A stretch of DNA of 64,000 nt from Xenophilus aerolatus. Its GTDB lineage: Bacteria > Pseudomonadota > Gammaproteobacteria > Burkholderiales > Burkholderiaceae_C. Below, in pieces: positions 1 through 64,000 of the stretch. Made by a program: the position numbers and the translations under genes. The stretch spans positions 1-64,000 of the forward strand of contig JASCNX010000006.1 in NCBI GenBank assembly GCA_029968055.1. The letters run 5' to 3'. The notes below the pieces were generated by a model. It searched no databases. It was given only the letters and a program-made list of their open reading frames with translations, and had not been told where the DNA came from. Position 1 is the first letter of the stretch. The number at the start of each line of letters is the position of its first letter.

Positions 1-173
1 TGGTCCTGGTCCTGCCCGCGGAACTTGTAGTTGGTGGTGAGCGTGATGTTGGCGGTCAGCGGCGACGCGGCAGGTGCCGCGGCGTCGGCCGTGGCGGTCT
101 GGGCCAGGGCGGCGCCGGAGGGGACGAGAACGAGAGCCGTGAGGCCGAGGGCCATGGTGTGGAGGCGGAGCAT
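1..173 (-). CDS. TorF/TIGR02001-type putative outer membrane protein (3' part missing)
   Basis: The gene runs off the left edge; 57 N-terminal codons are present. They encode a short basic start, a hydrophobic stretch ending in an AxA-type cleavage site (SGAALAQ), an Ala-rich linker, and then TANITLTTNYKFRGQDQD. This opening of a first beta strand is typical of TorF/TIGR02001 putative porins, whose function is largely unknown. An alternative start at codon 7 (position 155) also leaves an intact signal peptide; neither start has a strong ribosome binding site. It lies 101 bases downstream of the kdp-linked small ORFs on the same strand. Most of the barrel lies outside the window, so the family call rests on the leader and first strand only. 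Confidence 0.6.
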   Translation of the reverse strand, partial: MLRLHTMALGLTALVLVPSGAALAQTATADAAAPAASPLTANITLTTNYKFRGQDQD

Positions 174-274
174 GCGAAGCGACAGGTTGGAGCAGGTATG
201 GAAAGGAAGGGCCGGGACGAAACGACGCACCGCGAAATGCGATGCGTCATGGCGCGTAGGCGCAGGAGGGGTCA

Positions 275-427
275 TCAGGTCGGCGGGCGGTGCCTCGCAC
301 CGTTGGCGGCGGTCGATCGGCCGCGGCGGTGGCGCCGCACGCCGAAGTGCACGGCCACCCAGGCGAAGAGCATCGGCACGGTGAAGGCCGCCAGCGCGCA
401 CAGCACGCGCAGCACGTCGTCAGCCAC
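275..427 (-). CDS. 50-residue single-pass membrane protein, coupled to the upstream ORF
   Basis: A GTG-started ORF of 50 codons overlaps the end of the preceding ORF (420-761) by 8 bases, a typical translational-coupling arrangement. The product has one hydrophobic segment at about residues 5-30, followed by a basic tail rich in Arg and His, so the tail is probably cytoplasmic by the positive-inside rule. I do not recognise a family. It sits in the place where kdpD would be expected after kdpC. Because it is short and has a non-ATG start, its reality depends on the overlap, the membrane-like composition and the position in the kdp operon. Confidence 0.45.
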   Translation of the reverse strand: MADDVLRVLCALAAFTVPMLFAWVAVHFGVRRHRRGRSTAANGARHRPPT

Positions 428-761
428 GGGCGGCCTCGCAGCGTGCCAGGTGGCAGGACCAGCTCACGAGGCGGCCGATCTCGCCCTGCGGCGCGCACAG
501 CAGGAGCCCGTGCAGCACCTTCGCGTAGTCCGCCAACGGCAGACGGACCATGAGCCGAACGCGAAAGCCGCTCGCGTCGGCCGATGCGCTGTCGTGCAGG
601 AGCGGTTCGCAACGCACGACACCGGCGCCTTCGTTCGCGGCCACGCAGCGGCGCACGGCCGTGGCGTGGCTGCAGGGCACGACCACGTCGAGCACGCCGA
701 AGGCGGTGCGATGGCCGGTGCGCGGAATGCCGGGGTGCTCCCGGTAGGCGGCGTATCCCAT
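420..761 (-). CDS. hypothetical protein directly downstream of kdpC
   Basis: 113 codons, beginning 5 bases after the kdpC stop codon, so almost certainly translated from the same mRNA. The product is soluble, contains several Cys residues, and has an alternating strand/helix pattern between about residues 20 and 105 that could form a small alpha/beta sandwich; that fold is only a guess. I do not recognise a family. There is no separate ribosome binding site beyond the kdpC end, which argues for coupling. It could take part in Kdp pump assembly or regulation, because no kdpD or kdpE follows in the window, but nothing in the sequence proves that. Confidence 0.6.
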   Translation of the reverse strand: MGYAAYREHPGIPRTGHRTAFGVLDVVVPCSHATAVRRCVAANEGAGVVRCEPLLHDSASADASGFRVRLMVRLPLADYAKVLHGLLLCAPQGEIGRLVSWSCHLARCEAARG

Positions 762-766
762 GGGAA

Positions 767-1357
767 TCAGCGCGCCGGCAGCGCGTCCAGCGCGAGGTTG
801 AGGGCCAGCACGTTCACGCGTGGCTCGCCCATCAGCCCGAAGAGGCCTGCGCCTTCCGTGTGGCGATCGACGAGCTGTGCCACCTCGGCCGGCGGCAGCC
901 CGCGCAGGCGTGCGATGCGCGGCGCCTGCCAGCGGGCCGCCTCGGGGCTGATGTGGGGATCCAGGCCGCTGGCCGAGGTGGTGACCAGGTCGGCCGGCAC
1001 GGGCGCCGTGTTGCCGGGGTCGGCGGCGCGCAGGGCCTCGATGCGCGCCTTCACCGCGTCGGCCAGCGCCGGGTTCAGCGGGCCCTGGTTGCTGCCGCCC
1101 GACGCGGCGCCGTTGTAGGGCATCGGCGAGGTGGCCGACGGGCGGCCCCAGAAGTGCTTCGGGTCGCTGAAGTTCTGGCCGATCAGCGTCGAACCGACGG
1201 CCTGCCCGTCGCGCAGCACGAGGCTGCCGGCGGATTGCTCGGGGAACGCCGTGCGGGCGACGCCGGTGACGGCCAGCGGATAGACGATGCCCGTGAGCGC
1301 GCTGAGCAGCACGAAGACGGTGAGCGCGGGGCGAAGGATGAGGTGCTTGTCGTTCAT
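767..1357 (-). CDS. kdpC: potassium-transporting ATPase subunit KdpC
   Basis: 196 residues, normal for KdpC. This single-span periplasmic subunit joins KdpA and KdpB and helps high-affinity K+ binding. One transmembrane helix lies near residues 10-32, followed by a soluble domain with the family motif around GQNFSDPKHFWGRPSAT and the AASGGSNQGPLN region. The C-terminal part has the usual VDRHTEG stretch. The ATG is preceded by AAGGA at a good distance. It is separated from kdpB by 123 bases that contain a 60-base palindrome, which is unusual inside a kdp operon. Confidence 0.95.
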   Translation of the reverse strand: MNDKHLILRPALTVFVLLSALTGIVYPLAVTGVARTAFPEQSAGSLVLRDGQAVGSTLIGQNFSDPKHFWGRPSATSPMPYNGAASGGSNQGPLNPALADAVKARIEALRAADPGNTAPVPADLVTTSASGLDPHISPEAARWQAPRIARLRGLPPAEVAQLVDRHTEGAGLFGLMGEPRVNVLALNLALDALPAR

Positions 1358-1393
1358 GGTGTGTCCTTGGAGAGGGCTAATCAGATCACCCCG

Positions 1394-1453
1394 CCGTTCG
1401 GGCTGAGCTTGTCGAAGCCTGGTGCAGCGCTTCGACAGGCTCAGCGTGAACGG
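1394..1453. repeat. 60-base extragenic palindrome, copy 1
   Basis: Imperfect inverted repeat with 25-base arms around a 10-base centre; the left arm starts CCGTTCGGGCTGAGCTTG and the right arm ends with its near complement. The same element recurs at 6065-6124. Palindromes of this type are dispersed in many proteobacterial genomes. Here it lies between kdpB and kdpC and would form a stable RNA hairpin inside the operon message, so it could lower kdpC expression or protect upstream mRNA; that effect is inference. Confidence 0.85.
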
Positions 1454-1480
1454 TTCGGGTGACTTCCGGTCCGGCGCGCA

Positions 1481-3577
<2,097 letters not shown>

Positions 3578-3584
3578 TGCAGCC

Positions 3585-5396
3585 TCACTTCCAGAGCATG
3601 AGGTGCTCGACGATCGGGCCCAGGGCCAGCGCCGGCACGTAGTTGAGCAGGCCCACCAGCAGCACCGTGCCGATGAGCAGCACGACGAAGAGCGGGCCGT
3701 GCGTGGGCAGCGTGCCGCTGGTCACCGGCAGCCGCGGCTTGCGCGCCAGCGCCCCCGCGATCGCCAGCACGGGCACGATCACGCCGAAGCGGCCCAGCCA
3801 CATCGCCATGCCCAGCATGGCGTTGTAGAAGGGCGTGTTGGCCGACAGGCCGGCGAAGGCGCTGCCGTTGTTGTTGGCGGCCGAGCTGAAGGCGTAGAGG
3901 ATCTCCGAGAAGCCGTGCGCGCCGGGGTTGGCGATGCCGGCCTTGCCGGCGGCGGCGCTCACGGCGACCGCGGTGCCCAGCAGCACCAGCAGCGGCGTGA
4001 CCAGGATGGCGATCGAGGTGAGCTTCATCTCGTGGACCTCGATCTTCTTGCCCAGGTACTCGGGCGTGCGGCCGATCATCAGCCCGGCGATGAAGACGGC
4101 CAGCACGGCGAAGACCAGCATGCCGTACAGCCCCGAGCCGACGCCGCCGAAGACGACCTCGCCCAGCTGCATCATGACCAGCGTGACCAGGCCGCCCACG
4201 GGCGTGAGCGAGTCATGCATGGCGATGACGGCGCCGCAGGACGCGGCGGTGGTGACGACAGCGAAGAGCGACGAGGCGGCGATGCCGAAGCGCAGGTCCT
4301 TGCCCTCGAGGTTGCCGGCCGACGGGTCGACGCCGAGCGCCGTGAGCAGCGGGTTGCCGGCCTGCTCGGCCCAGGTGGCGACGACCACGGCGGCAACGAA
4401 GAGCACCGTCATCGCCGCCAGGATGGCCCACCCCTGGCGGACGTCGCCGACCACGCGCCCAAAGGCGAAGCACAGCGCGGCCGGGATGAGGAAGATCGAC
4501 ACCATCTGCGCGAAGTTGCTCCACGGCGTGGGGTTCTCGTAGGGGTGCGCCGAGTTGGCGTTGAAGAAGCCGCCGCCGTTGGTGCCGAGCATCTTGATGG
4601 CCTCCTGCGAGGCGACCGGGCCCATGGCGAGGGTCTGCGTCCGGGTGCGGGCCTCCTCGGTGACCGGCTGGCCCTTGGCGTCGAGCACGGGCTGGCCGTC
4701 CGCGCCGACCTTGGGCTGCGCGTAGGTGACGGCCTCGACGGTGCGCACTTCGGCATAGCGGTCGAAGTTCTGGATGACGCCCTGGCCGACCAGGAAGATC
4801 GCGAAGACGAAGGACAGCGGCAGCAGCACCCACAGGGTGATGCGCACCAGGTCGGCCCAGAAGTTGCCGAGCAGGCCTTCGGGGGCGGGCGCGCCCTTTT
4901 TTTCCGCCTTGGCCTGGCCGCGCGATGCGAAGCCGCGGATGAGGGCGAAGGCGACGGCGATGCCGGTGGCGGCGGAAACGAAGTTCTGCACCGTGAGACC
5001 CAGCATCTGGGTGAGGTAGCTCATGGTGCTTTCGCCGGCGTAGCCCTGCCAGTTGGTGTTGGTGACGAAGCTCACGGCGGTGTTGAATGCGGAGTCGGGC
5101 GAGATGGCGGGCAGCGCGGCCGGGTTGAGGGGCAGCAGGCCCTGCAGGCGCTGCAGGGCGTAGAGGGCCAGCGCGCCGATGGCATTGAAGGCGAGCAGGG
5201 CCAGCGCGTAGGCGCGCCAGCCCATGGCGCGGTCGGGCCGCACGCCGGCGAGGCGGTAGAGCGGTGCCTCGACGCGCTGCATCCAGCGCGGCAGGCTGCC
5301 GTTGCACAGGGCGGCGAGCGCCCGGCCGAGCGGCCAGGCGAGGAGGCCCAGCACGGCGAGGAAGAGGGCCAGCAGGCCCCAGGCGGATGCGGTCAC
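3585..5396 (-). CDS. kdpA: potassium-transporting ATPase subunit KdpA
   Basis: 603 residues with about ten membrane spans. KdpA is the K+-selective channel-like subunit, related to the Trk/Ktr superfamily. The filter-like loops are present: TNWQGYAGE, the [18 protein letters not shown] region, the [14 protein letters not shown] loop and [13 protein letters not shown]. The start is GTG, with GGAG in the last codons of kdpF 10 bases upstream, so kdpF and kdpA are probably coupled. It is followed at once by kdpB. Confidence 0.97.
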
Positions 5397-5399
5397 GGC

Positions 5400-5498
5400 T
5401 TAGAACTCCTCGGCGCAGATGAGTGCGAAGACGAGGTAGGCCAGCAGCAGCACGGCAAGCAGGCCGCCCAGGCCGTAGAGGGCTTCGAGCGCGATCAC
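5400..5498 (-). CDS. kdpF: KdpF, small stabilising subunit of the K+ pump
   Basis: 32 residues starting with GTG, one membrane helix, and the ending CAEEF; the AEEF-type C terminus is characteristic of KdpF. The helix spans about residues 7-27. GGGAGAG lies upstream of the GTG at a normal spacing. The start overlaps the stop codon of the ORF at 5495-5608, and the stop lies 3 bases before the kdpA GTG. KdpF is a lipid-like stabiliser of the KdpABC complex in other species. Easily missed because it is so short. Confidence 0.88.
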   Translation of the reverse strand: MIALEALYGLGGLLAVLLLAYLVFALICAEEF

Positions 5499-5608
5499 GG
5501 GCGCTCTCCCGACGGGCGGGCCTGCCGGTCGAGGCGGTTCAACCCCACCACCAGTTCCGCCACGACGATCCACAAGACGGCCAGGCCGCCGATCCAGACG
5601 ATGTCCAT
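5495..5608 (-). CDS. 37-residue membrane protein upstream of kdpF
   Basis: ATG at 5608 with a good AGGAG ribosome binding site; the TGA overlaps the kdpF GTG by 3 bases. The product has one hydrophobic helix (about residues 3-23) and then a polar, Arg-rich tail (NRLDRQARPSGERP). This is the first gene of the kdp operon. I have no established function for it. The topology (N-terminal helix, basic cytoplasmic tail) and strict coupling suggest a sixth, small component or an assembly factor of the pump. Alternatively it could be a leader whose translation sets the level of kdpF-kdpA. Confidence 0.6.
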   Translation of the reverse strand: MDIVWIGGLAVLWIVVAELVVGLNRLDRQARPSGERP

Positions 5609-5660
5609 GCATCACTCCTGCAAAACGATGGGGGCAGTCTCGGAGTCGGGGCGTCAAAAC

Positions 5661-5689
5661 GGGGTAGAGAGTGGCGGGGGCGGTGTCAA
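5661..5689 (-). promoter_or_regulatory. weak candidate promoter for the kdp operon
   Basis: On the minus strand TTGACA (5689-5684) is followed after 17 bases by TACCCC (5666-5661), a poor -10. Two further GTCAAAA-type words flank it. Kdp promoters usually need the activator KdpE, which would fit a weak -10, but no KdpE site was identified. Confidence 0.25.
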
Positions 5690-5762
5690 AAAGCTGTCAA
5701 AACGCGGGGGGACTTGGGTGGGGCTGACTTCTCGATTTGCTTTGACTTGCCCGGCTTGACCT

Positions 5763-5840
5763 GGGGCTTTGACTTGGGGCTTTGACCTGGGGCTTTGACT
5801 TAGGGCTTTGACTCGGGGCTTTGACTCGGGGGCTTGACGC
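5763..5840. repeat. six tandem 13-base units (GGGGCTTTGACTT type)
   Basis: Six adjacent 13-base units begin at 5763, 5776, 5789, 5802, 5815 and 5828; they differ mainly at positions 1 and 11-13. A degenerate unit precedes them. Because 13 is not a multiple of 3, the array is not coding. It lies about 155 bases upstream of the first kdp-operon gene. It may be a minisatellite or an array of protein-binding sites. Confidence 0.8.
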
Positions 5841-5878
5841 TGTGGGTCTGAAGCCGGCCGGCGGCGCCGGTATGCGTG

Positions 5879-5985
5879 CTCCGGCGCAGGCTCGCGCTGA
5901 CTGGCGTGCGGTGCAGCGTGTGTGCTCGCCTGGGATCGACGTGCCTGGGGCACTGCACGGCGCCGCGAATGGCGCCTGCGCCCGC
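5879..5985 (+). repeat. 107-base repeat, copy A (inverted partner at 6221-6327)
   Basis: Copy A matches the reverse complement of 6221-6327 over 107 bases without gaps, at roughly 80% identity. Both ends are perfectly conserved (the CTCCGGCGCAGGCTCGCG start and the GGCGCCTGCGCCCGC end). Internal short palindromes of the GGCGCC...GGCGCC type suggest a structured RNA or a dispersed repeat family. Confidence 0.8.
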
Positions 5986-6064
5986 ACACCGGCACCACCG
6001 GCCTGGACCGGGCGCGCGATCAGCCGGCATGGGGCGGGCGCGCGATGGCTGATCCTCCCCCCAC

Positions 6065-6124
6065 CCGTTCGGGCTGAGCTTGTCGAAGCCCTGCGCAGCG
6101 CTTCGACAGGCTCAGCGCGAACGG
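6065..6124. repeat. 60-base extragenic palindrome, copy 2
   Basis: Same element as 1394-1453, again with about 25-base arms; it sits between the two 107-base inverted copies, roughly at their centre. It probably belongs to the same dispersed palindrome family. Confidence 0.85.
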
Positions 6125-6220
6125 GGATGGGGCTTCCAAGCAAGGGGATGTAAAGGGGAAGCAACGGGGGAAGTGACGCGGAAGTGCAGCCCGACGGTTC
6201 AGGGCGGTGGTCGTGGGTCT

Positions 6221-6327
6221 GCGGGCGCAGGCGCCGTTCGCGGCGCCGTGCAGTCCCTCAAGCACGTCGATGGACAGCGAGCACACAGCAACCACAACAA
6301 GCCGGTCAGCGCGAGCCTGCGCCGGAG
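6221..6327 (-). repeat. 107-base repeat, copy B (inverted relative to 5879-5985)
   Basis: Inverted copy of the element at 5879-5985. Together they could fold into a long imperfect stem with the 6065-6124 palindrome in the loop. No gene was recognised in either copy, although a short amino-acid string is shared when both are read in the same frame. Confidence 0.8.
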
Positions 6328-6393
6328 AACGCAGGCCCGCGGCCGCCGCCAGCGCCCCCACCCGTCGTGCGCCCCAATCAACCCACACCCTCC

Positions 6394-6453
<60 letters not shown>

Positions 6454-6474
6454 GCGGCCGCCCGACACATCCCA

Positions 6475-6527
6475 TTAAGTGGCACAACGCAACTTAATTG
6501 GACAGATCCCCGAAGACCCGCTATCTT
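6475..6527 (+). promoter_or_regulatory. candidate operator and promoter of the NAD salvage genes
   Basis: A perfect inverted repeat TTAAGT-N11-ACTTAA (6475-6497) abuts TTGGAC (6498-6503), which is followed after 18 bases by TATCTT (6522-6527). The pair reads as a moderate sigma-70 promoter with an operator touching its -35 box. The binding protein is unknown. Confidence 0.5.
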
Positions 6528-6574
6528 TCACCCCACGGCACCCACGAAGGGCGCTCTTTTTGGGGGATTCCCAG

Positions 6575-7654
6575 ATGCACACCACCACCCAGCGCAAGTT
6601 CGCCTACGCGGTCGTCATCGGCCGCTTCCAGCCGGTCCACTTCGGCCACCAGCGGTTGATCGAAGAGGCCTTGCGCGCCGCCCAGCGCGTCGTCGTGGTC
6701 GTCGGCTCCGACCGCCAGCCCCGCAGCGTCCGCAACCCCTTCACCCTCGACGAGCGCGAACGCATGGTCCGCGCCTGCCTGCGCGGCAGCGAACAGATGC
6801 GCGTCAGCGTCGTGGGGGTGAGCGACTCGCCCTACAACGACCAGCTCTGGATCGCGTCCATCCAGTCCGCCGTCGATCGCCTCGTCGTTCAGGACGGGGC
6901 CGACCCCGCGAGCGCACGCATCGCCCTCGTCGGCCACCTCAAGGACTCGAGCAGCTACTACCTGCGGCTCTTTCCCAAGTGGGAGTTCGTGCCGCACGAG
7001 GCGGTCGACAGCATCCACGCCACCGACGTGCGGCAGCTCTACTTCGACCCCGAGCGCCGCGACCGGATTCCGGCCGAGGCCCTGCCCGATGGCACCGCCG
7101 GCTTCCTGGCGCAATTCGCCAGCACGGCAGACTACGCGGCGCTGTGCGACGAACGCAGCTTTCTTGCCGACTATCGCGAGAAGTACCGCTACGCGGGCAG
7201 CGACTTCCCGCCCATCTTCACCACGGTCGACGCGGTGGTCGTCGAGGCCGGCCACATCCTGCTGGTGCAGCGCAAGTTCCATCCGGGTCGCGGCACCTGG
7301 GCGCTGCCCGGCGGCTTCGTCGGACAGCAGGAGCGCCTGCTCGACGCGGCCATCCGCGAACTGAAGGAAGAGACGCGGCTGAAGGTTCCCGCGCCCGTGC
7401 TAGTAGGCAGCGTCAAGGGCAGCCATGTGTTCGACGCTCCAGAGCGCTCGCAACGCGGCCGCACCCTCACGCACGGCTTCTTCTTCGAGCTGGCCCACAA
7501 CCAGTGGACCGGCCTGTCGGGGGTGCGCGCGAACGACGACGCGGCGCAGGCACGCTGGGTGCCGATCTCGGAATTCCTCGGCATGCAGGCGCAGATGTAC
7601 GAGGACCACTTCTTCATCGCGAACCATTTCCTGGGCGGGCTCGGTCCTCGCTGA
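6575..7654 (+). CDS. nadM: bifunctional nicotinamide-nucleotide adenylyltransferase / Nudix hydrolase
   Basis: 359 residues. The N-terminal half is a NadM-type nucleotidyltransferase joining NMN and ATP to NAD; its signature GRFQPVHFGH is at residues 16-25. The C-terminal half is a Nudix domain with the box from GGFVGQQE to RELKEETRL (about 246-269), likely an ADP-ribose-type pyrophosphatase. The usual Gly near the end of the Nudix box is Arg here. I chose ATG 6575 because GGGGGA lies 7 bases before it; an upstream in-frame ATG at 6479 would fall on top of the promoter. It forms an operon with the nicotinamide phosphoribosyltransferase gene 59 bases downstream, giving a two-step route from nicotinamide to NAD. 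Confidence 0.93.
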   Translation: MHTTTQRKFAYAVVIGRFQPVHFGHQRLIEEALRAAQRVVVVVGSDRQPRSVRNPFTLDERERMVRACLRGSEQMRVSVVGVSDSPYNDQLWIASIQSAVDRLVVQDGADPASARIALVGHLKDSSSYYLRLFPKWEFVPHEAVDSIHATDVRQLYFDPERRDRIPAEALPDGTAGFLAQFASTADYAALCDERSFLADYREKYRYAGSDFPPIFTTVDAVVVEAGHILLVQRKFHPGRGTWALPGGFVGQQERLLDAAIRELKEETRLKVPAPVLVGSVKGSHVFDAPERSQRGRTLTHGFFFELAHNQWTGLSGVRANDDAAQARWVPISEFLGMQAQMYEDHFFIANHFLGGLGPR

Positions 7655-7713
7655 CCGCGCCCTTGGCAAGCAACGGCGCCGGCTGACGGCACCACCGTGA
7701 AAGGAGCTTTCAC

Positions 7714-9156
7714 ATGACCGCACTTCCCGCTTCTCCCCTCGGCCGCAACCTGCTGCTGCGCACCGACTCGTACAAGGTGTCGCACTGGAAGCAGTACCCG
7801 CCCGGCACGCAGACCGTGTTCAGCTACATCGAGTCGCGCGGCGGCGCGTTCGGGCACGGTGTGTTCTTCGGGCTGCAGGCCTGGCTGCGCGAATACCTGT
7901 CGACGCCGGTCACGCGGGCCGACGTGGACGAGGCCGACGCCATCTTCAAGCTGCATGGCGAGCCCTTCAACCGCGAGGGCTGGCTGCGCCTGGTCGACAG
8001 GCACGGCGGGCGCCTGCCCCTGCGCATCCGCGCCGTGCCCGAAGGCAGCGTGGTGCCGGCGCACAACGTGCTGGCCACGGTCGAGAACACCGACCCCGAC
8101 TTCTTCTGGCTCACCAGCTACCTCGAGACCGAGCTGCTGCGCGCCGTCTGGTACCCGACCACGGTGGCCACCGTGTCGGCCGCCGCCAAGGCCACGCTGC
8201 TGCGCTACCTGGAGGCCAACAGCGACGATCCGGCCGGACAGATCGGCTTCAAGCTGCACGACTTCGGCGCGCGCGGCGTGTCGAGCAACGAGTCGGCGGC
8301 GCTCGGCGGCATGGCCCACCTGGTCAACTTCCTGGGCACCGACACGGTGATGGCGCTGGTCGCGGCACGCCGCGGGTACGACTGCGAGATGGCGGGCTTT
8401 TCCATCCCCGCGGCGGAGCACAGCACCATCACCGGCTGGGGCGCCGCGCACGAGGCCGACGCCTACCGCAACATGGTCCGGCAGTTCGGCACGCCCGGCG
8501 CCATCTTCGCGGTGGTGAGCGACAGCTACGACATCTTCAACGCCTGCGACCGCATCTGGGGCACGCAGCTGAAGGAGCTGGTCGAGCAGAGCGGCGCCAC
8601 GCTGGTGGTGCGTCCCGACTCGGGCGACCCGGCCCAGACGGTGCTGAAGGTGGCGCAGATCCTCGCCGCGCGCTTCGGCACGACGACCAACGCCAAGGGC
8701 TACCGGGTGCTGAAGACGGTGCGCATCATCCAGGGCGACGGCATCGACCTGCGCTCGCTGCGGCTGTGCCTGTCGAACCTGCACCACAACGGCTTCGCGG
8801 CCGAGAACATCGCCTTCGGCATGGGCGGCGGCCTGCTGCAGCACTGCAACCGCGACACCATGCAGTGGGCGATGAAGTGCTCGGCCATGCAGGTCGACGG
8901 GCAGTGGCGCGAGGTCTACAAGCAGCCGGTGGGCGATGCGTCGAAGGCGTCGAAGAAGGGCCGGCTCACGCTCGCTGGCAGCCAGGCCGCGGGCTGGCGC
9001 ACCGAGCGCATCGACGGCGCCGATGGCGCACCGGCCGACGACGCCCTGCAGACGGTGTTCGAGAACGGCGAGATCGTGCGCACGCAGTCCTTCGACGACG
9101 TGCGGGCGCGCGCCGCCGCGGGCGTGCAGCGGCTGGGCGATGCCTTCGCGCTGTAG
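7714..9156 (+). CDS. nadV: nicotinamide phosphoribosyltransferase (NadV/NAMPT type)
   Basis: 480 residues. Converts nicotinamide plus PRPP to NMN, the substrate of the preceding enzyme. It is strikingly close in motif order to animal NAMPT: KLHDFGARGVSSNESAALGG (Asp183), GFSIPAAEHSTITGWG (His236, the residue phosphorylated in the family), VVSDSYDIFNACDRIWG, VVRPDSGDP, IIQGDG (Asp342) and the SKKGRL motif near the C terminus. The ATG has AAAGGAG about 9 bases upstream. NadV plus a NadM-Nudix enzyme is a recurrent pair in bacteria and in some large phages; nothing here indicates a phage origin. Confidence 0.95.
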   Translation: MTALPASPLGRNLLLRTDSYKVSHWKQYPPGTQTVFSYIESRGGAFGHGVFFGLQAWLREYLSTPVTRADVDEADAIFKLHGEPFNREGWLRLVDRHGGRLPLRIRAVPEGSVVPAHNVLATVENTDPDFFWLTSYLETELLRAVWYPTTVATVSAAAKATLLRYLEANSDDPAGQIGFKLHDFGARGVSSNESAALGGMAHLVNFLGTDTVMALVAARRGYDCEMAGFSIPAAEHSTITGWGAAHEADAYRNMVRQFGTPGAIFAVVSDSYDIFNACDRIWGTQLKELVEQSGATLVVRPDSGDPAQTVLKVAQILAARFGTTTNAKGYRVLKTVRIIQGDGIDLRSLRLCLSNLHHNGFAAENIAFGMGGGLLQHCNRDTMQWAMKCSAMQVDGQWREVYKQPVGDASKASKKGRLTLAGSQAAGWRTERIDGADGAPADDALQTVFENGEIVRTQSFDDVRARAAAGVQRLGDAFAL

Positions 9157-9162
9157 CGCGCG

Positions 9163-10149
9163 TCAGCGGGCGAGGTCGACCACCACGCGGCCGCGCACCT
9201 CGCCGGCCAGCAGGCGCTGCGCCAGCGCCGGCACCTCGGCCAGGCCCACGGTCTCGGTGTTGGCGGCCAGCACCTCGCGCGGGAGCTCCCTGGCCAGGCG
9301 GTCCCACGCCTCGATGCGGCGCGCGTGCGGCGCCATGACGCTGTCGATGCCCGCGAGCGTGACGCCGCGCAGGATGAAGGGCGCCACGCTGGCCGGCAGG
9401 TCCAGGCCCTGCGCCAGGCCGCAGGCGGCGACGGTGCCGCCGTACTTCAGGCTGGCGCACACGTTGGCCAGCGTGTGGCTGCCCACGCTGTCGACCGCGG
9501 CCGCCCAGCGTTCCTTCTGCAGCGGCTTGCCCGGTGCCGACAGCGTGGCGCGGTCGATGACCTCGGCCGCGCCCAGCGCCTTCAGGTGCGCCGATTCGTT
9601 CAGGCGGCCGGTGGACGCATGCACCTCGAAGCCCAGGCGCGACAGCAGCGCGATCGCGATCGTGCCCACCCCGCCGTTGGCGCCCGTCACCAGCACCGGG
9701 CCGTGGTGCGGGGCCACGCCGTGCGCCTGCAGCGCCATGACGCACAGCATGGCGGTGTAGCCCGCGGTGCCGATGGCCATGGCGTCGTGGGTGTCGAAGG
9801 CAGCGGGCAGCGGCACCAGCCAGTCGGCCTTCACGCGCGCCTGCTGCGCGAGGCCGCCCCAATGCGTCTCGCCCACGCCCCAGCCATTGAGCAGCACGCG
9901 GTCGCCGGGCTTGAAGCGCGCGTCGGCGCTGTCGACCACCGTGCCGGCGAAGTCGATGCCGGGCACCATGGGGAACTTGCGCACGACCGGCGACTTGCCG
10001 GTGACTGCGAGCGCGTCCTTGTAATTGACCGTGGAATGCGCGACGGCCACGCGCACCTCCCCGTCGGGCCATTGCGACGGGTCGAGGTCGACGACCTGGG
10101 CGTGCGTGGCGCGGTCGTCGGACTGGGTCAGCAGCAGGGCACGGAACAT
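9163..10149 (-). CDS. acuI: AcuI/YhdH-type acrylyl-CoA reductase (NADPH)
   Basis: 328 residues, zinc-free medium-chain dehydrogenase/reductase. The opening segment NYKDALAVTGKSPVVRKFPM and the PGIDFAGTV and VTGANGGVGTIAIALLSRLG stretches (the latter the NADPH-binding fold) are typical of YhdH/AcuI, which reduce acryloyl-CoA to propionyl-CoA. GGAGA precedes the ATG. It is the last gene of a minus-strand set: Bug receptor, CoA-transferase, reductase. The neighbours suggest an unsaturated short acid is taken up, activated and reduced, but the true substrate is unproven. Other MDR enzymes of this family have broader quinone or enoyl reductase activity. Confidence 0.85.
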   Translation of the reverse strand: MFRALLLTQSDDRATHAQVVDLDPSQWPDGEVRVAVAHSTVNYKDALAVTGKSPVVRKFPMVPGIDFAGTVVDSADARFKPGDRVLLNGWGVGETHWGGLAQQARVKADWLVPLPAAFDTHDAMAIGTAGYTAMLCVMALQAHGVAPHHGPVLVTGANGGVGTIAIALLSRLGFEVHASTGRLNESAHLKALGAAEVIDRATLSAPGKPLQKERWAAAVDSVGSHTLANVCASLKYGGTVAACGLAQGLDLPASVAPFILRGVTLAGIDSVMAPHARRIEAWDRLARELPREVLAANTETVGLAEVPALAQRLLAGEVRGRVVVDLAR

Positions 10150-10166
10150 GGGTGGGTCTCCGGGAA

Positions 10167-11411
10167 TCAGGGGATGGGATAGCCGACGGCGCCGGCCGCG
10201 CGCAGCGCCTCGATCTGCGGTGCCTGCATGCCGAGTCCGGCCAGCACGGCCTGCGTGTGGCTGCCCAACGAGGGCGCGCCGCGGGCCGGCCAGGCACCGT
10301 CCTCACTGTAGCGAAAGCCCAGACCCGGCGTGCGCACCTGCGCGTCGCCCTGCGTGTAGGCCGCAGGAACGAGCGTGCCCGTGGCCTGCGCCTCGTCCAG
10401 GAACTCGCCCAGCCGGCGCACCCGTGCAGCCGGCACACCGACGGCGTTGAGGCTGGCCTCCATGTCGGCAGCGCTGCGCTGCGCGAAGGCGTCGCGGAAG
10501 GTCTGCTGCAGCCGCGGCAGGTCGCGCGCGATCACGAAGCCGCCGCCGGGTGCGCGGAAGGCATCGAGGTCGATGGCCTGCGCGTCGTCGCACAGCGCCT
10601 CGAGCCCGAGCACGCGTGCCAGCGCGCGGAACTGCGCAGGCGTGTTCGCGGCGGTGGCCAGCCAGCCATCGGCGCAGCGGTAGGTGTCGGCCGTGGGGCT
10701 GCCGGTGTAGCCGCGGTTGCCCACGCGCTGCGGCTCGATGCCGTGCGTGAGGTAGCTGCTCGCGTTGGGGTACATGAGCATCAACGAGGCCTGGACCATC
10801 GAGGCGTCCACGTACTGGCCTTCGCCGGTCTGGTCGCGCCGGCGCAGCGCCGCCGTGACCGCCAGCGCCGCCAGCATGCCCACCGCCACGTCGATGACCG
10901 GGAAGCCGACCTTCAGCGGCGGCGCGTCGGCACGCTCGCCCGACATGAGCATCATGCCGGTCAGCGCCTGCACCACGTGGTCGTAGGCGCCGCGTCCCGC
11001 CCACTCGCCCTCCTGGCCGTAGCCGGAGATGGAGCAGTAGACGATGTCGGGCCGCACGGCCTGGATCGATGGGCGGTCCAGGCCGTGGCGCGCCACCACG
11101 CCGGGGCGGAAGTTCTCGATGAACACGTCGGCATCGCGCGCCAGGTCGCGCACGATCTGCGCGCCCTCGGCGGTGCGGATGTCGACCGCCAGCGATTGCT
11201 TGCCCGCATTGAGCGCCGCGAAGCCGGCCGGCGTGTCGCCGCAGCCCGGCCCGTCGCCCCGCGTGCGGCTGGCGCGCATCACCTCGCCCGCGCCCGGCGG
11301 CTCGACCTTGATGACGGTGGCGCCCAGCTGCGCCAGGTAGAGGGAGGCCAGGGGCCCCGCGATCACGTGCGAGAGGTCGATGACGCGAACGCCTTCCAGC
11401 GGTCTGGACAT
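10167..11411 (-). CDS. CaiB/BaiF (family III) CoA-transferase
   Basis: 414 residues. Transfers CoA between carboxylates. The family hallmarks are LEGVRVIDLSHVIAGPLAS at the N terminus, LGATVIKVEPP, and the FIENFRPGVVARHGLD segment; the catalytic Asp normally falls in the region of DVFIENFRPG to PDIVYCSISGYGQ. AAGGAAG lies upstream of the ATG. It follows a Bug receptor gene by 38 bases and precedes an acrylyl-CoA reductase-like gene by 17, so it probably activates the acid bound by the receptor. Alternative substrates (succinate, oxalate, carnitine-like) cannot be excluded from sequence alone. Confidence 0.88.
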   Translation of the reverse strand: MSRPLEGVRVIDLSHVIAGPLASLYLAQLGATVIKVEPPGAGEVMRASRTRGDGPGCGDTPAGFAALNAGKQSLAVDIRTAEGAQIVRDLARDADVFIENFRPGVVARHGLDRPSIQAVRPDIVYCSISGYGQEGEWAGRGAYDHVVQALTGMMLMSGERADAPPLKVGFPVIDVAVGMLAALAVTAALRRRDQTGEGQYVDASMVQASLMLMYPNASSYLTHGIEPQRVGNRGYTGSPTADTYRCADGWLATAANTPAQFRALARVLGLEALCDDAQAIDLDAFRAPGGGFVIARDLPRLQQTFRDAFAQRSAADMEASLNAVGVPAARVRRLGEFLDEAQATGTLVPAAYTQGDAQVRTPGLGFRYSEDGAWPARGAPSLGSHTQAVLAGLGMQAPQIEALRAAGAVGYPIP

Positions 11412-11449
11412 GGGCTGCACTTCCTTGTTCGGTTCGGTGGACACGGGGG

Positions 11450-12433
11450 TCAGGTGTTGATGGTCACGCCGGTGAGCCGGATGATCTCGGCCCACTTGCG
11501 CTGCTCGCTTCTGACGAAGTCGGAGAACGCCCGAGGCGAGTCGCCCAGCGTGGTCGCCTCGTTGCCCGCGGCCTCGAAGGCGCTCTTCACGGCCGGGTCG
11601 GCCACGGCCTTGCGCAGGGCCGAGAACACGCTGTCCCGCACCGCCGAGGGCGTGCCGGCCGGCGCCCACAGGCCGAACCACGACTCCTGGACCGCCAGTT
11701 CGTTGCCGCCGAGCGCCTCCTGCAGGGTCGGCACGTCGGGCAGCTGGGGCAGGCGCTTGCGGCTGGTCACGGCCAGCGCGCGCAGCTTGCCGGCGGCCAC
11801 CTGCGGCATGCCGGTGCCTGCGACCGGGAAGGCGAACTGCGTGTCGCCGCGCAGCAGCGACAGCGGGATGTCCACGGACCCCTTGAGCGGGATGTGCGTG
11901 ACCTGGAGCCCGGCGAGCGACACCAGCGTCGCGCCGGCAAGGTGCGCCGAGGTGCCGAGTCCGCCCGAGCTGTAGTTGGCCGTGCCGGGCCGGGCCTTCA
12001 TGGCGGCCACCAGCTCGGCCACGCTCTTCCATGGCGAATCGGCGCTGACCACCAGCACCGTGGGCGACGCCGCGAGGTTGCCGATGGGCGCGAAGTCGGC
12101 GATGGGATCGAAGCGCAGCGCGGGCTGGAGCACCTTCTGGATGAGGTGCGTGTTCGAGCCCATCAGCAGGGTGTAGCCGTCCGGCGGCTGCTGTGCGACG
12201 TACTGCGCGGCCAGCACGCCGGCGGCGCCCACCTTGTTCTCCACGACGATGGGCTGGCCGAGCGCCGCGCCGAGCGCGGGAGCGGCCTGGCGCAGTTGCA
12301 CGTCGGGACCGCCTCCGGCCGCATAGGCCGAGATGACGCGCACCGGCTTGTCGGGGTAGCCGGCGGCGGCGGCGGCGGCGGCCGGCAACGAGGCGGCAGC
12401 CATCGCTGCGACGCAGAAGGAACGGCGATCCAT
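11450..12433 (-). CDS. Bug-family tripartite tricarboxylate receptor, copy 1
   Basis: 327 residues with an N-terminal signal peptide (short basic start DRR, then an Ala-rich core) and the usual opening YPDKPVRVISAYAAGGGPDV. Periplasmic binding protein for an organic acid. Other landmarks: GQPIVVENKVGAAG, GYTLLMGSN and the IPLKGS segment of the ligand cleft. I chose ATG 12433, 8 bases after GGAG; an ATG two codons upstream is also possible. No TctA or TctB membrane genes lie nearby, as is common for this expanded family in Burkholderiales. It is divergent from a LysR gene, with a perfect palindrome between them. Confidence 0.93.
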   Translation of the reverse strand: MDRRSFCVAAMAAASLPAAAAAAAGYPDKPVRVISAYAAGGGPDVQLRQAAPALGAALGQPIVVENKVGAAGVLAAQYVAQQPPDGYTLLMGSNTHLIQKVLQPALRFDPIADFAPIGNLAASPTVLVVSADSPWKSVAELVAAMKARPGTANYSSGGLGTSAHLAGATLVSLAGLQVTHIPLKGSVDIPLSLLRGDTQFAFPVAGTGMPQVAAGKLRALAVTSRKRLPQLPDVPTLQEALGGNELAVQESWFGLWAPAGTPSAVRDSVFSALRKAVADPAVKSAFEAAGNEATTLGDSPRAFSDFVRSEQRKWAEIIRLTGVTINT

Positions 12434-12486
12434 GGGCATGTCTCCGGAGGCTGTGGTTGTCGGCGCCAGCATAGAAAGGATGCGAG

Positions 12487-12503
12487 ATATCCACGAGTGA
12501 TAT
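12487..12503. promoter_or_regulatory. LysR-type operator between the Bug receptor and its regulator
   Basis: Perfect inverted repeat ATATC-N7-GATAT, which also fits the T-N11-A LysR pattern (12488 to 12500). It overlaps a -10-like TATGTT (12501-12506) that lies 8 bases before the LysR start, and faces a minus-strand TATGCT (12473-12468) for the receptor gene. Autoregulation of the regulator and control of the receptor gene are both plausible. Confidence 0.6.
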
Positions 12504-12514
12504 GTTTTCAACCC

Positions 12515-13480
12515 ATGAAAGCTTTTGGTGATCACCCTTCGCCGCCTGCGGACGCCACGCCCGAGGCCTTGCGCCGGCTGCTCGCGCGGCTGCGCTTCAG
12601 GCACCTGCAACTGCTCGTCGCGCTGGAACGCGGCGGCAGCCTGCGCGCAGCGGCCGGCATGCTCAATCTGACCCAGCCGGCGCTGAGCAAGGCGCTCGGC
12701 GAGGTGGAGTCGGCCTTCGGCCTGCTGCTTTTCACGCGCGGCGCCCGGGGATTGACGCCGACGACGCAGGGCGCGCTGGTGGTGCAGGGCGCGGCGCGGC
12801 TGATGGCCGAACTGGCCCACCTGCAGGCCGAGGCCTCGGCCGAACCGGCCTTCACGCTGCTGCGCATCGGCGCCCCGCCCTTCGTCGCGCAGGGCTACTT
12901 TCCGCAGACGATGGCGAGGCTCGCGCAACTGGAGCCGAGGCTGCGCGTGAAGCTGATGGAAGAGCGCGTGCCGATGCTGCTGCAGGCGCTGGCGGAAGGC
13001 CGGCTCGACGCGCTGCTGACCAGCTTCCCGGCGGATCTGCCGGCGGGCATGGACGCGCGGGAGCTGCGGCACGAAAAGCTGTTCGATGCCGAGTTCGACG
13101 TCATCGCGCCCGCCGGCCATCCGCTGGCGCGGGCGCGGCGCGTCGGCTGGGCCCAGCTCGCCCAAGAGCGCTGGATCATGCCGGCCCGCATCTCGATGGT
13201 GCAGCGGATGATGGAGGAAGTGTTCCGCCGCGAGGGCGTGATGCCGCCGGTGCCGGTGATCGAGTCGACCAGTCCCGTCACCAACCTGCGCCTGGTGGCA
13301 GCGGGCCTGGGCCTGAGCGCGGTGCCGCGTGCGACGCTGGACGCGACGGCCGCCGAGGGCGTGCGGCGTGTGCGGGTGCAGCCACCGATTCCGCCGGGGC
13401 CCGTCGGGTTGATTTTCCGCGCTGCCCCTGTCGGCGACCGTCTCGCGTTGCTGCGCCGTGCGCTGGACCTGCCGGCCTGA
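12515..13480 (+). CDS. LysR-type transcriptional regulator
   Basis: 321 residues. The N-terminal winged helix is visible in FRHLQLLVALERGGSLRAAAGMLNLTQPALSKALGEVE (about residues 28-66), followed by an effector domain ending near PGPVGLIFRA. The GLTPTTQGALVV segment after the helix-turn-helix is typical. It is divergent from a Bug receptor/CoA-transferase/reductase operon with a LysR-box palindrome between, so it most likely senses the acid that the operon processes. A -10-like hexamer only 8 bases before the ATG and no obvious ribosome binding site suggest a leaderless message. Confidence 0.92.
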   Translation: MKAFGDHPSPPADATPEALRRLLARLRFRHLQLLVALERGGSLRAAAGMLNLTQPALSKALGEVESAFGLLLFTRGARGLTPTTQGALVVQGAARLMAELAHLQAEASAEPAFTLLRIGAPPFVAQGYFPQTMARLAQLEPRLRVKLMEERVPMLLQALAEGRLDALLTSFPADLPAGMDARELRHEKLFDAEFDVIAPAGHPLARARRVGWAQLAQERWIMPARISMVQRMMEEVFRREGVMPPVPVIESTSPVTNLRLVAAGLGLSAVPRATLDATAAEGVRRVRVQPPIPPGPVGLIFRAAPVGDRLALLRRALDLPA

Positions 13481-13486
13481 GCTGGA

Positions 13487-13777
13487 TCAGGCCGCCATGG
13501 CGGACGGGCGGAAGGCGGCCTGCTGCTGGTGTTGGCGCTGCAGCAGCGCCTCGCGCAGGTTGCCCTGGCGGGTGCGCATGGCCGCACTGCCGAAAAGCAG
13601 CGCCTCGGCGTAGGTCGGGTAGGGCTGCGCGGAACTGTCGACCGGGCGGTAGCGCAGTTCGTCGTCGATGTCGGCGTCCACCGGCTCCATCAGGACCCAG
13701 TGGAACTGACCTTCTTCGGCTTCGATGACGGTGAGGGCGAATTCGACGTAGTCCATGTGGCGTTTCCAGTTCGCCAC
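13487..13777 (-). CDS. conserved-looking small soluble protein
   Basis: 96 residues from a GTG at 13777, which has AAAGGTG about 8 bases upstream; ATG 13756 would give 89 residues. The product has an acidic start (VEFALTVIEAEEGQFHWVLMEPVDADID) and a polar, Gln-rich C terminus. It reads like a small alpha/beta domain, but I do not recognise a family. It is convergent with the LysR gene (6 bases between the stops). Confidence 0.6.
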   Translation of the reverse strand: MANWKRHMDYVEFALTVIEAEEGQFHWVLMEPVDADIDDELRYRPVDSSAQPYPTYAEALLFGSAAMRTRQGNLREALLQRQHQQQAAFRPSAMAA

Positions 13778-13880
13778 AATTGTTCACCTTTGTATTAATT
13801 TCTCCAAGCTGGTTACAACTCACCGACGTGAGCAAGGACTCTTGGCCGAATCGGCTTGAGGAGTCGACGGTAACTGGTTG

Positions 13881-14408
13881 TCACCACACGGAATCATCGG
13901 CTGCGCCTCGCCGTTCGCGACGCGCCAGCCGCACGTGCAACCCCGCCAGGACCGTGGCGCCCACGCCACCCCACCAGTAGTCCAGCGGAAGGCCCAGCAC
14001 CCAGCGCGGGTGCCAGGGCACGTGGACGGGGTCGAAACGGGCGACGCCGTAGGCCGGGTTGATGACGAACCAGAGGAAGTCCTCGATCACCCAGAACGCC
14101 GACAGGCCGCCCAGCGCGAGCACCACGTCGCTCCAGCGCCAGCGGCCATTGAAGGCCAGCGGCGCAAAGAACGCCAGCGCCATGAAGCTGAAGACCCAGG
14201 CGTGGTAGCCCGTCATCGCCCGCCCGCCCCAGAAGATGTCGAGCGCCCAGTGCTTCTCGATGCGCCAGGTGGGCAGCGAGCCGGCCCAGCCGGCGCCGCC
14301 CTCGATCTGGATCTCGGCGTTGGCGAAGAAGAAGGCCATGAGCACCACCCAGGCGAAGTACATGGCCGTGCGCGGCCAGTCGCCGGTGCCCGAGCGCCGG
14401 CCGCTCAT
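13881..14408 (-). CDS. four-helix integral membrane protein, coupled to the glycosyltransferase
   Basis: 175 residues with about four hydrophobic segments (near 16-31, 66-84, 92-117 and 145-162) and many Trp residues. No family is recognised. The ATG overlaps the TGA of the upstream glycosyltransferase gene by 4 bases, so the two proteins are probably made together. It may help to place or flip the glycolipid that the glycosyltransferase makes, but that is inference from linkage only. Confidence 0.75.
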   Translation of the reverse strand: MSGRRSGTGDWPRTAMYFAWVVLMAFFFANAEIQIEGGAGWAGSLPTWRIEKHWALDIFWGGRAMTGYHAWVFSFMALAFFAPLAFNGRWRWSDVVLALGGLSAFWVIEDFLWFVINPAYGVARFDPVHVPWHPRWVLGLPLDYWWGGVGATVLAGLHVRLARRERRGAADDSVW

Positions 14409-15562
14409 GCGCCGGCCTCCCCGGCCCTGCCCAGCACGCGGCCCAGCACGTCGCGGGCCGCGTGCGGCCGCCCGAGCGCGCGGCTGCGCGCTGCCATCGC
14501 ATCGACCTGGGCCGGCATCGCCATCAGGCGGGCGACCTTGTACTCGAGGCCGATCGCGTCATAGGCCAGCCAGGCCGCGCCCTCTTCCATCAGGTAGCCG
14601 GCGTTGTGCTCCTCCTGGCCCGGGATGGGCGAGGCGAGCAGCATCGGCCGGCCGAGCGCCAGGCATTCGGAAATCGTGAGCCCGCCGGGCTTGGTCACGA
14701 CCAGGTCGGCCGCGGCGATGAGCTTCTCCATCTCGCCGGTGAAGCCGATGGCGCGCAGCCGCCCGGGGTGCGCGCGCTCCAGCTCCTGCAGGGCCGCATG
14801 GGCGGCCGCATTGCGCCCGGCCACCGCGACCAGCTGGAAGTCCGGGCCCTGCAGCGCCAGCACGCGGCGCACCATGCTCGGCAGGTCGCCCACGCCCGCA
14901 CCGCCCGACACCATGAGCAGCGTGCGCCGGGCCGGATCCAGCCCGAGCGCCGCCACGCAGGCATCGCGCGCCAGCGCCGGCGCGTCGGGCTGCGCGAAGG
15001 CCGGCATCACCGGGATGCCGGTCACGTGCACCCGGTCGGCGGGCAGGCCCCGTGCGCGCATGCGGAAGGCGACCTCCTCGGTGGCGGCGAAGTAGCCCGC
15101 CATGCCCGGGACGATCCACATGTTGTGCAGGTCGAAATCCGTCACCTGCAGCCACACCGGGCAGCCGATGCGGCCGCGGCTCTGCTCGCGCATGAGCAGC
15201 TCGGCCGGCAGGAAATGGGTGCAGACGATGGCATCGGGCTTTTGCCGGTGGATCTCGCGCAGCAGCGCCGTGGTGCTCAGGCGCTCGATGCCGCGGCGCA
15301 GGCGCTGCGAGGTCGCGGTGTGCGGCGTCGCGTCGCTCTTCTGGTGCAGGTAGGACCACACGTCCGGCGCGCGGTTGACCAGCCGGATGTACCAGTCCGT
15401 GTAGACCTTGCGAAAGCCCGGCGCCACATGCGCCATGGCGTCGACGTGGACGGCGGTGCAGCCGGGCCACTGCCCTTCGGCGGTGGCAACGAGCGCCTGG
15501 GCGGCGCGCACATGGCCGTTGCCGGCGCTGACGCTGAGGACGAGGATGCGGGACGAGCTCAT
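14405..15562 (-). CDS. MGDG-synthase-like diacylglycerol glycosyltransferase (MurG superfamily)
   Basis: 385 residues. The N-terminal domain opens with ILVLSVSAGNGHVRAAQAL, typical of monogalactosyldiacylglycerol synthases and UgtP-like enzymes. It continues with VCTHFLPAELL and TDFDLHNMWIVPG. The C-terminal UDP-sugar-binding half holds LMVSGGAGVGDLPSMV and VVTKPGGLTISECLA. Such enzymes add a sugar to diacylglycerol at the inner membrane, often to replace phospholipids when phosphate is short; whether that is so here is unknown. No phosphate-box was identified. A membrane protein gene overlaps its end by 4 bases. Confidence 0.87.
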   Translation of the reverse strand: MSSSRILVLSVSAGNGHVRAAQALVATAEGQWPGCTAVHVDAMAHVAPGFRKVYTDWYIRLVNRAPDVWSYLHQKSDATPHTATSQRLRRGIERLSTTALLREIHRQKPDAIVCTHFLPAELLMREQSRGRIGCPVWLQVTDFDLHNMWIVPGMAGYFAATEEVAFRMRARGLPADRVHVTGIPVMPAFAQPDAPALARDACVAALGLDPARRTLLMVSGGAGVGDLPSMVRRVLALQGPDFQLVAVAGRNAAAHAALQELERAHPGRLRAIGFTGEMEKLIAAADLVVTKPGGLTISECLALGRPMLLASPIPGQEEHNAGYLMEEGAAWLAYDAIGLEYKVARLMAMPAQVDAMAARSRALGRPHAARDVLGRVLGRAGEAGA

Positions 15563-15635
15563 TCGAGGTGCAGGGAGTGACAGCGCGGCGGATTATCCCG
15601 AGCGCATGTGGCAGTGCGTCCGGCGACACCGGCAT

Positions 15636-16376
15636 TCAGGCGCGCGAGCGCGGACGAAAGCCCGCCCGCAGCGCCTGCAGGTCGATCACGCGCAGGCCGC
15701 CGTACTCGATGCGGATCAGCCCCTCCGCCTGCAGGCGCGACAGCGCCTCGTTCACCCGCTGGCGCGACAGGCCCACGAGGTAGGCCAGCTCCTGCTGCGT
15801 GATGCGCAGCACCTCGCCCACGCGCGGGAACAGCACCGGGTTGAACAGGGCCGCCAGGCTGCGGGCCACGCGCGCGTCGGGGTTGTTGAGGCGGTCGATC
15901 TCCAGCGCGGCGATGAACTGCCCGAGGCGCTCGTTGAGCTGGTTCATCACGAAACGGTTGAAGCCGATCGAGTGATCGAGCAGCCAGTGGAAGGGATCGA
16001 GCGGCAGGCCCGCGACCACGCTGCGTCGCAGTGCCGTGATGCTGTAGCGGTAGGGCTCGCGCTTCATGGCCGTGCCTTCGCCGAACCAGCCGCCGGCCGA
16101 CAGGCCGCTGTGCGTGACCGAGCTGCCGTCGGCGTTGTCGTTGCTCATCTTGAGCAGGCCCTCGATCACGCCGAACCAGTAGGTCGGCGCCCGGCCGATG
16201 CGGCACACCACGTCGCCCACCTCGGCCTCGCCCACCACGAGTGCCGCCTCGGCCCTGCGCCGCTCGGCGGGCGTGAGCAGCGGCAGCCACGGAATCGCCT
16301 CGAGCTCTTCCGCGGTCGGCGCCCGCACACGGTCGCGGATCGAGCTGCGCGCAGCAGGCGAGGACGGTGCAGCCAT
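15636..16376 (-). CDS. Crp/Fnr-family transcriptional regulator
   Basis: 246 residues: an N-terminal cyclic-nucleotide-binding-like barrel (about residues 30-130), a dimer helix, and a C-terminal winged helix with the recognition region ITQQELAYLVGLSRQRVNEALSRLQAEG (about 195-222). No N-terminal Cys cluster of the FNR kind is present, so it is not an iron-sulfur oxygen sensor. The start at 16376 follows GGAC weakly; a longer form starting at 16451 would read through the control region and is unlikely. It is divergent from the acyl-CoA synthetase/ABC operon, with an 18-base perfect palindrome of Crp/Fnr geometry in between. Confidence 0.9.
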   Translation of the reverse strand: MAAPSSPAARSSIRDRVRAPTAEELEAIPWLPLLTPAERRRAEAALVVGEAEVGDVVCRIGRAPTYWFGVIEGLLKMSNDNADGSSVTHSGLSAGGWFGEGTAMKREPYRYSITALRRSVVAGLPLDPFHWLLDHSIGFNRFVMNQLNERLGQFIAALEIDRLNNPDARVARSLAALFNPVLFPRVGEVLRITQQELAYLVGLSRQRVNEALSRLQAEGLIRIEYGGLRVIDLQALRAGFRPRSRA

Positions 16377-16407
16377 CGGGAAAGTCCGGAGAGTGGTGTC
16401 CCTAGGA

Positions 16408-16425
16408 TTGTCGTCACAACGACAA
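16408..16425. promoter_or_regulatory. Crp/Fnr-type operator (7-4-7 palindrome)
   Basis: TTGTCGTCACAACGACAA is perfectly symmetric: 7-base arms around CACA. The spacing equals that of classic Crp/Fnr sites. Its centre (16416.5) lies about 42 bases before a start predicted from the TACATT box at 16447-16452, the position of a class II activator site. It is also 32 bases upstream of the regulator's own ATG on the other strand. Confidence 0.7.
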
Positions 16426-16446
16426 CTTGGCGTCAAAGCGCACCCG

Positions 16447-16452
16447 TACATT
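16447..16452 (+). promoter_or_regulatory. -10 box of the acyl-CoA synthetase/ABC transporter operon
   Basis: TACATT lies 7 bases before the GTG at 16460, and no ribosome binding site is present between them. There is no good -35 box; the Crp/Fnr palindrome sits in that place, as expected for an activated promoter. Confidence 0.45.
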
Positions 16453-16459
16453 TCGCCGC

Positions 16460-18418
16460 GTGGACACCGCCGCCGACACCTTTCCCCGCCTGCTGCTCGC
16501 CCATGCGAAGCAGCAGCCCGACGCGCCCGCCGTGCGCGAGAAGGACCTGGGCATCTGGCAGACCTGGCGCTGGACGCAGGCCGCCACCGAGGTGCGCGAG
16601 ATCGCCTGCGGGCTCGCGAGCCTGGGCTTCACGGCGGGCCACAACCTGGCGATCGTCGGCGCCAACCGGCCGCACCTGTACTTCGCCGTGATCGCGGCGC
16701 AGTGCCTGCGCGGCGTGCCGGTGCCGCTGTACCAGGACGCGGTCGCGTCCGAGATGGTGTTCATGCTCGACGACGCCGCGGTGGAGTTCGTGGTGGTCGA
16801 GGACCAGGAGCAGGTCGACAAGCTGCTCGAATGCCGCGAGCTGCAGGCGCAGGCCGGCCACGCGCGCATCCGTCACATCGTCTACGACGACCCGCGCGGC
16901 CTGCGCCACTACGACCAGCCGGGCCTGCTGGGCTACGAGCAGCTGCGCGAACTCGGCCGCGCCTGGGACGCGGCCCACCCCGGCGTCTTCGACGCCAGCG
17001 TGGCCGCCGGCCGGGCCGGCGACGTGGGCGTGATCCTCTACACCTCGGGCACCACCGGCCGCCCCAAGGGCGTGTGCCAGACGCATGCGAGCTTCATCGC
17101 CGCCGGCCGGGGCGGCGTGGTGACCGACCGGCTCGGCCCGGGCGACAACATCATGAGCTACCTGCCCATGGCGTGGGTGGGCGACCACCTGTTCTCGGTG
17201 GCGCAGTGGCTGGTGGGCGGCTTCACGCTCAACTGCCCCGAGTCGGCCGAGACAGTGATGAACGACATGCGCGAGATCGGGCCGAGCTACTACTTCGGCC
17301 CGCCCCGCACCTTCGAGGGATTGCTGACCGCGGTGTCCATCCGCATGGAGGACGCCGCCGCGCCCAAGCGCTGGATGTACGCGAAGTTCATGGCCCTGGC
17401 GCAGCGCGTGGGGGCCGCCATCCTGAACGGCGCGCCGGTGTCCTTCGGCGACCGGGCGATGTATGCGCTGGGCAACCTGCTGGTGTACGGCCCGCTGCGC
17501 AACGTGCTGGGCATGAGCCGCATCCGCGTGGCGTACACGGCGGGCGCGGCCATCGGGCCCGACCTGTTCCGCTTCTACCGCTCCATCGGCGTCAACCTCA
17601 AGCAGTTCTACGGGCAGACCGAAACCTGCGCGTACGTCTGCCTGCAGCAGGACGGCAAGGTCAAGCTCACGAGCGTGGGCACGGCCGCACCGGGCATCGA
17701 ACTGAAGATCGCCGAGGACGGCGAGGTGCTGGTGCGCGGCGTGTCGGTGCTCAAGGAGTACTACAAGCGCCCCGATGCCACCGCCGAGGTGCTCGACGCC
17801 GAGGGCTACTTCCACACCGGCGACGCCGGCGTGCTCGACGCGGAAGGCCACCTGCGCATCATCGACCGCGCCAAAGATGTGGGGCGCCTGGCCGGCGGCG
17901 CGATGTTCGCGCCCAACTACATCGAGAACAAGCTCAAGTTCTTCCCGCAGATCAAGGAGGCCGTGTGCTTCGGCCATGGCCGCGAGGAGGTCTGCGCCTT
18001 CGTCAACATCGACTACGAGGCCGTGGGCAACTGGGCCGAGCGCCGCGGGCTGGCCTACGGCGGCTATGTCGACCTGGCCGGCAAGCCGGACGTGCTGCAG
18101 CTGGTCAAGGACTGCATCGAGAAGGTGAACGCCGACCTGGCTGCCGAGGAAGGCATGGCCGACACCCAGATCGCGCGCTTCCTGGTGCTGCACAAGGAGC
18201 TCGACCCCGACGACGACGAACTGACCCGCACGCGCAAGGTGCGCCGCGGCTTCATCGCCGACAAGTACGCGGTGCTGGTCGATGCGCTCTACGGCGGCAA
18301 GGCCGAGCAGTTCATCGAGACCCAGGTCAAGTTCGAGGACGGCCGCACCGGCAAGGTCAGCGCCACGCTCGGCATCGTGGAAGCAAGGCGCTTTGCGGCG
18401 GTGAGGGCGGCGGCATGA
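16460..18418 (+). CDS. AMP-dependent acyl-CoA synthetase (long-chain type)
   Basis: 652 residues from GTG 16460. Activates a carboxylic acid with ATP and CoA. The AMP-binding signature ILYTSGTTGRPKGV lies near residue 195; GQTETCAYVC and the YFHTGDAG and RIIDRAKDV motifs follow in order. The closest types are long-chain fatty acid-CoA ligases. I prefer GTG 16460 to a TTG at 16427: the sequence after it reads as a normal N terminus (DTAADTFPRLLLAHA) and it lies just downstream of a -10-like box. It heads an operon with a branched-chain-type ABC transporter, so it probably activates the acid that this transporter imports. Confidence 0.9.
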   Translation: MDTAADTFPRLLLAHAKQQPDAPAVREKDLGIWQTWRWTQAATEVREIACGLASLGFTAGHNLAIVGANRPHLYFAVIAAQCLRGVPVPLYQDAVASEMVFMLDDAAVEFVVVEDQEQVDKLLECRELQAQAGHARIRHIVYDDPRGLRHYDQPGLLGYEQLRELGRAWDAAHPGVFDASVAAGRAGDVGVILYTSGTTGRPKGVCQTHASFIAAGRGGVVTDRLGPGDNIMSYLPMAWVGDHLFSVAQWLVGGFTLNCPESAETVMNDMREIGPSYYFGPPRTFEGLLTAVSIRMEDAAAPKRWMYAKFMALAQRVGAAILNGAPVSFGDRAMYALGNLLVYGPLRNVLGMSRIRVAYTAGAAIGPDLFRFYRSIGVNLKQFYGQTETCAYVCLQQDGKVKLTSVGTAAPGIELKIAEDGEVLVRGVSVLKEYYKRPDATAEVLDAEGYFHTGDAGVLDAEGHLRIIDRAKDVGRLAGGAMFAPNYIENKLKFFPQIKEAVCFGHGREEVCAFVNIDYEAVGNWAERRGLAYGGYVDLAGKPDVLQLVKDCIEKVNADLAAEEGMADTQIARFLVLHKELDPDDDELTRTRKVRRGFIADKYAVLVDALYGGKAEQFIETQVKFEDGRTGKVSATLGIVEARRFAAVRAAA

Positions 18419-18432
18419 GCACGGAATGCGGG

Positions 18433-18560
18433 ATCGGACTTCCGGACGCAGAGGGCGCAGAAGTTACGCAGAGGACGCAGAAGAACAGCCAGGAAGAATT
18501 CTTGAATTCCTTTTGCGCCCTCTGCGAAACCTTTGCGTCCTCTGCGTCCGGAAGTCCGAT
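18433..18560. repeat. 128-base near-complete palindrome, copy 1
   Basis: The outermost 22 bases on each side are perfect inverted copies (ATCGGACTTCCGGACGCAGA at the left edge), and the match continues inward with mismatches for about 50 bases per arm to a central GAATTCTTGAATTC. Its right edge abuts the AGGAGG of livG. A related copy in the same orientation lies at 20298-20419. It has no coding capacity and looks like a miniature, non-autonomous repeat. Confidence 0.9.
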
Positions 18561-18574
18561 TTCAGGAGGCCGCC

Positions 18575-19357
18575 ATGGCTAGAAGAACCGGCGACGTCAT
18601 CCTGGACGTGCAGAACATCTCGCTGTCCTTCGGCGGCGTGAAGGCGCTCACGGACATCAGCTTCGACGTGCGCGAGCACGAGGTGCGCGCCATCATCGGA
18701 CCCAACGGTGCAGGCAAGAGCTCGATGCTCAACTGCATCAACGGCGTGTACTGGCCGCAGCAGGGCCGGATCACCTTCCGCGGCCAGACCTTCAGGCACA
18801 TGAACTCGCGCCAGGTGGCCGAGATGGGCGTGGCGCGCACCTTTCAGAACCTGGCCCTCTTCAAGGGCATGAGCGTGCTGGACAACATCATGACGGGCCG
18901 CAACCTCAAGATGAAGAGCGGCATCCTGGCGCAGGCCTTGCGCTGGGGCCCGGCCGAGCGCGAGGAGCTGCAGCAGCGCGAGTTCGTCGAGCACATCATC
19001 GACTTCCTCGAGATCCAGGCCTATCGCAAGACGCCCGTCGGCCGCCTGCCCTACGGCCTGCAGAAGCGCGTGGACCTGGGCCGTGCCCTCGCCATGGAGC
19101 CGCAGGTGCTGCTGCTGGACGAGCCGATGGCCGGCATGAACGTGGAGGAGAAGCAGGACATGAGCCGCTTCATCCTCGACGTGAACGACGAGTTCGGCAC
19201 CACCATCGTGCTGATCGAGCACGACATGGGCGTGGTGATGGACATCAGCGACCGCGTCGTCGTGCTCGACTACGGCAAGAAGATCGGCGACGGCACGCCC
19301 GACGAGGTGCGCAGCAACGAGGACGTGATCCGGGCTTACCTGGGGACGGAACACTGA
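18575..19357 (+). CDS. livG: branched-chain-type ABC transporter ATP-binding protein (LivG)
   Basis: 260 residues. Walker A GPNGAGKSS at 42-50; the signature loop is LPYGLQKRVDLGRAL (a degenerate LSGGQ typical of LivG); Walker B LLLDEPMAGMN; switch His in IEHDMGVVMD. AGGAGG precedes the ATG at ideal spacing. A longer in-frame start within the upstream palindrome is rejected because the palindrome has no coding constraint. It energises import together with LivF, LivH and LivM. Confidence 0.93.
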   Translation: MARRTGDVILDVQNISLSFGGVKALTDISFDVREHEVRAIIGPNGAGKSSMLNCINGVYWPQQGRITFRGQTFRHMNSRQVAEMGVARTFQNLALFKGMSVLDNIMTGRNLKMKSGILAQALRWGPAEREELQQREFVEHIIDFLEIQAYRKTPVGRLPYGLQKRVDLGRALAMEPQVLLLDEPMAGMNVEEKQDMSRFILDVNDEFGTTIVLIEHDMGVVMDISDRVVVLDYGKKIGDGTPDEVRSNEDVIRAYLGTEH

Positions 19358-19358
19358 C

Positions 19359-20288
19359 ATGGGCTTCTTCCTCGAAACCCTCTTCGGCGGCCTGATGGTG
19401 GGCATGCTGTATTCGCTGATCGCGCTGGGCTTCGTGCTCATCTACAAGGCCAGCGGCGTCTTCAACTTCGCGCAGGGCGCGATGGTGCTGTTCGCGGCGC
19501 TGGCCATGGCGCGCTTCTCGGAATGGTTTCCGCGATGGTTCGGCTTCGAGAGCCTGCTGCTGGCCAACGTGCTGGCCTTCGTCGCGGCGATGGCGGTGAT
19601 GGTGGTGGTGGCCTGGCTGATCGAACGGCTGGCCCTGTCCAAGCTGGTGAACCAGGAAGGCATCACGCTGCTGATGGCCACGCTGGGCATCGCCTACTTC
19701 CTCGACGGCCTGGGCCAGACGCTGTTCGGCAACGACATCTACAAGATCGACGTCGGCATGCCCAAGGACCCGATGATGGTCATGGAAGGCACCTTCCAGG
19801 GCGGCCTGCTGGTGTCGAAGGAGGACCTGATCGCCGCGGCGGTCGCTGCCGCGCTGGTGGTGGTGCTGGCGCTGTTCTTCCAGAAGACGGCCACCGGCCG
19901 GGCGCTGCGCGCGGTGGCCGACGACCACCAGGCCGCGCAGTCGATCGGCATTCCGCTCAACCGCATCTGGGTCATCGTGTGGTCGGTGGCGGGCTTCGCG
20001 GCGCTGGTGGCCGGGATCATCTGGGGCTCCAAGCTGGGCGTGCAGTTCTCGCTCTCGCTGGTGGCGCTGAAGGCGCTGCCGGTCGTGATCCTCGGCGGCC
20101 TCACCTCGGTGCCGGGCGCCATCATCGGCGGCCTGCTGATCGGCGTGGGCGAGAAGCTGTCGGAGATCTACTTGGGCCCGATGCTCGGCGGCGGCATCGA
20201 GATCTGGTTCGCCTACGTGCTGGCGCTGGTGTTCCTGCTGGTGCGACCGCAGGGGCTGTTCGGCGAAAAGATCATCGACCGGGTATGA
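19359..20288 (+). CDS. livH: branched-chain-type ABC transporter permease (LivH)
   Basis: 309 residues, about eight membrane spans. Opens with LFGGLMVGMLYSLIALGFVLIYKASGV, typical of LivH, with the coupling-helix region near RALRAVADDHQAAQSIGIPLNRIW and the LGGLTSVPGAIIGGLLIGVGE segment near the C terminus. One base separates it from livG, so the pair is coupled. The substrate is not fixed by the permease sequence. Confidence 0.93.
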   Translation: MGFFLETLFGGLMVGMLYSLIALGFVLIYKASGVFNFAQGAMVLFAALAMARFSEWFPRWFGFESLLLANVLAFVAAMAVMVVVAWLIERLALSKLVNQEGITLLMATLGIAYFLDGLGQTLFGNDIYKIDVGMPKDPMMVMEGTFQGGLLVSKEDLIAAAVAAALVVVLALFFQKTATGRALRAVADDHQAAQSIGIPLNRIWVIVWSVAGFAALVAGIIWGSKLGVQFSLSLVALKALPVVILGGLTSVPGAIIGGLLIGVGEKLSEIYLGPMLGGGIEIWFAYVLALVFLLVRPQGLFGEKIIDRV

Positions 20289-20297
20289 AGCCGCAAT

Positions 20298-20419
20298 CGG
20301 ACATCCGGACGCAGAGGTCGCAGAAGTTGCGCAGAGGCCGCAAAAGGGAGCACCCATTGATCGAGTTCTTTTTTTGCGTCTTCTGCGAAACCTTTGCGTC
20401 CTTTGCGTCCGGAAGTCCG
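20298..20419. repeat. 122-base palindrome, copy 2
   Basis: Same family and orientation as 18433-18560: left arm CGGACATCCGGACGCAGAGG, right arm ending CGTCCGGAAGTCCG, with a T-rich centre. It fills the gap between livH and livM. The livM ATG that follows has no good ribosome binding site, which may mean the element displaced the original upstream sequence. Confidence 0.88.
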
Positions 20420-20444
20420 CTTTCGCTTTCCATGGCTCACTGAC

Positions 20445-21509
20445 ATGCTGTACAGAGAAAACGGGCAGTTCAAGTCCAGCTACCGCGCCGACCAGCAGAT
20501 CTTTCCGATCGTGCAGGACCGGGTCGCGATCCTCGCGCTGCTGGTGGTGGCCTTCGCCGTGGTGCCCGCCTTCGCGTCGGAGTACTGGCTGCGCGCCATC
20601 TTCGTGCCCTTCCTGATCCTGTCGCTGGCGGCGCTGGGGCTCAACATCCTGGTGGGCTACTGCGGTCAGATCTCGCTGGGCACGGGCGCCTTCATGGCGG
20701 TGGGTGCGTACGCGGCCTACAACTTCCATGTGCGGATCGAGGGCATGCCCCTCATCGTCTCGCTGCTGCTGGGCGGGCTGTGCGCCACCGTGGTGGGCGT
20801 GTTCTTCGGCATTCCCAGCCTGCGCATCAAGGGGCTGTACCTGGCGGTGGCGACGCTGGCGGCGCAGTTCTTCGTCGACTGGGCCTTTCTTCGCATTCCC
20901 TTCTTCACCAACAACTCGAGCTCGGGTTCGGTGAGCGTGGCGGGCCTGAACGTGTTCGGCCTGCCGGTGGAGTCGCCGGCGCAGAAGTACCTGCTGTGCC
21001 TCACGCTGGTGGTGGTGTTCGCGCTGCTGGCCAAGAACCTGGTGCGCAGCGCGATCGGACGCGAGTGGATGGCGATGCGCGACATGGACGTGGCGGCCGC
21101 GGTGATCGGCATCCGCCCGGTGTACGCCAAGCTCACGGCCTTCGCGGTGAGCAGCTTCATCGTCGGCGTGGCCGGCGCGCTGTGGGGCTTCGTGCACCTG
21201 GGCGCCTGGGAGCCCGCCGCCTTCAGCATCGACCGCTCGTTCCAGCTGCTCTTCATGGTGATCATCGGCGGGCTGGGCTCGATCATGGGCAGCTTCTTCG
21301 GCGCGGCCTTCATCGTGCTGCTGCCGATCCTGCTCAACCAGCTGCCGGGCTGGTTCGGCGTGTCGATGTCGACGGCGCTGGCCTCGCACCTCGAATTCAT
21401 GATCTTCGGCGCGCTGATCGTGTTCTTCCTGATCGTCGAACCGCACGGCCTCGCACGCCTGTGGTCGACGGCCAAGGAGAAGCTGCGCCTCTGGCCCTTC
21501 CCCCATTGA
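20445..21509 (+). CDS. livM: branched-chain-type ABC transporter permease (LivM)
   Basis: 354 residues, about nine or ten spans. The LivM signature region GLNILVGYCGQISLGTGAFMAVGAY is present near residues 65-90, and AMRDMDVAAAVIGIRPVYAKLTAF forms the coupling loop. The ATG at 20445 follows a palindrome and lacks a clear ribosome binding site. An in-frame ATG 51 bases upstream lies inside the palindrome and is not preferred. It forms the membrane channel with LivH. Confidence 0.92.
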   Translation: MLYRENGQFKSSYRADQQIFPIVQDRVAILALLVVAFAVVPAFASEYWLRAIFVPFLILSLAALGLNILVGYCGQISLGTGAFMAVGAYAAYNFHVRIEGMPLIVSLLLGGLCATVVGVFFGIPSLRIKGLYLAVATLAAQFFVDWAFLRIPFFTNNSSSGSVSVAGLNVFGLPVESPAQKYLLCLTLVVVFALLAKNLVRSAIGREWMAMRDMDVAAAVIGIRPVYAKLTAFAVSSFIVGVAGALWGFVHLGAWEPAAFSIDRSFQLLFMVIIGGLGSIMGSFFGAAFIVLLPILLNQLPGWFGVSMSTALASHLEFMIFGALIVFFLIVEPHGLARLWSTAKEKLRLWPFPH

Positions 21510-21568
21510 TCCTTCGCCTTGATTTCGCAACCGCACCTCGACGTGCCCTTTCCAACCAGGAGACAACC

Positions 21569-22891
21569 ATGAAGCTGAAATCGTTCGCTCTCGCCGTCGC
21601 CGCGGTCGCGGCCCTGGCGGGCACCGCCGACACGGCCTTCGCGCAGGCCAAGGAGCAGTTCTTCCCGCTGCTGGTCTACCGCACCGGCCCCTATGCGCCC
21701 AACGGCACGCCCTGGGCCAACGGCAAGCAGGACTACCTCAAGCTGGTGAACGCCCAGGGCGGCATCAATGGCGTGAAGATCGCCTTCGAGGAATGCGAGA
21801 CCGGCTACGCCACCGACAAGGGCGTGGAGTGCTACGAGCGCCTGAAGGGCCGCCCCGGCGTGGCGCTGTTCGATCCGCAGGCCACCGGCATCACCTTCGC
21901 GCTGACCGACAAGGTGCCGGCCGACAAGATCCCGCTGATCACGCTGGGCTACGGCCTGGCGGCTTCGCAGGACGGCAACGTGTTCAAGTGGAACTTCCCG
22001 CTGATGGGCAGCTACTGGACGGCGGCCGACATCCTGATCCAGCACATCGGCAAGAAGGAAGGCGGGATGGACAAGCTCAAGGGCAAGAAGATCGCCCTCG
22101 TGTACCACGACTCGCCCTTCGGCAAGGAGCCGATCCCGCTGCTGCAGGAGCGGGCCAAGCAGAACGGCTTCGAGCTGTCGCTGATCCCGGTGACGGCCCC
22201 GGGCGTGGAGCAGAAGTCGGCCTGGCTGCAGGTGCGCCAGCAGCGCCCGGACTTCGTGCTGCTGTGGGGCTGGGGCGTGATGAACTCCACCGCCCTGAAG
22301 GAAGCCGTGGCCACCGGCTACCCGCGCGAGAAGATGTACGGCGTGTGGTGGGCCGGTGCCGAGCCCGACGTGAAGGACGTGGGCGCCAACGCCAAGGGCT
22401 ACAACGCCCTGGCGCTCAACACCTCGGGCACCGAGCCCAAGGTGATCCAGGACATCCTCAAGCAGGTGCACGACAAGGGCCAGGGCACGGGGCCGAAGGA
22501 CGAGGTCGGCTCGGTGCTGTACACGCGCGGCGTGATCATCCAGATGCTGAGCGTCGAGGCCGTCAAGCGCGCCCAGGAGCGCTTCGGCAAGGGCAAGGTC
22601 ATGACCGGCGAGCAGGTGCGCTGGGGCTTCGAGAACCTGGCGCTGGACCAGAAGAAGCTGGACGCGCTGGGCTTCGCGGGCGTGATGCGGCCGCTCTCGA
22701 CCTCGTGCCAGGACCACATGGGCTCGAGCTGGGCGCGCGTGCACGTGTGGGACGGCGCCAAGTGGGGCGGCATGTCGGACTGGTACCAGGCCGACGAGTC
22801 GATCATGAAGCCGATGGTGAAGGCCGCGGGCGACAAGTACGCGGCGGAGAAGAAGCTGACGCGTCGAGACACGGCTGACTGCGGCGCCTGA
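21569..22891 (+). CDS. periplasmic substrate-binding protein of the ABC transporter (LivK-type)
   Basis: 440 residues with a clear signal peptide (KLKSF, hydrophobic core, cleavage near AFAQA). The mature protein is a long HAAT-family receptor with LVYRTGPYAPNGTPWANGKQDY at its start and a GGINGVKIAFEECETGY segment. At about 415 mature residues it is longer than leucine-binding proteins (about 345), which fits receptors for aromatic or other carboxylates. AGGAG precedes the ATG. The family includes amide and aromatic-acid receptors, so 'branched-chain amino acid' should not be read as the substrate. Confidence 0.9.
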   Translation: MKLKSFALAVAAVAALAGTADTAFAQAKEQFFPLLVYRTGPYAPNGTPWANGKQDYLKLVNAQGGINGVKIAFEECETGYATDKGVECYERLKGRPGVALFDPQATGITFALTDKVPADKIPLITLGYGLAASQDGNVFKWNFPLMGSYWTAADILIQHIGKKEGGMDKLKGKKIALVYHDSPFGKEPIPLLQERAKQNGFELSLIPVTAPGVEQKSAWLQVRQQRPDFVLLWGWGVMNSTALKEAVATGYPREKMYGVWWAGAEPDVKDVGANAKGYNALALNTSGTEPKVIQDILKQVHDKGQGTGPKDEVGSVLYTRGVIIQMLSVEAVKRAQERFGKGKVMTGEQVRWGFENLALDQKKLDALGFAGVMRPLSTSCQDHMGSSWARVHVWDGAKWGGMSDWYQADESIMKPMVKAAGDKYAAEKKLTRRDTADCGA

Positions 22892-22951
22892 CAGACGCGC
22901 CTGCACGGCGCGGCTGCAGGCGCGGGGCGCCCCCATTGGCACCCTCCCCTG

Positions 22952-22974
22952 CCCCTCCCGCCGAGCGGGAGGGG
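22952..22974. repeat. GC-rich hairpin between the receptor gene and livF
   Basis: Ten-base perfect arms (CCCCTCCCGC / GCGGGAGGGG) around a 3-base loop. There is no T-run, so it is not a standard terminator. It may stabilise the receptor mRNA or weaken downstream expression, as often seen after receptor genes in ABC operons. Confidence 0.6.
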
Positions 22975-22998
22975 TGCCTGCCACCGATCAGGAGGCGG

Positions 22999-23031
22999 CA
23001 TGTGGAAGCAGACGCTGTGTGCTTCCACATG
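22999..23031. repeat. second hairpin, 11-base perfect arms, just before livF
   Basis: CATGTGGAAGC (22999-23009) and GCTTCCACATG (23021-23031) pair perfectly around an 11-base loop. It ends 14 bases before the livF ATG and could hide or expose the AAGGA ribosome binding site that follows. Confidence 0.6.
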
Positions 23032-23045
23032 CTCGAAGGACAACG

Positions 23046-23858
23046 ATGAGCCAAAGCAACATTCTTCTCGACGTCAACGGCATCGAGGTCATCTACAACC
23101 ACGTGATCCTGGTGCTCAAGGGCGTATCGCTCACGGTGCCAGAGGGCGGCATCGTGGCACTGCTGGGCGGCAACGGCGCGGGCAAGACCACCACGCTGCG
23201 CGCGGTGTCGAACCTGCTGGCCGGCGAGCGCGGCGCTGTGACCAAGGGCAGCATCACGCTGCGCGGCGAGCGCATCGAGGCGCTGACGCCGGCCGACTTG
23301 GTCAAGCGCGGGCTGGTGCAGGTGATGGAGGGGCGCCATTGCTTCGCGCACCTGACCATCGAGGAGAACCTGATGACCGGCGCCTACACGCGCAGCGACG
23401 GCAAGGCCGCGGTGGCCGAGACGCTGGAGAAGGTCTACGCCTACTTCCCGCGCCTGAAGACGCGCCGCACCAGCCAGGCGGCCTACACCTCCGGCGGCGA
23501 GCAGCAGATGTGCGCCATCGGCCGCGCGCTGATGGCCAACCCCAACATGGTGCTGCTCGACGAGCCCTCGATGGGCCTGGCGCCGCAGATCGTGGAGGAG
23601 GTGTTCGCGATCGTGAAGGACCTCAACGCCAAGGAGCGCGTGACCTTCCTGCTCGCCGAGCAGAACACCAACATGGCGCTGCGCTTCGCCGACTACGGCT
23701 ACATCCTGGAGAGTGGCCGCATCGTGATGGACGGGCCGGCGGCGGGCCTGCGCGAGAACGAGGACGTCAAGGAGTTCTACCTCGGCGTCGGCGGCGCGGA
23801 CCGCAAGAGTTTTCGGGACGTGAAGAGCTACAAGCGGCGCAAGAGGTGGCTGGCATGA
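23046..23858 (+). CDS. livF: branched-chain-type ABC transporter ATP-binding protein (LivF)
   Basis: 270 residues. Walker A GGNGAGKTTT at 41-50, signature YTSGGEQQM, Walker B MVLLDEPSMGLAPQ, and AEQNTNMALRFADYGYILESG in the switch region. The C terminus carries a basic extension (KSFRDVKSYKRRKRWLA) beyond usual LivF length. AAGGA lies 7 bases before the ATG. Its TGA overlaps the ATG of the next gene by 4 bases, tying the ligase-like gene to the transporter. Confidence 0.92.
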   Translation: MSQSNILLDVNGIEVIYNHVILVLKGVSLTVPEGGIVALLGGNGAGKTTTLRAVSNLLAGERGAVTKGSITLRGERIEALTPADLVKRGLVQVMEGRHCFAHLTIEENLMTGAYTRSDGKAAVAETLEKVYAYFPRLKTRRTSQAAYTSGGEQQMCAIGRALMANPNMVLLDEPSMGLAPQIVEEVFAIVKDLNAKERVTFLLAEQNTNMALRFADYGYILESGRIVMDGPAAGLRENEDVKEFYLGVGGADRKSFRDVKSYKRRKRWLA

Positions 23859-25105
23859 CGGATTTCTACGACGCACTCGAGACCCGCGACCCCGCCGAGC
23901 GGGAACGCGACCTGCTCGGGGCGCTGCCCCGGCAGATCCTGCAGGCGCAGACCGCGGCACCGGCCTTCGCGACCCTCCTCGCCGACGTGAAGCCGGCACA
24001 GGTGAGCAGCCGCGCCGCGCTGGCGGCGCTGCCCGTCACGCGCAAGTCCGAACTGCTGGCGCTGCAGAAGGAACGGCGCGCGAGCGACCCCTTCGGCGGC
24101 TTCGCGGCCATCGGGCGTGGGGCGCGCATGCCGCGGGTGTTCGCCAGCCCCGGCACCCTCTACGAGCCGGAGGGCACGGCCCGCGACTACTGGCGCACGG
24201 CGCGCGCCCTGTTCGCGGCCGGCTTTCGCGCCGGCGAACTGATCCACAACAGCTTCAGCTACCACATGACGCCGGCCGGCTCGATCATGGAGACGGGCGC
24301 GCATGCGCTCGGCTGCACCGTCTTCGCCGGCGGCACCGGGCAGACCGAGCAGCAGGTCGATGCCATGGCCGAACTGCGGCCCGATGGCTACGCCGGCACG
24401 CCGAGCTTCCTGAAGATCCTGCTGGAGAAAGCGGCCGAGCGCGGCACGCCCTTGCCGTCGATGACCAAGGCGCTGGTCTCCGGCGAGGCCTTCCCGCCCA
24501 GCCTGCGCGATGCCATCGCCGCGCTGGGCGTGCGGGGCACGCAGTGCTATGCCACGGCCGACCTGGGGCTGATCGCCTACGAGACGGCGGCGCGCGAGGG
24601 CCTGGTGCTCGGCGAGGGCGTGATCGTCGAGATCGTGCGGCCCGGCACGGGCGACCCGGTGCCCGAGGGCGAGGTGGGCGAGATCGTCGTCACGACGCTC
24701 AACCCCGACTACCCGCTGATCCGCTTCGGCACCGGCGACCTCTCGGCCGTGCTGCCGGGCGCCTGCCCCACGGGCCGCACCAACACGCGCATCAAGGGCT
24801 GGATGGGCCGCGCCGACCAGACCGCCAAGGTGCGCGGCATGTTCGTCCATCCCTCGCAGGTGGCCGAGATCGCGCGGCGCTTTCCGGAAGTGCGCAAGGC
24901 GCGCCTGGTGGTCGAGGGCGAAACGGGCGAGGACCGCATGACGCTGCGGCTCGAATGCGACGGGAACGCACCGGAAGGCCTGGCCGCGCGCGTGGCCGAG
25001 GCCATCCGGGACGTGACCAAGCTGCGTGGCGAGGTGACGCTCGGCGCCGTCGGCAGCCTGCCCAACGACGGCAAGGTGATCGAGGACGCGCGCAGCTACA
25101 AGTAG
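23855..25105 (+). CDS. PaaK-like phenylacetate-CoA ligase family protein with an altered P-loop
   Basis: 416 residues, same overall fold order as PaaK: the LGCTVFAGGTGQTEQQVDAM segment, the GTPSFLKILLEKA region, the VSGEAFPPSLRDAI stretch and the C-terminal TRIKGWMGRADQTAKVRGMF hinge. The nucleotide loop, SSGTTGKPT in PaaK, reads ASPGTLYEPEGT here. This may be a subfamily variant or a form with changed catalysis. The gene overlaps livF by 4 bases and is the second ligase-like gene in this transport operon. Substrate unknown; a role in activating an imported aryl or acyl carboxylate is likely. Confidence 0.82.
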   Translation: MTDFYDALETRDPAERERDLLGALPRQILQAQTAAPAFATLLADVKPAQVSSRAALAALPVTRKSELLALQKERRASDPFGGFAAIGRGARMPRVFASPGTLYEPEGTARDYWRTARALFAAGFRAGELIHNSFSYHMTPAGSIMETGAHALGCTVFAGGTGQTEQQVDAMAELRPDGYAGTPSFLKILLEKAAERGTPLPSMTKALVSGEAFPPSLRDAIAALGVRGTQCYATADLGLIAYETAAREGLVLGEGVIVEIVRPGTGDPVPEGEVGEIVVTTLNPDYPLIRFGTGDLSAVLPGACPTGRTNTRIKGWMGRADQTAKVRGMFVHPSQVAEIARRFPEVRKARLVVEGETGEDRMTLRLECDGNAPEGLAARVAEAIRDVTKLRGEVTLGAVGSLPNDGKVIEDARSYK

Positions 25106-25135
25106 CGCGGCGCGGCGCGTCGCCGCGCCTCTTCT

Positions 25136-25354
25136 TCAGTAATGCGGTGGCAGTTCGTCGCGCAGGCTGCGCGGGCCGCCCGGACCGGCTTCGGGCAACT
25201 GCTGCTTCAGCTCGGCCAGTTGGCGCAGCAGGCCGTCGATCTGCTGCTGTTGCCGAAAGACGGTGAGGTTCAGCTGCTCGAGCAGGTCCTCGGTATAGCT
25301 GGCCTTGATCTCGAGTTCGGTGAGGCGGTGGTCGGTCGCTTGGGCGGGGTCCAT
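25136..25354 (-). CDS. slyX: SlyX-family coiled-coil protein
   Basis: 72 residues, the usual SlyX length. A heptad-rich helix covers about residues 8-50 (HRLTELEIKASYTEDLLEQL followed by a Gln-rich stretch), then a Pro-rich tail ending in LPPHY, the conserved SlyX terminus. The ATG at 25354 is chosen because the preceding in-frame sequence is low-complexity. Function is not well defined in any species. It is convergent with the PaaK-like gene. Confidence 0.85.
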   Translation of the reverse strand: MDPAQATDHRLTELEIKASYTEDLLEQLNLTVFRQQQQIDGLLRQLAELKQQLPEAGPGGPRSLRDELPPHY

Positions 25355-25389
25355 GCGGCCGATTGTCGCGGCCGCAGGACGCAGGGCGC

Positions 25390-25929
25390 TCAGCCTGCCG
25401 AGACCATGCGGCCGAGCTGGAACACCGAGTTCGGCGCGTTGGGCAGCAGCGGCTTCACCGGGCCGGGCAGCGGCTTCTTCACCGGCTTGGCGGCTTCGGC
25501 ATGCAGCTGGACGCCGGCGGCCACCTGGTCGTCCACCAGCTTCTGCAGCGACACCGAGTCGAGGAACTCGACCACCCGCTGGCTCAGCGAGGCCCACAGT
25601 TCGGGGGCCGCGCAGCGCATGGGGTCGTCGCTCTGGTGGCCGGCGGGCAGCGGGGGCACGCCGGTGGTCTCCAGCGCATCGACGGCGTACAGGATGTCGG
25701 CCACGGTGATGTCCTTCGCGGCGCGGGCCAGCGAGTAGCCGCCGCCCGGCCCGCGCGTGGAAGCCACCAGGCCGTGCCGGCGCAGGTTGGTGAACATCTG
25801 CTCCAGGTACGACAGCGAAATGCGCTGGCGGCGGCTCAGCACCGCCAGCGACAGCGGCCCCGACTTGCGGTGCAGCGCCACGTCGATCATGGCCACGACG
25901 GCCTGGCGGCCCTTGGTACTCAGTCGCAT
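25390..25929 (-). CDS. Rrf2/IscR-like regulator with one remaining Cys
   Basis: 179 residues, start MRLSTKGRQAVVAMIDVAL, winged helix with SLSYLEQMFTNLRRHGLVASTRGPGGGYSLA (about 38-68), and the IscR-like segment CAAPELWASLSQRVVEFLD. E. coli IscR uses Cys92, Cys98, Cys104 and His107 for its [2Fe-2S] cluster; here only the Cys104 equivalent (Cys106) survives and the His position is Pro. It may therefore act as an apo-type repressor or sense something else. AGGAG lies upstream. No isc genes are close by. Confidence 0.87.
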   Translation of the reverse strand: MRLSTKGRQAVVAMIDVALHRKSGPLSLAVLSRRQRISLSYLEQMFTNLRRHGLVASTRGPGGGYSLARAAKDITVADILYAVDALETTGVPPLPAGHQSDDPMRCAAPELWASLSQRVVEFLDSVSLQKLVDDQVAAGVQLHAEAAKPVKKPLPGPVKPLLPNAPNSVFQLGRMVSAG

Positions 25930-25987
25930 GGGTTCTCCTGTGTCGTTGTCTGCGTGTGGATGGAAGGAAGCGGCCGGGGGACAGGCC

Positions 25988-26680
25988 TTATTCGTCGCGA
26001 CCGCCACCCAGGCCCAGCAGCATGAGGATGGACTGGAAGACGTTGTAGAGGCTCAGGTACACGCCGAGCGTGGCGCTGATGTAGTTGGTCTCGTAGCCGT
26101 CCTTCACGCGCTTGAGGTCGTGCAGGATGAAGGCCGAGAAGATGCCGATGGCCATCACCGACAGCGTGATCATCAGCGCGCCGGACTGGATGAAGAAGTT
26201 GGCGATGCCGGCCACCAGCAGCAGGATGGCGCCGATGAAGAGCCACTTGCCCATGGAAGACAGGTCGCGCTTGATCACCGAGGACAGCGTCGCCATGCCC
26301 AGGAACACCGCGCCCGTGCCCGCGAAGGCGGTCATCACCAGGCTGGCGCCGTTGGCCATGCCGAGCACCGTGCCGACCAGGCGCGAGAGCATCACGCCCA
26401 TGAAGAAGGTGAAGGCCAGCAGCACCGGCACGCCGGCGGCGGAGTTCTTGGTCTTCTCGATCGCGAACATGAAGCCGAAGGCGCCGGCCAGGAAGACCAC
26501 CAGGCCGATGCCCGGCGACATGGCGCGCGCGATGCCGGTCTCCACGCCGATCCAGGCGCCCAGGACGGTCGGGATCATCGACAGCGCGAGCAGCCAGTAG
26601 GTGTTGCGCAGCACGCGGTTGCGCTCGGCACTGCTGGAAAGCGTGCCGGAATGATGGAAAGTGGGCAGCGTCTGGTTCAT
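25988..26680 (-). CDS. BAX inhibitor-1-like membrane protein (YccA/YbhL type)
   Basis: 230 residues, about seven membrane spans, with the family's C-terminal ILHDLKRVKDGYETNYISATLGVYLSLYN segment. Members are inner-membrane proteins linked to FtsH modulation (YccA) or calcium leak. The ATG is preceded by AAGGACTTCC on the coding strand. A 232-base A/T-rich gap separates it from the divergent nhaR gene and should hold both promoters; none is strong enough to call. Confidence 0.9.
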   Translation of the reverse strand: MNQTLPTFHHSGTLSSSAERNRVLRNTYWLLALSMIPTVLGAWIGVETGIARAMSPGIGLVVFLAGAFGFMFAIEKTKNSAAGVPVLLAFTFFMGVMLSRLVGTVLGMANGASLVMTAFAGTGAVFLGMATLSSVIKRDLSSMGKWLFIGAILLLVAGIANFFIQSGALMITLSVMAIGIFSAFILHDLKRVKDGYETNYISATLGVYLSLYNVFQSILMLLGLGGGRDE

Positions 26681-26912
26681 GGAAGTCCTTGACAGACCGT
26701 CGACCGGTCCGAGAGTTCCGGCCGAGGCGGCCGGACAAAAGAGAAAGCCTCGGGTTGGAATGTAGGGACGATGACGCTTCGATAAAAGTCGTTTTTTTGG
26801 CATCATCCATTCGTCTTTAATTGATCTTCGCCACTGCCTCCCCTGTAGAGCCACCGCGGGTTTCCCCTGATCCGCGGGCGAGCGGGGTTCCGGCCTACAT
26901 GGCGGCGGCACC

Positions 26913-27812
26913 ATGAACTACAAGCACCTGCACTACTTCTGGGCGGCCGCCAAGGCGGGCGGCATCGTGCGCGCGGGCGAGCAGCTGCACATCACCCCGC
27001 AGACCCTGTCCGCGCAGATCAAGCTGCTGGAGGAATCGCTGGGATGCCAGCTCTTCCGCAAGACCGGCCGCAACGTGGAGCTCACCACCGAGGGCCGCAC
27101 GGCCCTGGTCTACGCCGACCAGATCTTCGCGCTCGGCGCCGAGTTGGAGGCTGCCGTGGGCAGCAAGCGCGGGGAGGCGCGCACGCTCAATTTCCGCGTC
27201 GGCATCGCCGATGCGGTGCCCAAGGCCATCGCCTACCGGCTGCTGGAGCCCGCGCTGGGCATCGAGGAGCAGGTGCACCTGATCTGCCACGAGGGGCACT
27301 TTCGCGACCTGCTGGGCCAGCTGTCGGTGCACCGGCTCGACCTGGTGATAGCCAACGAGCCGATGGGCCGGCAGACCAGCGTCAAGGCCTTCAACCATCC
27401 TTTGGGCACCACCGGCATGGCCTTCTTCGCCGCGCCGGTGCTGCGGCGGGAGCTGCAGGGCAGCTTTCCCGCCTGCCTGGACGGCATGCCGATGCTGATG
27501 CAGGGTTCGGCCTCGGCGATGCGCCAGCGGCTGGACGTCTGGCTGGCCGAGCAGAGCCTGCGGCCGCAGCTGATCGGCGAGTTCGACGACGCGGCGCTGC
27601 TCAAGGCCTTCGGCGGCGAGGGCCGGGGCGTGTTCATGTCGCCCGCGGTGCTGGAGGACGAGACCTGCTCGCAGTACGGCGTGGAGGTGATCGGCCGCGC
27701 GCCGGAGCTCGAGGAGGAATTCTTCGCCATTTCCGTCGAGCGGCGCATCACCCACCCCTGCGTGGCGGCCATCACGCGCGCGGCGCGCGGGCACTTCCTG
27801 CGGGGCGGCTGA
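26913..27812 (+). CDS. nhaR: NhaR-type LysR transcriptional activator
   Basis: 299 residues, close to NhaR length. N terminus MNYKHLHYFWAAAKAGGIVR with the winged helix GEQLHITPQTLSAQIKLLEE (residues 22-41) and the family segment GCQLFRKTGRNVELTTEG. In enterobacteria NhaR responds to Na+ and controls the antiporter gene nhaA; no antiporter gene is adjacent here. The gene is preceded by a gap shared with the BAX-inhibitor-like gene. The ortholog name rests on the strong N-terminal similarity. Confidence 0.85.
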   Translation: MNYKHLHYFWAAAKAGGIVRAGEQLHITPQTLSAQIKLLEESLGCQLFRKTGRNVELTTEGRTALVYADQIFALGAELEAAVGSKRGEARTLNFRVGIADAVPKAIAYRLLEPALGIEEQVHLICHEGHFRDLLGQLSVHRLDLVIANEPMGRQTSVKAFNHPLGTTGMAFFAAPVLRRELQGSFPACLDGMPMLMQGSASAMRQRLDVWLAEQSLRPQLIGEFDDAALLKAFGGEGRGVFMSPAVLEDETCSQYGVEVIGRAPELEEEFFAISVERRITHPCVAAITRAARGHFLRGG

Positions 27813-27821
27813 GGCGACGCG

Positions 27822-28253
27822 TCAGTAGCCGCTGTCGATCAGGCGCGCGCGCAGTGCCTGCAGCGACTTGCGCACGCGCGTGATCTCGGCCGGCGAGCAG
27901 ACCGAAAGAACGTCCTCGGTCAGCGCATCCACCGCTGCCTCGGCTTTCTCGTAGACCCTGCGCCCCTTCGGGGCCAGGCGCACCACCACGGAGCGCCCGT
28001 CCTGGTCGGAGCCGGTGCGCTCGACCCAGCCGCGCTCCTCCATGCTGTGCAGCATGCGGGTGAGGCGGGTGCGCTCGTAGGCAGTCCATTGGGCCAGCTC
28101 CTGCATCGTGAGCGGCCCCTTGCGCAGCAGCGTGCCGAGCGTGCGCCACTCGGTGTTGAGCAGGCCCAGCGGGCGCAGCGCGTCGCCGATGGCGCGGTCG
28201 CGCCGGTACACCACCTGGGTGCACAGAAAAAAGATGTGGTCTTCCAGTTCCAT
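27822..28253 (-). CDS. MarR-family regulator of the adjacent oxidase/deaminase genes
   Basis: 143 residues. The winged helix spans about 40-100 (LTMQELAQWTAYERTRLTRMLHSMEERGWVERTGSDQDGR). A strong AGGAGG precedes the ATG at 28253. It is divergent from the FAD oxidase/binding protein/deaminase set, with a perfect 17-base palindrome at 28301-28317 between them, so it is the likely local repressor. The ligand is unknown. Confidence 0.88.
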   Translation of the reverse strand: MELEDHIFFLCTQVVYRRDRAIGDALRPLGLLNTEWRTLGTLLRKGPLTMQELAQWTAYERTRLTRMLHSMEERGWVERTGSDQDGRSVVVRLAPKGRRVYEKAEAAVDALTEDVLSVCSPAEITRVRKSLQALRARLIDSGY

Positions 28254-28300
28254 CGCGGCCCCTCCTGCCTCCAAATATGCCGACCGTCCCTGCGCCGCAA

Positions 28301-28317
28301 GCGCCATGCCATGGCGC
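28301..28317. promoter_or_regulatory. candidate MarR operator
   Basis: GCGCCATGCCATGGCGC is a perfect palindrome with 8-base arms around one base, inside the 231-base gap between the MarR gene and the FAD oxidase gene. Length and symmetry suit a MarR dimer. Confidence 0.5.
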
Positions 28318-28484
28318 CTCCCGATGCGTGCATTTTCACGTACAGGCATGCTCCTTGCAACGCGATTCTCCGACGACGTGACGAGCCCAGGGTTCGTGCA
28401 CGGCGGCGGCTGCCCGTGCCGCCCCGCGCACGACGACCGCCCCGCAGCGACGGCGCCACAACCCTTCTTGTGGAGAACCTGCGC

Positions 28485-29912
28485 ATGAACGACACCGCTG
28501 CCTTCCTCGCCGCGCTGGGCGACGTCCCGGCCATTGCCGACCCCGACATCGTCCGTCGCAAGAGCCGCGACATGACGGCCAACTTCAGCCCCGTGATGAA
28601 GGACGACGCGCTCGGCCACGTCGCCGACCTGATCGTGCAGCCGCGCGACAAGGCCGACGTGCTGCGCATCGCCTCGGCCGCGGCACGCACCCGCATGCCG
28701 CTGGTGATGCGCGGCGCCGGCACCTGCAATTTCGGCCAGGGCATTCCGCTGGCCGGCGGCGCGATGGTCGACATGACCGGCCTGGACCGGGTGCTGCGCA
28801 CCGGCGCCGGTCGGGTGCGCGCCGAGGCCGGTGCCCGGCTCGCGGCCATCGACGAGGCCACGCGGCCCACCGGCTGGGAGCTGCGCATCCACTCATCCAC
28901 GAAGAAGGTCGCCACGCTGGGCGGCTTCGTGGGCGGCGGGCATGCGGGCGTGGGCAGCTGCGCCTGGGGCATCCTGCGCGACCGCGGCAACATCCTCGGC
29001 CTGGAGGTGGTGAGCGTGGAGGAGGAACCGCGCACCGTCGAGCTCACCGGCGACCGGGTGAACCTGGTCCACCACGCCTACGGCAGCAACGGCATCATCA
29101 CCGAGCTGGAGATGCCGTTGGCGCCGGCCTGGGACTGGCGCGAGGCGATCGTCGTGTTTCCCGAGTTCATGACCTCGGTCGAGTTCGCGCATGCGCTGGC
29201 GACGGCCGACGGCATCGAGAAGAAGCTGGTCTCGGTGATCGGCGGGCCGATCTGGCGCATGATGCGCGTGCTGCGCCCCTACGGGCGGGAAGGCACCGAG
29301 GGCATGGTGCTGGCGATGGTGGCCGAGCCCTTCCTCGAATCCTTCCACGCGCTGGTGCGCGAATTCGGCGGCACCGTGACCTGCGAGGCGCCCGAGGGCC
29401 GCGGCCCCTACCGCATCCCGCTGTACGAGATGGCCTGGGGCCACACGCGCATGCACGTGAACCGGGAGCATCCCGAGATCGTCAGCAACGTCGGCCTGTA
29501 CCTCGACCCCGACCTGGTGGGCGCCATCCGCCGCAGCCACCGCCGCTTCGCGCACCTGTCCGGCATGCACTTCGAGGCCAAGCGCTTCGACGGGCGGCTG
29601 AGCTTCCAGGGCTCGCCCTTCTTCCGCTACGAGGGCGACGCGCACCTGGCCGAGGTCATGCGCGGCATGGCCGAGGACGGCGCCATGGTCGCCAACAACC
29701 ACACCTTCCTGGTCAAGGAAGGCGGCATGAAGTCCGTCGACGGCGAGGACGCCGCCTTCAAGCACGCGATGGACCCGCACGGCCTCATGAACCCCGGCAA
29801 GCTGCGCTTCGACGCCGCGGCGCCGAAGGAGAGCACGGGCGGCGACCTGCCCAGCGCCGGCTGGCGCTTCCGCGATGCCGGCACCCGCGAAACCACCGAA
29901 GCCACCGCCTGA
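28485..29912 (+). CDS. FAD-linked oxidase (GlcD / D-lactate dehydrogenase superfamily)
   Basis: 475 residues. The FAD-binding PCMH domain covers about 50-210, with MPLVMRGAGTCNFGQGIPLAGGA and the STKKVATLGGFVGGGHAGVGS loop, followed by a C-terminal oxidase domain ending in HAMDPHGLMNPGKL. The latter closing motif is typical of glycolate oxidase GlcD and related 2-hydroxyacid dehydrogenases. GGAG lies upstream of the ATG. It begins an operon with a periplasmic binding protein and a cytosine-deaminase-like enzyme. The substrate cannot be assigned; the context points to a nitrogen heterocycle or a product of it. Confidence 0.82.
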   Translation: MNDTAAFLAALGDVPAIADPDIVRRKSRDMTANFSPVMKDDALGHVADLIVQPRDKADVLRIASAAARTRMPLVMRGAGTCNFGQGIPLAGGAMVDMTGLDRVLRTGAGRVRAEAGARLAAIDEATRPTGWELRIHSSTKKVATLGGFVGGGHAGVGSCAWGILRDRGNILGLEVVSVEEEPRTVELTGDRVNLVHHAYGSNGIITELEMPLAPAWDWREAIVVFPEFMTSVEFAHALATADGIEKKLVSVIGGPIWRMMRVLRPYGREGTEGMVLAMVAEPFLESFHALVREFGGTVTCEAPEGRGPYRIPLYEMAWGHTRMHVNREHPEIVSNVGLYLDPDLVGAIRRSHRRFAHLSGMHFEAKRFDGRLSFQGSPFFRYEGDAHLAEVMRGMAEDGAMVANNHTFLVKEGGMKSVDGEDAAFKHAMDPHGLMNPGKLRFDAAAPKESTGGDLPSAGWRFRDAGTRETTEATA

Positions 29913-29935
29913 CCCGGCACCGAAAGGACCCCACC

Positions 29936-30967
29936 ATGACCGACGTCTCCGCGCCCCGCACCCCCGCTTTCACGCGCCGCAGGGCCATCGTCGCCCTCGG
30001 CGGTGCCGCTGTCGTGTCGCACATGCCCACCTTCCTGCCGCGTGCCACGGCGCAGGGCCTGACCAAGGTCAGCGTGCAGACCGGCTGGCTGGCCCAGGCC
30101 GAGCACGGCGGCCTGTACCAGGCCCTGGCCACCGGCATCTACAAGGAGCATGGCCTGGACGTGGAGATCCGCCCCGGCGGCCCGCAGGTCAACGTGGTGC
30201 AGCTCTTCCTGGCCGGCACCTGCGACTTCGCCGATGCCGACAGCTTCCGCGCCTTCGCCTTCGCGCAGGACAAGCTGCCCGCGGTGGCGGTGGCCTCCTT
30301 CTTCCAGAAGGACCCGCGCGTGCTCATGTCGCACCCCGGCACCGGCAACGACACGCTGGCCGCCCTCAAGGGCAAGCCGCTGATGGTCGCGACCACCGGG
30401 CGGCAGACCTACTGGCTGTGGCTCAAGGCCAAGTACGGCATGACCGACGACCAGCTGCGCCCCTACGCCTTCAGCCTCGCGCCCTGGCTGGTCGACAAGC
30501 AGGTCACGGTGCAGGGCTACCTCACCAGCGAGCCCTTCAACGCCCGCAAGTCGGGCGTCGAGCCCGTGGTGCACCTGCTGGCCGACCAGGGCTTCGACAA
30601 CTACGCCAACGTGACCATCGCCAGCCCCAAGCTGGTGAAGGACAAGCCCGAGCTGGTGCAGCACTTCGTCGATGCCACCGCCAAGGGCTGGTCGACCTAC
30701 CTGAACGGCGACGCCTCGGCCGCCAACGCGATGATCCAGAAGCACAACCCGCAGATGGCCAGCGACACCATCGCCTACGCGATCGACGCGATGAAGAAGT
30801 ACAACATCGTCGAGACCGCCGAGACCAAGGCCAAGGGCATCGGCACCATGAGCGAGGCGCGCTGGAAGAGCTTCTACGATGCGATGGTGGCCGCCGGCGC
30901 CCAGGCGCCCGGCCTGGACGTGAAGCAGGTCTACACCCTGCAGTTCCTGGGCCGCAAGACGGCCTGA
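29936..30967 (+). CDS. NMT1/THI5-type ABC substrate-binding protein
   Basis: 343 residues. The leader holds an RRR twin-arginine-like motif (TRRRAIVALGG) before a hydrophobic core and a cleavage region near ATAQG, so export by Tat is possible. The mature part reads VSVQTGWLAQAEHGGLYQALATGIYKEHGLDV, typical of receptors for pyrimidines, sulfonates or nitrate. There are no ABC permease or ATPase genes in the window, so it must borrow a transporter. The downstream deaminase makes a pyrimidine-like ligand attractive. The start is chosen from GAAAGGA, 9 bases upstream. Confidence 0.85.
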   Translation: MTDVSAPRTPAFTRRRAIVALGGAAVVSHMPTFLPRATAQGLTKVSVQTGWLAQAEHGGLYQALATGIYKEHGLDVEIRPGGPQVNVVQLFLAGTCDFADADSFRAFAFAQDKLPAVAVASFFQKDPRVLMSHPGTGNDTLAALKGKPLMVATTGRQTYWLWLKAKYGMTDDQLRPYAFSLAPWLVDKQVTVQGYLTSEPFNARKSGVEPVVHLLADQGFDNYANVTIASPKLVKDKPELVQHFVDATAKGWSTYLNGDASAANAMIQKHNPQMASDTIAYAIDAMKKYNIVETAETKAKGIGTMSEARWKSFYDAMVAAGAQAPGLDVKQVYTLQFLGRKTA

Positions 30968-30989
30968 GACCACCCGGGACCCACCGCCG

Positions 30990-32345
30990 ATGACCCACGC
31001 CTTCTTCGCCCCGCCGGACGCCGGCCCCTACGTCCTGCGCAACGCCCGCGCGCCGCGCTGCCTGGTCGACGCCGCCGACGCCGGGCCGCTGGCACCCGCG
31101 GGCGACGGCGACCTGGTGGCCGTCGACCTGCAGGTGGCCGACGGCCGCGTCGCCGCCATCGCGCCGGGCGGCAGTTTCGCGGCCGACCGGGGGCCCGACC
31201 TCGACGCGTCGCTGGTCCTGCCCGGCTTCGTCGACGTGCACACGCACCTCGACAAGGGCCACATCTGGCCGCGCCAGCCCAACGCCACCGGCGACGGCGC
31301 CGGTGCCGCGGCTGCCACGCAGCGCGACCGCACCGCGAACTGGCATGCCGAGGACGTGCGCCGCCGCATGGACTTCGCGCTGCGCACCGCCTACGCCAAG
31401 GGCGTGGTGGCGATCCGCACGCACCTCGACTCGCTGGCGCCCCAGGCATCGATCTCGTTCCCCGTGTTCCGCGAGGTGCGCGCGCAGTGGGCCGGGCGCA
31501 TCGACCTGCAGGTGTCGTCCATCGCGCCGCTGGACATCTTCCTCGGCGACGAGGGCGTGCGGCTGGCCGACATCGTGGCCGAGAGCGGCGGCAACCTCGG
31601 CTGCGTGACCAAGTCCCAGCGCTTCCCCGGCGACCCGATGCCGCCCGACCTGGACGATGCGCTGGCGCGGGTGTTCCAGCTCGCGACCGAGCGCGGGCTG
31701 GACGTCGACCTGCACGTGGACGAGTCGACCGACCCGCGGGCGCGCTCGCTGATCCGCGTGGCGCGCACCGCCATCGCGCAACAGTTCAAGGGCCGCATCC
31801 TCTGCGGCCACTGCACCTCGCTGGCGCTGCAGACCGACGAGTTCATCGAGGAGACGATCGCCGCCTGCCGCGAGGCCGGCATCGCGATCGTGAGTCTGCC
31901 CACGGTCAACATGTACCTGCAGGACCGCAGTACCGACGCCACGCGCACGCCGCGCTGGCGCGGCGTGACGGTGCTGCACGAGCTGAAGGCGCGCGGCGTG
32001 CAGGTGGCCGTGGCGGGCGACAACTGCCGCGACCCCTTCTACGCCTACGGCGACCACGACATGCTGGACACCTACACCCAGGCCGTGAAGATCCTGCACC
32101 TGGACCACCCCTTCGGCGACTGGATCCGCGCGGCGAGCGCCACGCCCGCCGCCATCATGGGCCTGCCCGATCGCGGCATGCTGCGCGCCGGTGCGCCGGC
32201 CGACCTGATGGTGCTGCGCGCCCGCAGCTACTCGGAGATGCTGGCGCGCCACCAGTTCGACCGCACCGTGCTGCGCGCCGGCCGCGCCATCGACACGACG
32301 CTGCCCGACTACCGCGAGCTGGACGACCTGGTGTCGGGACGCTGA
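30990..32345 (+). CDS. cytosine-deaminase-like amidohydrolase
   Basis: 451 residues, TIM-barrel amidohydrolase. Metal and catalytic motifs in order: VDVHTHLDKGH (His84, His86), the DLHVDES segment matching CodA's His/Glu site, LCGHCTSLAL, and AGDNCRDPFYAYGDHDML with the metal Asp. This order is that of E. coli cytosine deaminase CodA. The C-terminal part re-enters the small domain (MLRAGAPADLMVLRAR). It probably deaminates or hydrolyses a pyrimidine or related ring imported through the preceding receptor. A few family members act on creatinine or triazines, so the substrate remains open. Confidence 0.85.
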   Translation: MTHAFFAPPDAGPYVLRNARAPRCLVDAADAGPLAPAGDGDLVAVDLQVADGRVAAIAPGGSFAADRGPDLDASLVLPGFVDVHTHLDKGHIWPRQPNATGDGAGAAAATQRDRTANWHAEDVRRRMDFALRTAYAKGVVAIRTHLDSLAPQASISFPVFREVRAQWAGRIDLQVSSIAPLDIFLGDEGVRLADIVAESGGNLGCVTKSQRFPGDPMPPDLDDALARVFQLATERGLDVDLHVDESTDPRARSLIRVARTAIAQQFKGRILCGHCTSLALQTDEFIEETIAACREAGIAIVSLPTVNMYLQDRSTDATRTPRWRGVTVLHELKARGVQVAVAGDNCRDPFYAYGDHDMLDTYTQAVKILHLDHPFGDWIRAASATPAAIMGLPDRGMLRAGAPADLMVLRARSYSEMLARHQFDRTVLRAGRAIDTTLPDYRELDDLVSGR

Positions 32346-32426
32346 GCGCCTCGGCGCGTCGAGCCGGGCGGGGCGCCAGCGCCGGCCGGGCGGGGTCGCG
32401 CGGTGCGCGTCCGATTGCCTTCCCGC

Positions 32427-33068
32427 TCAGCCGCGGGCCAGCGGGTTGGGCGTCGGCTCGGCCACCTTGCGCAGCAGGTTGCGGTCGGTGTGGTGGAAGG
32501 GCGCCGCCTGCCCGAGGATCTGCATCACCGTGTCTTCCTCGTAGCCCCAGGTGCCGTCGTCGTGGATGGTCACCGTGATGCGGAACTCGGTGGTGCGGAA
32601 GGCCTCGTGCAGGAAGGGCGCCGAGCAGATGCCGTAGGTGTCGGCGCCCTGCGTCGCCACCACCTCGAAGCGCTTCGCATCCGGCGCGGCCACGCCGGCC
32701 GCCATCGCGATCTGCGCGCGCGGAATCGTCAGGGTGTGGATCACCGTCGAGGTGGCCGGCTCCCAGAGCCAGAAGCCGACCTGCTCGTGGTAGGTCTTGA
32801 CCTGGTCGGGCTTGGTGATGTGCGTGTGGTAGCGCAGGCCGTAGAGCAGCTGCGGCCCGTTGGTGGTCGGGTCGATCGGCTGCAGCTCGATGCGTTCGAC
32901 GTAGGCCTGCTTCTTCGGCCCTTCGGCCTTGGGCTTCACGTCCAGGCCGCGCTCGCCCTGCCAGATGCCGGCCATGCCGGTGAGCGGACCGAGGTGGGCC
33001 AGCGTGTTGTAGTCGACGTCGTGCGGCTCGGTGTAGATGTCGCGCGTGGGGGCGGGGCTGCTGCTCAT
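32427..33068 (-). CDS. heme-binding beta-barrel (FABP/nitrobindin-like) protein
   Basis: 213 residues. The motif GPLTGMAGIWQGERGLDVKP near residues 27-46 marks the nitrobindin-like barrel, followed by alternating strands up to DDGTWGYEEDTVMQIL. Members bind heme or fatty-acid-like ligands; several are of unknown role. The start at 33068 has no strong ribosome binding site, and a GTG or ATG further upstream would add a Pro/Arg-rich stretch that looks non-coding. Confidence 0.7.
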   Translation of the reverse strand: MSSSPAPTRDIYTEPHDVDYNTLAHLGPLTGMAGIWQGERGLDVKPKAEGPKKQAYVERIELQPIDPTTNGPQLLYGLRYHTHITKPDQVKTYHEQVGFWLWEPATSTVIHTLTIPRAQIAMAAGVAAPDAKRFEVVATQGADTYGICSAPFLHEAFRTTEFRITVTIHDDGTWGYEEDTVMQILGQAAPFHHTDRNLLRKVAEPTPNPLARG

Positions 33069-33141
33069 GGTGGTGCATCGGAGTGTCGGCGCCGGCAATG
33101 TAGCGCGCACCGTGCCAGCCCGGGGCACCGCGCCCCACGGA

Positions 33142-34140
33142 TCAGATCGCCGCCACGCTCCCCGTCACCGGCAGCACGATGCCGGTGATGTAGCCCGCGC
33201 ACACCGGCGAGGCGAGGAACACGTAGGCCGGCGACAGCTCCTCGGGCTGCGCCACGCGCTTGAAGTCGGTCTCCTTGCCGAATTGGCGCACGTCGGCCGG
33301 CTTCTTGTCGGCCGGGTTCAGCGGCGTCCACACCGGCCCGGGCGCCACCGCGTTGACGCGGATGCCGCGGTCGATCACGTTCAGCGCCAGCGCCTTGGTG
33401 AAGGCGTGGATCGCGCCCTTGGTCGCCGAGTAGTCGATCAGGTTCTTGCTGCCCTGCAGCCCGGTGCGCGAGCCCGTGTTGATGATCGACGCGCCGGACT
33501 GCATGTGCGGCAGCGCCGCGCGCGCCATGCGCAGGTAGCCGCCGATGTTGGTCTGCAGCGTGAGGTCGATGCGCTCGTCGTCGATGTCCTCCAGCCGGTC
33601 GGCATGCAGCTGGAAGGCCGCGTTGTTCACCAGGATGTCGAGCCGGCCGAAGGCCTTCACCGTCTGCTGCACGGCCTTCTCGCAGAAGGCGCGCTTGCGC
33701 ACGTCGCCCTTGATGAGCAGGCAGCGCCGGCCTTCGGCCTCGACGTGCGCGCGGGTCTCCTCCGCGTCGGCTGTTTCGCTCAAGTAGACGATCGCCACGT
33801 CGGCGCCCTCGCGCGCGAACAGCACCGCCACGGCGCGGCCGATGCCGGAGTCGCCCCCGGTGACGATGGCGGCCATGCCGGCCAGCTTGCCGCTGCCGAC
33901 GTAGCCCGGCGCCGTGAAGCGCGGGCGCAGGCTCATGTCCTTCTCGCGCCCCGGCTTGGCGAGTTGCTGGCCTGGCAGCGTTTCGGGCTGGCGCCGGCCC
34001 GACACCTGCACGGCACCGCCGGCGGCGGGCGCCTTCGGCGCCTGCGCCTCGCGCGACTTCTGGCGGCGCTGGGCGGCGCGGTGGCGCTCGGGCAGCGAAC
34101 CGGTGGTCTTGCGGGAGGAAGAAGGGGGGGTCTTGGCCAT
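33142..34140 (-). CDS. short-chain dehydrogenase/reductase with a disordered N-terminal tail
   Basis: 332 residues. The first ~65 residues are basic and Pro/Ser-rich and lack structure. The SDR core then begins at AAIVTGGDSGIGRAVAVLFAREG (NAD(P)-binding Gly motif), with LVNNAAF, the catalytic Ser in NTGSRTG, and YSATKGA (Tyr and Lys). It resembles YghA-type dehydrogenases. AGGAT precedes the ATG. It stands alone; the substrate is unknown. Confidence 0.88.
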   Translation of the reverse strand: MAKTPPSSSRKTTGSLPERHRAAQRRQKSREAQAPKAPAAGGAVQVSGRRQPETLPGQQLAKPGREKDMSLRPRFTAPGYVGSGKLAGMAAIVTGGDSGIGRAVAVLFAREGADVAIVYLSETADAEETRAHVEAEGRRCLLIKGDVRKRAFCEKAVQQTVKAFGRLDILVNNAAFQLHADRLEDIDDERIDLTLQTNIGGYLRMARAALPHMQSGASIINTGSRTGLQGSKNLIDYSATKGAIHAFTKALALNVIDRGIRVNAVAPGPVWTPLNPADKKPADVRQFGKETDFKRVAQPEELSPAYVFLASPVCAGYITGIVLPVTGSVAAI

Positions 34141-34480
34141 GTCAAATCCTGGGCTTGCGTGAGGGAATGCAGCGCCTTTGCTACAGGCTTGGCGGCCTGG
34201 GCTGCGTCGTGTGCCTGCACTGTGCGTTCTCGAGTGAGCGGGGACTGTCGTCCGGCACCGCATGGCGGGCGACGGGCAGACCGACGATCGATGCCTGTGC
34301 GCCGCTGGCAGAAGGCCTCTCAGGGCAATCCGCTATGGGTCAGCGCCCTGTCAGCCGATAAGATCGCGCACCCTTTTTGGCCGCCGGCTGTTCCGGTGCC
34401 AGAGGCATCCCCTCGAGGCCGGGCCGCGACCCGCGGCGGGCCGGGGGCCTTTCACCACGACCTGCATTAGCGGAGAGACC

Positions 34481-35455
34481 ATGAAGAAACTGTTCGCCCT
34501 CGCGGCGATCGCCGTTGCCGCCACCGGCGTCCATGCCCAGGATTTCCCGGCGGGCAAGCCCGTCACCCTGGTGGTGCCCTTCGCCGCCGGCGGCCCGACC
34601 GACAAGGTCGCGCGCGACCTGGCCGAGGCGCTGCAGAAGCCCCTGGGCACCACCGTGATCGTCGACAACACCGCCGGCGCCGGCAGCACCATCGGCAACG
34701 CCAAGGTGGCCCGCGCCAGGAACGACGGCTACACGCTGCTGCTCACGCACGTGGGCATGGCCACCACGCCGGTGCTCTACCGCAAGCTGCCCTACAACTG
34801 GGAAACCGACTTCGAGTACCTGGGCATGATCAACGACGTGCCCATGACGCTCATCGGCAAGCCGCAGCTGGAGGCGAAAAACTTCAAGGAACTGCGCGAC
34901 TGGATCAGCAAGGCGGGCGGCAAGGTGAACCTGGGCAACGCCGGCATCGGCTCCGCGTCGCACCTGTGCGGGCTGCTCTTCCAGAGCGAACTGAAGGCCG
35001 AGATGACCACCGTGCCCTACAAGGGCACCGCGCCGGCCATCGCCGACCTGATGGGCGGCCAGATCGACCTGCTGTGCGACCAGACCACCAACACCACCAG
35101 CCAGATCGAGGCCGGCAAGGTGAAGGCCTACGGCGTGACCACGGCCAAGCGCCTGACCACGCCCGCGCTGAAGAACATCCCGACGCTGGACGAATCGGGC
35201 CTGAAGAACTTCCAGGTCACGATCTGGCACGGCCTGTACGCGCCCAAGGGCACGCCGGCGCCGGTGCTCAAGAAGATCAACGACGCGCTCAAGGTGGCGC
35301 TGAAGGACCCGGACTTCATCAAGCGTGAAGAGGCGCTGGGTGCGGTGGTGATCAACGACAAGCGCGTCGAGCCCGCGGAGCACAAGAAGTTCGTGCAGGC
35401 CGAGGTGGCGCGCTTCGGGCCGGTGATCAAGGCGGCGGGGGTGTACGCCGACTGA
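34481..35455 (+). CDS. Bug-family tripartite tricarboxylate receptor, copy 2
   Basis: 324 residues with a signal peptide (KKLFALAAIAVAATGVHAQ) and the opening FPAGKPVTLVVPFAAGGPTDKVARD. Ligand-cleft landmarks: VDNTAGAGSTIGNAKVA, GYTLLLTHVG and TVPYKGTAPAIADLMGGQID. GGAGA precedes the ATG. It is a single-gene unit with its own terminator at 35483-35519. The 340 bases upstream separate it from the divergent SDR gene; I saw no confident promoter there, only a weak TAAGAT near 34360. Confidence 0.94.
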   Translation: MKKLFALAAIAVAATGVHAQDFPAGKPVTLVVPFAAGGPTDKVARDLAEALQKPLGTTVIVDNTAGAGSTIGNAKVARARNDGYTLLLTHVGMATTPVLYRKLPYNWETDFEYLGMINDVPMTLIGKPQLEAKNFKELRDWISKAGGKVNLGNAGIGSASHLCGLLFQSELKAEMTTVPYKGTAPAIADLMGGQIDLLCDQTTNTTSQIEAGKVKAYGVTTAKRLTTPALKNIPTLDESGLKNFQVTIWHGLYAPKGTPAPVLKKINDALKVALKDPDFIKREEALGAVVINDKRVEPAEHKKFVQAEVARFGPVIKAAGVYAD

Positions 35456-35482
35456 GTTTTTCGCTCGGTTTCTGTTGCGCGG

Positions 35483-35519
35483 ACCGTTGCCTCTTTTGGG
35501 GGGCAACGGTCTTTTTTTT
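35483..35519 (+). terminator. rho-independent terminator after Bug receptor 2
   Basis: Nine-base perfect stem ACCGTTGCC / GGCAACGGT (35483-35491 and 35502-35510) and a run of eight T (35512-35519). A textbook intrinsic terminator for the plus strand. Confidence 0.93.
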
Positions 35520-35570
35520 GGTTGGTCTTTTCGGGTTCTTTTTTGGTGTTGTTGTTGGGTTGAGGCAGGG

Positions 35571-36290
35571 GCCGGGATGTGCGCCCGGCGGCGCAGTCAC
35601 TTTCTCTTGTCTCGCCAAGAGAAAGTAACCAAAGAGAAGGCGACCCCACTGTCTGCGTCCCGCAGCGTTGCTGCGGGCAACCTGCGGTGCTCGCGGCTGG
35701 CGGGGTCCGCGCAAACTCGCTTCGCTCAAACATGCGCGGCCCTTTTTCCGCCAGCCGCTGCGCTCCTCGGCGCACACAGAGGGGGCCCGGGGGACAGGGG
35801 TCAACAAGCTGCTGCGCAGCCTTGTCCTCGTGGTGTTTTTCCCCCTCTCCCTCTGGGAGAGGGTTGGGGTGAGGGAATGCAGCCTGGGCACGGCATGGCC
35901 TCATCCACCTCCCGGCGCCCTCACCCCCGCCCTCTCCCAGAGGGAGAGGGAGTAACAGCCAGCCGCGCAGCGGCTCACTCATTGGCAGGCCGAGCGAAGC
36001 AATGGCCCGTGTGCTCTTGCCCTTCTGGATGCGCCTGCGACGTGGCGCTGGCGGGGTGGCAGCTGTGCCGCGTGCGGCAACAGCTGCTTCGTCATCTGAC
36101 TCGCCGCAGCTGTTTGAGCGAAGTGAACGCAGTGAACGCAGCGAGTTCTGCGGCGCACCCCGTCAGCGTCACGGCGCAGGTTGCCCGCAGCGAAGCGAAG
36201 GGTCGCAGCCAGCAGGGTCGCCTTTTCTTTGCCTACTTTCTTTTGGCGAAGCAAAAGAAAGTAGGTGCGCCGCCGGGCGCACATCCCGGC
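35571..36290. repeat. 720-base composite repeat with long terminal inverted arms, no gene
   Basis: The first 76 bases (35571-35646) match the reverse complement of the last 76 (36215-36290) at about 85%; similarity continues inward for roughly another 90 bases with gaps. Each arm itself holds a hairpin of the CTTTCT...AGAAAG type. No transposase or other credible gene lies inside. It covers most of the 871-base non-coding stretch between the Bug receptor and the PQQ dehydrogenase. Confidence 0.85.
35842..35950. repeat. inner inverted pair of 33-base REP-like elements
   Basis: The 33-base word at 35843-35875 (starting CCCTCTCCCTCTGGGAGAGG) recurs inverted at 35918-35950 with about two mismatches. 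Each is itself a hairpin. This REP type is common in proteobacterial intergenic DNA. Here the pair sits in the middle of the larger repeat. Confidence 0.85.
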
Positions 36291-36326
36291 TCCTGCTCAT
36301 GAACAACCAGCAAAGTCAAAAAATCC

Positions 36327-38444
36327 CTACTTCGGCCTCACCGCATCCGCCGTCCCCTGCACAAACGCCTTGATCGCCTCGATGTCCTCCATCGACAACT
36401 TCCCCGTGAAGTCCGGCATCCCCCGCGCCATCGCCGGCCCCTTGAGCACGAACTTGTCCAGGTTCTCGATGAAGGCCGCGTTCATGTAGCCCAGGTTCGG
36501 GATGTTGCCGCCCCGGTCCACGCCCGGGACGCCGTGGCAGAACACGCAGTTCGCCACGTACAGACCGGTGCCCTTCTCCACCTTGGCCGGGTCGTACTTC
36601 ACGCCCTGCACCAGCTTGTCCATGCGGTACTGCACGAAGTCGGGCATCCTGGCCGTGCCACCGACGGCGAAGGTGTAGACCGTCCCCGGGCCCTGGCGCT
36701 CGGTGGCGCGCTGGGCCAGGCCGTAGACGCCGCCCCAGCCCACGGCCACCGACACGTACTGCTTGCCGTCGACCATGTAGGTGGCAGGCGCCGCGACCAC
36801 GCCGGTGCCGGTGGGCGTCTCCCACAGCTTCTCGCCGGTCTTGGCGTTGTAGGCCGCCATGCGCCCGTCGGCCGTTCCCTGGAAGACGAGGTTGCCCGCG
36901 GTGGTCAAGGTGCCGCCGTTCCAGGGCGACACGTGCTCCACGCCCCAGGCCTCCTTCTGCGCGACCGGGTCCCAGGCCACCAGCCGGCCCATGGGCTTGC
37001 TCTTGGGCGGCTCGGCGTTGACGAACTTGGCGGTGTTCCAGCCCATGTCGGAGTGCGGACGCAGCGGCGCGCTCTCGTTGAACTTCCAGTCCTTGTCGTC
37101 CATCAGGTTCAGCGGCACGTGCTGCGCGGGCAGGTAGACCAGCCCGGTCTGCGGGTTGAAGGACATGGGATGCCAGTTGTGCGCTCCGAAGGGCCCCGGA
37201 ATGGCGTCGTAGGGCTTGGCGCCGTCGCGCGCCGCCGCGATCTCGATCGGGCGGCCCTTCTTGTCGTAGCCGCTGGCCCAGTTGACCTCGACGAAATTCT
37301 TGGCCGAGATGAACTGGCCGTTGGTGCGATCGATGACGAAGAAGAAGCCGTTTTTCGGCGCATGCAGGATCACCTTGCGCGCCTTGCCGCCGACCTGGAT
37401 GTCGGCCAGGATCATCGGCTGCGTGGAGGTGTAGTCCCAGTTGTCGCCCGGCGTCTCCTGGTAGTGCCACTTGTACTTGCCGGTGTCGGGGTCGAGCGCG
37501 ACGATCGAGGCCAGGTACAGGTTGTCGCCGCCCTTGGGGCTGCGCTTGCGGTGCGCCCAGGGCGAACCGTTGCCGGTGCCGATGTACATGGTGTTGAGCT
37601 CGGGGTCGAAAGCCATGGTGTCCCACACGGTGCCCCCGCCGCCGGCCTGCCACCACTTGCCGTCGGCGTCCCAGGTCTTGGCGGCCTTTTCCATCGATGC
37701 GTCCTCGAAGGGCCGGGCCGGATCGCCGGGCACGGTGAACCAGCGCCACTTCTGCTCGCCGGTGGCCGCGTCGTAGGCCGTGATGTAGCCGCGCACGCCG
37801 TACTCGGCGCCGCCGTTGCCGATGATGACCTTGCCCTTGAACACGCGCGGCGCGCCGGTGATGGTGTAGCTGCCGCTCTGGCCCTCGATGGTGTTCTTCT
37901 CCCACACCTTCTGGCCGGTGGCGGCATCGAGCGCGATCAGGCGCCCGTCGTAGGCACCGACGTACACCTTGCCCTGCCACAGGGCCACGCCGCGGTTGAC
38001 GACGTCGCAGCAACCGCGAAAGCCCTTGGACCGGTCCACCTGCGGGTCGAAGGTCCAGATCTTCTGCCCGGTGCGCGCGTCGATCGCATGCACCACGCTC
38101 CACGAGGCGGTGACGTACATCACGCCGTCCACCACCAGCGGCGTGGCCTCCACGCCGCGCGTCGATTCGAGGTTGTACGACCAGACCAGGCCGAGCTGCT
38201 TCACGTTGCCGGTGTCGATCTGGCTCAGGCGGCTGTAGCGCGTCTCGGCATAGTCCAGCCCGACGCTGGGCCAGTCGGGCGTCTTCGCGGCGTTGCTGCG
38301 GATGAAGTTGCCGTCGACCTTCTTCGCCGCGGCAGCGGCACGCGCGGCGGCGTCGCTTTGCGCATGCGCGTCAAAGGCGCCACCGCCCGTCCCGAGGACC
38401 ATCCCCACGCCGAGCGCGAGGCCGGCGAGCCATTGAGCTTTCAT
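36327..38444 (-). CDS. PQQ-dependent quinohemoprotein alcohol dehydrogenase
   Basis: 705 residues: signal peptide (cleavage near DAHAQS), an eight-bladed propeller binding PQQ, and a C-terminal cytochrome c domain with CVFCH. The adjacent-Cys disulfide occurs in FRGCCDVVNRG. The catalytic Asp region reads PGDNWDYTSTQ; a Thr stands where lanthanide-type enzymes have a second Asp two residues on, so a calcium-type enzyme is expected. It oxidises alcohols in the periplasm and passes electrons to the respiratory chain. AGGAGA precedes the ATG. It is divergent from an AcoR-like regulator with a perfect palindrome between, which suggests that the two are functionally linked. Confidence 0.94.
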   Translation of the reverse strand: MKAQWLAGLALGVGMVLGTGGGAFDAHAQSDAAARAAAAAKKVDGNFIRSNAAKTPDWPSVGLDYAETRYSRLSQIDTGNVKQLGLVWSYNLESTRGVEATPLVVDGVMYVTASWSVVHAIDARTGQKIWTFDPQVDRSKGFRGCCDVVNRGVALWQGKVYVGAYDGRLIALDAATGQKVWEKNTIEGQSGSYTITGAPRVFKGKVIIGNGGAEYGVRGYITAYDAATGEQKWRWFTVPGDPARPFEDASMEKAAKTWDADGKWWQAGGGGTVWDTMAFDPELNTMYIGTGNGSPWAHRKRSPKGGDNLYLASIVALDPDTGKYKWHYQETPGDNWDYTSTQPMILADIQVGGKARKVILHAPKNGFFFVIDRTNGQFISAKNFVEVNWASGYDKKGRPIEIAAARDGAKPYDAIPGPFGAHNWHPMSFNPQTGLVYLPAQHVPLNLMDDKDWKFNESAPLRPHSDMGWNTAKFVNAEPPKSKPMGRLVAWDPVAQKEAWGVEHVSPWNGGTLTTAGNLVFQGTADGRMAAYNAKTGEKLWETPTGTGVVAAPATYMVDGKQYVSVAVGWGGVYGLAQRATERQGPGTVYTFAVGGTARMPDFVQYRMDKLVQGVKYDPAKVEKGTGLYVANCVFCHGVPGVDRGGNIPNLGYMNAAFIENLDKFVLKGPAMARGMPDFTGKLSMEDIEAIKAFVQGTADAVRPK

Positions 38445-38526
38445 CGCGATGTCTCCTGTCGTTGTGGGCCGAAGGATCGGCCGTCGGCCGACAGCGTTCA
38501 CCCTCGGGATTTCCCCAGTGGGGGCC

Positions 38527-38543
38527 TGTTCCATTGCGGAACA
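38527..38543. promoter_or_regulatory. candidate operator between PQQ dehydrogenase and AcoR-like gene
   Basis: TGTTCC-ATTGC-GGAACA is a perfect palindrome with 6-base arms. TGT...ACA inverted repeats are typical upstream sites for Fis-helix regulators of the AcoR/XylR type. It lies 83 bases from the dehydrogenase ATG and 38 from the regulator ATG. Confidence 0.6.
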
Positions 38544-38581
38544 CATTCGGCGCAGCCGCCCCGGCGGCCGGAGCCCCTTCG

Positions 38582-39805
38582 ATGACCCATGCCCTGCGCA
38601 GCGGTGCCGATGCGCCGCGCCAACTGTTCAGCACCACGCCGGCCCAGCGGGTGGCCATGGCGCGCCAGCAGTTCTTCGAGGAAGGCCGGCGCCCTTCCGG
38701 CCTCGTGGGCGAAGCGGTGATCCAGTCGTGGATGCGCTGCCGCCGCACGCATGCCGACACGCGCCAGCCCGTGGCCTTCGACCCCGTCACGCCGAGCCGC
38801 CTGCATTCGGCGCTGGGCCGCAACCGCGAGCTGCTGGCCGCGGCCCAGGCCGACCTGCAGACGATGGAGGCGGCGCTGGCCGGGACCGACTGCCGCGTGC
38901 TGCTGACCGACTGCGACGGCGTGATGCTGCACGTGACGCACCACCCCATGGCGCCGCGGCAGCCGGTGCTGCACCACACGGCCCGCGTGGGCGTGAACAT
39001 CGCCGAACACCGGGTGGGCACCACCGCGCCGGGCATCGTGGCCAGCACCGGACAGGCCTGCACCGTGAGCGGTGCGGAGCACTACTTCGACCTGCTGCGC
39101 GAGGTGCATTGCGCCGCCGCGCCGATCCGCGACGTGCACGGACGCCTGGCCGGCGTGCTGGACCTGTCGGTGGAAGGCCAGCGCTTCGGCTTCGACGCGG
39201 GCTCGATGGTGGGCCTGTATGCCACCACGATCGAGAACCGGCTGCTGCAGGCCCAGTCGGGCGTGCACCTCGTGCTGCGCTTCCAGGCCAGCCCGGCGCT
39301 GCTGGGCACGCCGCTGGAGGCGCTGGCCGGCATCGCGGCCGACGGCACGGTGGCCTGGCTCAACGATGCCGGTGCGCGCCTGCTCGGCCGCCTGCCTGCC
39401 GAGGCCGGCGAACGCCGGGTGGACGCGCTGCTCGGCCACGACCTGCGCAGCCTGCTGCGCCTGGGCCGCCGCGAGGCTGCTCAACCGATGCGGCTCGCCA
39501 GCGGATTGGGGGTGTGGATGCAGGCGCGGCTGCATGCGGCCGACGGCATCGACTTCCGGCATGCGGTGGCCGGGTCGGGGACTTCGATGGCCTGCGCGCC
39601 CGCCATGGACGACGTCGTCACCCAGGCGCAGGCCGACGATGGCCCCATGGCCACGCCCGGAAGCGCCGAGACGCTGCGCGAACACAGCCGAAAGCTGGTC
39701 ACCGACACGCTCGATGCGCACGGCGGCAATGTGTCGCGCGCGGCACGGCAGCTCGGTATTTCTCGGGGGACGCTGTATCGGCGCCTGCGCGGCGCGGACG
39801 GCTGA
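38582..39805 (+). CDS. AcoR-like GAF/Fis-helix regulator lacking the sigma-54 AAA+ domain
   Basis: 407 residues. The N-terminal AcoR-type region (IQSWMRCRR near residue 48) leads to a GAF sensor domain containing VGVNIAEHRVGTTAPGIV. The middle region after the GAF is PAS-like. The C terminus is a Fis-type helix-turn-helix (TLDAHGGNVSRAARQLGISR, about 375-394). No GAFTGA motif, Walker A or other AAA+ sequence is present, and the protein is about 200 residues shorter than AcoR. It cannot activate sigma-54 polymerase by the usual route. GGAG is weakly placed upstream. It is flanked by a PQQ dehydrogenase and acoAB. Confidence 0.85.
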   Translation: MTHALRSGADAPRQLFSTTPAQRVAMARQQFFEEGRRPSGLVGEAVIQSWMRCRRTHADTRQPVAFDPVTPSRLHSALGRNRELLAAAQADLQTMEAALAGTDCRVLLTDCDGVMLHVTHHPMAPRQPVLHHTARVGVNIAEHRVGTTAPGIVASTGQACTVSGAEHYFDLLREVHCAAAPIRDVHGRLAGVLDLSVEGQRFGFDAGSMVGLYATTIENRLLQAQSGVHLVLRFQASPALLGTPLEALAGIAADGTVAWLNDAGARLLGRLPAEAGERRVDALLGHDLRSLLRLGRREAAQPMRLASGLGVWMQARLHAADGIDFRHAVAGSGTSMACAPAMDDVVTQAQADDGPMATPGSAETLREHSRKLVTDTLDAHGGNVSRAARQLGISRGTLYRRLRGADG

Positions 39806-39918
39806 GCGCCTGCGTCGTCGCCCACGCGACGCATCCCTGGGTTAGCCCCCTCGCCCCGATTAGTCACGTTCGTTACGATTTTGGCTGCATCACACGCTGC
39901 ATGTGTGCTGGAGACAAG

Positions 39919-40938
39919 ATGCATTCCTCGCTGTCCGGGCCCAAGGCCCTGGATCTCTATCGCACGATGGTGCGCATCCGCGCCTTCGAGAACGCCGCCG
40001 AGGCGGCCAGCCAGGGCGGCGTGAGCGCCTATGGGCAGCAGGCGGGCGGTACCGCCAAGGTGCGGGGGCCGCTGCACCTGTCGACGGGGCAGGAGGCCGT
40101 GCCGGCCGGCGTGTGCGCGCACCTGCATGCTCAGGATTACCTCACGTCGACCCACCGCGGCCACGGCCACACGCTGGCCAAGGGCGCCGACCTCGGCCGC
40201 ATGATGGCCGAGCTGTTCGGCAAGTCCACGGGCTTCAACGGCGGCAAAGGCGGCTCGATGCACATCGCCGATTTCTCCGTCGGCATGCTGGGCGCCAATG
40301 GCGTCGTGGCGGCGGGCCTGCCGATCGCCGTGGGCGCGGCGCATGCCCAGAAGCTGCAGGGCCAGCCCGCGATCACGGCCTGCTTCTTCGGCGACGGCGC
40401 CATCAACCGCGGGCCCTTCCTCGAATCGCTGAACTGGGCGCGCGTGTACGCGCTGCCGGTGTTCTTTGTGTGCGAGGACAACCGCTGGAGCGCCACCACT
40501 GCCAGCGGGCCGATGACCGCGGGCGACGGCGCGTCTGCGCGCGCCGGGGCGCTCGACATCCCCGCCACGCAGGTCGACGGCAACGACGTCTTCGCCGTGC
40601 ACGACGCCGCCCGGCGCCTGGTGGCCGAGGTGCGCGCCGGCGAGGGCCCGCGCCTGCTGCATGCGCTGACCTACCGGGTGAAGGGCCATGTCTCGGTCGA
40701 CCCCGCGGCCTACCGCGACCCGGCCGAGCTGCAGGCCGCGCTGCAGACCGACCCGATCGCACGCGCACGCAACCGACTGCTCGCAGGCGGCATCGACGCC
40801 GCGGCGCTGGCCGCGGTCGAGAACGAGGCGCACGCGGAAGTCGACGCCGCGCTGGCCGCTGCGGATGCAGCGCCCTGGCCCGAGGCGGGAGCCGCCTTCA
40901 CCGACGTGCAGACCCTCGGCGAGGGGCAATGGACATGA
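39919..40938 (+). CDS. acoA: TPP-dependent dehydrogenase E1 alpha (acetoin dehydrogenase type)
   Basis: 339 residues. The TPP motif starts GDGAINRGPFLESLNWA and ends near CEDN, the expected ~30-residue GDG...N spacing. Family segments LYRTMVRIRAFE, GKSTGFNGGKGGSMHIAD and LLHALTYRVKGH are present. GGAG is 6 bases before ATG 39919; an ATG 18 bases upstream is less well placed. It pairs with the next gene as a heterotetrameric E1. No E2 or E3 gene follows, so the complex either borrows those subunits or works as a free decarboxylating/cleaving enzyme. Confidence 0.87.
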   Translation: MHSSLSGPKALDLYRTMVRIRAFENAAEAASQGGVSAYGQQAGGTAKVRGPLHLSTGQEAVPAGVCAHLHAQDYLTSTHRGHGHTLAKGADLGRMMAELFGKSTGFNGGKGGSMHIADFSVGMLGANGVVAAGLPIAVGAAHAQKLQGQPAITACFFGDGAINRGPFLESLNWARVYALPVFFVCEDNRWSATTASGPMTAGDGASARAGALDIPATQVDGNDVFAVHDAARRLVAEVRAGEGPRLLHALTYRVKGHVSVDPAAYRDPAELQAALQTDPIARARNRLLAGGIDAAALAAVENEAHAEVDAALAAADAAPWPEAGAAFTDVQTLGEGQWT

Positions 40939-41891
40939 TCGAGACCACCTACGCCGACGCCGCCGTGCGCGCCGTCACGCACGAGATGCAGGCCGACCCG
41001 CGCGTGGTGGTGCTCGGCGAGGACGTCGGCCGCGGCGGCATCTTCGGCCAGTACAAGGGCCTGCAGCCGCGCTTCGGCGCCGACCGCATCATCGACACGC
41101 CGATCAGCGAGGCGGCCATCATGGGCGCCGGGGTGGGCATGGCGCTGGCGGGCCTGAAGCCGGTGATCGAGATGCGCGTGGTCGACTTCGCGCTGTGCGG
41201 CATGGACGAGCTGGTCAACCAGGCGGCGAAGAACCGCTTCATGTTCGGCGGCCAGGGCCGCGTGCCGCTGGTGGCCCGCATGCCCGGTGGCATCTGGGAC
41301 GCGTCGGCCGCGCAGCACTCGCAGTCGCTCGAGGCCTGGTTCGCGCACCTGCCGGGCGTGGTGGTGGTGTGCCCGTCGACGCCGCAGGACAACTTCAGCC
41401 TGCTGCGCGCGGCCATCGCCTGCGAGGACCCGGTGGTCTACATCGAGCACAAGTCGCTGTGGGGCACGCGCGCGCCGGTGGACGAATCGCTCGCCGTGCC
41501 GCTGGGCCGCGCGGCGCGGCTGCGCAGCGGCGATGCGCTCACGATGGTGAGCTGGAGCCGGCAGGTGCAGGTGTGCGCCGAGGCCTGCGAGGCGCTGGCG
41601 CAGGAAGGCATCGCGGTCGACCTGATCGACCTGCGCACGCTGTGGCCGTGGGACCGCGCGGCGGTGCTCGACAGCTGCGGTCGCACCGGCCGGCTGCTGG
41701 TGGTGCACGAGGCGGTGCAGGCGGCGGGCTTCGGCGCCGAGGTGGCAGCCGCCGCCGCCGAGGCCACGGGCTGCCGCATCGCGCGGCTCGGTGCGCCGCG
41801 CATCCCGGTGGGCTACGCGCCGGTGCTGGAAGCGCAGTCGCGCATCACGGCCGGGGCGATCGCCGAAGCGGCGCGGCGCCTGGCGGGCTGA
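40935..41891 (+). CDS. acoB: TPP-dependent dehydrogenase E1 beta (acetoin dehydrogenase type)
   Basis: 318 residues from ATG 40935, which overlaps the acoA TGA in an ATGA junction and has GAGGGG 9 bases upstream; ATG 40929 is possible but closer to that site. Motifs: VVVLGEDVGRGGIFGQYKGL, TPISEAAIMGAGVGMALAGLKP and the C-terminal transketolase domain with DLIDLRTLWPWD. The beta subunit supplies the second half of the TPP site. Likely substrates are acetoin or a branched 2-oxoacid. Confidence 0.87.
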   Translation: MIETTYADAAVRAVTHEMQADPRVVVLGEDVGRGGIFGQYKGLQPRFGADRIIDTPISEAAIMGAGVGMALAGLKPVIEMRVVDFALCGMDELVNQAAKNRFMFGGQGRVPLVARMPGGIWDASAAQHSQSLEAWFAHLPGVVVVCPSTPQDNFSLLRAAIACEDPVVYIEHKSLWGTRAPVDESLAVPLGRAARLRSGDALTMVSWSRQVQVCAEACEALAQEGIAVDLIDLRTLWPWDRAAVLDSCGRTGRLLVVHEAVQAAGFGAEVAAAAAEATGCRIARLGAPRIPVGYAPVLEAQSRITAGAIAEAARRLAG

Positions 41892-41916
41892 GCACCGCAC
41901 GCCGCCACCAAGACGC

Positions 41917-42351
41917 ATGGACCCGCTCTTCTTCAAGCTCGTGCGCGTGGTCAACCTCACGGCCCGGCCGTTCCAGGAATCGGTCGGCCGGCAGCACCAG
42001 CTCACGCTCAACGAGTGGCGCGTCCTATCGCTGCTCGGCGCCGAACCGGGCCTCACCGCCACCCAGGTGGCCGAGCTGACGGGCATGGACAAGATGAGCG
42101 CCAGCCGCGCGATCGCGGGCCTGTCGCGCCGGCGGCGCCTGCAGCGGCGCGAGGATCCGGCCGACCAGCGCCGCAGCCGGCTGTACCTCACGAGCGCCGG
42201 CAAGACGCTGTGCAGCACGGTCGGTGAACTGGCGAAGGCGCGCGAGGCGGCGCTCTTCGCCAGGGTCAAGCCGGCCGACCTCGGCCGGCTCGACGGCATC
42301 CTCGACAGCCTGCTGGCCAGCGTGGCGGCCGACGGGCAGGCCGGGGCCTGA
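41917..42351 (+). CDS. MarR-family regulator downstream of acoAB
   Basis: 144 residues. The winged helix spans about 30-100, with TLNEWRVLSLLGAEPGLTAT and ELTGMDKMSASRAIAGLSRR followed by DQRRSRLYLTSAGK in the wing. The ATG lies 25 bases after acoB, same strand, so it may be part of that operon. The ribosome binding site is weak. It is tail-to-tail with the aldo/keto reductase gene. Confidence 0.83.
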   Translation: MDPLFFKLVRVVNLTARPFQESVGRQHQLTLNEWRVLSLLGAEPGLTATQVAELTGMDKMSASRAIAGLSRRRRLQRREDPADQRRSRLYLTSAGKTLCSTVGELAKAREAALFARVKPADLGRLDGILDSLLASVAADGQAGA

Positions 42352-42357
42352 GCGCGC

Positions 42358-43413
42358 TCAGCGGGCCGGCGCGCCGGCGGCGATCTGCGCACGCCGCGCA
42401 TCGCCCTGGCGCGACAGCATCCAGCCGGGGTACTCGGGCGGCAGCGCGCTCACGGCATCGAGCGCCTTGAGCTCGTCCGGACTCAGTCGCACCTGCGTGG
42501 CGGCGATGTTGTCGTCGAGCTGGTCGACACGCTTGGCGCCCACGATCACCGAGGTGACCACCGGCTGGTGCAGCAGCCAGGCCAGTGCGACCTGCGCCAC
42601 CGACACGCCCTTGCCCTCGGCGATGCCGCGCATGACGTCGACACAGTCCCAGGCGCGCTCCTTGTTCACGGGCGGGAAGTCGAAGGCGGTGCGGCGGCTG
42701 CCGGCCTCGGCCTGCTGCGCGCGGCCGTACTTGCCGCTGAGCAGGCCCCCGGCCAGCGGGCTCCACACCATCAGGCCCACACCTTCGCTCTGCATCATCG
42801 GCACCAGCTCGCGCTCGAGGTCGCGGCCGGCGATCGTGTAGTAGGCCTGCAGCGACTGGAAGCGCGCGAGGCCCAACCGCTGCGAGGTGCCCAGCGCCTT
42901 GGCGATCTGCCACGCCGCCCAGTTGGACACGCCGACGTAGCGCACGTGGCCGTGCCGCACCAATGTGTCGAGCGCCTCCAGCGTCTCCTCGATCGGCGTG
43001 GCCGGGTCGAAGCCGTGCACCTGGTAGAGGTCGATGTGGTCGAGTTGCAGGCGCTTCAGGCTGGCCTTGCACGCTTCGAGGATGTGATAGCGCGAGAGGC
43101 CGCGCGAGTTGGGTCCCTTGGCGCCCGTCTCGCCCAGCACCTTGGTGGCGACGACGACGTTCTCGCGCGACACCTTCAGGTTCTTCAGCGCCTGGCCGGT
43201 GATGACTTCGGAGTTGCCGTCGGCATACACGTTGGCCGTGTCGATGAAGTTGATGCCGGCGTCCAGCGCGCGGCCGACCAGGCCATCGGCCTCGGCCTGG
43301 TCGAGCCGGCCGATCTGGCCCCAGATGCCGGCGTCGCCGCCGCCGAAGGTCATGGTGCCGAGGCACAGCTCGGACACGAAGAGGCCGGTGCGGCCCAGGG
43401 GGATGTAGCGCAT
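42358..43413 (-). CDS. aldo/keto reductase
   Basis: 351 residues, TIM-barrel NADPH reductase. The opening segment MRYIPLGRTGLFVSELCLGTM is typical; the catalytic tetrad is represented by Asp in DTANVYADG, Tyr there, Lys in VVVATKVLG and His in YQVHGFD. The cofactor site is near TSVIVGAKRVDQLDDNI. AGGAGC precedes the ATG. The divergent gene beside it is the remnant of a LysR regulator, which may once have controlled it. Confidence 0.92.
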   Translation of the reverse strand: MRYIPLGRTGLFVSELCLGTMTFGGGDAGIWGQIGRLDQAEADGLVGRALDAGINFIDTANVYADGNSEVITGQALKNLKVSRENVVVATKVLGETGAKGPNSRGLSRYHILEACKASLKRLQLDHIDLYQVHGFDPATPIEETLEALDTLVRHGHVRYVGVSNWAAWQIAKALGTSQRLGLARFQSLQAYYTIAGRDLERELVPMMQSEGVGLMVWSPLAGGLLSGKYGRAQQAEAGSRRTAFDFPPVNKERAWDCVDVMRGIAEGKGVSVAQVALAWLLHQPVVTSVIVGAKRVDQLDDNIAATQVRLSPDELKALDAVSALPPEYPGWMLSRQGDARRAQIAAGAPAR

Positions 43414-43457
43414 GCGTTGAAGCTCCTTGCAGTCGCCGACAACAACGACGACGACCC

Positions 43458-43910
43458 ATGCAGCGTGCATCAGCCGCGCATTCCGTGTCGCGCGCGCGGG
43501 TATCGCTGCAGCTGGAGTTGGCTCCAGCTGAGCTCGCACACCTGGACGGACTGCTGCGCCGCTCCACGCCCACCGGCCGTGTGCGCGGCTGGACCTTGCG
43601 CCATGCGACGCAGGGCGAGGTGACGGCGGAAGGCCCGCGCCCGCGCGCCATCTTCAACGACCCCGAAGCGATCGCCGAAGCGGCGCGCCTCGGGCTCGGC
43701 GTGGCGCTGCTGCCGGTGCCCTTCGTCGCCGCATCCCTGGCGCGCGGAGCGCTGGTGCGCCTGTTGCCGGGCCGGCACCAGGAGGTCGGAAGCGTGTACC
43801 TCTACCACCCAAGCCGCACGCTGCTGCCCGCGAAAACGCGCGTGTTCGTCGACTTCGTGCTGGCGCGCTTCGAGGCCGACGGCTTCGCGCGGCGCATGCG
43901 GGCGGACTGA
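43458..43910 (+). pseudogene. LysR regulator remnant: effector domain without the DNA-binding part
   Basis: 150 codons. From about residue 40 to the end the product matches the C-terminal half of a LysR effector domain: GWTLRHATQGEVTAEGPRPR, then IFNDPEAIAEAARLGLGVALLP, then LVRLLPGRHQEVGSVYLYHPSRTLLPAKTRVFVDF. The N-terminal winged helix and first half of the sensor domain are absent, and the first ~40 residues look unrelated. It is most likely a decayed regulator of the adjacent aldo/keto reductase. Confidence 0.8.
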
Positions 43911-43925
43911 CGAAGCGCGCGCCGT

Positions 43926-44348
43926 CTATTGCTCGGCGATCACGTCGACGAACACCAGGGGCACGCTGCCCGTGTTGGCGAGTCCGTGGGACTCGCCCTT
44001 GCGCACGATGGTCACGTCGCCGGGCTTCACGGGCACGTCCTTGCCGTCCTTGTCCTTGAAGGTGCCCGTGCCGGAGACGATGACGTAGGTGTCTTCGTTC
44101 GTGATGTGCTTGTGGTAGCCGATGGAGTCGCCCGGCTGCAGCGTGAGCCAGCTGATCTCCTTGATGGCCTGGTCCTTCGTCGCCTTGTCGCGCGTGAAGG
44201 CATAGTCGCCGACGAGCGTGCCCTTGCCGCCGCCGGCCTCCTTCTTGTCGGCCTTGATGAGGCTCTCCTTGGGGTAGACCTCGGCACGCGCGGTGGCGAC
44301 GAGGGCGACGGCCAGGCCGAGGGCGGCGAGCACGGTGGTGGGCTTCAT
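43926..44348 (-). CDS. secreted cupin-domain protein
   Basis: 140 residues, with a signal peptide (KPTTVLAALGLAVALVATARA) and one cupin barrel. The metal motif GDSIGYHKHITNEDTYVIVSG fits G(x5)HxH(x3-4)E(x6)G, and a second His occurs in KGESHGLANTG. GGAGA lies 9 bases before the ATG. Such small periplasmic cupins have varied or unknown roles. It is divergent from a Bug receptor gene with 212 bases between. Confidence 0.87.
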   Translation of the reverse strand: MKPTTVLAALGLAVALVATARAEVYPKESLIKADKKEAGGGKGTLVGDYAFTRDKATKDQAIKEISWLTLQPGDSIGYHKHITNEDTYVIVSGTGTFKDKDGKDVPVKPGDVTIVRKGESHGLANTGSVPLVFVDVIAEQ

Positions 44349-44560
44349 GGCAGGTCTCCGGATGTTGTGTGTGGCACGCATGCTAGGCCCTGGCGCGACC
44401 CCACCCGCCCCGGGGTTTCCACCCGCGGCGGATCGGCATCGGGCCGCTACAAACGACGCCATGCCGGTGTGCCTGCGCGTCGTCGACCCGCTTACCGGTG
44501 CCGGGCACCGCGGCGCGAGGCGCCCGCGTCCCCGTCCGTGAATCCCGAGGAGACCTCCTG

Positions 44561-45568
44561 ATGACTTTCAAGCCGAACCGGCGCGCAACGCTTGCCGCAT
44601 CTGCGGCGGCAGCCCTCTTGCTGATCGCCAGCCCGGCGAGCGCCGACGCCTGGCCGAGCAAGACGGTGAAGATCGTCGTGCCCTTCGCGCCCGGCGGCAC
44701 CACCGACATCCTGGCACGTGCGGTGGCGCCCGAGCTGTCGAAGGCCTTCGGCCAGCAGTTCATCGTCGACAACCGCGCCGGCGCAGGCGGCAACATCGGT
44801 GCCGAGCTCGTGGCCAAGGCGCCCAACGACGGCTACACGCTGCTCATGGGCACGGTGGGCACGCACGGCATCAACCGCGCGCTGTACAAGTCGCTGCCTT
44901 TCGACCCGATCAAGGACTTCGTACCCATCACGCTGGTGGCGGCGGTGCCGAACGTGATGGAGATGAACGCCGAGAAGGCGAAGCAGCTGGGCATCGCCAA
45001 CGTGCAGGACTTCGTCAAGTACCTCAAGGCCAACCCAAACAAGCTGAACATGGCGTCCAGCGGCAGCGGCACCTCGATCCACCTCGCGGGCGAGTTGTTC
45101 AAGAGCATGACCGGCACGCAGATGACGCACGTGCCCTACAAGGGCTCCGGCCCGGCCCTCCTGGACATGGTGGCGGGCAACGCCGACGTGATGTTCGACA
45201 ACCTGCCCTCCTCCATGCAGCAGATCAAGGGTGGCAAGCTGGTGGCGCTGGCGGTGACCAGCTCGCAGCGCTCGGCCGCGCTGCCCGACATCCCGACGGT
45301 CGAGGAGGCCGGTGGCCCCGCACTCAAGGGCTACGAGGCGAGTTCGTGGTTCGGCCTGCTGGCGCCGGCCGGCACCTCGCCCGAGATCGTGAACAAGATC
45401 CAGCAGGCCGTGGCCAAGTCGCTGGGCACGGCGGAGGTGAAGGAGAAGATGCAGGCACAGGGCGCCATCCCCAGCGGCAACACGCCGGCACAGTTCACCA
45501 AGCTCATCGCCGACGAGCACGTGAAGTGGGCCAAGGTGGTGAAGGACTCGGGCGCGACGGTCGACTGA
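44561..45568 (+). CDS. Bug-family tripartite tricarboxylate receptor, copy 3
   Basis: 335 residues, signal peptide with cleavage near ASADA, then [23 protein letters not shown]. Ligand-cleft segments: [27 protein letters not shown] and [24 protein letters not shown] is 11 bases before the ATG. A perfect terminator hairpin follows (45583-45614), so it is monocistronic. An ORF of 26 codons begins at 44461 just after a TACAAA word, and may be a leader peptide, but support is thin. Confidence 0.94.
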
Positions 45569-45582
45569 GTCGCCCCAAACGA

Positions 45583-45614
45583 CAAAGGCCGCGCTCTGAT
45601 AGGCGCGGCCTTTG
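45583..45614 (+). terminator. hairpin terminator after Bug receptor 3
   Basis: A perfect 12-base stem CAAAGGCCGCGC / GCGCGGCCTTTG around an 8-base loop, followed by TTCTTT. It may also act on the opposite strand, where the operon with DUF1840 ends 140 bases away. Confidence 0.85.
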
Positions 45615-45631
45615 TTCTTTCTTCCGATGGT

Positions 45632-45709
45632 GCCGCGTCAGCGGCGCCGGACCGGGAGACACCGCGGAACCGGCTTTGCCGGGCCGCTGGTGTTGCCCCC
45701 TTGAGGGGG
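45632..45709. repeat. cluster of short GC-rich palindromes between convergent genes
   Basis: Includes GCCGC-GTCA-GCGGC (45632-45645), a CCGGC-TTT-GCCGG stem in the middle, and CCCCCTTGAGGGGG (45696-45709). Reads as an extragenic repeat of the REP kind. No gene is supported here. Confidence 0.45.
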
Positions 45710-45753
45710 TATCGCATGGCCACACGCAGTGAGGCCATCCAAACGGGGGAGAG

Positions 45754-46080
45754 TCATGTACTCCAGACGATGTCCTTCTGCTCGCCGAGCGACTCCTTGA
45801 GCATGTGCAGCAGCGGCGTGGCGCGCTGGTGCAGGCCCACGTGCTGCGCCTCGGATTGGGCGTCGTGGTCCTCGGCGGCGTGCGCATCGTGGTTGTGCTT
45901 GCCGTTCTGGGCCTCGCGGGCAACGGCGGCCTCGAGCGCGGAAATCGCGCCGGACATCTGCTCGACCGTGATGACGCCGGCCGCCCCGGAGGTCTTGCCG
46001 ATGATGTCGAGCAGTTGCCGTGCGTTGGTTTCCAGCATGACGACGTCGGCGCTGGCCTGGGACTTGAAGCGATAGAGCAT
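45754..46080 (-). CDS. DUF1840 family protein
   Basis: 108 residues. The opening MLYRFKSQASADVVMLETNARQ and the following VITVEQMSGAISALEAAVARE fit DUF1840, a small family of unknown function found mainly in Burkholderiales. The C-terminal half is His/Asp-rich (KHNHDAHAAEDHDAQSEAQH) and could bind metal. AAGGGGA precedes the ATG. It follows cfa by 15 bases, so the two share a message. Confidence 0.85.
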   Translation of the reverse strand: MLYRFKSQASADVVMLETNARQLLDIIGKTSGAAGVITVEQMSGAISALEAAVAREAQNGKHNHDAHAAEDHDAQSEAQHVGLHQRATPLLHMLKESLGEQKDIVWST

Positions 46081-46095
46081 GGGCGATCCCCTTTC

Positions 46096-47358
46096 TTACT
46101 TGTAGATGTAGTCGCGGGCGAAAGGGTACACCGACTGGGCCCCGCGGATCGAGTGGGACGACACCGCGCCGTCGGGTCGGGCCGACAGCATCTGGTGCAG
46201 GGCGATCCAGCCCTGCTCGAAGCTCATGGCCGAGCCGGCCAGGTACAGGCGGTACGCGCGCAGGATGCGCTCGCCCTTTTCGGCGCCTGCCGTGCGTTCG
46301 AGCACGGCACGCGCCTCGTCCAGCCGCGCCTCCAGCGCATCGGACCAGGCCCACAGCGTGCGCGCATAGTGGGGCCGCAGGTTCTCCGTATCGACCATCT
46401 CCAGCCCGGCCGCCGCGGTGTCCGTGAGGATGCGCGTGACGTGCAGGATCTCGCCGCCGGGGAAGATGTACTTCTCGATGAAGTCGCCCATGCCGGCGCC
46501 CATCTGCTTGTGGTCGAGGTGGCCCGATGTGATGCCGTGCTGCAGGGTGAGGCCGCCCGGGCGCAGCAGCGCATGCACGTCGCGGAAGTACTCACCCATG
46601 TTCGCGCTGCCCACGTGCTCGAACATGCCGACCGACGAGATCTTGTCGAAGGGCTGGTCGGCCTTGAGTTCGCGATAGTCCATGAGCCTGACGCGCACCC
46701 GACCGGCGAGGCCTTTTTCTTCGATCAGCCGCGTCACGTGCGCATGCTGGTTCTTCGACAGCGTGATGCCGGTCGCGTCCACGCCGTAGTGCTCGGCAGC
46801 CCACAGCAGCAGGCCACCCCAGCCGGAGCCGATGTCGAGGTAGCGCTCGCCCGGCTGCAGCATGAGCTTCTTGCAGATGTGGTCGAGCTTGGCCTCCTGC
46901 GCACCGGCCAGGTCGAGCTCGGGCGTGCGGAAGTAGGCGCACGAATACACGCGGCGCGGATCGAGCCACAGGGCGTAGAAGTCGTCCGAGACGTCGTAGT
47001 GGAACTGGATCTGCTCGGCGTCCTTGCGCTGCGTGTGCGTGCCCCGCGACTTGGCGTTGCTCAAGAGGCGCGTCCACCAGCCGCTGTTGCTCTCGATGGG
47101 CTTGCCCGGCACGAGGGCGGCGGCGAGCGCCATCAGTTCGCGCATCGTGCCCTCGATGCCCACCCGGCCCTCGACGTAGTCCTCGCCGATGCCGCCCACC
47201 TGCTGGGCCGCCAGCTTGGCGAGGGAAGTCCAGGAGGAGAAGCTCAGCCGCACGCGCGCACCGGGCTGGTCGATGCGCCCGCCGCCGGGCAGCTGGATGG
47301 AGACGGGAACCGGAAGCGAGGCGAGTTGGGATTCGATCTTGGGGACCAGGCTCAACAT
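46096..47358 (-). CDS. cfa: cyclopropane-fatty-acyl-phospholipid synthase
   Basis: 420 residues. Adds a methylene bridge from S-adenosylmethionine to unsaturated acyl chains of membrane lipids. Methyltransferase motif I reads YLDIGSGWGGLLLWAAEHYG; the bicarbonate/substrate region FHYDVSDDFYALWLD and the catalytic segment SVGMFEHVG are present. It has no ribosome binding site, and a promoter (TTGCAA-N17-GAAAAT) ends 8 bases before the ATG, so the mRNA may be leaderless. It is divergent from the abm-like operon. Confidence 0.93.
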   Translation of the reverse strand: MLSLVPKIESQLASLPVPVSIQLPGGGRIDQPGARVRLSFSSWTSLAKLAAQQVGGIGEDYVEGRVGIEGTMRELMALAAALVPGKPIESNSGWWTRLLSNAKSRGTHTQRKDAEQIQFHYDVSDDFYALWLDPRRVYSCAYFRTPELDLAGAQEAKLDHICKKLMLQPGERYLDIGSGWGGLLLWAAEHYGVDATGITLSKNQHAHVTRLIEEKGLAGRVRVRLMDYRELKADQPFDKISSVGMFEHVGSANMGEYFRDVHALLRPGGLTLQHGITSGHLDHKQMGAGMGDFIEKYIFPGGEILHVTRILTDTAAAGLEMVDTENLRPHYARTLWAWSDALEARLDEARAVLERTAGAEKGERILRAYRLYLAGSAMSFEQGWIALHQMLSARPDGAVSSHSIRGAQSVYPFARDYIYK

Positions 47359-47366
47359 GGCAATGA

Positions 47367-47395
47367 ATTTTCACAACGGCATCGGCACGTTGCAA
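47367..47395 (-). promoter_or_regulatory. promoter of cfa
   Basis: Minus strand TTGCAA (47395-47390), 17-base spacer, GAAAAT (47372-47367). The predicted start falls within a base or two of the ATG at 47358, consistent with a leaderless message. Confidence 0.5.
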
Positions 47396-47489
47396 ATGGT
47401 GGCACAAGCCGCGCGACTTTGCAGGGAGCGAACGCGGCCGGCTCGCCAGCCGGGGCGACGCACCCCGCGCGCCAGCACGGGCCGGGCCC

Positions 47490-47519
47490 CATTGACAGTC
47501 AATGCTTGAAGCCTAAACT
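47490..47519 (+). promoter_or_regulatory. operator and promoter of the abm-like operon
   Basis: CATTGACAGTCAATG (47490-47504) is a perfect palindrome with 7-base arms. It contains TTGACA (47492-47497), and TAAACT (47514-47519) follows after 16 bases. The -10 ends 8 bases before the ATG at 47528. A MarR dimer bound here would cover the -35 box, so repression is expected; the operon carries its own MarR gene. Confidence 0.65.
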
Positions 47520-47527
47520 ATTGAGCC

Positions 47528-49894
47528 ATGAACAGCCCGACTTCTGCCATGAAACGCGTGCTCTGCATCGGCGGCGGGCCCGCCGGCCTGTACTTCGCGC
47601 TGTTGATGAAGGCGCGTCGGCCGGCGCTCGAGATCACGGTGGTGGAGCGCAACCGGCCTTTCGACACTTTCGGCTGGGGCGTGGTGCTGTCGGACCAGAC
47701 GCTGGACAACCTGCGCGAGGCCGACCCGCCGAGCGCCGCCGAGATCGGCCGCGACTTCCACCACTGGGACGACATCGAGGTCTTCTTCAAGGGCCGCAGC
47801 GTGCGCTCGGGCGGGCACGGCTTCTCGGGCATCGGCCGCAAGCGCCTGCTCAACATCCTGCAGGAGCGCTGCCTGGCCCTGGGCGTGCAACTCGTCTTCG
47901 AGCGCGACGTGGCCGACGACCAGGCGCTGGCCCGCGAGTACGGGGCCGACCTGGTGATCGCCAGCGACGGCCTGAACAGCCGCATCCGCCAGCGCTATGC
48001 CGAAGCCTTCGAGCCCGACGTCGACACCCGGCTGTGCCGCTTCGTGTGGCTGGGCACGAAGAAGCGCTTCGACGCCTTCACCTTCGCCTTCGAAAAGACG
48101 GAGCACGGCTGGTTCCAGGCGCATGCCTACCAGTTCGATGCCGACACCTCGACTTTCATCGTCGAGACGCCCGAGGACGTGTGGCGCGCGCACGGCCTCG
48201 ATCGCATGGAGCAGCCCGAGGCCGTGGCCTTCTGCGAGAAGCTCTTCGCGACATACCTCGATGGCAACGCCCTCATCAGCAACGCGGCGCACCTGCGCGG
48301 CTCGGCGATCTGGATCCGCTTTCCGCGCGTGGTGTGCGGCCGCTGGACGCACCGCATCGACGTCGACGGCCGGGCCGTGCCGGTCGTGCTGATGGGCGAC
48401 GCGGCGCACACGGCGCACTTCTCCATCGGCTCGGGCACCAAGCTCGCGCTGGAGGATGCGATCGACCTGGCGCGCGAATTCGAGCGTGATGAATCGATCG
48501 ACGAGGTGCTGCAGGCCTACGAGGCGCGACGCAGCGTCGAGGTGCTCAAGATCCAGAACGCCGCGCGCAACAGCACCGAGTGGTTCGAGAACGTGCAGCG
48601 CTACAGCGGCATGGAGATCGAGCAGTTCGCGTACTCGCTGCTCACGCGCAGCCAGCGCATCAGCCACGAGAACCTGCGCCTGCGCGACGCGGCCTGGCTC
48701 GATGGCTACGAGCAGTGGCTGGCCGGGGGCCGGGCACGCATGCCGATGCTGATGCCGCTCAAAGTCCGCGGGCTGACGCTGAAGAACCGCGTCGTCGTCT
48801 CGCCCATGGCCACCTACAGCGCCGTGGACGGCGTGCCGCAGGACTTCCATCTCGTGCACCTCGGTGCCCGCGCGCTGGGCGGGGCGGCCCTGGTCTTCGT
48901 CGAGATGACGAGCCCGACGCCCGAGGGCCGCATCACGCCCGGCTGCCCCGGCCTGTACAACGAGGCGCAGGCCTCGGCCTTCCGGCGCATCGTCGAATTC
49001 GTCCACACGCAGACCAGCGCACGCATCGGCCTGCAGTTGGGCCACAGTGGCCCGAAGGGCTCGACACGCGTGGGCTGGGAGGGCACGGACGAGCCGCTGC
49101 CCGAGGGCAACTGGCCGCTGATGGCCGCCAGCGCACTGGCCTACGGCGCGCACAACCAGGTGCCGGCCGCCATGACGCGCGCGCAGATGGAACTGCTGCG
49201 CGACCAGTTCGTCGCCTCCACGCGGCGGGCGGCCGAGTCGGGCTTCGACTGGCTGGAGCTGCACTGCGCGCATGGCTACCTGCTCGCGTCCTTCCTGAGC
49301 CCGCTGACCAACCAGCGCACCGACGAGTTCGGCGGCAGCCTGAAGAACCGCTGCCGCTACCCGCTCGAAGTCTTCGCCGCCATGCGCGCTGCCTGGCCGG
49401 CCGGGCGGCCGATGAGCGTGCGCATCTCGGCGCACGACTGGGCGCCGGGCGGCAACACGCCCGACGACGCCGTGGCCATGGCCCGCCTGTTCAAGGACGC
49501 GGGCTGCGACTTCATCGACGTGTCCTCGGGCCAGACCACGCGGGCCGCCCGCCCGGTGTACGGCCGCATGTACCAGACGCCCTTTGCCGACCGCATCCGC
49601 AACGAGGTGGGCATCGGGGCCATCGCCGTGGGCGCCATCACCGACGCCGACCAGGCCAACAGCATCATCGCGGCCGGCCGCGCCGACCTGTGCGCGGTGG
49701 CGCGGCCGCATCTGGCCGACCCGGCCTGGACGCTGCACCAGGCGGCGCAGCTGGAAAGCCACGACGTGGACTGGCCGGTGCAGTACCTGGCGGGTCGCGA
49801 CCAGATGGTCCGCGAGATCTCGAAGCAGAAGGCGGCCGCAGGGTCCGCGGGCAGTGCCCAGGCCGTGACGAAAAAGACAGCGAACGAGGAATAG
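47528..49894 (+). CDS. abmA: bifunctional aminobenzoyl-CoA (or salicylyl-CoA) monooxygenase/reductase
   Basis: 788 residues, two enzymes in one chain. The N-terminal ~390 residues are a flavoprotein monooxygenase (FAD motif [16 protein letters not shown], then [22 protein letters not shown]). From about residue 410 an old-yellow-enzyme domain follows ([34 protein letters not shown]). This fusion is characteristic of 2-aminobenzoyl-CoA monooxygenase/reductase from aerobic anthranilate metabolism, and also of salicylyl-CoA 5-hydroxylase. The downstream MarR, hydratase, dehydrogenase, ligase and Rid-type genes favour the aminobenzoyl-CoA role. It has no ribosome binding site; a -10 box ends 8 bases upstream. 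Confidence 0.88.
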
Positions 49895-49941
49895 ATGCGC
49901 CGCTTGCAAACCCCATCCCCTTGCCCAGGAGTGCGCCACTG

Positions 49942-50451
49942 ATGGACCTCGAAGCCCGCGCCCACAGCGAACACCCCGAAGCGCTGCGCCTGTGGCTGCG
50001 CCTGCTGACCTGCACGCAGCTGATCGAGAAGCAGGTGCGCGCCGGCCTGCGCGAGCGCTTCGACACCACGCTGCCGCGCTTCGACCTGATGTCGCAGCTC
50101 GAGCGTGCGCCCGATGGCATGAAGATGAGCGAGCTTTCGCGCCGGATGATGGTGACGGGTGGCAACGTCACCGGCATCACCGACCAGCTCGTGGCCGAAG
50201 GGCTGGTCGAGCGCGTGCAGGTCTCGGGCGACCGGCGCGCCTGGCGCGTTCGCCTGACCGTGCGCGGGCGCAAGGCCTTCCAGGACATGGCCCAGCAGCA
50301 CGAGGGCTGGATCGTCGACGCCTTTGCGGCGCTGAACGACAAGGAGATCGCCCAGCTCCACAAGCTGCTCGGCAAGGTGAAGGCCGATGTCCAGAGCCGC
50401 CACCAACCCGCATCCACCCCCGGCCAGCGAGCCACCCCGGAGACCGCATGA
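49942..50451 (+). CDS. MarR-family regulator inside the abm-like operon
   Basis: 169 residues. Winged helix with [20 protein letters not shown] and [20 protein letters not shown], then [16 protein letters not shown] in the wing. AGGAG precedes the ATG. Its last codons overlap the hydratase gene by 4 bases. The likely target is the palindrome at 47490-47504, with a CoA thioester as the inducer, as in BadR-like systems; that is inference. Confidence 0.88.
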
Positions 50452-51302
50452 AACACTACATCGGCGCAGGCAACCCCATGCGCGCGCAGTTCGAGGCCAA
50501 GGCGCCTTACGTGGCGAAGCACTTCGCCTGGCAGTTCGAAGATGGCGTGGGCACCGTCACGCTCGACCGGCCCGAGCGCAAGAACCCGCTGACCTTCGAC
50601 TCGTACGCCGAGTTGCGCGACCTGTTCCGTGCGCTCGTCTATGCGACGGATGTGAAGTCGATCGTGGTCACCGGCGCCGGCGGCAACTTCTGCTCGGGCG
50701 GCGACGTGCACGAGATCATCGGCCCGCTCACGCGGATGCGCATGCCCGAGCTGCTGGAGTTCACGCGCATGACGGGCGACCTCGTGAAGGCCATCCGCCA
50801 GTGCCCGCAGCCGATCGTCGGCGCGATCGACGGCGTGTGCGCCGGCGCGGGGGCGATGATCGCGCTGGCCTGCGACCTGCGCTACGGCACGCCGGCGACC
50901 AAGACCGCCTTCCTCTTCACCCGCGTGGGCCTGGCCGGCGCCGACATGGGCGCCTGCGCCCTGCTGCCGCGCGTGATCGGCCAGGGGCGTGCGTCGGAGT
51001 TGCTTTTCACGGGCCGCGCCATGAAGGCCGAGGAAGGCCTTGCGTGGGGCTTCTTCAACGCGCTGCACGAGAGCGGCGCGCTGCTCGACGCCGCCACCGC
51101 CGTGGCACGCGACCTGGCGCGCGGGCCCACGTTCGCCCACGGCATGACCAAGACCATGCTGTCGCAGGAGTGGGCCATGACGATCGAGCAGGCCATCGAG
51201 GCCGAAGCCCAGGCGCAGGCGATCTGCATGCAGACCGAGGACTTCCGGCGCGCCTACGAGGCCTTCTCGGCGAAGCGCCAGCCCGAGTTCGGCGGCGACT
51301 GA
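50448..51302 (+). CDS. enoyl-CoA hydratase/isomerase family protein
   Basis: 284 residues, crotonase fold. The oxyanion-hole loops are [17 protein letters not shown] (about 76-92) and [18 protein letters not shown] (about 124-141). The N terminus carries a ~25-residue extension before the core. The ATG overlaps the MarR stop by 4 bases. In aerobic aryl-CoA pathways such an enzyme hydrates or opens the ring after the monooxygenase/reductase step. Confidence 0.9.
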
Positions 51303-51370
51303 GCCATGCGCGTCCTACCGGGCCGTGCCCGCACCTCGGACACCGTCACCTGCAGCACGGAGGTATTTCG

Positions 51371-52582
51371 ATGAGCTTCGTCCCCACGACGCTGGTGCCG
51401 CCCACGGCGCACCTCGCGCTGCCCTTCTTCGGTGAGGCGCACCGCACCCTGGCGCGCGAGCTGCTGCCCTGGGCCGCTGCACAGAGGGTCGACGAGCACG
51501 ACGACCGCGCCGCCTGCCGCGACTGGGTCCAGCGCCTGGGCGCGGGCGGCTGGCTGCGCTACTGCGTGCCCTCGGCCGCAGGCGGCGCGCTGGAGCGTCT
51601 CGACTCGCGTGCCCTGGTGCTGCTGCGCGAGACGTTGGCCTTCCACTCGCCGCTCGCCGACTTCGCCTTCGCGATGCAGGGCCTGGGCAGCGGGGCGATC
51701 ACGCTGGCCGGCACGCCCGAGCAGCAGGCACGCTACCTGCGCGCGGTGGCGAGCGGCGAGAAGATCGCGGCCTTCGCGTTGAGCGAGCCGCAGGCGGGCT
51801 CCGACGTGGCGGCGATGGCGCTGCGCGCACAGCCCACGGCCGAAGGCTGGCAGCTCGATGGCGAGAAGACCTGGATCAGCAACGGCGGCTTGGCCGACTT
51901 CTACTGCGTGTTCGCCAAGACCGAGCCCGACGCCGGCGCGCGCGGCATCACGGCCTTCATCGTCGACGCGCAGGCACCCGGACTCGACACCTCGGCCCAC
52001 ATCGCGCTGATGGCGCCGCATCCGCTGGCCACCCTGCGCTTCGAGCGCTGCGCACTGCCGGCCGACGCCCAACTGGGCGAGCGCAATGGCGGCTTCAAGC
52101 TGGCGATGCGCACGCTCGACATCTTTCGCGCCTCGGTGGCCGGCGCGGCCCTGGGCATGGCCCGGCGCGCGCTGGCCGAGGCGGTGGCGCATGCGCAGTC
52201 GCGCCGCATGTTCGGCCAGACGCTGGCCGACTTCCAGCTCACGCAGGCCAAGCTGGGCGAGATGGCCGCACTGGTGGACGCCGGCGCCCTGCTGACCTAC
52301 CGCGCGGCCTGGCTGCGCGACGATGCGGAGGCGCGCGGTGATGTGTCCGCTGCGGCAGCCTCGATTTCCACGGCCGCTGCGATGGCCAAGATGACGGCCA
52401 CGGAAAACGCGCAGCGCGTGATCGACATGGCGCTGCAACTGCACGGCGGCCTGGGCGTGAAGGTCGGCACCAAGATCGAGTCGCTGTACCGCGACATCCG
52501 CTCGCTGCGCATCTACGAAGGCGCCACCGAGGTGCAGCAGCTCATCATCGGCAAGGCCGTGTTGAAAGGGACTGCGGCATGA
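51371..52582 (+). CDS. acyl-CoA dehydrogenase
   Basis: 403 residues. FAD/substrate motifs: [36 protein letters not shown], and the C-terminal [34 protein letters not shown] helix bundle that carries the catalytic base region (YEGATE). GGAGG lies 10 bases before the ATG. The TGA overlaps the ligase ATG by 4 bases. It presumably oxidises a ring-derived CoA ester to an unsaturated product. Confidence 0.92.
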
Positions 52583-54228
52583 CCCACCCGAGCGCACAGA
52601 CCGACCGCTTCGTGCACGACCGGCTGCCGCCGCCGGAGCAATTGCCGATCTTCCGCTACGACCTGCCCGAGCTGCAGCTGCCCGATCAGCTCAACCTGGT
52701 GGAGGAGCTGCTGGACAAGGCGGTGAGCGACAAGGGCTGGGGCGACCGCCCGATGCTGCGCGAGGCGGACCGCACCTGGACGTATCGCGAGGCCGCGGCC
52801 GAGGTCAGCCGTATCGCCCAGGTGCTGACGGGCGAGCTGGGCCTGGTGCCCGGCAACCGCGTGCTGCTGCGCGGGGGCAACTCGGCATCGATGGCGCTGG
52901 CCTGGCTGGCCGTGGTGAAGGCCGGGCTGATCGCGGTCGCGACCATGCCGCTGCTGCGTGCCAAGGAACTGGGCGACATCATCGAGAAGTCGCGGCCCAC
53001 GGTTGCACTGTGCGATGCGCGGCTGCTGGACGAACTGCTGGCCGCGCAGAAGGCGCAGCCGGTGCTGGCACGCGTGATCGCCTTCCATGCGCCCGAGGCG
53101 GCCGATTCGCTGGAGGCGATGGCACGCGGCAAGCCCGAACACGTGCCTGCCTGCCCGACCGCGGCGGACGACATCGCGCTGCTGGCCTTCACCTCGGGCA
53201 CCACGGGCAAGCCCAAGGCGCCGGTGACCACGCACCGCGACGTGCTCGCGATGTGCCAGACCTGGCCGCGCCACATCCTCAAGGCGACGCCCGAGGACAT
53301 CGTCATCGGCTCCCCGCCGCTGGCCTTCACCTTCGGGTTGGGCGGCCTGCTGATCTTCCCGATGTGGGCGGGGGCGTCGGTCTACTTCCACGACCGGGGC
53401 TACACACCCGAATCGATGGTGCAGGCGATCCGCGAGGTGGGGGCCACGATCAGCTACACGGCGCCGACCTTCTACCGCCAGATGGCGCCGATCGCACAGC
53501 GCCTGGGCGTGCCCAGCCTGCGCATCAGCGTGAGCGCCGGCGAGGCATTGCCCGACGCGACGCGGCAGCTGTGGAAGGAGGCGACGGGCATCGAGATGCT
53601 CGACGGCATCGGCGGCACCGAGGTGTTCCACATCTACATCTCGGCGGCGGGTAACGAGGTGCGCCGCGGCGCAGTGGGCAAGGCCGTGCCGGGGTTCACC
53701 GCACGCGTGGTCGACGACGCAGGCCGAGAGGTGCCACGCGGCACGGTCGGCAAGCTCGCGATCATCGGGCCCGTCGGCTGCCGCTACCTGGACGATGCGC
53801 GGCAAGCCAGCTACGTGAAGGAGGGTTGGAACTACCCCGGCGACGCCTTCGTGCAGGACGCCGACGGCTACTTCTTCTACCAGTCACGCGCCGACGACAT
53901 GATCATCAGCGCTGGCTACAACATCGGCGGCCCCGAGGTGGAGGACGCACTGCTGCAACACCCCGCCGTGGCCGAGTGCGCCGTCATCGGCAAGCCCGAC
54001 GACGAGCGCGGCATGGTCGTGAAGGCGTTCTGCGTGCTCAAGCCGGGACACGTGGGCGACGAGGCGCTGGTGAAGGCGCTCCAGGACCATGTCAAGGCCA
54101 CCATCGCGCCCTACAAGTACCCGCGGGAGGTGAGCTTCGTGGCAGCGCTCCCGCGCACCGAAACCGGCAAGCTGCAACGCTTCAAGCTGCGCCAGCTCGG
54201 CGACATCCCGACGACGACGACACCATGA
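52579..54228 (+). CDS. abmG: 2-aminobenzoate/benzoate-CoA ligase
   Basis: 549 residues of the aryl-CoA ligase group. AMP-binding signature [19 protein letters not shown] near residues 200-220, then the [17 protein letters not shown] region typical of benzoate-type ligases, [13 protein letters not shown], and the hinge [25 protein letters not shown]. It makes the CoA thioester used by the monooxygenase/reductase at the head of the operon. Choice among anthranilate, benzoate and salicylate rests on context. Start overlaps the acyl-CoA dehydrogenase stop (ATGA). Confidence 0.88.
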
Positions 54229-54620
54229 ATCGACTTCTCCAACCGCCCGGCTGGGCGACCCCCAAGGGCTATGCCAACGGCGTGGCCGCCCGCGGCACGA
54301 TGATCTTCGTCGGCGGGCAGATCGGCTGGAACGCCGAGCAGCAGTTCGAAACCGACGACTTCATTGCGCAGACCGCCCAGGCGCTGCGCAACATCGCGGC
54401 AGTGCTGAAGGAAGGCGGCGCCGGCCCCGAGCACATGGTGCGCATGACCTGGTACGTGACGGACCGCGACGAGTACGTGCGGCGCCTGTCGGAGCTGGGG
54501 CCGGTGTACCGCGAGGTGATGGGGCGCAACTTTCCGGCCATGACCTGCGTGCAGGTGGCTGCACTGGTCGAGACGCGCGCCAAGATCGAGATCGAGGTGA
54601 CGGCGGTGGTGCCGGACTGA
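54225..54620 (+). CDS. Rid-family (YjgF) protein lacking the RidA catalytic Arg
   Basis: 131 residues, the usual Rid length, with the FVGGQIGWNAEQQF and CVQVAALVETRAKIEIEVTAV segments. In E. coli RidA the segment FPARSCVEV holds Arg105, needed for enamine/imine hydrolysis; here it reads FPAMTCVQV, so Met106 replaces it. The trailing Glu (KIEIE) is kept. It overlaps the ligase gene by 4 bases and ends the operon. A role on an enamine made from the amino ring is attractive, but the missing Arg means a different mechanism or role. Confidence 0.88.
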   Translation: MNRLLQPPGWATPKGYANGVAARGTMIFVGGQIGWNAEQQFETDDFIAQTAQALRNIAAVLKEGGAGPEHMVRMTWYVTDRDEYVRRLSELGPVYREVMGRNFPAMTCVQVAALVETRAKIEIEVTAVVPD

Positions 54621-54718
54621 CCGCGTGCGCGACGCGGGCACCGATGCTTGCGCAGTGTGTTCTCCGCCGGCCGCCACGCAGCGTGGCGGATCACGAAACG
54701 GACGAATCGGACAAAAGA

Positions 54719-54742
54719 AAAGGCCCTCTTTCGAGGGCCTTT
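54719..54742 (-). terminator. terminator of the spc/alpha operon and initiator tRNA
   Basis: On the minus strand a perfect 10-base stem AAAGGCCCTC / GAGGGCCTTT closes a GAAA loop, followed by TCTTTT. It begins 15 bases after the tRNA 3' end. Confidence 0.9.
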
Positions 54743-54756
54743 GAACTTCTGGGATT

Positions 54757-54833
<77 letters not shown>

Positions 54834-54852
54834 TCAGAAGAGAAAGTATAGC

Positions 54853-55251
54853 TTATTCCGCGTCGCTTTGCTCGTCGGCGGCGTCGGAAATTTCCGGGCG
54901 ATCGACCAGCTCGACGAGGGCCATGGGCGCGTTGTCGCCGACGCGGAAACCCATCTTCAGAATGCGGGTGTAGCCGCCCGGGCGCGTCTGGTAACGCGGG
55001 CCCAGTTCGTTGAACAGCTTCACGACGCTGTCGCGGTCGCGCAGGCGGTCGAAGGCCAGGCGCTTGTTGGCGACGGTGGGGTTCTTGGCCAGCGTGATCA
55101 TCGGCTCGACGACGCGGCGCAGTTCCTTGGCCTTGGGGACCGTGGTCTTGATGGCCTCGTGCTCGATGAGCGAGTTCATCATGTTGCGCAGCATCGCGAG
55201 GCGGTGCGAGCTGGTGCGGTTGAGTTTGCGGAGTCCGAGTCCGTGACGCAT
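54853..55251 (-). CDS. rplQ: 50S ribosomal protein L17
   Basis: 132 residues; [20 protein letters not shown] opening and the [12 protein letters not shown] segment are canonical. Last protein gene of the alpha part of the operon, 57 bases after rpoA. It has an acidic tail ([10 protein letters not shown]). A TATACT word lies just after its stop (54850-54845) and could start the tRNA that follows. Confidence 0.97.
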
Positions 55252-55308
55252 GGTGATTCCTTTGACTTTGTTGTCGGGGCAGCCGTATCAGGTACTGCCC
55301 CGTGCGGT

Positions 55309-56298
55309 TTAACGCTTGTCGAGGCCGGCGGGCGGCCAGCTTTCGAGCTTCATGCCCAAGGTCAGGCCGCGCGAGGCGAGCACTTCCTTGATTTCGTTGA
55401 GCGACTTGCGACCCAGGTTCGGGGTCTTCAGCAGCTCGTTCTCGGTGCGCTGGATCAGGTCACCGATGTAGTAGATGTTTTCGGCCTTCAGGCAGTTCGC
55501 CGAACGCACGGTGAGCTCGAGCTCGTCCACGGGGCGCAGCAGGATCGGGTCGAACTGCTGGGCGCTGCGCGGTGCGGGTGCATCGAACGCGGCGAGTTCG
55601 CCACCCTCGAGCTGCGCGAACACGGCGAGCTGCTCGACCAGGATCTTCGCCGAGGCGCGCACGGCGTCTTCGGCGCTGATGGCCCCGTTGGTCTCGATCT
55701 CGACCAGCAGCTTGTCCAGGTCGGTGCGCTGCTCGACGCGAGCGCTCTCGACCGTGTAGCTCACACGCTTGACGGGCGAGAACGAGGCGTCGAGGACGAT
55801 CCGGCCGATCGACTTGGTCGGCTCGTCGGCGTAGCGGCGCATCGTGCCCGGCACGTAACCGCGGCCCTTCTCGACCTTGATCTGCATGTCGAGCTTGCCG
55901 CCTTGCGACAGGTGCGCGATGACGTGCTCGGGGTTGATGATCTCGACGTCGTGCGGCGTCTGGATGTCGGCGGCCGTGACCGGGCCTTCGCCATCCTTGC
56001 GCAGCGACAGCGTGACTTCGTCACGGTTGTGCAGCTTGAACACCACGCCCTTGAGGTTGAGCAGGATGTTGACGACGTCTTCCTGCACGCCGTCGATGGA
56101 GGAGTACTCGTGGAGCACGCCGGCGATCGTGACTTCGGTCGCTGCATAGCCGACCATCGACGACAGCAGGACGCGGCGCAGTGCGTTGCCGAGCGTGTGG
56201 CCGTAGCCGCGCTCGAAGGGCTCGAGCGTGACCTTCGCCTTGTTGGCAGCCAGTTGCTCGACCTGAATGGTCTTGGGTTTCAGCAGGGTGGTTTGCAT
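55309..56298 (-). CDS. rpoA: DNA-directed RNA polymerase alpha subunit
   Basis: 329 residues, normal length. N-terminal assembly domain with [21 protein letters not shown] (about 28-48) and the C-terminal domain with [20 protein letters not shown] and [21 protein letters not shown] that contacts UP elements and activators. Complete and typical. Confidence 0.98.
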
Positions 56299-56434
56299 GC
56301 AGACTTCCTCTCAATACCCCCGGCTCGTTACACCGGTAAGGCTGGTGAAGCGCCCGCCCTGGATGCCTCCAGGGGGGAACAAAAACTTCAAGGACGAGGC
56401 AGCGCAGCCGCCCCGTTTTTCCTTCGGCACTCGC

Positions 56435-57058
56435 TCAGCGCGAGTACAGTTCCACGATCAACGATTCGTTGATGTCCGCGCCGAACTCGTCGCGGTCCGG
56501 CACCTTCTTGAACGTGCCTTCGGCCTTGTCGATGTTGACCTCGACCCAGGCCGGGATGCCGACCTGTTGCGCCAGTTGCAGTGCCTCGACGATGCGGTTC
56601 TGCTTCTTCGACTTGTCGCGCACGGCAACGATGTCGCCGGTCTTGACCATGTACGAGGGGATGTTCACCGACTGGCCGTTCACCGTGATCGCCTTGTGCG
56701 ACACCAGCTGGCGCGCTTCGGCACGGGTCGAGCCGAAGCCCATGCGGTAGACGACGTTGTCCAGGCGCGATTCGAGAATGAACAGCAGGTTGGCGCCGGT
56801 GTTGCCGCGGCGGCGGTCGGCTTCCTCGAAGTAGCGGCGGAACTGCTTCTCGAGCACGCCGTACATGCGCTTGACCTTCTGCTTCTCGCGCAGCTGCAGG
56901 CCGAAGTCGGAGGTGCGCTGGCCCGAGGTGCGGCCGTGCTGGCCGGGCTTGGAGTCGAACTTGGCCTTGTCCGCGATCGAGCGGCGGGCGCTCTTGAGGA
57001 ACAGGTCGGTGCCTTCACGGCGGGAAAGTTTGGCCTTGGGGCCGAGGTAACGTGCCAC
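56435..57058 (-). CDS. rpsD: 30S ribosomal protein S4
   Basis: 207 residues; starts [20 protein letters not shown] and contains the S4 RNA-binding segment [24 protein letters not shown]. In many bacteria S4 represses the alpha operon by binding its mRNA. It is separated from rpoA by 136 bases containing weak GC-rich palindromes. Confidence 0.98.
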
Positions 57059-57188
57059 GGTGTTTTCCTTGTGTCATCTGCCGCAGTTGCCTGCGGGAGC
57101 CATCAGTCGTTCGGTCGATGGCGGTGGGCTTGGATAAAAGCAAAATGCGCAGCCACCCGAAGGCGGACTGCGCCAGTCGCCAACGCCT

Positions 57189-57593
57189 TTAGATGCGGCG
57201 GCGCTTCTGCGGACGGCAGCCGTTGTGCGGCACGGGCGTCACGTCGGAGATCGACGTGATGCGAATGCCCAGCGCGGCCAGCGCGCGCACCGACGACTCG
57301 CGACCCGGGCCGGGGCCCTTGATCTCGACGTCCAGGTTCTTGATGCCTTGTTCGACCGCAGCACGGCCGGCGACTTCCGACGCCACCTGGGCGGCGAAGG
57401 GGGTCGACTTGCGCGAGCCCTTGAAGCCCTGGCCGCCCGACGACGCCCACGACAGGGCATTGCCCTGGCGGTCGGTGATCGTGATGATCGTGTTGTTGAA
57501 CGAGGCGTGCACGTGCGCGATGCCGTCGGCAACGTTCTTGCGAACCTTCTTGCGGACGCGCTGTGCAGCGTTGTTGGCAGGAGCTTTGGCCAT
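57189..57593 (-). CDS. rpsK: 30S ribosomal protein S11
   Basis: 134 residues; the [20 protein letters not shown] and [20 protein letters not shown] segments and the C-terminal [15 protein letters not shown] are invariant features. Standard position between rpsM and rpsD; 130 bases of non-coding DNA follow, in which I see nothing specific. Confidence 0.98.
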
Positions 57594-57605
57594 GCGGTTC
57601 TCTCT

Positions 57606-57971
57606 TTACTTCTTCAGGGCCTGAGCGGCCTTGCGCGGACCCTTGCGGGTGCGTGCGTTGGTGCGCGTGCGCTGGCCGCGCATCGGCAGGCCGCGGCGAT
57701 GACGGAAGCCGCGGTAGCAGCCGATGTCCATCAGGCGCTTGATGTTCATCGTCGTCTCGCGACGCAGGTCGCCTTCGATCGTGAACTGAGCGATCTGGTC
57801 GCGGATCTTCTCGAGGTCGGCGTCGGTCAGGTCCTTGACCTTCTTCGCGTAGTCGATGCCGCAGGCTTCGCAGATCTTGCGAGCGCGCGTGCGGCCGATG
57901 CCAAAGATCGCCGTCAGGCCGATTTCGGCGTGCTTGTGCGGCGGAATGTTGATGCCAGCGATACGTGCCAT
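57606..57971 (-). CDS. rpsM: 30S ribosomal protein S13
   Basis: 121 residues; [20 protein letters not shown] opening and the C-terminal [20 protein letters not shown] segment are typical. Located 12 bases before rpsK. Confidence 0.98.
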
Positions 57972-57993
57972 GTGCGTCCTCTAGAACTCTCGA

Positions 57994-58107
57994 TCAACCC
58001 TGGCGCTGCTTGTGGCGCGGGTCGGTGCAGATCACGCGCACAACACCCTTGCGGCGGATGATCTTGCAATTGCGGCAGATGGTTTTGACCGAAGCCGAAA
58101 CTCTCAT
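57994..58107 (-). CDS. rpmJ: 50S ribosomal protein L36
   Basis: 37 residues. Zinc-type form: the metal ligands Cys11, Cys14, Cys27 and His32 are present (CRNC, ICTDPRH). AGGAG precedes the ATG. It sits between secY and rpsM; no infA gene fits in the 118-base gap toward secY, unlike in some relatives. Confidence 0.96.
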
Positions 58108-58225
58108 TTGATTTCTCCTGAAACTCTCTCTTGGCGACCTGCATCGCCCGAAACACATGTTGCGCCCGGGCCGACCCGCAGGGCGTCGATTCAATGGTGA
58201 CCTGTCGTTCCGCGTTCCGTGGAAC

Positions 58226-59557
58226 TCAGCCGTTCAAGGACGTCTTGAAGTTCGCCTTCTTGAGCAACGACTCGTACTGCTGTGACATCAGGTAGTTCTG
58301 CACCTGGGCCATGAAGTCCATGGTGACGACCACGATGATCATCAGCGACGTACCGCCGAAATAGAACGGCACGTTGTATTTCAGGATCAGGAATTCGGGC
58401 AGCAGGCAGACGAAGGTGATGTACACCGCGCCGGCCAGCGTGAGCCGAACCAGGATCTTGTCGATGTAGCGGGCGGTCTGGTCGCCGGGACGGATCCCGG
58501 GGATGAACGCACCGCTCTTCTTCAGGTTGTCGGCAGTCTCGCGGCTGTTGAACACGAGCGCCGTGTAGAAGAAGCAGAAGAACACGATCGCACCCGCATA
58601 CAGCAGGGTGTAGATCGGCTGGCCGGGCGCCAGCGCACCGGCGATGTCCTTGAGCCAGCGCATGCTGTCGCCCGAGCTGAACCAGCCCACGATCGTGGCC
58701 GGCAGCAGGATGATCGACGATGCGAAGATCGGCGGAATCACCCCGGCCATGTTCAGCTTGAGCGGCAGGTGCGAAGCCTGGCCGCCGTACACCTTGTTGC
58801 CCACCTGGCGCCGCGCATAGTTCACGAGGATCTTGCGCTGGCCGCGTTCCACGAACACGACGAACCAGGTCACCAGCGCCACGACCACCACGATGAACAG
58901 CGCCACGATCACGCTCATCGCACCGGTACGCACCAGCTCGAGCAGGCCACCGATGGCGGTGGGCAGGCCCGCGGCAATGCCCGCGAAGATGATGATCGAG
59001 ATACCGTTGCCCAGGCCGCGTTCGGTGATCTGCTCGCCCAGCCACATCAGGAACATCGAGCCGGCCGTGAGGCTGACCATGGCCGTGATGCGGAAGCCGA
59101 AGCCCGGCGAGACCACCAGCCCAGGCGACGACTCGAGCGCCACCGCGATGCTGAAGGATTGGAACAGCGCCAGGCCCAGTGCGCCGTAGCGCGTGTACTG
59201 GGTGATCTTGCGACGTCCCGCCTCGCCTTCCTTCTTGAGCTGCTCGAACTGCGGCAGCACGTAGGTCATGAGCTGGATGATGATCGACGCCGAGATGTAC
59301 GGCATGATCCCCAACGCGAACACGGTGAAGCGCGACAGCGCCCCGCCCGAGAACATGTTGAACAGGCTCAGGATCCCGCCCTGCTGGCCCTGGAACAGCT
59401 GCGCGAGCTGGTCCGGGTTGATGCCGGGCACGGGGATGTGCGCGCCGATGCGGTAGACCACGAGCGCGAGCAGCAAGAAGACGAGCCGGCGACGCAGGTC
59501 GCCGAACTTGCCGGTCTTGGCCAGCCCTTGCTGCTTGGTCAGCGCGTTGGTTGCCAC
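58226..59557 (-). CDS. secY: preprotein translocase subunit SecY
   Basis: 443 residues from GTG 59557, with ten membrane spans. Opening [20 protein letters not shown], plug-region [29 protein letters not shown], and the cytoplasmic loop [21 protein letters not shown] are canonical. AGGAAG lies upstream of the GTG; a longer form starting at 59647 would run into rplO. Forms the protein-conducting channel with SecE and SecG. Confidence 0.97.
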
Positions 59558-59591
59558 GTTCAGGTGCTTCCTGTGAGTTGCTGTCAGCCGC

Positions 59592-60023
59592 TCAGGCCAC
59601 GCTGCCGCCGGCTGCCTCGATGGCAGCCTTGGCACCTGCGGTGGCACCGATGCCGGTGAGCTTGACCGATTGGGTCAGCTCGCCCGACTTGACGACCTTC
59701 ACGACCTTGGCCAGCTGGCCCACCAGGCCGGCTTGCTTGAGCGCGAGCACGTCGACTTCGGCCAGGCCGAGCTTCTCGAGCGCGGCCAGCGTCACTTCGG
59801 CGTTGTACTTCAGCGATTGCGACTTGAAGCCACGCTTGGGCAGGCGACGCTGCAGCGGCATCTGGCCGCCTTCGAAGCCCACCTTGTGGAAACCACCGGC
59901 GCGCGACTTCTGGCCCTTGTGACCGCGACCTGCGGTCTTGCCCAGGCCGGAGCCGATGCCACGGCCGACGCGACGCTTGGCGTGCTTGGCGCCCGCTGCG
60001 GGCTTGATGCCATTGAGTTCCAT
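59592..60023 (-). CDS. rplO: 50S ribosomal protein L15
   Basis: 143 residues; opening [20 protein letters not shown], then [21 protein letters not shown], the typical Gly/Lys-rich L15 segment. One base separates it from rpmD. Confidence 0.98.
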
Positions 60024-60024
60024 G

Positions 60025-60210
60025 TCAGAGCACCTTCACCAGATAGGCGATCTTGTCGATCATTCCGCGCACGGCGGGCGTGTCCTGCAGCTCGCTCACG
60101 CTGTTGAGCTTGCGCAGGCCCAGGCCGCGCACGGTGGCGCGGTGCGACTGCTTCGTGCCGATGGGGCTGCGAACCAGTTGGACCTTGACGGTCTGTTGTT
60201 GGGTCGTCAT
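60025..60210 (-). CDS. rpmD: 50S ribosomal protein L30
   Basis: 61 residues; [28 protein letters not shown] is diagnostic (shown in part). Standard place between rpsE and rplO. Confidence 0.97.
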
Positions 60211-60224
60211 AGCGTTTCTCGCAA

Positions 60225-60743
60225 TCAGGCGAAGATTTCTTCGACCGTGAGACCGCGCTTGGCCGCCACTTCGGCGGGCGTGGTCGAATTCTTGAGCGCG
60301 TCTAGCGTGGCGCGAACCATGTTGTAGGGGTTCGACGAACCATGGCTCTTGGCCACGATGTCGGTGATGCCCATCACTTCGAACACGGCACGCATCGGGC
60401 CGCCGGCGATGATGCCGGTACCCTTCGGGGCCGGCGACATCATCACGGTGGAGGCGCCGTGGTGACCCGTCACCTGGTGGTGCAGGGTCCCGTTCTTGAT
60501 CGACACCTTCATGAGGTTGCGACGCGCTTCTTCCATCGCCTTCTGCACGGCAGCGGGCACTTCCTTGGACTTGCCCTTGCCCATGCCGACGCGGCCATCG
60601 CCGTCACCGACCACGGTCAGCGCTGCGAAACCCAGGATCCGACCACCCTTCACCACCTTGGTGACGCGGTTGATCGAGATCATCTTCTCGCGCAGACCGT
60701 CCTCGGGACCTTCGTTCTGCGTTCTTGCCTGAATCTTTGCCAT
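60225..60743 (-). CDS. rpsE: 30S ribosomal protein S5
   Basis: 172 residues; contains the S5 RNA-binding region [20 protein letters not shown] and the [20 protein letters not shown] segment. Fidelity-linked protein; residues at the classic spectinomycin-resistance loop (VVKGGR) look wild type. Confidence 0.98.
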
Positions 60744-60768
60744 CTTGAATTCCTGAACTCAGCTGCGC

Positions 60769-61134
60769 TTAGAACTGCAGACCGGCTTCGCGGGCCGCTT
60801 CGGCGAGGGCCTTCACCCGGCCGTGGTAGGCGAAGCCTGCACGGTCGAAAGCCACCTTCTCGACACCGGCCGCCTTCGCCTTCTCGGCGATGCGCTTGCC
60901 GATGATCTGCGCGGCAGCGGCGTTGCCGCCCTTGCCGGCACCGCCGAGCGAGCTGCGCACCTCGGCTTCCGCGGTGGAGGCCGAAGCCAGCACCTTGGTG
61001 CCGTCGCCGGAAACGACAGCGGCGTAGATATGCAGGTTGGTGCGGTTCACCATCAGACGCGCGACGCCTTGCGTAGCAATGCGGATGCGGGTCTGGCGGG
61101 CACGGCGCAGGCGCTGTTCCTTCTTGGTCAACAT
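60769..61134 (-). CDS. rplR: 50S ribosomal protein L18
   Basis: 121 residues from ATG 61134 ([20 protein letters not shown]), matching the usual family start and 7 bases after AAGGGG; an ATG one codon earlier is possible. Binds 5S rRNA with L5. Confidence 0.97.
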
Positions 61135-61145
61135 CATGCTGCCCC

Positions 61146-61679
61146 TTACTTCTTCTTGGTCTCTTTGATCACGATCTTCTCGTCCGAATAACGGATCCCC
61201 TTGCCCTTGTAGGGCTCGGGCGGACGAATCGCACGGATCTCAGCGGCCACCTGGCCGACGCGCTGGCGGTCGGCACCCTTGATGACGATTTCGGTCGGCG
61301 CCGGCGTGGCCACCGTGATGCCCGCAGGCATGTCCTTGTTGACCGGGTGCGAGAAGCCGACCGACAGGTTCAGCTTGGCGCCCTGGGCCTGGGCCTTGAA
61401 GCCCACGCCGACGAGATTGAGCTTCTTCTCGAAGCCCTTGCTCACGCCGACGACCATGTTGTTGACCAGCTGGCGCACCGTGCCGCTCATCGCGTTGGCT
61501 TCACGCGATTCATCGGCCGGCTCGAAGCTCAGCTTGCCATCCTTGTTCGACACCTTGACCAACGCGTTGGCAGGGATCGACAGCTGACCACCCGCGCCCT
61601 TGACGCTGATCTGGCCTTCGTTGATCGCCACATCCACGCCTTGCGGGATGGCGACCGGCATTTTTCCGACTCGGGACAT
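61146..61679 (-). CDS. rplF: 50S ribosomal protein L6
   Basis: 177 residues; [19 protein letters not shown] opening and the C-terminal [19 protein letters not shown] signature are present. Normal length. Confidence 0.98.
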
Positions 61680-61696
61680 TGTTCAGTTACCTCCGG

Positions 61697-62092
61697 TCAG
61701 GCGACGTAGCACAGCACTTCGCCGCCAACGCCATCGGCACGCGCCTTGCGGTCGGTCATCACGCCCTTGGGGGTGGTGACGATCGCCACGCCCAGGCCGT
61801 TCTGGACCTGGGGGATCGCGTTCGAACCCTTGTAGACGCGCAGGCCGGGACGGCTCACGCGCTCGATGCGCTCGATCACTGGGCGGCCGGCGTAGTACTT
61901 CAGCGTAATTTCGAGGTTGCTCTTGCCGTCTTCGGTCTTGACCTGGAAGCCGTCGATGTAGCCCTCGTCCTTCAGCACCTGGGCGATCGCGATCTTCACC
62001 TTGGAAGACGGGATCGACACGGTGGGCTTCGCGACCATCTGCGCATTGCGGATGCGCGTCAGCAGGTCGGCGATGGGATCACTCATGCTCAT
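61697..62092 (-). CDS. rpsH: 30S ribosomal protein S8
   Basis: 131 residues; [20 protein letters not shown] opening and the C-terminal [20 protein letters not shown] signature. In E. coli S8 is the translational repressor of the spc operon, acting at the rplE region. Confidence 0.98.
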
Positions 62093-62113
62093 GTTTCTTG
62101 CTCCTGCCTGCGC

Positions 62114-62419
62114 TTACCAGCTGGCCTTGGTGACACCGGGGATGTCACCGGCGAAGGCCAGTTCACGGATCTTGGCGCGGGCCAGACCGAACTGACGGAA
62201 GGTGCCGCGCGGACGGCCGGTGATTTCGCAGCGGTTGCGCTGACGGGTCGGGTTCGCGTTGCGCGGCAGCTTCTGCAGCGCCAGGCGCGCAGCCGCACGC
62301 TCTTCGTCGCTCTTCTTCGCGTCGCCGGCGATCGCCTTCAGCTCTTCGTGCTTCTTGGCGTACTTGGCGACCAGTTTTTCTCGCTTGAGCTCGCGCTCGA
62401 TCAAAGCTACTTTAGCCAC
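62114..62419 (-). CDS. rpsN: 30S ribosomal protein S14 (long, zinc-free form)
   Basis: 101 residues with a single Cys ([11 protein letters not shown]) and no CxxC pairs, so the zinc-independent form. Ends [15 protein letters not shown], as in E. coli-type S14. Confidence 0.97.
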
Positions 62420-62428
62420 AAGTCCACC

Positions 62429-62968
62429 TCAGTTCTTGAACGGGAAACGGAAACCGGCGAGAAGCGCCTTGGCTTCTTCGTCCGACTTGGCCGTCGTCGT
62501 GATGCTGATATTGAGGCCGCGCAGGGCATCAACCTTGTCGTACTCGATCTCGGGGAAGATGATCTGTTCCTTGACCCCGATGTTGTAGTTGCCACGACCG
62601 TCGAAGGCACGACCGGAGATACCACGGAAGTCGCGCACGCGGGGCAGGGCCACCGTGACGAAGCGGTCCAGGAATTCGTACATCTTCACGCCGCGCAGCG
62701 TGACCATGCAGCCGATGGCCTGGCCTTCGCGGATCTTGAAGCCGGCGATGGCCTTCTTGGCCTTCGTCACGACGGGCTTCTGGCCGGCGATCTTGGTCAG
62801 ATCGGCGACGGCGTTGTCCATCACCTTCTTGTCGGCCACGGCCTCGCTCACGCCCATGTTCAGCGTGATCTTGGTCAGGCGCGGGACCTGCATCGGCGAC
62901 TTGTAGCCGAACTTCTCGGTCAGGTCCTTCGCGATCTTTTCGCGGTAGTGTTGTTGCAGTCGTGCCAT
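62429..62968 (-). CDS. rplE: 50S ribosomal protein L5
   Basis: 179 residues from ATG 62968 ([20 protein letters not shown]), equal to the E. coli length and 8 bases after AAGGTGG. A start two codons earlier overlaps the rplX stop and cannot be excluded. Binds 5S rRNA. Confidence 0.97.
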
Positions 62969-62970
62969 GG

Positions 62971-63288
62971 TCATGCCACCTTGATTTCTTCGCCGCTGGA
63001 CTTGAAGACGCGCACGCGCTTGCCGTCCACGAGCTTGATGCCCACGCGGTCGGCCTTGCCGGTCGCCGCATTGAAGATCGCCACGTTGGATTGGTGGATC
63101 GGCATGGCCTTCTCGACGATGCCGCCGGTCGTGCCCTTCATCGGGTTCGGCTTGGTGTGCTTCTTGACCAGATTGATGCCGTCGATGACGACATGCGAGT
63201 CGTCGGCGCGCAGCGACACGGTGCCGCGCTTGCCCTTGTCGCGGCCAGCCAACACGATGACCTGGTCGCCCTTGCGAATCTTGTTCAT
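62971..63288 (-). CDS. rplX: 50S ribosomal protein L24
   Basis: 105 residues; the KOW motif [20 protein letters not shown] opens the protein, followed by [20 protein letters not shown]. Assembly-initiating protein of the large subunit. Confidence 0.98.
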
Positions 63289-63298
63289 GGCGTTGTCC

Positions 63299-63667
63299 TT
63301 AGAGAACTTCGGGAGCCAGCGAGACGATCTTCATGAACTTCTCGGTACGCAGTTCGCGCGTCACGGGTCCGAAGATGCGGGTGCCGATCGGCTCCAGCTT
63401 GGCATTGAGCAGCACGGCGGCGTTGCCGTCGAACTTGACGAGCGAACCGTCGCCACGGCGGATGCCCTTGGCGGTGCGCACGACCACGGCGTTGTAGATC
63501 TCGCCCTTCTTGACGCGGCCACGCGGCGCGGCTTCCTTGACGCTGACCTTGATCACGTCGCCGACGCTGGCGTAGCGACGCTTGGAGCCACCGAGCACCT
63601 TGATGCACAGGACGGATTTCGCGCCCGTGTTGTCGGCCACTTCGAGCCGGGATTCAGTCTGGATCAT
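63299..63667 (-). CDS. rplN: 50S ribosomal protein L14
   Basis: 122 residues; [20 protein letters not shown] opening, C-terminal [20 protein letters not shown]. First gene of the operon in this window; rpsQ, rpmC and rplP, which usually precede it, are absent. GGGAA lies upstream of the ATG, and a promoter is found 150 bases further up. Confidence 0.98.
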
Positions 63668-63817
63668 TGCTAGTAGTTCCCAACTTGTACCGTTGCGCCT
63701 TGCAGAGACTGCGAAAGCGTCACCGGTCAGTCTTGGGCCCGTCGTCGGAGCGCCGAAACCACATCGGCACGCCTTCGTCTGGGCGGAAGTCCTCGCTTTT
63801 TGAAAGCGAAGCCCGCG

Positions 63818-63846
63818 ATTGTGGCATCCGGCGGGCGGGTTGTCAA
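63818..63846 (-). promoter_or_regulatory. promoter of the spc/alpha ribosomal protein operon
   Basis: Minus strand TTGACA (63846-63841), 17-base spacer, CACAAT (63823-63818). The -35 box is a perfect match. The predicted leader is about 145 bases and starts with a small hairpin (CGCTTT-CAAA-AAGCG). Confidence 0.8.
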
Positions 63847-63958
63847 ACACCCCGCCAACCGATTTCTGGCCATGCGGCAAATCTGCAACCCGCCGCAGGG
63901 TCGGACCGCAACGCCTCCCGGGCCGACAGGTTCGACCGGCCCGCCTAGACTCCGCGCC

Positions 63959-64000
63959 ATGAGTCCGCCCGCCGCCCCGGCCACCGACACCACGCGCCGC
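63959..64000 (+). CDS. start of an unidentified gene (3' part missing)
   Basis: Fourteen codons ([13 protein letters not shown] after the Met) before the right edge. The Pro/Ala-rich start is not informative. TAGACT (63946-63951), a good -10-like word, ends 7 bases before the ATG and there is no ribosome binding site, as for other probable leaderless genes in this window. It is divergent from the ribosomal operon. No function can be inferred. Confidence 0.45.

Follow-up and report, generated by a model that had tools for sequence, protein, structure and literature searches.

The window analysed here, a 64,000-nucleotide stretch of Xenophilus aerolatus DNA, carries a seven-gene operon that may well couple the uptake of short, probably branched, monocarboxylic acids (of the isobutyrate, isovalerate or pivalate type) to their activation with CoA; we put the chances of this reading at about even. 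The genes lie on one strand in the order acyl-CoA synthetase, livG, livH, livM, receptor, livF and PaaK-like protein (PaaKL) (Table 1). An earlier note on this DNA had recognized seven genes in one direction and named their families, and profile matches bear it out. The note also called the system undescribed, and no description turned up in the open-licence literature searched.

Table 1. Positions in the window of the operon, its divergent regulator and the associated repeats and signals
Feature	Position	Strand	Evidence or remark
Crp/Fnr-family regulator gene, divergent	15636..16376	-	cNMP_binding 55 bits, HTH_Crp_2 53.5 bits
Sigma-70-like promoter TTGACG-N18-GACAAT for regulator gene	16407..16436	-	overlaps palindrome; consensus match only
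Perfect palindrome TTGTCGTCACAACGACAA, putative operator	16408..16425	.	between Crp/Fnr gene and operon
Acyl-CoA synthetase (AMP-binding)	16460..18418	+	PF00501 210 bits; start from comparison with relatives
Dispersed near-palindrome copy 1, synthetase-livG spacer	18433..18560	.	51-nt arms 88% complementary
livG-type ATPase	18575..19357	+	ABC_tran 105 bits, BCA_ABC_TP_C 44 bits
livH-type permease	19359..20288	+	PF02653 115 bits
Dispersed near-palindrome copy 2, livH-livM spacer	20295..20424	.	RNA fold -79.3 kcal/mol, z -8.5
livM-type permease	20445..21509	+	PF02653 111 bits
Periplasmic receptor, 440 aa	21569..22891	+	Peripla_BP_6 173 bits; 4ru0 E 1.8e-110
Hairpin 1, receptor-livF spacer	22951..22975	+	fold -24.2 kcal/mol, z -3.1
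Hairpin 2, receptor-livF spacer	22996..23035	+	fold -27.9 kcal/mol, z -6.2
livF-type ATPase	23046..23858	+	ABC_tran 89 bits
PaaKL, altered phosphate loop SPGTLYEPEG at residues 98-107	23855..25105	+	AMP-binding 40 bits, partial; 4r1l E 3.6e-39

The gene set is conserved beyond chance. All 66 loci that are uncut by contig ends (80 loci in all) share the order and the strand, and 63 of 73 whole-genome relatives keep the order when one swap and extra genes are allowed: 45 of these regions have the exact order, one differs from it by a doubled receptor, and in 17 livG precedes the synthetase. The earlier note's caveat, that the ligase genes might not be conserved beside the transporter, falls away with this order. 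Of the 120 Comamonadaceae genomes sampled, 100 carry PaaKL, and the protein also occurs in further classes of the phylum.

The tight joining described earlier holds for two junctions. The livG stop ends at 19357 and the livH ATG lies at 19359, a 1-base gap, and livF overlaps PaaKL in an ATGA at 23855-23858; the other four of the six spacings are 156, 156, 59 and 154 bases. Judged from tblastn match ends, a gap of at most 5 bases separates livG from livH in 12 of 66 pairs and livF from PaaKL in 7 of 76. Because tightness is not conserved among relatives, we dropped the tight junctions as proof of a single transcript. Strong inverted repeats are present in three of the four long spacers, two holding copies of a dispersed near-palindrome (copy 1 folds as RNA at -99 kcal/mol, z -13.4) and the third a pair of hairpins. 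A terminator scan gave 4 matches, against a shuffle mean of 4.0. The left boundary proposed earlier, 16408, is not an in-frame synthetase start and is the first base of a perfect palindrome. The synthetase open frame begins at TTG 16427; its likely start is GTG 16460, which aligns with GTG starts of the Variovorax relatives L011, L014, L018 and L019.

The transporter is an ABC importer of the HAAT/LIV type. Like LivFGHMJ, it has two ABC ATPases, two permeases (BPD_transp_2) and a Peripla_BP_6 receptor. Unlike LivFGHMJ, it has conserved CoA ligase and PaaKL partners, it scores below the NCBIfam cut-offs for E. coli-type Liv proteins (LivG 258 of 362 bits, LivH 94 of 379, LivM 114 of 366, LivF 199 of 441), and 4ru0 is the nearest solved relative of its receptor by sequence. 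At E 0.001 no NCBIfam model matches the receptor. The earlier note had thought it unusually long; its 440 residues compare with 447 in 4ru0 (25 relatives aligned).

Could this be a standard importer of branched-chain amino acids that has two catabolic genes as passengers? All five transporter parts are of the LIV type, the third structural match of the receptor model (AF2, pLDDT 85.6) is 3lkb, which is titled with bound valine and also matches by sequence (E 9.7e-18), and leucine-pathway genes stand beside the operon in an Azospirillum plasmid region. However, the Leu/Ile/Val-binding homologue 4n0q matches the receptor only at E 0.008. This result, the scores of ATPases and permeases far below the Liv equivalog cut-offs, the receptor's lack of an NCBIfam match and the conserved linkage to synthetase and PaaKL make an amino acid importer improbable.

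The neighbourhood of the operon points instead to acyl-CoA metabolism. The earlier note knew of no defined substrate, but in part of the relatives the choice is narrowed by linkage to B12 acyl-CoA mutases and to C4/C5 acyl-CoA genes. Among 250 Burkholderiales genomes, PaaKL is found in 83, the fused isobutyryl-CoA mutase IcmF in 65 and both in 59 (counts uncorrected for phylogeny). When the two share a contig they lie within 25 kb of each other in 22 of 34 Burkholderiales pairs, from 11 families, where about 0.7 would be expected at random placement (again uncorrected for phylogeny); in 19 of these 22 IcmF lies upstream on the same strand. IcmF was identified by its match to NF045497, at 1985 bits (cut-off 1500). 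A control by eye found stand-alone methylmalonyl-type mutases at 25 kb or less from PaaKL in a single genome, G295.

Individual loci show the company the operon keeps. Among regions picked for a nearby IcmF, L259 has IcmF 44 bases from the synthetase, with homologues of methylcrotonyl-CoA carboxylase, isovaleryl-CoA dehydrogenase and HMG-CoA lyase around it; L255 and L260 carry IcmF, 3-hydroxybutyryl-CoA dehydrogenase (Hbd), enoyl-CoA hydratase (ECH) and the synthetase in the same direction; and in L268 IcmF, Hbd and PaaKL adjoin, with no transporter matches. On the Xanthobacter plasmid pXAUT01, a mutase, MeaB and a thioesterase adjoin PaaKL, and a Roseovarius plasmid region has a mutase and MeaB. 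The Methylibium plasmid RPME01 has a mutase cluster about 18 kb off, with an AMP-binding gene inside it that we take to be the 2-hydroxyisobutyryl-CoA synthetase HCL; this region contains no match to our synthetase. Two of the six plasmid regions inspected, in Paracoccus and Aminobacter, have no mutase. In 120 Comamonadaceae genomes the link is weak: PaaKL in 100, IcmF in 82, both in 74, and the two lie 25 kb or less apart in 2 of 20 pairs that share a contig (uncorrected for phylogeny). Unlike the IcmF-linked loci, the window belongs to a genome without IcmF, which is also absent from a second genome of the genus. The window's own copy would presumably serve the same substrate.

The mutase link might reflect shared C4 acyl-CoA metabolism, not branching, if the operon were a general importer for fatty acids of short or medium length or for their 3-hydroxy derivatives. 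This would fit the Hbd and ECH that go with IcmF in several loci, the synthetase's best NCBIfam match (fatty acid--CoA ligase, 310 of 950 bits, far below the cut-off) and the receptor's second structural match, titled a fatty acid ABC transporter receptor. All 17 IcmF-type genomes in the mutase survey belong to the window's class, which counts against the branched-acid reading. A mutase marker was found in 0 of 49 regions (up to 19.5 kb) from genomes outside that class, which likewise counts against it and favours a general importer. By itself, a general fatty acid importer leaves unexplained why carbon-skeleton mutases of several kinds, or leucine-pathway genes, are linked to the operon, and we regard it as rather unlikely.

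A further proposal is import and activation of aromatic carboxylic acids such as benzoate, salicylate or phenylacetate, as in the LIV-type aromatic importers of Rhodopseudomonas (4jb0, 4f8j and others). These too have LIV-type receptors for carboxylic acids, and the structural matches listed for our receptor after 4ru0 include a fatty-acid binding protein and several aromatic-acid binding proteins, R. palustris receptors among them; identity in the listed matches is only 12-19%. CouPSTU stands beside a CoA ligase gene; we know of no PaaKL in these Rhodopseudomonas systems. In nine loci, all Comamonadaceae, a gene resembling salicylyl-CoA 5-hydroxylase follows 2.6-4.8 kb downstream with the same orientation, a pointer to aromatic acids; the member of this cluster that was scanned is a bifunctional salicylyl-CoA 5-hydroxylase (NF006101, 1385 bits, cut-off 1078). 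The best solved relatives of PaaKL, moreover, are phenylacetate-CoA ligases. But none of the distant relatives clustered contains a member of the hydroxylase cluster, IcmF, Hbd and ECH beside the operon in other families have no obvious role in aromatic routes, and the genome carries a separate PaaK with a canonical phosphate loop. An aromatic substrate therefore seems unlikely.

The earlier note had proposed two chemically distinct activating enzymes. Both proteins belong to the ANL (AMP-binding) superfamily by score (synthetase 210.3 bits; PaaKL 40.2 bits, partial; Pfam gathering cut-off 29.9). The synthetase keeps TSGTTGRPKG. PaaKL as a second adenylating ligase is doubtful, since the canonical ATP phosphate loop, [ST][STG]G[ST]TGxP, is kept in 0 of 126 aligned family members. 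It shares family and approximate length with PaaK (TIGR02155; 4r1l, 2y4o, 2y27), and the A10 lysine is kept in 114 of 126. It differs in that phosphate loop and A5 and A8 motifs are replaced, and these motifs, with 128.9 of the required 646.3 bits against TIGR02155, rule out an ordinary phenylacetate-CoA ligase; no NCBIfam model names it at cut-off. HCL (6hdw) is likewise a PaaK-type relative (E 3.4e-24), but keeps a TSGTTG loop. We set aside the AF2 model of PaaKL as poor: its pLDDT is 61.6, falling below 50 in residues 77-111 and 232-329, which include the loop and most A5-A8 motifs. Tentatively, PaaKL might form a separate branch of the PaaK/ANL fold, with an SPG-x-IYEPEG loop, that does not adenylate with ATP through the standard phosphate loop and takes another step on a branched acyl-CoA or acyl-AMP (for example, thioester hand-over beside the importer or CoA-ester proofreading for the B12 mutase). 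The operon would then be a new kind of importer-coupled activation for branched fatty acids, which we think possible though not probable.

The divergent regulator noted earlier has cNMP-binding and Crp-type HTH domains, and in 54 of 80 loci a homologue runs opposite to the operon. The palindrome between them has its sole exact match in the 5.1-Mb genome here, with one further site at 1 mismatch. Of 68 other divergent regions, 49 match it at 11-12 of 12 positions, compared with 0.0003 of shuffled regions; scores of 9 (10 loci) and 10 (9 loci) were left out of this count. By its position and conservation it is probably the regulator's operator, and the Crp/Fnr switch proposed in the earlier note appears locally dedicated. 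The putative promoter overlapping it is the only promoter-like match in 16200-25400 (shuffle mean 0.5).

How might the system of short branched acids work? The receptor would capture the acid, LivH and LivM with LivG and LivF would bring it inside, and the synthetase would turn it into a CoA thioester. In some of the relatives this product may pass to the B12-dependent IcmF, which would convert isobutyryl-CoA to butyryl-CoA (for IcmF chemistry see PMC10481361), and then to ECH and Hbd; the leucine/isovalerate pathway is an alternative route. PaaKL would work in the same acyl-CoA pathway with its nucleotide site altered. The local regulator would bind the palindrome, probably repressing both genes until an inducer appears. 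The idea of carboxylic-acid import coupled to CoA activation in the earlier note survives in that the conserved set joins a branched-chain-type importer to acyl-CoA chemistry; what is doubtful is PaaKL as an activating enzyme. In PMC5876002, Castellaniella LivH transposon mutants grow poorly on monoterpenes; we dropped this as a functional lead because that LivH could not be placed in such an operon. The accessible text of a Rhodospirillum butyrate study (PMC7238569) held no match for such a transporter, and that of PMC7176365 gives background on 2-HIBA only.

If our reading is true, the operon supplies the uptake and activation step for acids of the isobutyrate, isovalerate and pivalate type, and provides IcmF in Burkholderiales with a physiological partner. 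For enzymology, the altered loop conserved in PaaKL raises a clear question. Proteins that the inspected records label 'branched-chain amino acid ABC transporter permease' and 'AMP-binding protein' would, on our reading, become a testable module of acid catabolism.

The earlier note described seven co-directional genes with a branched-chain-type importer at their core. All seven lie on the plus strand, their families agree with Pfam and NCBIfam, livG and livH are separated by a single base, livF and the gene for the PaaK-like protein (PaaKL) share an ATGA overlap, and a Crp/Fnr-type gene is divergent from the set. Two details change. The receptor, said to be unusually long, is not: the related structure 4ru0 has 447 residues. 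Position 16408, taken as the start of the operon, instead opens a perfect palindrome, TTGTCGT-CACA-ACGACAA, and the acyl-CoA synthetase (ACS) gene likely starts later, at a GTG.

Coordinates of the operon and its divergent regulator in the window
Feature	Position	Strand	Basis
ACS	frame opens TTG 16427, likely start GTG 16460	+	ORF list and sequence; Pfam/NCBIfam
livG	18575-19357	+	ORF list, sequence, Pfam/NCBIfam family
livH	19359-20288	+	ORF list, sequence, Pfam/NCBIfam family
livM	20445-21509	+	ORF list, sequence, Pfam/NCBIfam family
Receptor	21569-22891	+	ORF list, sequence, Pfam/NCBIfam family
livF	23046-23858	+	ORF list, sequence, Pfam/NCBIfam family
PaaK-like gene (PaaKL)	23855-25105	+	ORF list, sequence, Pfam/NCBIfam family
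Crp/Fnr-type gene	15636-16376	divergent from operon	

How widely is this arrangement kept? The best 80 of at least 586 relatives of PaaKL were kept as loci: 63 have exactly ACS-livG-livH-livM-receptor-livF-PaaKL (in some, a contig end cuts ACS), three have the full order plus an additional gene or set, and 14 hit a contig end before the set is complete. One of these 14, L033, has 317 bases ahead of livH, with no livG match there. In L082 (2836-18176) tandem importer sets occur, the ACS-first type and then a livG-ACS type, with no second PaaKL match there. In whole-genome samples, each including the window's own genome, PaaKL is found in 100 of 120 Comamonadaceae, 83 of 250 Burkholderiales, 20 of 369 class genomes and 67 of 398 phylum genomes. 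Four PaaKL matches carry one in-frame stop: G510 (TAG), G684 (TAG) and G590 (TAA) in the phylum sample and G758 (TGA) in the Comamonadaceae sample. The class and phylum samples yielded 73 fetched regions: for the class, 18 of its 19 matches outside the own genome (all but G051), and for the phylum 55 of 66 counted in the same way (all but 11 Comamonadaceae). The exact order appears in 45 and a doubled receptor in one; 17 read livG-ACS-livH-livM-livF-PaaKL, without a receptor match at the threshold used; five hold other incomplete sets; and five have no further core gene on PaaKL's strand, one of which, L203, has a divergent operon.

A near-palindromic dispersed repeat of about 130 bp lies at 18433-18560 and 20295-20424; its 20-base core has 157 copies with up to three mismatches in the 5.1-Mb genome (85 and 72 by strand; reversed control, 3). 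Window spacer sequences are matched in only two of the 80 loci: L009, at two places, one between ACS and livG, and L011, at one place between livH and livM. The receptor-livF spacer, within which L009 has a match, contains two strong hairpins, at 22951-22975 (z -3.1) and 22996-23035 (z -6.2). Elsewhere in the window, a long inverted repeat (35838-35955) has 38-nt arms and a 42-nt spacer.

The palindrome is the sole exact match in the genome, with a single further place at one mismatch. Using a pattern derived from the window, we scored 69 regions between regulator and operon: that of the window and those of 68 loci in which a regulator homologue is encoded on the other strand across a gap of less than 2500 bases; remaining loci were excluded. 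Across the 12 defined positions, the 68 other regions score 12 in 33 cases, 11 in 16, 10 in nine and 9 in ten; among single-base shuffles (50 per region), a score of 11 occurs at a frequency of 0.0003, 12 never, and 9 or 10 in 13%. Eight of the ten regions scoring 9 are whole-genome relatives, so the pattern gives no support for an operator site in those relatives. A sigma-70-like promoter, TTGACG-N18-GACAAT (minus strand, 16436-16407), the sole one found in 16200-25400, overlaps the palindrome. On the simplest reading, both the regulator gene and the operon would be repressed through it.

PaaKL is the operon's most unusual component. Among solved structures it is closest to phenylacetate-CoA ligases and 2-hydroxyisobutyryl-CoA synthetase. 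We aligned 126 members (the window, 80 loci and 45 whole-genome loci; phylum matches without loci and some further fetched regions were left out) with the own genome's other PaaK, using the motif labels A5, A7, A8 and A10. SSGTTGKP in the phosphate loop has given way to other residues: the other PaaK fits the canonical pattern and none of the 126 does, S, P and G at 98-100 being invariant in them and followed mostly by [PT], I, Y, E and P. YGLSE has become mostly YATAD, and GRSDD is GRADQ in all 126; the A10 lysine is retained in 114. Because the altered residues are themselves conserved, this does not look like decay. The AlphaFold model of PaaKL was too poor for placing the phosphate loop.

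The AF2 model of the receptor (pLDDT 85.6) has 4ru0 as its top structural match (TM 0.87-0.92), followed by 4n03, titled as a fatty acid ABC transporter receptor, and 3lkb, titled with bound valine. Many aromatic-acid receptors are among the matches, and the apo leucine-binding protein 1usg ranks 28 among the 50 listed. The predicted fold likeness leaves the ligand undecided.

A clue to the substrate comes from neighbouring genes. Of 27 annotated plasmid records matched, six were inspected. Xanthobacter pXAUT01 has PaaKL and the transporter operon immediately behind genes for the small and large B12 mutase subunits, for MeaB and for a thioesterase of the PaaI/PaaD type; this mutase set recurs in Roseovarius pTHAF8_b. 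A native pivalyl-CoA mutase has reportedly been described from Xanthobacter. On an Azospirillum plasmid the genes downstream include those for isovaleryl-CoA dehydrogenase, for a carboxylase of the methylcrotonyl-CoA type and for HMG-CoA lyase. Methylibium RPME01, whose region has no ACS match, carries its mutase cluster at a distance of about 18 kb with Rieske monooxygenase genes in between, presumably acting in tert-butyl alcohol and 2-hydroxyisobutyrate breakdown. The Paracoccus and Aminobacter regions have no mutase or leucine-type genes nearby.

A mutase search of 74 PaaKL-holding genomes, its table read by eye, gave IcmF-type matches (IcmF, fused isobutyryl-CoA mutase) in 17 genomes, each a member of the window's class. 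Match and PaaKL share a contig in nine (eight within about 15 kb, one about 51 kb off) and lie on different contigs in eight; a stand-alone methylmalonyl-type mutase lies within 25 kb of PaaKL in G295 only. Both searches were then run with identical settings, and with agreeing genome handles, on the 250 Burkholderiales: PaaKL is present in 83, IcmF in 65 and both in 59 (Fisher 1.3e-30, kinship ignored). The IcmF query matches NF045497 at 1985 bits (cut-off 1500). In 34 genomes the two share a contig, and 22 of these pairs, spread over 11 families, are within 25 kb, whereas 0.7 of 59 would be expected if genes were placed at random in 4 Mb; the remaining pairs are 30 kb to 3.3 Mb apart. In 19 of the 22, IcmF is upstream on PaaKL's strand; in L266 and L268 it runs in the opposite direction.

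These 22 regions, picked for nearby IcmF, were inspected for gene runs. L255 reads IcmF-Hbd-ECH-Usp-ACS-livGHM-receptor-livF and L260 IcmF-Hbd-ECH-ACS...PaaKL (Hbd, 3-hydroxybutyryl-CoA dehydrogenase; ECH, enoyl-CoA hydratase); in L259, 44 bases separate IcmF from ACS...PaaKL, flanked by leucine-pathway homologues. As fetched, L270 and L271 stop short of IcmF, and L252, L253, L255, L269 and L272 end ahead of PaaKL. In L268 (G1047), PaaKL has Hbd and IcmF as its neighbours, and neither a transporter nor ACS is matched on 19 kb, so that at this one locus PaaKL goes with acyl-CoA genes, not an importer. IcmF catalyses the interconversion of isobutyryl-CoA with n-butyryl-CoA and that of pivalyl-CoA with isovaleryl-CoA (PMC10481361).

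Other observations speak against branched acids as the substrate. IcmF is absent from the window's genome and from another genome of its genus. For the 120 Comamonadaceae the link between IcmF and PaaKL is weak (PaaKL in 100, IcmF in 82, both in 74), and of 20 same-contig pairs two lie within 25 kb and ten within 100 kb. The mutase marker is missing from all 49 regions taken from genomes of other classes. In nine Comamonadaceae loci a gene 2.6-4.8 kb downstream, co-directional with the operon, belongs to a homology cluster whose scanned member is a salicylyl-CoA 5-hydroxylase; within the clustered set, 45 Comamonadaceae loci contain one or more genes from a cluster represented by a TctC-type (tripartite-tricarboxylate) receptor. 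In the window, an Rrf2-family regulator gene (25390-26007, minus strand; IscR-like, 150.8 against the IscR cut-off of 207.55 bits) lies directly 3' of the operon and convergent with it, in place of the TctC-type gene.

We conclude that the operon is real and widespread. We identified no publication joining these genes in the open-licence literature, seen mostly as titles and abstract openings; as far as we have seen, it is a putative uptake-activation system without prior assignment. Short branched carboxylic acids are our best guess at its substrate class. Given the weak or missing IcmF link and the salicylyl-CoA and TctC-type neighbours, the same module may serve different acids in different lineages.
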